A DNA stretch of 12,464 nucleotides from Nitrospinota bacterium (GTDB lineage: Bacteria > Nitrospinota > Nitrospinia > JACRGO01). The stretch lies in contig JACRGO010000160.1 of NCBI GenBank assembly GCA_016212295.1, positions 1 to 12,464 of the forward strand, read 5' to 3'. Both the position numbers and the translations under genes were made by a program. The notes under the pieces are model-generated. The model ran no database searches, was not told the origin of the DNA, and was given only the letters and a program-made list of their open reading frames with translations. Positions 1 to 12,464 of this stretch are shown piece after piece (the stretch's first letter is position 1; every line of letters starts with the position of its first letter).

Positions 1-20
1 ACTCTCAAGGAAAATTGGTG

Positions 21-70
21 TTCCCTTCTTCGCCGCCCCCAATTTGGGTGGGGGGCGGCTTCGAAGGGAA
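21..70. terminator. Strong GC-rich hairpin, probable terminator of a gene left of the window
   Basis: Bases 21-28 pair with 63-70 and bases 32-40 pair with 51-59, with a symmetric 3-base internal loop and a 10-base apical loop. On the plus strand a short T run (gTTTTa) follows at 71-76, which fits a rho-independent terminator for a plus-strand gene outside the window. It could instead be a dispersed hairpin repeat. Confidence 0.5.
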
Positions 71-347
71 GTTTTATCCTAAACCCGGAAAAAACGGCCT
101 TTTCGCGCCTTGCTTGACATTTGGCCTCATAGCAGGGTGACGTCAGGGCGCTTTTTTGGAAAGACTTTCCTATTGCTTCAAATTTACAAAATATCTGTCT
201 GGGTAGAATTAGGTGAAATTTGGATTTGGTCAAAAACTACTGGAATCCTTTTGTATCAAGAAAAAGAAAAGGTAAAAATGCCATCCAAAATTATCGCTGG
301 ATTGAGGTTCTTTTATAATTTTTTCCAAAGCCAATTTATTAAGTTTG
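71..347. other. AT-rich stretch with no supported gene
   Basis: I see no convincing protein gene here. A reading frame at 110-370 runs straight into the tRNA-like segment, has no ribosome binding site and codes for nothing recognisable. TTGACA at 114-119 lacks a -10 box at the right distance, and TATAAT at 314-319 lacks a -35. If the tRNA fragment that follows is an attachment site, this stretch would be the outer edge of an integrated or formerly integrated element. Confidence 0.4.
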
Positions 348-395
348 ATGGTCTCCAAAACCGTGACTGAGGGTTCGATTTCCCCTCGCCTGCCA
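348..395 (+). tRNA. Truncated tRNA-Trp (anticodon CCA), 3' half only; candidate attachment-site scar
   Basis: The anticodon arm is intact: 348-352 (ATGGT) pairs with 360-364 (ACCGT, one T-G wobble) around loop CTCCAAA, giving anticodon CCA at 355-357. A T-arm with GGGTTCGATT follows, then the 3' acceptor strand CTCGCCT, G and encoded CCA at 393-395. The expected 5' acceptor strand (AGGCGAG) and D-arm are absent from the AT-rich sequence upstream. The T-stem is one base short of a functional tRNA. Retention from the anticodon arm to the 3' end is what tRNA-targeting integrases leave at the distal att site. The orientation would put the element to the left and the original chromosome to the right. 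No integrase is visible. Confidence 0.72.
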
Positions 396-420
396 AATTC
401 CAGTAAGACCGGAATTTTTT
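396..420 (+). terminator. Rho-independent terminator just after the tRNA-Trp fragment
   Basis: AATTCC at 396-401 pairs with GGAATT at 411-416, and the run of T continues to 420. It starts one base after the CCA end, so it is probably the native tRNA terminator carried with the 3' half. Confidence 0.55.
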
Positions 421-422
421 GT

Positions 423-465
423 TGAAACACATGCCCTCGCGTATTTCGCGAGGGCATGTGTTTCA
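423..465. terminator. Perfect 19-bp hairpin between the tRNA scar and the methyltransferase gene
   Basis: Bases 423-441 and 447-465 are exact reverse complements around a 5-base loop (TATTT). The hairpin starts 12 bases past the minus-strand stop at 478-480. No T run follows on the minus strand (it reads AACAAAAAATT), so it is not a textbook intrinsic terminator for that gene. It could protect the mRNA end, act together with the neighbouring hairpin, or be a palindromic repeat. Its perfection suggests recent origin or selection. Confidence 0.45.
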
Positions 466-477
466 GTTATAGTCTCA

Positions 478-735
478 TTATTTGGTTCCTGACACAATGG
501 CATAAGCGCCAAAATTTAAGGATGATAGATGCTTGTCAATCTCTATCACAGTTGCTTCCACCTGCTCTGTCTTTAACAAGCAGTCTGGCAGCATGGAACC
601 CAGTGTTGGATATGTCACTATTTTTGCCACTTTAAGATTGCGCGAAAATAACGCTTTGATATTTTCGATAGAATACTGACGGGCATGTATCGAAAAAACC
701 TTTTTCTCTAGGTGAACATCCAGGCACTTTTTCTC
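478..735 (-). pseudogene. In-frame C-terminal continuation of the methyltransferase beyond TGA
   Basis: Immediately after the TGA at 736-738 the same frame reads EKKCLDVHLEKKVFSIHARQ and runs 85 codons to TAA at 478-480 without another stop. The segment contains the strand/helix pattern expected for the last part of a Rossmann methyltransferase (KVFSIHARQYS, then a helix, then KIVTYPTLGSMLP). There is no separate start codon with a ribosome binding site. The simplest reading is one nonsense mutation, for example CGA to TGA, in a gene otherwise intact over 375 codons. UGA readthrough or selenocysteine insertion are alternatives. By eye I find no convincing SECIS hairpin after the UGA, only a 3-4 bp stem about 9 bases downstream. 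Confidence 0.75.
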
Positions 736-1605
736 TCAATTTATTTTTGCTGCCACGGTCAAGGGCCACGGCAAAAACTCCCATTTATAAATAAGAGCAT
801 CCAAGTTGTAGAAAGAGAAAAGAAATCCTCCTCCGGGAACCAATGTACGCCTAACTTCTTGGATCAGTTTTTCAATGTTTATTATATCGCTTGCTATTCC
901 AAGATTCATAACAACATACGACACCGAATCATCTGGAAGAGGGATGCCATCTTCGAGATCAACCTGTCTGAAGGTGATTCTTTCACTATCCTTTGAATCG
1001 ATCTTTGCGTTAGCTACCCTGATCATATGCTGGCAGATATCATAGCCAATGACTCTTTTGAATCGTTTGGCCAGGTGAAAAGTTTTAGGCCCAGTGGCAC
1101 AACCGAGGTCAATAGCCAAATCCTCCTGCCCCCGTATATTAATGCCGGTATCTATAATAGAGTTCTCAAAGGCTTTATACTGCTTGAGACCAAAGAGTCC
1201 TTTATCGTATTCAGAGTCGTACGTTGGCGAAATTTTTTCAGTCATTGATCGAAGATTATTTTTTAGAATTCCAAACCACTCATCATCGTCCTTAGTATCG
1301 GGCAACGGATCATAATTACCCTGTAGTTGAATCATCTGCTGTTTACATGATTCCCCAATTATATTGTAAAGCATCGATGCGGCAAAATTCGGATTAAGAC
1401 CAAGTTCTTCTGCAATTTTCATTACCTTCTCTAAACGACCATTTTCTCTTTCCTTGTTAAATATCGGAGTTGGAGGATTCTGACTTTTTTTGAATGCGCC
1501 AACATTTAATGACAGTTCCATACGATGAGCCGCAATAACCAGTGTGAACTCATCGATGAGTTCAATTTGAGAACCAAGCTGATCCAGATTTAGTGAACGA
1601 ATCAT
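736..1605 (-). CDS. AroQ chorismate mutase-like domain fused to class I SAM methyltransferase, ending at an in-frame TGA
   Basis: Residues 1-92 match the AroQ chorismate mutase fold almost position for position with the E. coli domain. Active-site equivalents R28, K39, E52 and Q90 (E. coli Q88) are present, but R11 is Gly, D48 is Ile and R51 is Lys, so mutase activity is doubtful and the domain may instead bind a ligand or dimerise. After a linker, residues about 140-289 form a Rossmann methyltransferase with motif I LAIDLGCATG at 163-172, the acidic motif II region (VIGYD) and the post-motif strands YVVMNLG and PGGGFLFSF. The start has a strong AAGGAG six bases upstream. The frame hits TGA at 736-738, yet the same frame continues for 85 codons with plausible methyltransferase C-terminal sequence. 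It follows the FISUMP gene by 108 bases and may share its transcript. The substrate is unknown. Confidence 0.8.
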   Translation of the reverse strand: MIRSLNLDQLGSQIELIDEFTLVIAAHRMELSLNVGAFKKSQNPPTPIFNKERENGRLEKVMKIAEELGLNPNFAASMLYNIIGESCKQQMIQLQGNYDPLPDTKDDDEWFGILKNNLRSMTEKISPTYDSEYDKGLFGLKQYKAFENSIIDTGINIRGQEDLAIDLGCATGPKTFHLAKRFKRVIGYDICQHMIRVANAKIDSKDSERITFRQVDLEDGIPLPDDSVSYVVMNLGIASDIINIEKLIQEVRRTLVPGGGFLFSFYNLDALIYKWEFLPWPLTVAAKIN

Positions 1606-1611
1606 GTTTAA

Positions 1612-1617
1612 CTCCTT
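1612..1617 (-). promoter_or_regulatory. Ribosome binding site of the chorismate mutase-methyltransferase gene
   Basis: AAGGAG on the minus strand lies six bases before the ATG at 1603-1605. This supports that start and active translation of the N-terminal chorismate mutase-like domain. Confidence 0.75.
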
Positions 1618-1713
1618 TGTTTGATAGGAATTTGTTTTTTTGGGGTTTCATAAATGAAGGGAAATTTTTGGTGGGCTCCGCCCCATACCCCCATTACCCC
1701 AATAGTCAGATGG

Positions 1714-2964
1714 TCAATCCTTAACACAGCGAACACTGTACCCGATGTACTTAACGTAGACATGACGGCCTACATCGCCGCTAATTCTGAATAGTTCACG
1801 GGTCCATGCGGTTGGTTCATAGCTCACTGTAGCCGACAGCCAGCAACCTGACTCGCCCATCATGGTGAAATGGTTCCCATAGTAAAAATCGTATTGATAG
1901 TAACCACCCGGAAGCCCTGTAAAACCGCTGCTGTTGTCAGCTCCATAATTGGGGCTTCGCCAATGAGTTGTCCCCGCTTCTTTCATCTTGCCACCTGCCA
2001 CGTCTACGCCTCCCATATAATCTGTAAGCGTTGTCCATTCGGCATCGGAAGGCAAGTGCCAGCTTGCAGGGCATGCGCCTCTGCTGTCAGTTGCGGCATA
2101 CCAGGTATATAACCGGCCGTAGGTAGCAGTATCCCCTTCGTTATTATGCGCCCACTGGTATTGTGGCGAGGTCTCGCCTGAAATATCGCGGGGCGTAGTC
2201 GTGGGTATGGCATCGCCGTTGCGGTATTTGGTTACCTTGAGGTTTTCTTTCATCCATGTCTGTGTGCCTATTATTACCGAATTATAAACGTTGCCGTCAA
2301 TGTCGGTTACCTGTGGCCCGGCGGAATATAGCAGCGTAATCGTATACGTCTCCGTCTTCACCGTCTCCTGGTTTCCAACGCTGTCCTTGCTGAAGAATTT
2401 CAAGGTTGTGGTGGCGGAAATGGAGATGGGCGCGGAATAAACGGAGGAAGACGCGGTCGGGTCGCTCCCGTCTATCGTGTAATAAGTCGCTCCGCACCCG
2501 GCGCCTCCGGTATTGTCCGCGCAGGCCAGAGTTACTGTCTGGGCGGAGGTAAAAGTCCCTCCAGCGGGCGATGGCGTGGTCGTGGGAGCTGTGGTGTCCC
2601 CGCCGGAAGAGGATTTTTTGTAAGCCGCTGTAATCATCGTTGTTCTCGCGGCCTTTACCTGGACAGTTATCTTTCCACCCTTGGGAGAGATGAGGGTATA
2701 TTCAGCCAGATCCCCAAATTTTACCTCGTGTTTCCCTGTCGTAACCTTCAGGGTAACCTTCCCGGTTCCCTTCTGCACATTATCCACGTATATCGGGGCG
2801 GCTATTTGTTTTTTCGAGGCGTCCCGCGTGATCACCATAAGTGTGCCGTTTCCAGCGGCAAAGGCGGAGACGGGAACAAGGGCCGACGCTAAAAGCCCAA
2901 AAATCAGCACGAGAATCAATATTATCGTCCATCGTGCGGGAATTTTTAAACATTTCCATTCCAT
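1714..2964 (-). CDS. Exported FISUMP-domain protein with PEGA-like and chitobiase-type repeat domains
   Basis: The 416-residue protein starts with a long signal peptide (positive N-terminus, hydrophobic core about residues 11-30, AFA cleavage site near 36). A PEGA-like beta domain spans about 39-115. A chitobiase/beta-hexosaminidase C-terminal-type module spans about 125-210 (YYTIDGSDPT, FFSKDSVGNQE). A Fibrobacter succinogenes major paralogous (FISUMP) domain spans about 218-416, with IGTQTWMKENLKVTKYRNG, SWHLPSDAEW and terminal SVRCVKD. FISUMP domains resemble C-type-lectin/sulfatase-modifying folds and usually sit on secreted or surface proteins; the ligand is unknown. I chose the ATG at 2964 over one 36 bases upstream because AGGAG (2973-2977) is correctly spaced for it. 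The N-terminal domain is paralogous to that of the next gene upstream. Confidence 0.85.
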   Translation of the reverse strand: MEWKCLKIPARWTIILILVLIFGLLASALVPVSAFAAGNGTLMVITRDASKKQIAAPIYVDNVQKGTGKVTLKVTTGKHEVKFGDLAEYTLISPKGGKITVQVKAARTTMITAAYKKSSSGGDTTAPTTTPSPAGGTFTSAQTVTLACADNTGGAGCGATYYTIDGSDPTASSSVYSAPISISATTTLKFFSKDSVGNQETVKTETYTITLLYSAGPQVTDIDGNVYNSVIIGTQTWMKENLKVTKYRNGDAIPTTTPRDISGETSPQYQWAHNNEGDTATYGRLYTWYAATDSRGACPASWHLPSDAEWTTLTDYMGGVDVAGGKMKEAGTTHWRSPNYGADNSSGFTGLPGGYYQYDFYYGNHFTMMGESGCWLSATVSYEPTAWTRELFRISGDVGRHVYVKYIGYSVRCVKD

Positions 2965-2972
2965 AATTTTTT

Positions 2973-2977
2973 CTCCT
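2973..2977 (-). promoter_or_regulatory. Ribosome binding site deciding the FISUMP gene start
   Basis: AGGAG sits eight bases before the ATG at 2962-2964. The upstream in-frame ATG at 3000 has no such site and would put this motif inside the coding region. Confidence 0.65.
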
Positions 2978-3080
2978 GTGAAATATAATTTGTTTTCCAA
3001 AATATCCAGGATTTTTCAAGACAAAGGCAATTCTTATTCAACTTGTCTTAAAACCCCACTTTGAATTTTAATCCTCTTGT

Positions 3081-3164
3081 CTTCTGTTTTTTTCTTCCGC
3101 CTTCCGTCCTTCTGCTTACTGCCTTCCGTTCTCCGTCTTCTGTCCTTCGTCCTCCGCCTTCTGT
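3081..3164. repeat. Degenerate pyrimidine heptamer tandem array (12 units of CTTCYGY type)
   Basis: From 3081 the sequence divides into twelve consecutive 7-base units, such as CTTCTGT, TTCCGCC, TTCCGTC, CTTCTGC, CTTCCGT and CCTCCGC. All are pyrimidine except usually one G near position 5-6. The array ends six bases before the stop of the DUF1566 gene, so it lies just past that gene's 3' end and before the FISUMP gene. On the minus-strand RNA it would be a purine-rich, unstructured stretch. Confidence 0.7.
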
Positions 3165-3169
3165 TTTCC

Positions 3170-4162
3170 TCACTGCCCATCACCACGCACGCAACGAAGA
3201 AAGGTACTGCCGTTGTAATCTCTGCTACCGAAACGCACGCCAAAGTACTGGTTCTTTACATTTGGGGGATCAGAGGACGAGGCGTAGACCCCCGCGCCGT
3301 CGTCGGTCCTGGGAAAATATCTGGTGTCTATCCAGGGCCCGGATGATTTTGAGAAATCCATTATAGAAAACAATTCCCTTATGTTCGGAAGCCTCCAGTC
3401 GCTGTAACCCGCGAGTATAAGATTTTCGCAAGTCGATAGCTGGCGGTCCCTAGTGCCTGCCATGCCGTCGGTTTCTCCTTGCCGCCACATCAAGCGTGTG
3501 CGGTTGTCCGTGACCGTGCCGTTCCCGTTGTCCGTGAAGACCTTGCCGGAAAACGCCGTCCCCCCACGAACGCAACGGGCATAGTTAGTGTCTGACTTCT
3601 TTTCGTAACCTGGTGCCATATCAAAGGTGTTGGCGTTGCCGAAACCCGCAGCCCGTGCCTGGGAATCATCGCCCGCCATGGGAGTTGAGGACCAGAAGTC
3701 GGCGTCTATGTTTGGGTCGCTGGGTTGCGTGTTAGGGAAGTAGGTGGAGTCAATGGCTGGGTTATATGTTCCGTAATTCATGATGCTGTAAATCTCCATT
3801 ATACTGGGCAGCCGCCAGTCGGTATAGCCGGCCAGTTCCAGGGAGTCGCAATAGGTTTTGGCCTCGTCCCATGTCCGGCCAACATCGTCATCCTGTTGCT
3901 GCCATATCAGGGTGGTGACGTTGTCAGTTACCGTGCCGTTCCCGTTGTCCGTGTAAGAGGGGGGATTAATCGTGTAGTCAGCGTCCATTAAATACCCCGC
4001 ATATGGGGCAAAAATCCCAGTCTGGCCCGTGTCCGGGAGTTTCGCCAGGGTCCAGACGTCGGCGGTGGAGGCGTAAACCGCCACAACACTTTGCCCGGTT
4101 AGGGGTTTTACCATTGCTGTCTTCTTGCCGGTTTTAGGCGTCTTGACGGCATAGCCGTCCAA
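3170..4162 (-). CDS. Two-domain DUF1566 (Lcl_C) exported protein, main reading frame
   Basis: This frame encodes the end of a PEGA-like domain (its in-frame codons upstream of 4162 read ATLPAGAYTITFGELDGYAV) and then two DUF1566/Lcl C-terminal domains. Each starts with YTDNGNGTVTDN or FTDNGNGTVTDN, has a tryptophan-containing strand (LIWQQQ, LMWRQG), the hallmark GYTDWRLPSIMEI or GYSDWRLPNIREL, and ends with RCVRG. Such tandem domains occur in secreted proteins of delta-like proteobacteria; the biochemical role is unknown. No good start exists in this frame: the signal peptide and first half of the PEGA-like domain lie in the overlapping frame at 4134-4391. The gene is therefore one 407-codon-scale unit broken by a single-base shift. 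I regard 4162 as an artefactual start. Confidence 0.8.
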   Translation of the reverse strand: MDGYAVKTPKTGKKTAMVKPLTGQSVVAVYASTADVWTLAKLPDTGQTGIFAPYAGYLMDADYTINPPSYTDNGNGTVTDNVTTLIWQQQDDDVGRTWDEAKTYCDSLELAGYTDWRLPSIMEIYSIMNYGTYNPAIDSTYFPNTQPSDPNIDADFWSSTPMAGDDSQARAAGFGNANTFDMAPGYEKKSDTNYARCVRGGTAFSGKVFTDNGNGTVTDNRTRLMWRQGETDGMAGTRDRQLSTCENLILAGYSDWRLPNIRELFSIMDFSKSSGPWIDTRYFPRTDDGAGVYASSSDPPNVKNQYFGVRFGSRDYNGSTFLRCVRGDGQ

Positions 4163-4391
4163 CTCCCCGAAAGTTATCGTGTACGCCCCGGCAGGGAGAG
4201 TCGCCGTTATGCTCCCCTTCCTGCACTGTAGTTTTCCCTTTCGCCACTGTTATGGGGGCGTCTATCTTTTCGCCGTTCGCGTCAACCGTTTTCACCGCCA
4301 GGGTCCCTGTCTTGGCTGCTCCCGCTGAAGCTCTCTCCGCGGCAGCCATGAAACAGGAAACAGCAAACGCGAATAACAGAATTTTTTTCAT
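4134..4391 (-). CDS. Signal peptide and N-terminal PEGA-like half of the same DUF1566 gene, frameshifted
   Basis: Residues 1-25 are a signal peptide (MKKILLFAFAVSCFMAAA, cleavage after ASA). Residues 28-59 (GTLAVKTVDANGEKIDAPIT) match the start of the PEGA-like domain in the FISUMP protein. After about residue 59 the sequence (HNGDSPCRGVHDNF) stops resembling the domain, whereas the next frame continues it as GSITATLPAGAYTITFGELD. Dropping one G from the G4 run (CCCC at 4214-4217 on the plus strand) joins the halves as TTVQEGSITATLPAG. GGGAGGG lies about seven bases before the ATG. Causes could be a true frameshift mutation, homopolymer slippage or a sequencing error. Confidence 0.78.
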   Translation of the reverse strand: MKKILLFAFAVSCFMAAAERASAGAAKTGTLAVKTVDANGEKIDAPITVAKGKTTVQEGEHNGDSPCRGVHDNFRGVGRLCRQDA

Positions 4392-4435
4392 GGACGTCCC
4401 TCCCCTTGAATTCGAGATTGGTTTTTAATGCCTCA

Positions 4436-4461
4436 ACTATACCCCCCCCCGAAAATGTCAA
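4436..4461 (-). promoter_or_regulatory. Candidate phase-variable promoter: G9 tract between -35 and -10
   Basis: On the minus strand TTGACA (4461-4456) is followed by TTTTC, nine consecutive G (4450-4442) and TATAGT (4441-4436), about 38 bases of leader and the DUF1566 gene ATG at 4391. The spacer is 14 bp, three below the sigma70 optimum, so the present allele should be weak. Gain of two or three G would restore 16-17 bp. The same architecture controls Neisseria porA by slipped-strand mispairing. A-rich sequence just upstream of the -35 (4462-4475) could act as an UP element. The boxes are visible; switching is inferred. Confidence 0.6.
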
Positions 4462-4589
4462 GCTTTTTTATGGAACGAAACCACGTATTTCACTGATGAC
4501 ACGGTTTTTTTAAATAAAAATATTTTTTTAGCAGGATGCGGCGATGGTCCCTTTCTTCGACTCAGTTATTCTCCTGGCGGGCAACGTAA

Positions 4590-4970
4590 ATTTTTGAACA
4601 TAATAATATAACGATCTGGCATGGCGGCGAGACCCCGGAAAATTTTTTAAAAGTCTTCTATCTCCACGAAAACTGCCCTGATTTGAAATTCATAATCAAC
4701 GTCAACCCCATCTTCTGCTGTCCGGGGCTCATAAGCGAGGCCCTTTACAAGAAGCTGGAAAAGGAGATCGGAATTCCCATTGTGTCCATTACTTACGACG
4801 GCACCCGGGCCGACAAGAACAAGGCGCTCAAGCCTTATCTTCATTTCGCGGTTCAGATAAAACCAATTTCCTTTTCTCAAACACCGTCCAACCGCCAAAG
4901 GCGCAAAAAAATAGCCGGAAAAATTTTGTGGTTTTGTGATTCACCCAGGGCCTTGAATTATTATATTTGA
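4590..4970 (+). pseudogene. 3' remnant of a 2-hydroxyacyl-CoA dehydratase/activase-family gene
   Basis: In this frame the codons from about 4611 read TIWHGGETPENFLKVFYLHE and continue through INVNPIFCCPGLISEALYKK and IPIVSITYDGTRADKN to PYLHF near 4853. This is the C-terminal end of the BadF/HgdB-related acyl-CoA dehydratase activase proteins, which are usually hundreds of residues longer. The adjacent Cys pair in FCCPG is characteristic of the family. Upstream of 4590 the frame is closed by TAA (4587-4589), and no further homology was recognised in the preceding bases. After 4853 the sequence leaves the family pattern and drifts to a TGA at 4968. No start codon or ribosome binding site precedes it. 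I read it as a decayed fragment left by deletion or insertion. Confidence 0.68.
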
Positions 4971-4981
4971 TAAGTTATTAT
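4953..4981 (+). promoter_or_regulatory. Possible promoter of the toxin-antitoxin pair
   Basis: TTGAAT (4953-4958) and TATTAT (4976-4981) are separated by 17 bp. Transcription would start around 4988-4990, at the toxin ATG, giving an almost leaderless mRNA. A perfect TATAAT at 4983-4988 also abuts the ATG but has no -35 at a normal distance. Confidence 0.35.
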
Positions 4982-4989
4982 CTATAATA

Positions 4990-5262
4990 ATGTGGGCCAT
5001 AAAAGAAAACCGCGGCATACGGAAGGTCTGCCGTAAGCTTCCCTCTTCAGTGGTGAAAAAGTATGAACTTTGGAAAGATATCGTTTTTCGGCACGGGCCG
5101 GAAAAGTTGCGGGAGTTTCCAGGTTTTCATGACGAAAAGTTAAAGGGGGGCCGTCACGGCCAAAGATCGTCCCGATTGAGCTTACAGCACCGCGTTATTT
5201 ACTCCGTCAACCGCAATATTGTGACGGTCTTTGTATTGGAAATAACCCCGCATAAATATTAG
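4990..5262 (+). CDS. RelE/ParE-superfamily mRNA interferase toxin
   Basis: The 90-residue protein has the pattern of a common RelE-type toxin family: N-terminal helices (GIRKVCRKLPSSVVKKYELW), then LREFPGFHDEKLKG, then the beta-sheet core RSSRLSLQHRVIYSV and the C-terminal EITPHKY. Basic residues in the RSSRLS strand and the terminal His/Tyr are the positions used for ribosome-dependent mRNA cleavage in relatives. An Xre-type antitoxin follows after 8 bases, the toxin-first order seen in higBA-like modules. No Shine-Dalgarno site precedes the ATG and there is no other Met in the frame, so translation may be weak or leaderless. It follows a decayed gene, as expected for a mobile addiction module. 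Confidence 0.85.
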   Translation: MWAIKENRGIRKVCRKLPSSVVKKYELWKDIVFRHGPEKLREFPGFHDEKLKGGRHGQRSSRLSLQHRVIYSVNRNIVTVFVLEITPHKY

Positions 5263-5270
5263 GAAAAACT

Positions 5271-5549
5271 ATGAAATATAGCTCCAAGGATGAATTCGTT
5301 CCGGCGGAACCTCATGCTGAATTGTCCACTGGTGAAGTCATTCGGATGCTTCGTGAGTTGAAGGGTTGGACCCAAAACGAATTGGCGGAACGCTCCGGCG
5401 CCACCATAACCAACCTCAGCCTTTTAGAGAATGGGAAGATTGAAATCGGGAAGAAACTGGCTATCCAAATAGCCAGGGCTTTTGATATCAGCCCCGCAAT
5501 CATCATGTTTCCCGAGTACGAGGCCAGGGAAATCATGAACGCGGCATAG
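5271..5549 (+). CDS. Xre-family HTH antitoxin
   Basis: This 92-residue protein has a Cro/C1-type helix-turn-helix at about residues 22-76: EVIRMLRELKGWTQNELAER forms the first helices and TITNLSLLENGKIEI the recognition region. A short acidic N-terminus precedes it and a C-terminal helix (PEYEAREIMNAA) may contact the toxin. AGGA overlapping the toxin stop codon serves as ribosome binding site eight bases before the ATG, so it is translationally linked to the toxin. Known relatives neutralise RelE/HigB toxins and repress their own operon by binding the promoter upstream of the toxin. Confidence 0.87.
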   Translation: MKYSSKDEFVPAEPHAELSTGEVIRMLRELKGWTQNELAERSGATITNLSLLENGKIEIGKKLAIQIARAFDISPAIIMFPEYEAREIMNAA

Positions 5550-5606
5550 GGATGGCGCCATAAATGAAATGTGCGAGATAAATTCTCGGAATAGGCGAGT
5601 AAGTAT

Positions 5607-6728
5607 CTATACCAGCCCCTTCAAATATAACACAGCCGGGCACACCCTTATATTTTCGGCGGACAAATAATCCTTTTGCCCAGCAGCGGAAATTTGATAA
5701 AAATCCGCGTCCGGGAATTTGTTCTTCATGTACCTCAGGCCATTTGAAATTTCCGCGTCACTCCATTTGCACTCAATGAATGTGGCCGGCCTTCCTTCTT
5801 CCTCAACGACAAAGTCCACTTCCCTGCCGTCAATGTCGCGGAAGTATTTCACCTCGACCTCACGTCCACGGGTGTCTTGCATGTAATGGGCCCACTTAAG
5901 CAAATGAAGCGCCACCATGTTTTCAAAACGCGGACCGTCGTCCTTCACCAGGGTCCAGTCAAAATGGTAATGCTTTTGTCCTTTTTTTATGGCCCGGAGT
6001 CCCTTGGCGCCAAAGGGGGACAACCTGAAAATCGCATAAAGCCTCTCAAAAATTTGCAGCCATTTGGACACGGTCTTATGGGCCACCTGCAAATCTTCCC
6101 GCAAAGAGTTAAGCGAGAGGGGGGAGGAGACGTAGCGCGGCAAGTTGATCAACAAAAGCTCCAGGTTTCCGAGGTCGCTTATATTTTCAAGACTCACTAT
6201 GTCTTCCGCTATCAAACGGCTTCGATATTCCATGGACCATCTTTTGGATTCCACGGCGGAAGAGGAGAAAAATGGCTCCGGGAAACCGCCCAGGGTGAGA
6301 AGTTCCATGAAATCCTTTTGGGATGCGATCCCAAGCTCCGCCACTGAAAGAGGGTGCAGCCTTAAAAAGTGGTATCTCCCCTGCAATGAGTCACCGCCCC
6401 TCCGGTAATAGTCCAGTTGAGCGCTTCCAGTCACCAGGATTTTTTTTTTTCTTTCAAACTGGTCATAGATCCCTTTCAGGTAATTTCTCCACCCTTTATA
6501 TTTGTGGATTTCGTCGAATACCCAAAAATCAACGGCAGGGAGTTCCCTTTTTAAAATTTTTTCGCGGTCGTGGGGGATGTCCCAATTCAGGTAGCCCTTT
6601 GACTGGCGGGAGAGCAGGGATTTTGCCATTGTGGTTTTTCCCACTTGGCGGGGGCCGCATAAAAAGACCATTTTCTTTTTCAGGTCTTCTTTCGTTTGCG
6701 CGGCCAGGTATCTGGTGGCGGTTTCCAT
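5607..6728 (-). CDS. AAA_14 / DUF4143 ATPase with PD-(D/E)xK-like C-terminus
   Basis: The 373-residue protein has Walker A GPRQVGKTT (residues 25-33), Walker B FWVFDE (68-73), a sensor-type strand ILVTGSA and the RGGDSLQGRYHFLRLHPLS segment typical of AAA_14. The C-terminal DUF4143 region contains EVDFVV followed by FIECK (D305, E319, K321), the signature of a PD-(D/E)xK nuclease-like fold. These ATPases are widespread and patchily distributed; their physiological role is unsettled. I chose ATG 6728 over 6764 because a well-formed promoter (6736-6764) lies between them and would start transcription at about the 6728 codon, implying a leaderless mRNA. It is convergent with the toxin-antitoxin pair, with 57 bases between them. 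Confidence 0.85.
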   Translation of the reverse strand: METATRYLAAQTKEDLKKKMVFLCGPRQVGKTTMAKSLLSRQSKGYLNWDIPHDREKILKRELPAVDFWVFDEIHKYKGWRNYLKGIYDQFERKKKILVTGSAQLDYYRRGGDSLQGRYHFLRLHPLSVAELGIASQKDFMELLTLGGFPEPFFSSSAVESKRWSMEYRSRLIAEDIVSLENISDLGNLELLLINLPRYVSSPLSLNSLREDLQVAHKTVSKWLQIFERLYAIFRLSPFGAKGLRAIKKGQKHYHFDWTLVKDDGPRFENMVALHLLKWAHYMQDTRGREVEVKYFRDIDGREVDFVVEEEGRPATFIECKWSDAEISNGLRYMKNKFPDADFYQISAAGQKDYLSAENIRVCPAVLYLKGLV

Positions 6729-6735
6729 GAGCCAT

Positions 6736-6764
6736 AGTATAAGGGTATTTTGGCCATGAGTCAA
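6736..6764 (-). promoter_or_regulatory. Promoter of the AAA_14/DUF4143 ATPase
   Basis: Minus-strand TTGACT (6764-6759) and TATACT (6741-6736) are separated by exactly 17 bp. The -10 ends 7 bases before the ATG at 6728, so the RNA should begin at or within a base or two of the start codon. Confidence 0.65.
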
Positions 6765-6805
6765 AAAAACTCGAGAGTATTTTCGCGCAGGGTCAAAAAA
6801 ACTCG
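6760..6805. repeat. Pair of identical 14-bp direct repeats over the ATPase promoter
   Basis: GTCAAAAAAACTCG occurs at 6760-6773 and 6792-6805, 32 bp apart, close to three helical turns. The first copy overlaps the -35 box. The spacing and position fit a pair of operator sites or curved-DNA elements, though short duplication is also possible. Confidence 0.5.
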
Positions 6806-6963
6806 TGCATGCGCGCCAAAAAAAAGCAGGGCATTGTTAATAGTTCTTTGTGCTTCTTTAAAGCCACGAGGACACGAAGGTTCTCAAAGTTTGAAATATA
6901 CTATTACCATGCCAAATAATGAAAGCCAATTCAGCGGCGCAATTACGAAAGACCGGCCTTTTC
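6806..6963. other. Divergent intergenic region without a recognisable gene
   Basis: Between the ATPase promoter and the ABC-operon promoter I see no gene. It holds A/T runs and a short CACGAGGACACGAAGG segment of the kind found in dispersed low-complexity repeats. Confidence 0.5.
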
Positions 6964-6992
6964 TTGACATTAGGGTTTTAATCTCCTAACAT
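6964..6992 (+). promoter_or_regulatory. Promoter of the ABC ATPase-glycosyltransferase operon
   Basis: A consensus TTGACA (6964-6969) and TAACAT (6987-6992) are separated by 17 bp. Transcription from about 7000 leaves a leader of about 73 bases before the ATG at 7073. Confidence 0.55.
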
Positions 6993-7072
6993 TTTTTAAT
7001 ACTATGGCCATTGAAACATAAACCTCCGCGTTTCCTTTTCCGCTTTATTCACACTTACCTGATAGACGTCTG

Positions 7073-7807
7073 ATGCCTGAACATCAAGAACCCCGTCCCG
7101 CCATCAAGGCTGAGAAACTCACCAAGGCATTCGGGCACGTGACCGCATTGCGGGGCGTGGACCTCTCCATAAGCCAGGGTGAGATAGTCACCCTCTTCGG
7201 CCCGAACGGGGCCGGGAAAACAACGTTGATCCGCATCCTTACCGGACTCACCCATCCCACTTCCGGCAGGGCATTGATTGACGGATGGGACATGGCGGAC
7301 GGCGAGCCTGAGCCGCGAAGAAAGATCGGGGTCATTTCCCATCAAACGTACTTGTACAATAATCTTACCCCGATGGAGAACCTCAGGTTTTACGGGAGGA
7401 TGTACGGGATAAAGCCCCTGGAGGAGCGTATCAGCCAGGCCATAGACGAGGTTGGACTTTCCGACCGGCGCGATGATCTCGTGAAGAATTTTTCAAGGGG
7501 CATGCAGCAGCGCCTGTCCATCGCCAGGGCAACTCTCCACAATCCCGGCATACTCTTTCTTGACGAGCCTTATACCGGACTGGACCAGCACGCGGCCAGA
7601 AACCTCAGGAATATCCTCAAGCGGCTCCATACCGAGGGGAGGACCATCTTCATGGTCACGCACAATATCGCCAGGGGACTTGAGATGTGCGACCGGGTCC
7701 TGGTCCAGGTGAAAGGGAGAATGGTTTTTGATAAGCCGGTGGTGGAGGTTAGGCGGGACGGCTTCGAGGACCTCTATTTTGAAATAGTGGCTGAAGCGTC
7801 AAAATGA
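7073..7807 (+). CDS. ABC transporter ATP-binding protein, CcmA-like
   Basis: This 244-residue nucleotide-binding subunit has Walker A GPNGAGKTT (43-51), Q-loop Gln 91, signature FSRGMQQR (140-147, a variant of LSGGQ also seen in CcmA-type ATPases), Walker B ILFLDEP (160-166) and H-loop His 197. The NNLTPMENLRFYGRMYG segment resembles heme-exporter CcmA and related ABC-2 exporters. It would act on the cytoplasmic face of the inner membrane and power export by a partner permease. No permease gene is next to it: the following gene is a glycosyltransferase starting inside its stop codon (ATGA). The substrate cannot be told from sequence. No clear Shine-Dalgarno site precedes the ATG. CcmA is one possibility, but ccmB/ccmC are not in the window, so I give no symbol. 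Confidence 0.9.
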   Translation: MPEHQEPRPAIKAEKLTKAFGHVTALRGVDLSISQGEIVTLFGPNGAGKTTLIRILTGLTHPTSGRALIDGWDMADGEPEPRRKIGVISHQTYLYNNLTPMENLRFYGRMYGIKPLEERISQAIDEVGLSDRRDDLVKNFSRGMQQRLSIARATLHNPGILFLDEPYTGLDQHAARNLRNILKRLHTEGRTIFMVTHNIARGLEMCDRVLVQVKGRMVFDKPVVEVRRDGFEDLYFEIVAEASK

Positions 7808-8571
7808 AAACATATTCCAGCCTTTATAGCATCGTAATTCCAGCCCGCAATGAAGCCGAAAACCTGCCTGATACCGTGAGCGGCCTTCACTCCTGTCTGC
7901 GTGACGCGGGAATTCCTTATGAAATAGTGCTGGTCAACGACCACGGCACGGATGACACAGCCCGTACTATTGAGCAGTTGGCAAGGAGCGGAGTTTCCAT
8001 TATTGAGTGTCCAAATCCCAATCCTCCCGGGTTCGGAAACGCGGTCCGGCACGGGTTTGAGAAGGCCGCCGGTGAAGTGGTGGCGGTGGTGATGGCGGAC
8101 GGCTCGGAAGATCCAGCGGATGTTTCGCTGTTTTACCGGAAAATAATCGATGAAGGGTTCGACTGCTGTTTCGGGAGCCGATGGGCCCAAGCGGGCCTGG
8201 TAAGCGGTTATCCTCCCTTGAAACTTTTTCTCAATCGCCTTGTCAACCTTGGGATCATGCTTCTCTTTGGAATCCGCTACAACGACGTCACCAACGCCTT
8301 CAAGGCATACAGGAAAGACGTCATCCAAGGCTGCCGCCCTCTTCTGGCAAAGCATTTTAACCTTACGGTGGAACTGCCGCTCAAGGCGATAATCCGGGGC
8401 TATTCGTACACGGTGGCGCCCAACAAATGGCGTAGGCGGAAGCACGGGGCGTCGCATCTCAGGCTGAAGGAGATGGGAAGCCGTTACCTGTTTATTGTCC
8501 TTTATTGCCTGTTGGAGAAATGGCTCTCTCGTGGCGATTACCATCGCCGCAACCAAGCCACCTTGAAATAA
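7804..8571 (+). CDS. GT2-family glycosyltransferase, dolichol-phosphate mannose synthase-like
   Basis: The 255-residue protein begins with the GT-A pattern YSIVIPARNEAENL and IVLVNDHGTDDT. It has the metal/nucleotide-sugar motif MADGSEDP (D99, D103) and the NAFKAYRKDVI segment shared by DPM1-like and polyisoprenyl-phosphate sugar transferases. It probably moves a sugar from a nucleotide donor to a lipid phosphate at the inner membrane, for surface polysaccharide or protein glycosylation. No long C-terminal transmembrane pair is present; only short hydrophobic stretches occur at about 150-156 and 229-237. Its ATG overlaps the ABC ATPase stop by 4 bases, so the two are translationally coupled. 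Donor and acceptor are unknown. Confidence 0.88.
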   Translation: MKTYSSLYSIVIPARNEAENLPDTVSGLHSCLRDAGIPYEIVLVNDHGTDDTARTIEQLARSGVSIIECPNPNPPGFGNAVRHGFEKAAGEVVAVVMADGSEDPADVSLFYRKIIDEGFDCCFGSRWAQAGLVSGYPPLKLFLNRLVNLGIMLLFGIRYNDVTNAFKAYRKDVIQGCRPLLAKHFNLTVELPLKAIIRGYSYTVAPNKWRRRKHGASHLRLKEMGSRYLFIVLYCLLEKWLSRGDYHRRNQATLK

Positions 8572-8623
8572 AGGTCCATATTATCTAAACTTTAAGGCTG
8601 GCATTTCCACGTCCATTTTTTTT

Positions 8624-8629
8624 GAGAGG
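8624..8629 (+). promoter_or_regulatory. Ribosome binding site of the DsbA-like gene
   Basis: GAGAGG lies five bases before the ATG at 8635, after a T8 run. This supports the start, which opens a good signal peptide. Confidence 0.55.
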
Positions 8630-8634
8630 TCCTT

Positions 8635-9288
8635 ATGATTAAAAAATTATGTCTGTTTTTTCCATTTGTTTTTTTTCTGATCCACTTTTTCTTGCCGCCA
8701 GACGCCCTTGCCGGAGAAAATGAAGACAAGGGCGGACCCAAGGAAAAATACAAGATCATCGGTGACATTAATGAGGCCGGGAGAGTCCGCCCGGTGGAGG
8801 TTGTTAAATATTTCAACTACTCATGCAGCCATTGTTACCGGTTCTTTCAAGGGGAGGGCCAGCTTCTTAAGCGCTTCGGAAGCGAAATCCGCTACTCCAA
8901 GGTCCCTATTTTTTGGGGGAAGCAGACCCCATATCCAGCCGCGGCCTATTATTACGCCTTGAAAAATGGGAAGGGAGAGGAAATCAACAAGGCTATTTTC
9001 GAGGCCCATTTTGAAAAGGACTTGGACGTCTTTGACTTGAAGGTTTTGAGCGTTATACTGCAAGAGCACGGTCTCCCTGTCAGCATAAACGGCGAGGATT
9101 GGGTAAAATCCAAGGAGCTGAGGGACCAGGTTGAAGCCGGAATGCAGGCCGCTGACCGGTACGACGTCCGCGAAACCCCCTCCATCGTCATAAACGGCGT
9201 GATCAAGGTCATGCCTGAGCATACAGGCGGAGACATGCCCAAGATACTGAAAAGAGTCGAGGAGGCCGTTGTTGACTTGCCGAGGTGA
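8635..9288 (+). CDS. Exported DsbA-family thiol:disulfide oxidoreductase
   Basis: The 217-residue precursor has a signal peptide (KK, hydrophobic residues 6-20, cleavage after ALA at about 26). The thioredoxin-fold active site C64-S-H-C67 follows in YFNYSCSHCYRF, with the cis-proline loop RETPSIVING (T181-P182). An inserted helical domain lies between them (about 98-165), as in DsbA. CSHC is close to the DsbA CPHC, favouring an oxidase that introduces disulfides in periplasmic proteins, such as the Cys-containing exported proteins encoded to the left. Recycling would need DsbB or VKOR, neither in this window. It lies 63 bases after the glycosyltransferase and 27 before metF, probably on the same transcript. 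Confidence 0.9.
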   Translation: MIKKLCLFFPFVFFLIHFFLPPDALAGENEDKGGPKEKYKIIGDINEAGRVRPVEVVKYFNYSCSHCYRFFQGEGQLLKRFGSEIRYSKVPIFWGKQTPYPAAAYYYALKNGKGEEINKAIFEAHFEKDLDVFDLKVLSVILQEHGLPVSINGEDWVKSKELRDQVEAGMQAADRYDVRETPSIVINGVIKVMPEHTGGDMPKILKRVEEAVVDLPR

Positions 9289-9315
9289 AATAAAAATTTT
9301 TAAAGAGGAAGCGGC

Positions 9316-10182
9316 ATGAAGATAATCGACCTGCTGAACCGGTCCGCCGCCCCCCTTTTTTCCTTTGAATTTTTTCCTCCCAAGGACGAGGACGGAATGG
9401 CCGCGCTTTACCGGACCATCAGTGATTTAAAGGAATTGAACCCTTCCTTTGTGTCAGTGACCTATGGCGCCGGCGGCTCCACCAGGGAAAAAACCCTGGA
9501 CCTGGTTATACGGATCAAACACGAAATCGGCCTGGAGCCCATGTCGCACCTCACCTGCGTCGGCTCCACCGGGAGTTTCATCCGGGAAATCCTGGAAAGA
9601 ATTCAAGCCGACGGCATTGAGAATGTCCTGGCCCTGAGAGGGGACCCGCCCAAGGGGGAGACAGGGTTTCAAAAGCCCGATGGCGGTTTTGGCTACGCCT
9701 ATGAACTGGTCTGGGAGATTAAGAAGAATCATGATAATTTCTGCATAGGCGTGGCAGGATATCCGGAAAAACATCCCGAAAGCCCGACACTTGAAGAGGA
9801 TATCCGGTACCTTAAGTTGAAGGTGGATTCCGGGGCGGATTTTATCGTGACCCAGCTCTTTTTCAACAACAACGCCTTTTTTGAATTTCTTGAACGCGCC
9901 GAAAAGTCTGGAATCCATGTTCCCATAATTCCAGGGATCATGCCCATCACCAATTTCAACCAGATCAGGAAATTTACGGAGATATGCGGCGCGGCCATGC
10001 CCAAAAAATTGGTTGAAGACCTGGAAAAAATAAAGAACAACCCGGAAGACGTTCAGAAATACGGGACAGAATACGCGATCAACCAGTGCCGGGAGCTTTT
10101 GGATAAGGGAGTGAAGGGTATCCATTTTTATACGCTTAATAAGTCGAAGGCAACGATGGAGATATTCAGGGAGATAGCGTAG
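9316..10182 (+). CDS. metF: Methylenetetrahydrofolate reductase
   Basis: This cytoplasmic FAD flavoenzyme reduces 5,10-methylene-THF to 5-methyl-THF, the methyl donor for methionine synthesis or, in acetogenic-type pathways, for the Wood-Ljungdahl methyl branch. The 288 residues make a single TIM barrel of the bacterial MetF size. Visible landmarks are FSFEFFPPK with catalytic Glu18, SVTYGAGGSTR, HLTCVG, LALRGDPPKG with Asp110, GVAGYPEKHPE, VTQLFFNN, PGIMPI and the C-terminal GVKGIHFYTLNKS. There is no C-terminal SAM-regulatory domain. GAGGA six bases before the ATG supports the start. It follows the DsbA-like gene by 27 bases, though no functional link is evident. I see no separate zinc-dependent MetV-type gene beside it. 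Confidence 0.96.
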   Translation: MKIIDLLNRSAAPLFSFEFFPPKDEDGMAALYRTISDLKELNPSFVSVTYGAGGSTREKTLDLVIRIKHEIGLEPMSHLTCVGSTGSFIREILERIQADGIENVLALRGDPPKGETGFQKPDGGFGYAYELVWEIKKNHDNFCIGVAGYPEKHPESPTLEEDIRYLKLKVDSGADFIVTQLFFNNNAFFEFLERAEKSGIHVPIIPGIMPITNFNQIRKFTEICGAAMPKKLVEDLEKIKNNPEDVQKYGTEYAINQCRELLDKGVKGIHFYTLNKSKATMEIFREIA

Positions 10183-10237
10183 CCCAAAAATCCTGACCCG
10201 ATTCAAAGGTTCAAATCTCAAAACTCAGGCCCCGTGG

Positions 10238-10300
10238 TTTGGGTATTTGAATTTGGGTATTCGGATTTGTTTCTTATTTCGCATTTCGATATTATTAGAA
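10238..10300. repeat. Degenerate heptamer tandem array, AT-rich type
   Basis: Nine 7-base units run in phase: TTTGGGT, ATTTGAA, TTTGGGT, ATTCGGA, TTTGTTT, CTTATTT, CGCATTT, CGATATT, ATTAGAA. Unit sequences differ from the arrays at 3081 and 11455, but the period is the same. It occupies the 160-base gap between metF and the oxidoreductase gene. Confidence 0.55.
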
Positions 10301-10342
10301 TTTTTTGGTTGCCGCGAAGCCGCGCTATGGGAACCTTGATAA

Positions 10343-11404
10343 ATGTATACGCCAATTAAAATAGGCAGTCTGGAAATGAGGAACCGCTTCATCCGGTCCG
10401 CTACCCATGAATACATGGCCGACGGGGAAGGGTTCGTAAATGAAAGAATCGGAAATATTTATCGCCAATTGGCCGGGAACGGGGTTGCCTGCATCATCAC
10501 CGGGCACGCATATATACAACCCAACGGGAAAGCCAGTGAACGGCAGGCGTCGATAAGCGATGACAAGTTCATCGATGGATATAAAAAAATGGTTGCCATC
10601 GCCCATGCCGGGGGGTCGAAAATCGTTCTCCAGGCGGCGCACGGGGGAAGGCAGTCCAAGCCGGAATTGTGCGGAGGCGATCCTGTATGTCCTTCCGCCG
10701 TGCCGGACGCGAAAACCGGGATTCATCCAAGGGAAATGCGTGAAGAGGAGATCAACCAAGTTATCGACTCCTTCGCGGAGGCCGCGAGAAGGGGAAGGGA
10801 CGCCGGATTCGACGCGGTCCAATTGCATGCGGCTCATGGTTACTTGCTGAGCCAGTTTCTTTCTCCGCACACCAACCGCAGGGAAGACCAGTGGGGAGGC
10901 TCGGAGGAAAACAGGTTCAGGATCATCAGCGGGATCATGGCCGCGGTGCGGAAAAAGGCCGGAAATGACTTTCCTGTTTGGATCAAACTGAATTCGGAGG
11001 ACTTTATTGAAACCGGCCTGAAAGTTAGCGACTCGATAAAAATAGCTAAAAGGTTGGAAACGGCTGGGGTTGGCGCGATTGAGGTAAGCGGAGGCATGAT
11101 GGAGGCCGGCCCCAAGACAGCCAGGACCGGAATTGCCGGAGAAAAAGACGAGGGATATTTTCTCTCGGCGGCCTTGGAAATAAAAAAAGCGATTGGTGTC
11201 CCGATTTTCGTGGTTGGCGGGTTCAGGTCAGCCGCCATGATCCAAAAGGCATTGGACCAAGGGATAGACATGGTTTCACTGGCGCGTCCGTTGGTCCGCG
11301 AACCGGATTTGATCAAAAAATTCAAGGAAGGGAAGAAGCGGGCGGACTGCATCTCCTGCAACGGCTGCTTCAATCCCGAGGGGATACGGTGCAAACATGC
11401 TTGA
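10343..11404 (+). CDS. Old yellow enzyme family NADH:flavin oxidoreductase with C-terminal Cys cluster
   Basis: The 353-residue protein is an FMN-binding TIM barrel. It begins with YTPIKIGSLEMRNRFIRSAT, has the substrate-binding H162-x-x-H165-x-Y167 in LHAAHGYLLSQFLSP, the NRREDQWGGS segment and a phosphate-binding end VVGGFRS ... LARPLVREP. After the barrel, C336-x2-C339-x2-C342-x7-C350 could bind an iron-sulfur cluster. In 2,4-dienoyl-CoA reductase and trimethylamine dehydrogenase such cysteines (CxxCxxxCx11-12C) carry a 4Fe-4S cluster feeding an FAD/NAD domain. That domain is absent here and the spacing is shorter. It likely reduces an activated alkene of unknown identity. The start has only a weak ribosome site. 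It is 160 bases from metF and may have its own promoter. Confidence 0.9.
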   Translation: MYTPIKIGSLEMRNRFIRSATHEYMADGEGFVNERIGNIYRQLAGNGVACIITGHAYIQPNGKASERQASISDDKFIDGYKKMVAIAHAGGSKIVLQAAHGGRQSKPELCGGDPVCPSAVPDAKTGIHPREMREEEINQVIDSFAEAARRGRDAGFDAVQLHAAHGYLLSQFLSPHTNRREDQWGGSEENRFRIISGIMAAVRKKAGNDFPVWIKLNSEDFIETGLKVSDSIKIAKRLETAGVGAIEVSGGMMEAGPKTARTGIAGEKDEGYFLSAALEIKKAIGVPIFVVGGFRSAAMIQKALDQGIDMVSLARPLVREPDLIKKFKEGKKRADCISCNGCFNPEGIRCKHA

Positions 11405-11418
11405 TATTGCGGCAATAT
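11404..11418. terminator. Small hairpin at the oxidoreductase stop codon
   Basis: ATATTG (11404-11409) pairs with CAATAT (11413-11418) around CGG, beginning on the last base of the stop codon. No T run follows directly; a T6 run lies 23 bases further on. It is weak as a terminator. Confidence 0.25.
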
Positions 11419-11451
11419 TGTGGTAATTATAGCGGATAAAATTTTTTGTAA

Positions 11452-11696
11452 CCGTTCACGGTTCCAGGTTCAGGGTTCCAGGTTTTGGAAAACCCTGTAT
11501 CCACGCTTATCTCCAAAACCCGCTTACCCATGTGGATTTTCATTGAGCGCTGCTAAAAGCAGGTTAACCAACAGGTCCAATGTGGAGCGCCCTAAAAAAA
11601 CCTTGTTGGGGCGAATAATCATTCGCCCTTACATTGCCGCGTTTGACGATCTTTCAACCCTGAACCCTGAACCCAGAACTCTGAACCCGTGAACGG
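11452..11696. mobile_element. Non-coding MITE-like element with inverted heptamer arms and flanking direct repeats
   Basis: The ends are exact 10-bp inverted repeats, CCGTTCACGG (11452-11461) and CCGTGAACGG (11687-11696). Inside them the arms are heptamer arrays in opposite orientation: TTCACGG, TTCCAGG, TTCAGGG, TTCCAGG on the left and AACCCTG, AACCCTG, AACCCAG, AACTCTG on the right. The core has no gene but several hairpins, including GGGCGAAT/ATTCGCCC (11609-11628). Similar A/T-rich direct repeats flank it: CGGATAAAATTT followed by a T-rich tail at 11433-11450 and again at 11694-11713, resembling a target duplication. A 90-codon frame across it is chance. It separates the oxidoreductase gene from the response regulator. 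Confidence 0.5.
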
Positions 11697-11724
11697 ATAA
11701 AATTTCTTTTACCATTAAAACATT

Positions 11725-12464
11725 ATGTCTTTAAAACTTATTATCGCGGATGACAGCATAACCATCCAAAAAGTCGTCGAGTTGGCCATGGAGGGCGAAG
11801 ACGTGGAAGTTCTGCCCGCTGACAACGGGGAAATAGCCCTCCAAAAGGCATTGGAGATTGTGCCTGATATTGTCCTGGCTGATATAAACATGGCCAAATT
11901 GAACGGCTTCCAGCTCTCCAGGAAGATCAAGGAATCTCCTGCCTTAAAAGATGTTCCAGTCCTTTTGCTGATCAGCGACTTTGATGAGATGGATGAAAAT
12001 CTGTTCAAGGAAAGCAAGGCGGACGATTATATAGCAAAGCCCTTTAAATCAGAAGAATTGGTCAGAAAGGTTTTAGGGCTTACCGGACCCGGCGCGCTTC
12101 CAAGAGAACAAGCTTTTCAATCAGCTTCCGCTGAGGAAGAAGACTGGGGTGATAGCGAGGTGGCTGTGGAGGATTTGTCTGAAGATGGTTTGGAAGAAAC
12201 AGCGGGAGAACCGCTTAAGCTGGATTCTGGGGACTTGATAAAAAGCTTCGAAGAGGAAGAGCTTTTCGGTGATTTGGCCGGGAAGCCCGAAGGGACACCT
12301 GATGAGTTGGGTTTTAAATTCTCGGATGAACTGTCCCTTGGATTGGACGAAGATCTTGACCTGAGCGGACTTGATGTTGATGCGCCGGCAGAGGTGGGAG
12401 AAAAGGCCGAAGCACTGGAAGAGGCGGAAGCAGAAGACCTCCTTGGATTGGAAGATGAAGAGGA
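11725..12464 (+). CDS. Response regulator receiver-domain protein with long acidic tail (3' end beyond window)
   Basis: Residues 1-120 are a CheY-like receiver domain: acidic pair D9-D10 in LIIADDS, phosphoacceptor D53 in VLADINM, the Ser84 switch position in LLLIS and K105 in YIAKPF. No DNA-binding or enzymatic output domain follows. From about residue 123 to the window edge (residue 246) the sequence is low-complexity and rich in Glu, Asp, Leu and Gly, with FSDELSLGLDEDLDLSGLDV as an example. This suggests a disordered or coiled interaction region leading to a further domain outside. Receiver proteins with such tails occur in delta-like proteobacteria, but the partner kinase is not here. 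The frame is open to the last base. No Shine-Dalgarno site precedes the ATG. Confidence 0.88.
   Translation, partial: MSLKLIIADDSITIQKVVELAMEGEDVEVLPADNGEIALQKALEIVPDIVLADINMAKLNGFQLSRKIKESPALKDVPVLLLISDFDEMDENLFKESKADDYIAKPFKSEELVRKVLGLTGPGALPREQAFQSASAEEEDWGDSEVAVEDLSEDGLEETAGEPLKLDSGDLIKSFEEEELFGDLAGKPEGTPDELGFKFSDELSLGLDEDLDLSGLDVDAPAEVGEKAEALEEAEAEDLLGLEDEE

Follow-up and report, generated by a model that had tools for sequence, protein, structure and literature searches.

Type II chorismate mutases (AroQ; PF01817) are known from fusions in which an N-terminal CM_2 domain is followed by a second enzyme, as found for chorismate mutase-prephenate dehydrogenase or dehydratase. Class I SAM-methyltransferases (Methyltransf_11/25/31; UbiE-like) are characterised by a DLGCxTG motif and a Rossmann core. 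A third group, the methyltransferase-domain selenoproteins represented in NCBIfam by MduS, ArsM_AhpD_UU and MTase_UXPK_star, combines a methyltransferase core with an in-frame UGA in genomes harboring selenocysteine machinery. Traits of these three systems come together in a gene found in a 12,464-nucleotide stretch of DNA from a Nitrospinota bacterium (the whole stretch analysed is hereafter called the window), which belongs to contig C119 of a 3.74-Mb genome distributed over 237 contigs and 90.5% complete. With good probability, this is a horizontally acquired and orphaned fusion gene, probably of Patescibacterial origin, in which a recent nonsense mutation generated a TGA.

The interrupted gene and its protein family

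A first-pass annotation had described a methyltransferase frame running on the minus strand from 1605 to 478 and interrupted by a lone TGA. Translation of the whole frame reproduced this description, giving 289 codons, the TGA at 736-738, 85 further codons and a TAA at 478-480, with no second internal stop. The features of the gene are as follows:

478..1605, minus strand: interrupted chorismate-mutase-like / class I SAM-methyltransferase fusion gene, 375 codons if read through
1336..1572, minus strand: chorismate mutase type II-like domain, residues 12-90 (PF01817, E 3.8e-12, 46.7 bits, cut-off 27)
781..1116, minus strand: SAM-methyltransferase core with the DLGCATG motif, residues 164-275 (PF13847, E 7.8e-17)
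736..738, minus strand: in-frame TGA, codon 290; I/Q/V/S/V/P/L/Y in homologues, never Cys
481..735, minus strand: the 85 codons that follow the TGA, with homology to the C-terminus of all aligned relatives

The name methyltransferase thus fitted only one half of the protein, the class I SAM-methyltransferase half, since the other part matched chorismate mutase type II (PF01817). The family profile also matched the E. coli chorismate mutase (1ecm) over residues 8-97, together with many methyltransferases of the PDB; in viral_contigs, all matches to the family were partial and lay around the methyltransferase core. No NCBIfam model covered the fusion, and the chorismate mutase and UbiE/MenG models of that collection all scored under their cut-offs; the protein is therefore counted, from its sequence, as a member of an unnamed and uncharacterised family of chorismate-mutase-like and methyltransferase fusions.

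The open frame that follows the TGA is not a product of chance, because the homologous tails aligned without any indel at the TGA site (7-row alignment) and because the match of the family profile to the source genome ran across the TGA, spanning positions 1-374 of 375 with one TGA inside. The tail was also considered as a separate downstream gene, which was unsupported, as no alignment of the tail with relatives was obtained outside that of the complete protein. When the read-through frame was modelled with AlphaFold from six sequences (modest mean pLDDT of 61.8), two strands (residues 325-332 and 368-374) fell after the stop; in the methyltransferase sheet, these are likely beta-6 and beta-7, a numbering that follows from the order of the strands along the chain. 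Conserved tail residues and two predicted strands of the core sheet both lie 3′ of the stop, and the 289-residue product, deprived of the last two core strands, is most likely inactive.

Homologues and the residue opposite the stop

To find relatives, six short peptide patterns were run against about 85,000 species genomes, and all six relatives recovered belonged to Patescibacteria. In the window's own phylum, only one of 76 other genomes carried a relative (L008), with 34% identity over residues 14-282, and the family profile found none in a genome of the same genus. When 379 genomes were drawn from the phylum of L005, one more relative (L093) was found besides L005 itself. One of the relatives, from Kaiserbacteria (L007:3465-4585), had its frame divided in two by one frameshift near codon 162, which may represent either a broken copy or a misassembly or sequencing error.

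Eight homologues could be aligned across the TGA site, L007 being included by reading two frames around its frameshift. The first-pass annotation had left room for homologues that naturally end at 736-738; all eight continue through the site, which rules out a natural gene end there and identifies the TGA as a lesion relative to the family. The stop was not common to the homologues, all of which were intact through the site (L007 across its frameshift). Opposite the TGA codon, they carried I, Q, V, S, V, P, L and Y, so that the position is unconserved and never occupied by Cys in this alignment. Of the two options originally offered, a recent nonsense mutation or a recoding event, the former was supported, and the absence of Cys spoke against the latter.

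It was also considered whether the tail had decayed since its interruption. Identity before and after the stop was, for example, 47/42% between the window copy and L002 and 61/47% between L002 and L005; that is, the drop was proportionate to the one seen between other homologues and no excess decay of the tail was found. Among otherwise invariant columns, the window copy was changed in none of the 12 after the site and in 8 of the 67 before it. Thus, neither tail identity nor invariant columns gave a sign of relaxed constraint after the lesion. This absence fits a recent lesion and proves none, and relaxed constraint would not be required of a young pseudogene. With no excess decay in the tail, the TGA must be young, an error that the cells do not carry, or a stop that is tolerated because ribosomes read through it.

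Genetic context of the locus

The surroundings of the gene contain three further features:

347..395, plus strand: tRNA-Trp-like 3′ remnant, with anticodon loop CTCCAAA, T-arm GGTTCGA and 3′ CCA
423..465, no strand assigned: inverted repeat with perfect 19-bp arms and a 5-nt loop, shortly beyond the full-length TAA
1..141, no strand assigned: repeat at the assembly break, 99-100% identical to the end sequences of five further contigs from this genome

A trpS-like ORF adjoined the gene in all seven loci with an upstream flank (L002, L004, L005, L006, L007, L008 and L093). These adjacent ORFs were called TrpS by their N-terminal signature; PF00579 confirmed the linked TrpS of L005 and L008, and that of L005 was also over the TIGR00233 cut-off. 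The linked TrpS of L002 and L004-L007 shared 57-74% mutual identity, and L005 carried a second, divergent TrpS only 33% identical to the linked one. No trpS was found beside the window gene. The single TrpS of the host genome is encoded on a different contig and is 46% identical to the TrpS of L005. In L004 and L005, a convergent tRNA-Trp was located about 80-90 bases past the gene end, and the 347-395 segment of the window occupies an equivalent place and orientation. The 5′ tRNA half is absent from this segment, for which ARAGORN makes no call; its loop GGTCTCCAAAACC is common to L004 and L005 and does not occur in the genome's own tRNA-Trp. The segment would be either what is left of a transferred tRNA gene or an integration scar.

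The inverted repeat at 423..465 is a possible transcription terminator, with no long T run, and the assembly was probably broken by the repeat at positions 1-141, the shared length near 141 suggesting a k-mer overlap. GC content was 39-42% over the gene region vs roughly 42-57% in the rest of the window. An Rfam search of the window returned nothing credible. Taken together, low GC, the missing trpS, the tRNA remnant and the nearby repeat led us to read the region as a foreign fragment in decay.

Other genes recurred near the homologues, namely AstE_AspA (aspartoacylase-like), a YbdK/GshA-like carboxylate-amine ligase and a histidine-phosphatase-like gene (L003:1015-1926, L005:6394-7173, L005:7246-8004 and L004:9235-9933), and these could form a small biosynthetic cluster. 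The adjacency of trpS suggests a functional link between the fusion enzyme and tryptophanyl-tRNA; a literature search for a trpS/chorismate mutase/methyltransferase cluster returned nothing related, as judged by title and abstract.

Competing readings of the TGA and comparison with known systems

According to the preferred explanation, the chorismate-mutase/methyltransferase gene would have been gained by horizontal transfer, probably from a Patescibacterium. Both the transfer and its source are inferred from distribution and synteny, as the nine-row tree resolves little on origin. The acquired copy would then have been orphaned, with its usual trpS neighbour missing and tRNA-Trp reduced to a 3′ remnant, before a recent nonsense mutation turned codon 290 into TGA. 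In this way, translation would stop after 289 residues, and the methyltransferase made would lack the final two strands of its core.

According to the main rival to a nonsense mutation carried by the cells, the real gene is intact and the metagenome-assembled contig shows either an error of consensus or assembly or the allele of a minority strain. A single substitution-type lesion in 375 codons of a gene otherwise free of decay signs is what such an error would leave, and the source is a genome of 237 contigs, 90.5% complete, whose contig ends in a repeat. However, the TGA is about 600 bases away from that repeat, short-read assemblies seldom contain single-base consensus errors, and true decay of the region agrees with the missing trpS and the tRNA remnant. 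An error or polymorphism is, for these reasons, considered unlikely.

Less probable still is a leaky UGA, in which low-level readthrough by tRNA-Trp or another near-cognate tRNA would make sufficient full-length enzyme for the tail to stay under selection. Tail conservation is as expected from the homologues and the site tolerates many residues, both of which agree with readthrough, but recency accounts for the conservation equally well and UGA-G is not known as a leaky context. Moreover, RF2 is present (519.4 bits vs a cut-off of 370), and among the tRNAs typed the TCA anticodon occurs only on tRNA-Sec. With the CCA anticodon of the tRNA-Trp found, the same observations agree with the earlier statement that wholesale UGA reassignment was unlikely, and the presence of RF2 spoke against genetic codes 4 and 25 (UGA as Trp or Gly).

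The possibility that the host's SelA, SelB and tRNASec recode this UGA to selenocysteine called for closer attention, as a search for selA, selB and selC had been proposed and a complete locus, selD included, was indeed present. Contig C130 (L037) carries selD, selB and tRNASec together with the beginning of selA; SelB (275.7 bits vs a cut-off of 242.25) and tRNASec (76.8 bits, anticodon TCA) rest on curated cut-offs, and the names selD and selA were assigned from the translated frames. The frame of selD, which starts at 320, itself needs UGA to be read as Sec, at 413-415 near its N-terminus, and the genome is likely a true selenocysteine user. Since the Sec locus is complete, the case for selenocysteine turned on the site itself rather than on any lack of machinery, and selenocysteine was dropped on the residues that homologues carry at the TGA. 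The first reading had seen no strong SECIS hairpin after the UGA, which is compatible with a predicted fold of -8.0 kcal/mol vs a shuffle mean of -9.9 (z +0.71). A bSECIS-like hairpin energy scan, in which 35% of background TGAs were at least as good, lacked power, as the selD control UGA was not distinct from background either, and was kept out of the evidence. Several methyltransferase-domain selenoproteins are known through NCBIfam exception models, but these Sec-methyltransferase models scored only 27-40 bits against the window protein, with cut-offs of 380-575, and covered the generic core alone. With an unconserved site, neither Cys nor UGA in any of the eight aligned homologues, a fold no better than shuffles and model scores far below cut-off, selenocysteine is extremely improbable here. 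That the UGA, at this unconserved position, is read through by either route, near-cognate tRNA or Sec system, and that the full-length fusion is still made and selected, is likewise highly improbable.

The probable nonsense mutation in a probably acquired, orphaned gene removes one candidate for stop-codon recoding from a host in which the Sec machinery truly exists and a false recoding call would be easy. The analysis also exposes an uncharacterised fusion family adjoining trpS in seven readable loci, two of them with tRNA-Trp, and this trpS association is a more interesting by-product than the recoding question and merits a separate study.

In comparison with the described systems, the gene departs from the AroQ fusions in that the partner of its chorismate mutase type II-like domain is a SAM-methyltransferase. 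Unlike the class I SAM-methyltransferases, whose motif and core it has in common, the window copy ends before the last two strands and scores below the UbiE/MenG cut-offs. It differs from MduS, ArsM_AhpD_UU and MTase_UXPK_star in falling far under their cut-offs, in matching them over the core only, and in having no Cys/Sec column at the TGA site. The present case is most likely one of an ordinary decaying gene rather than of stop-codon recoding.
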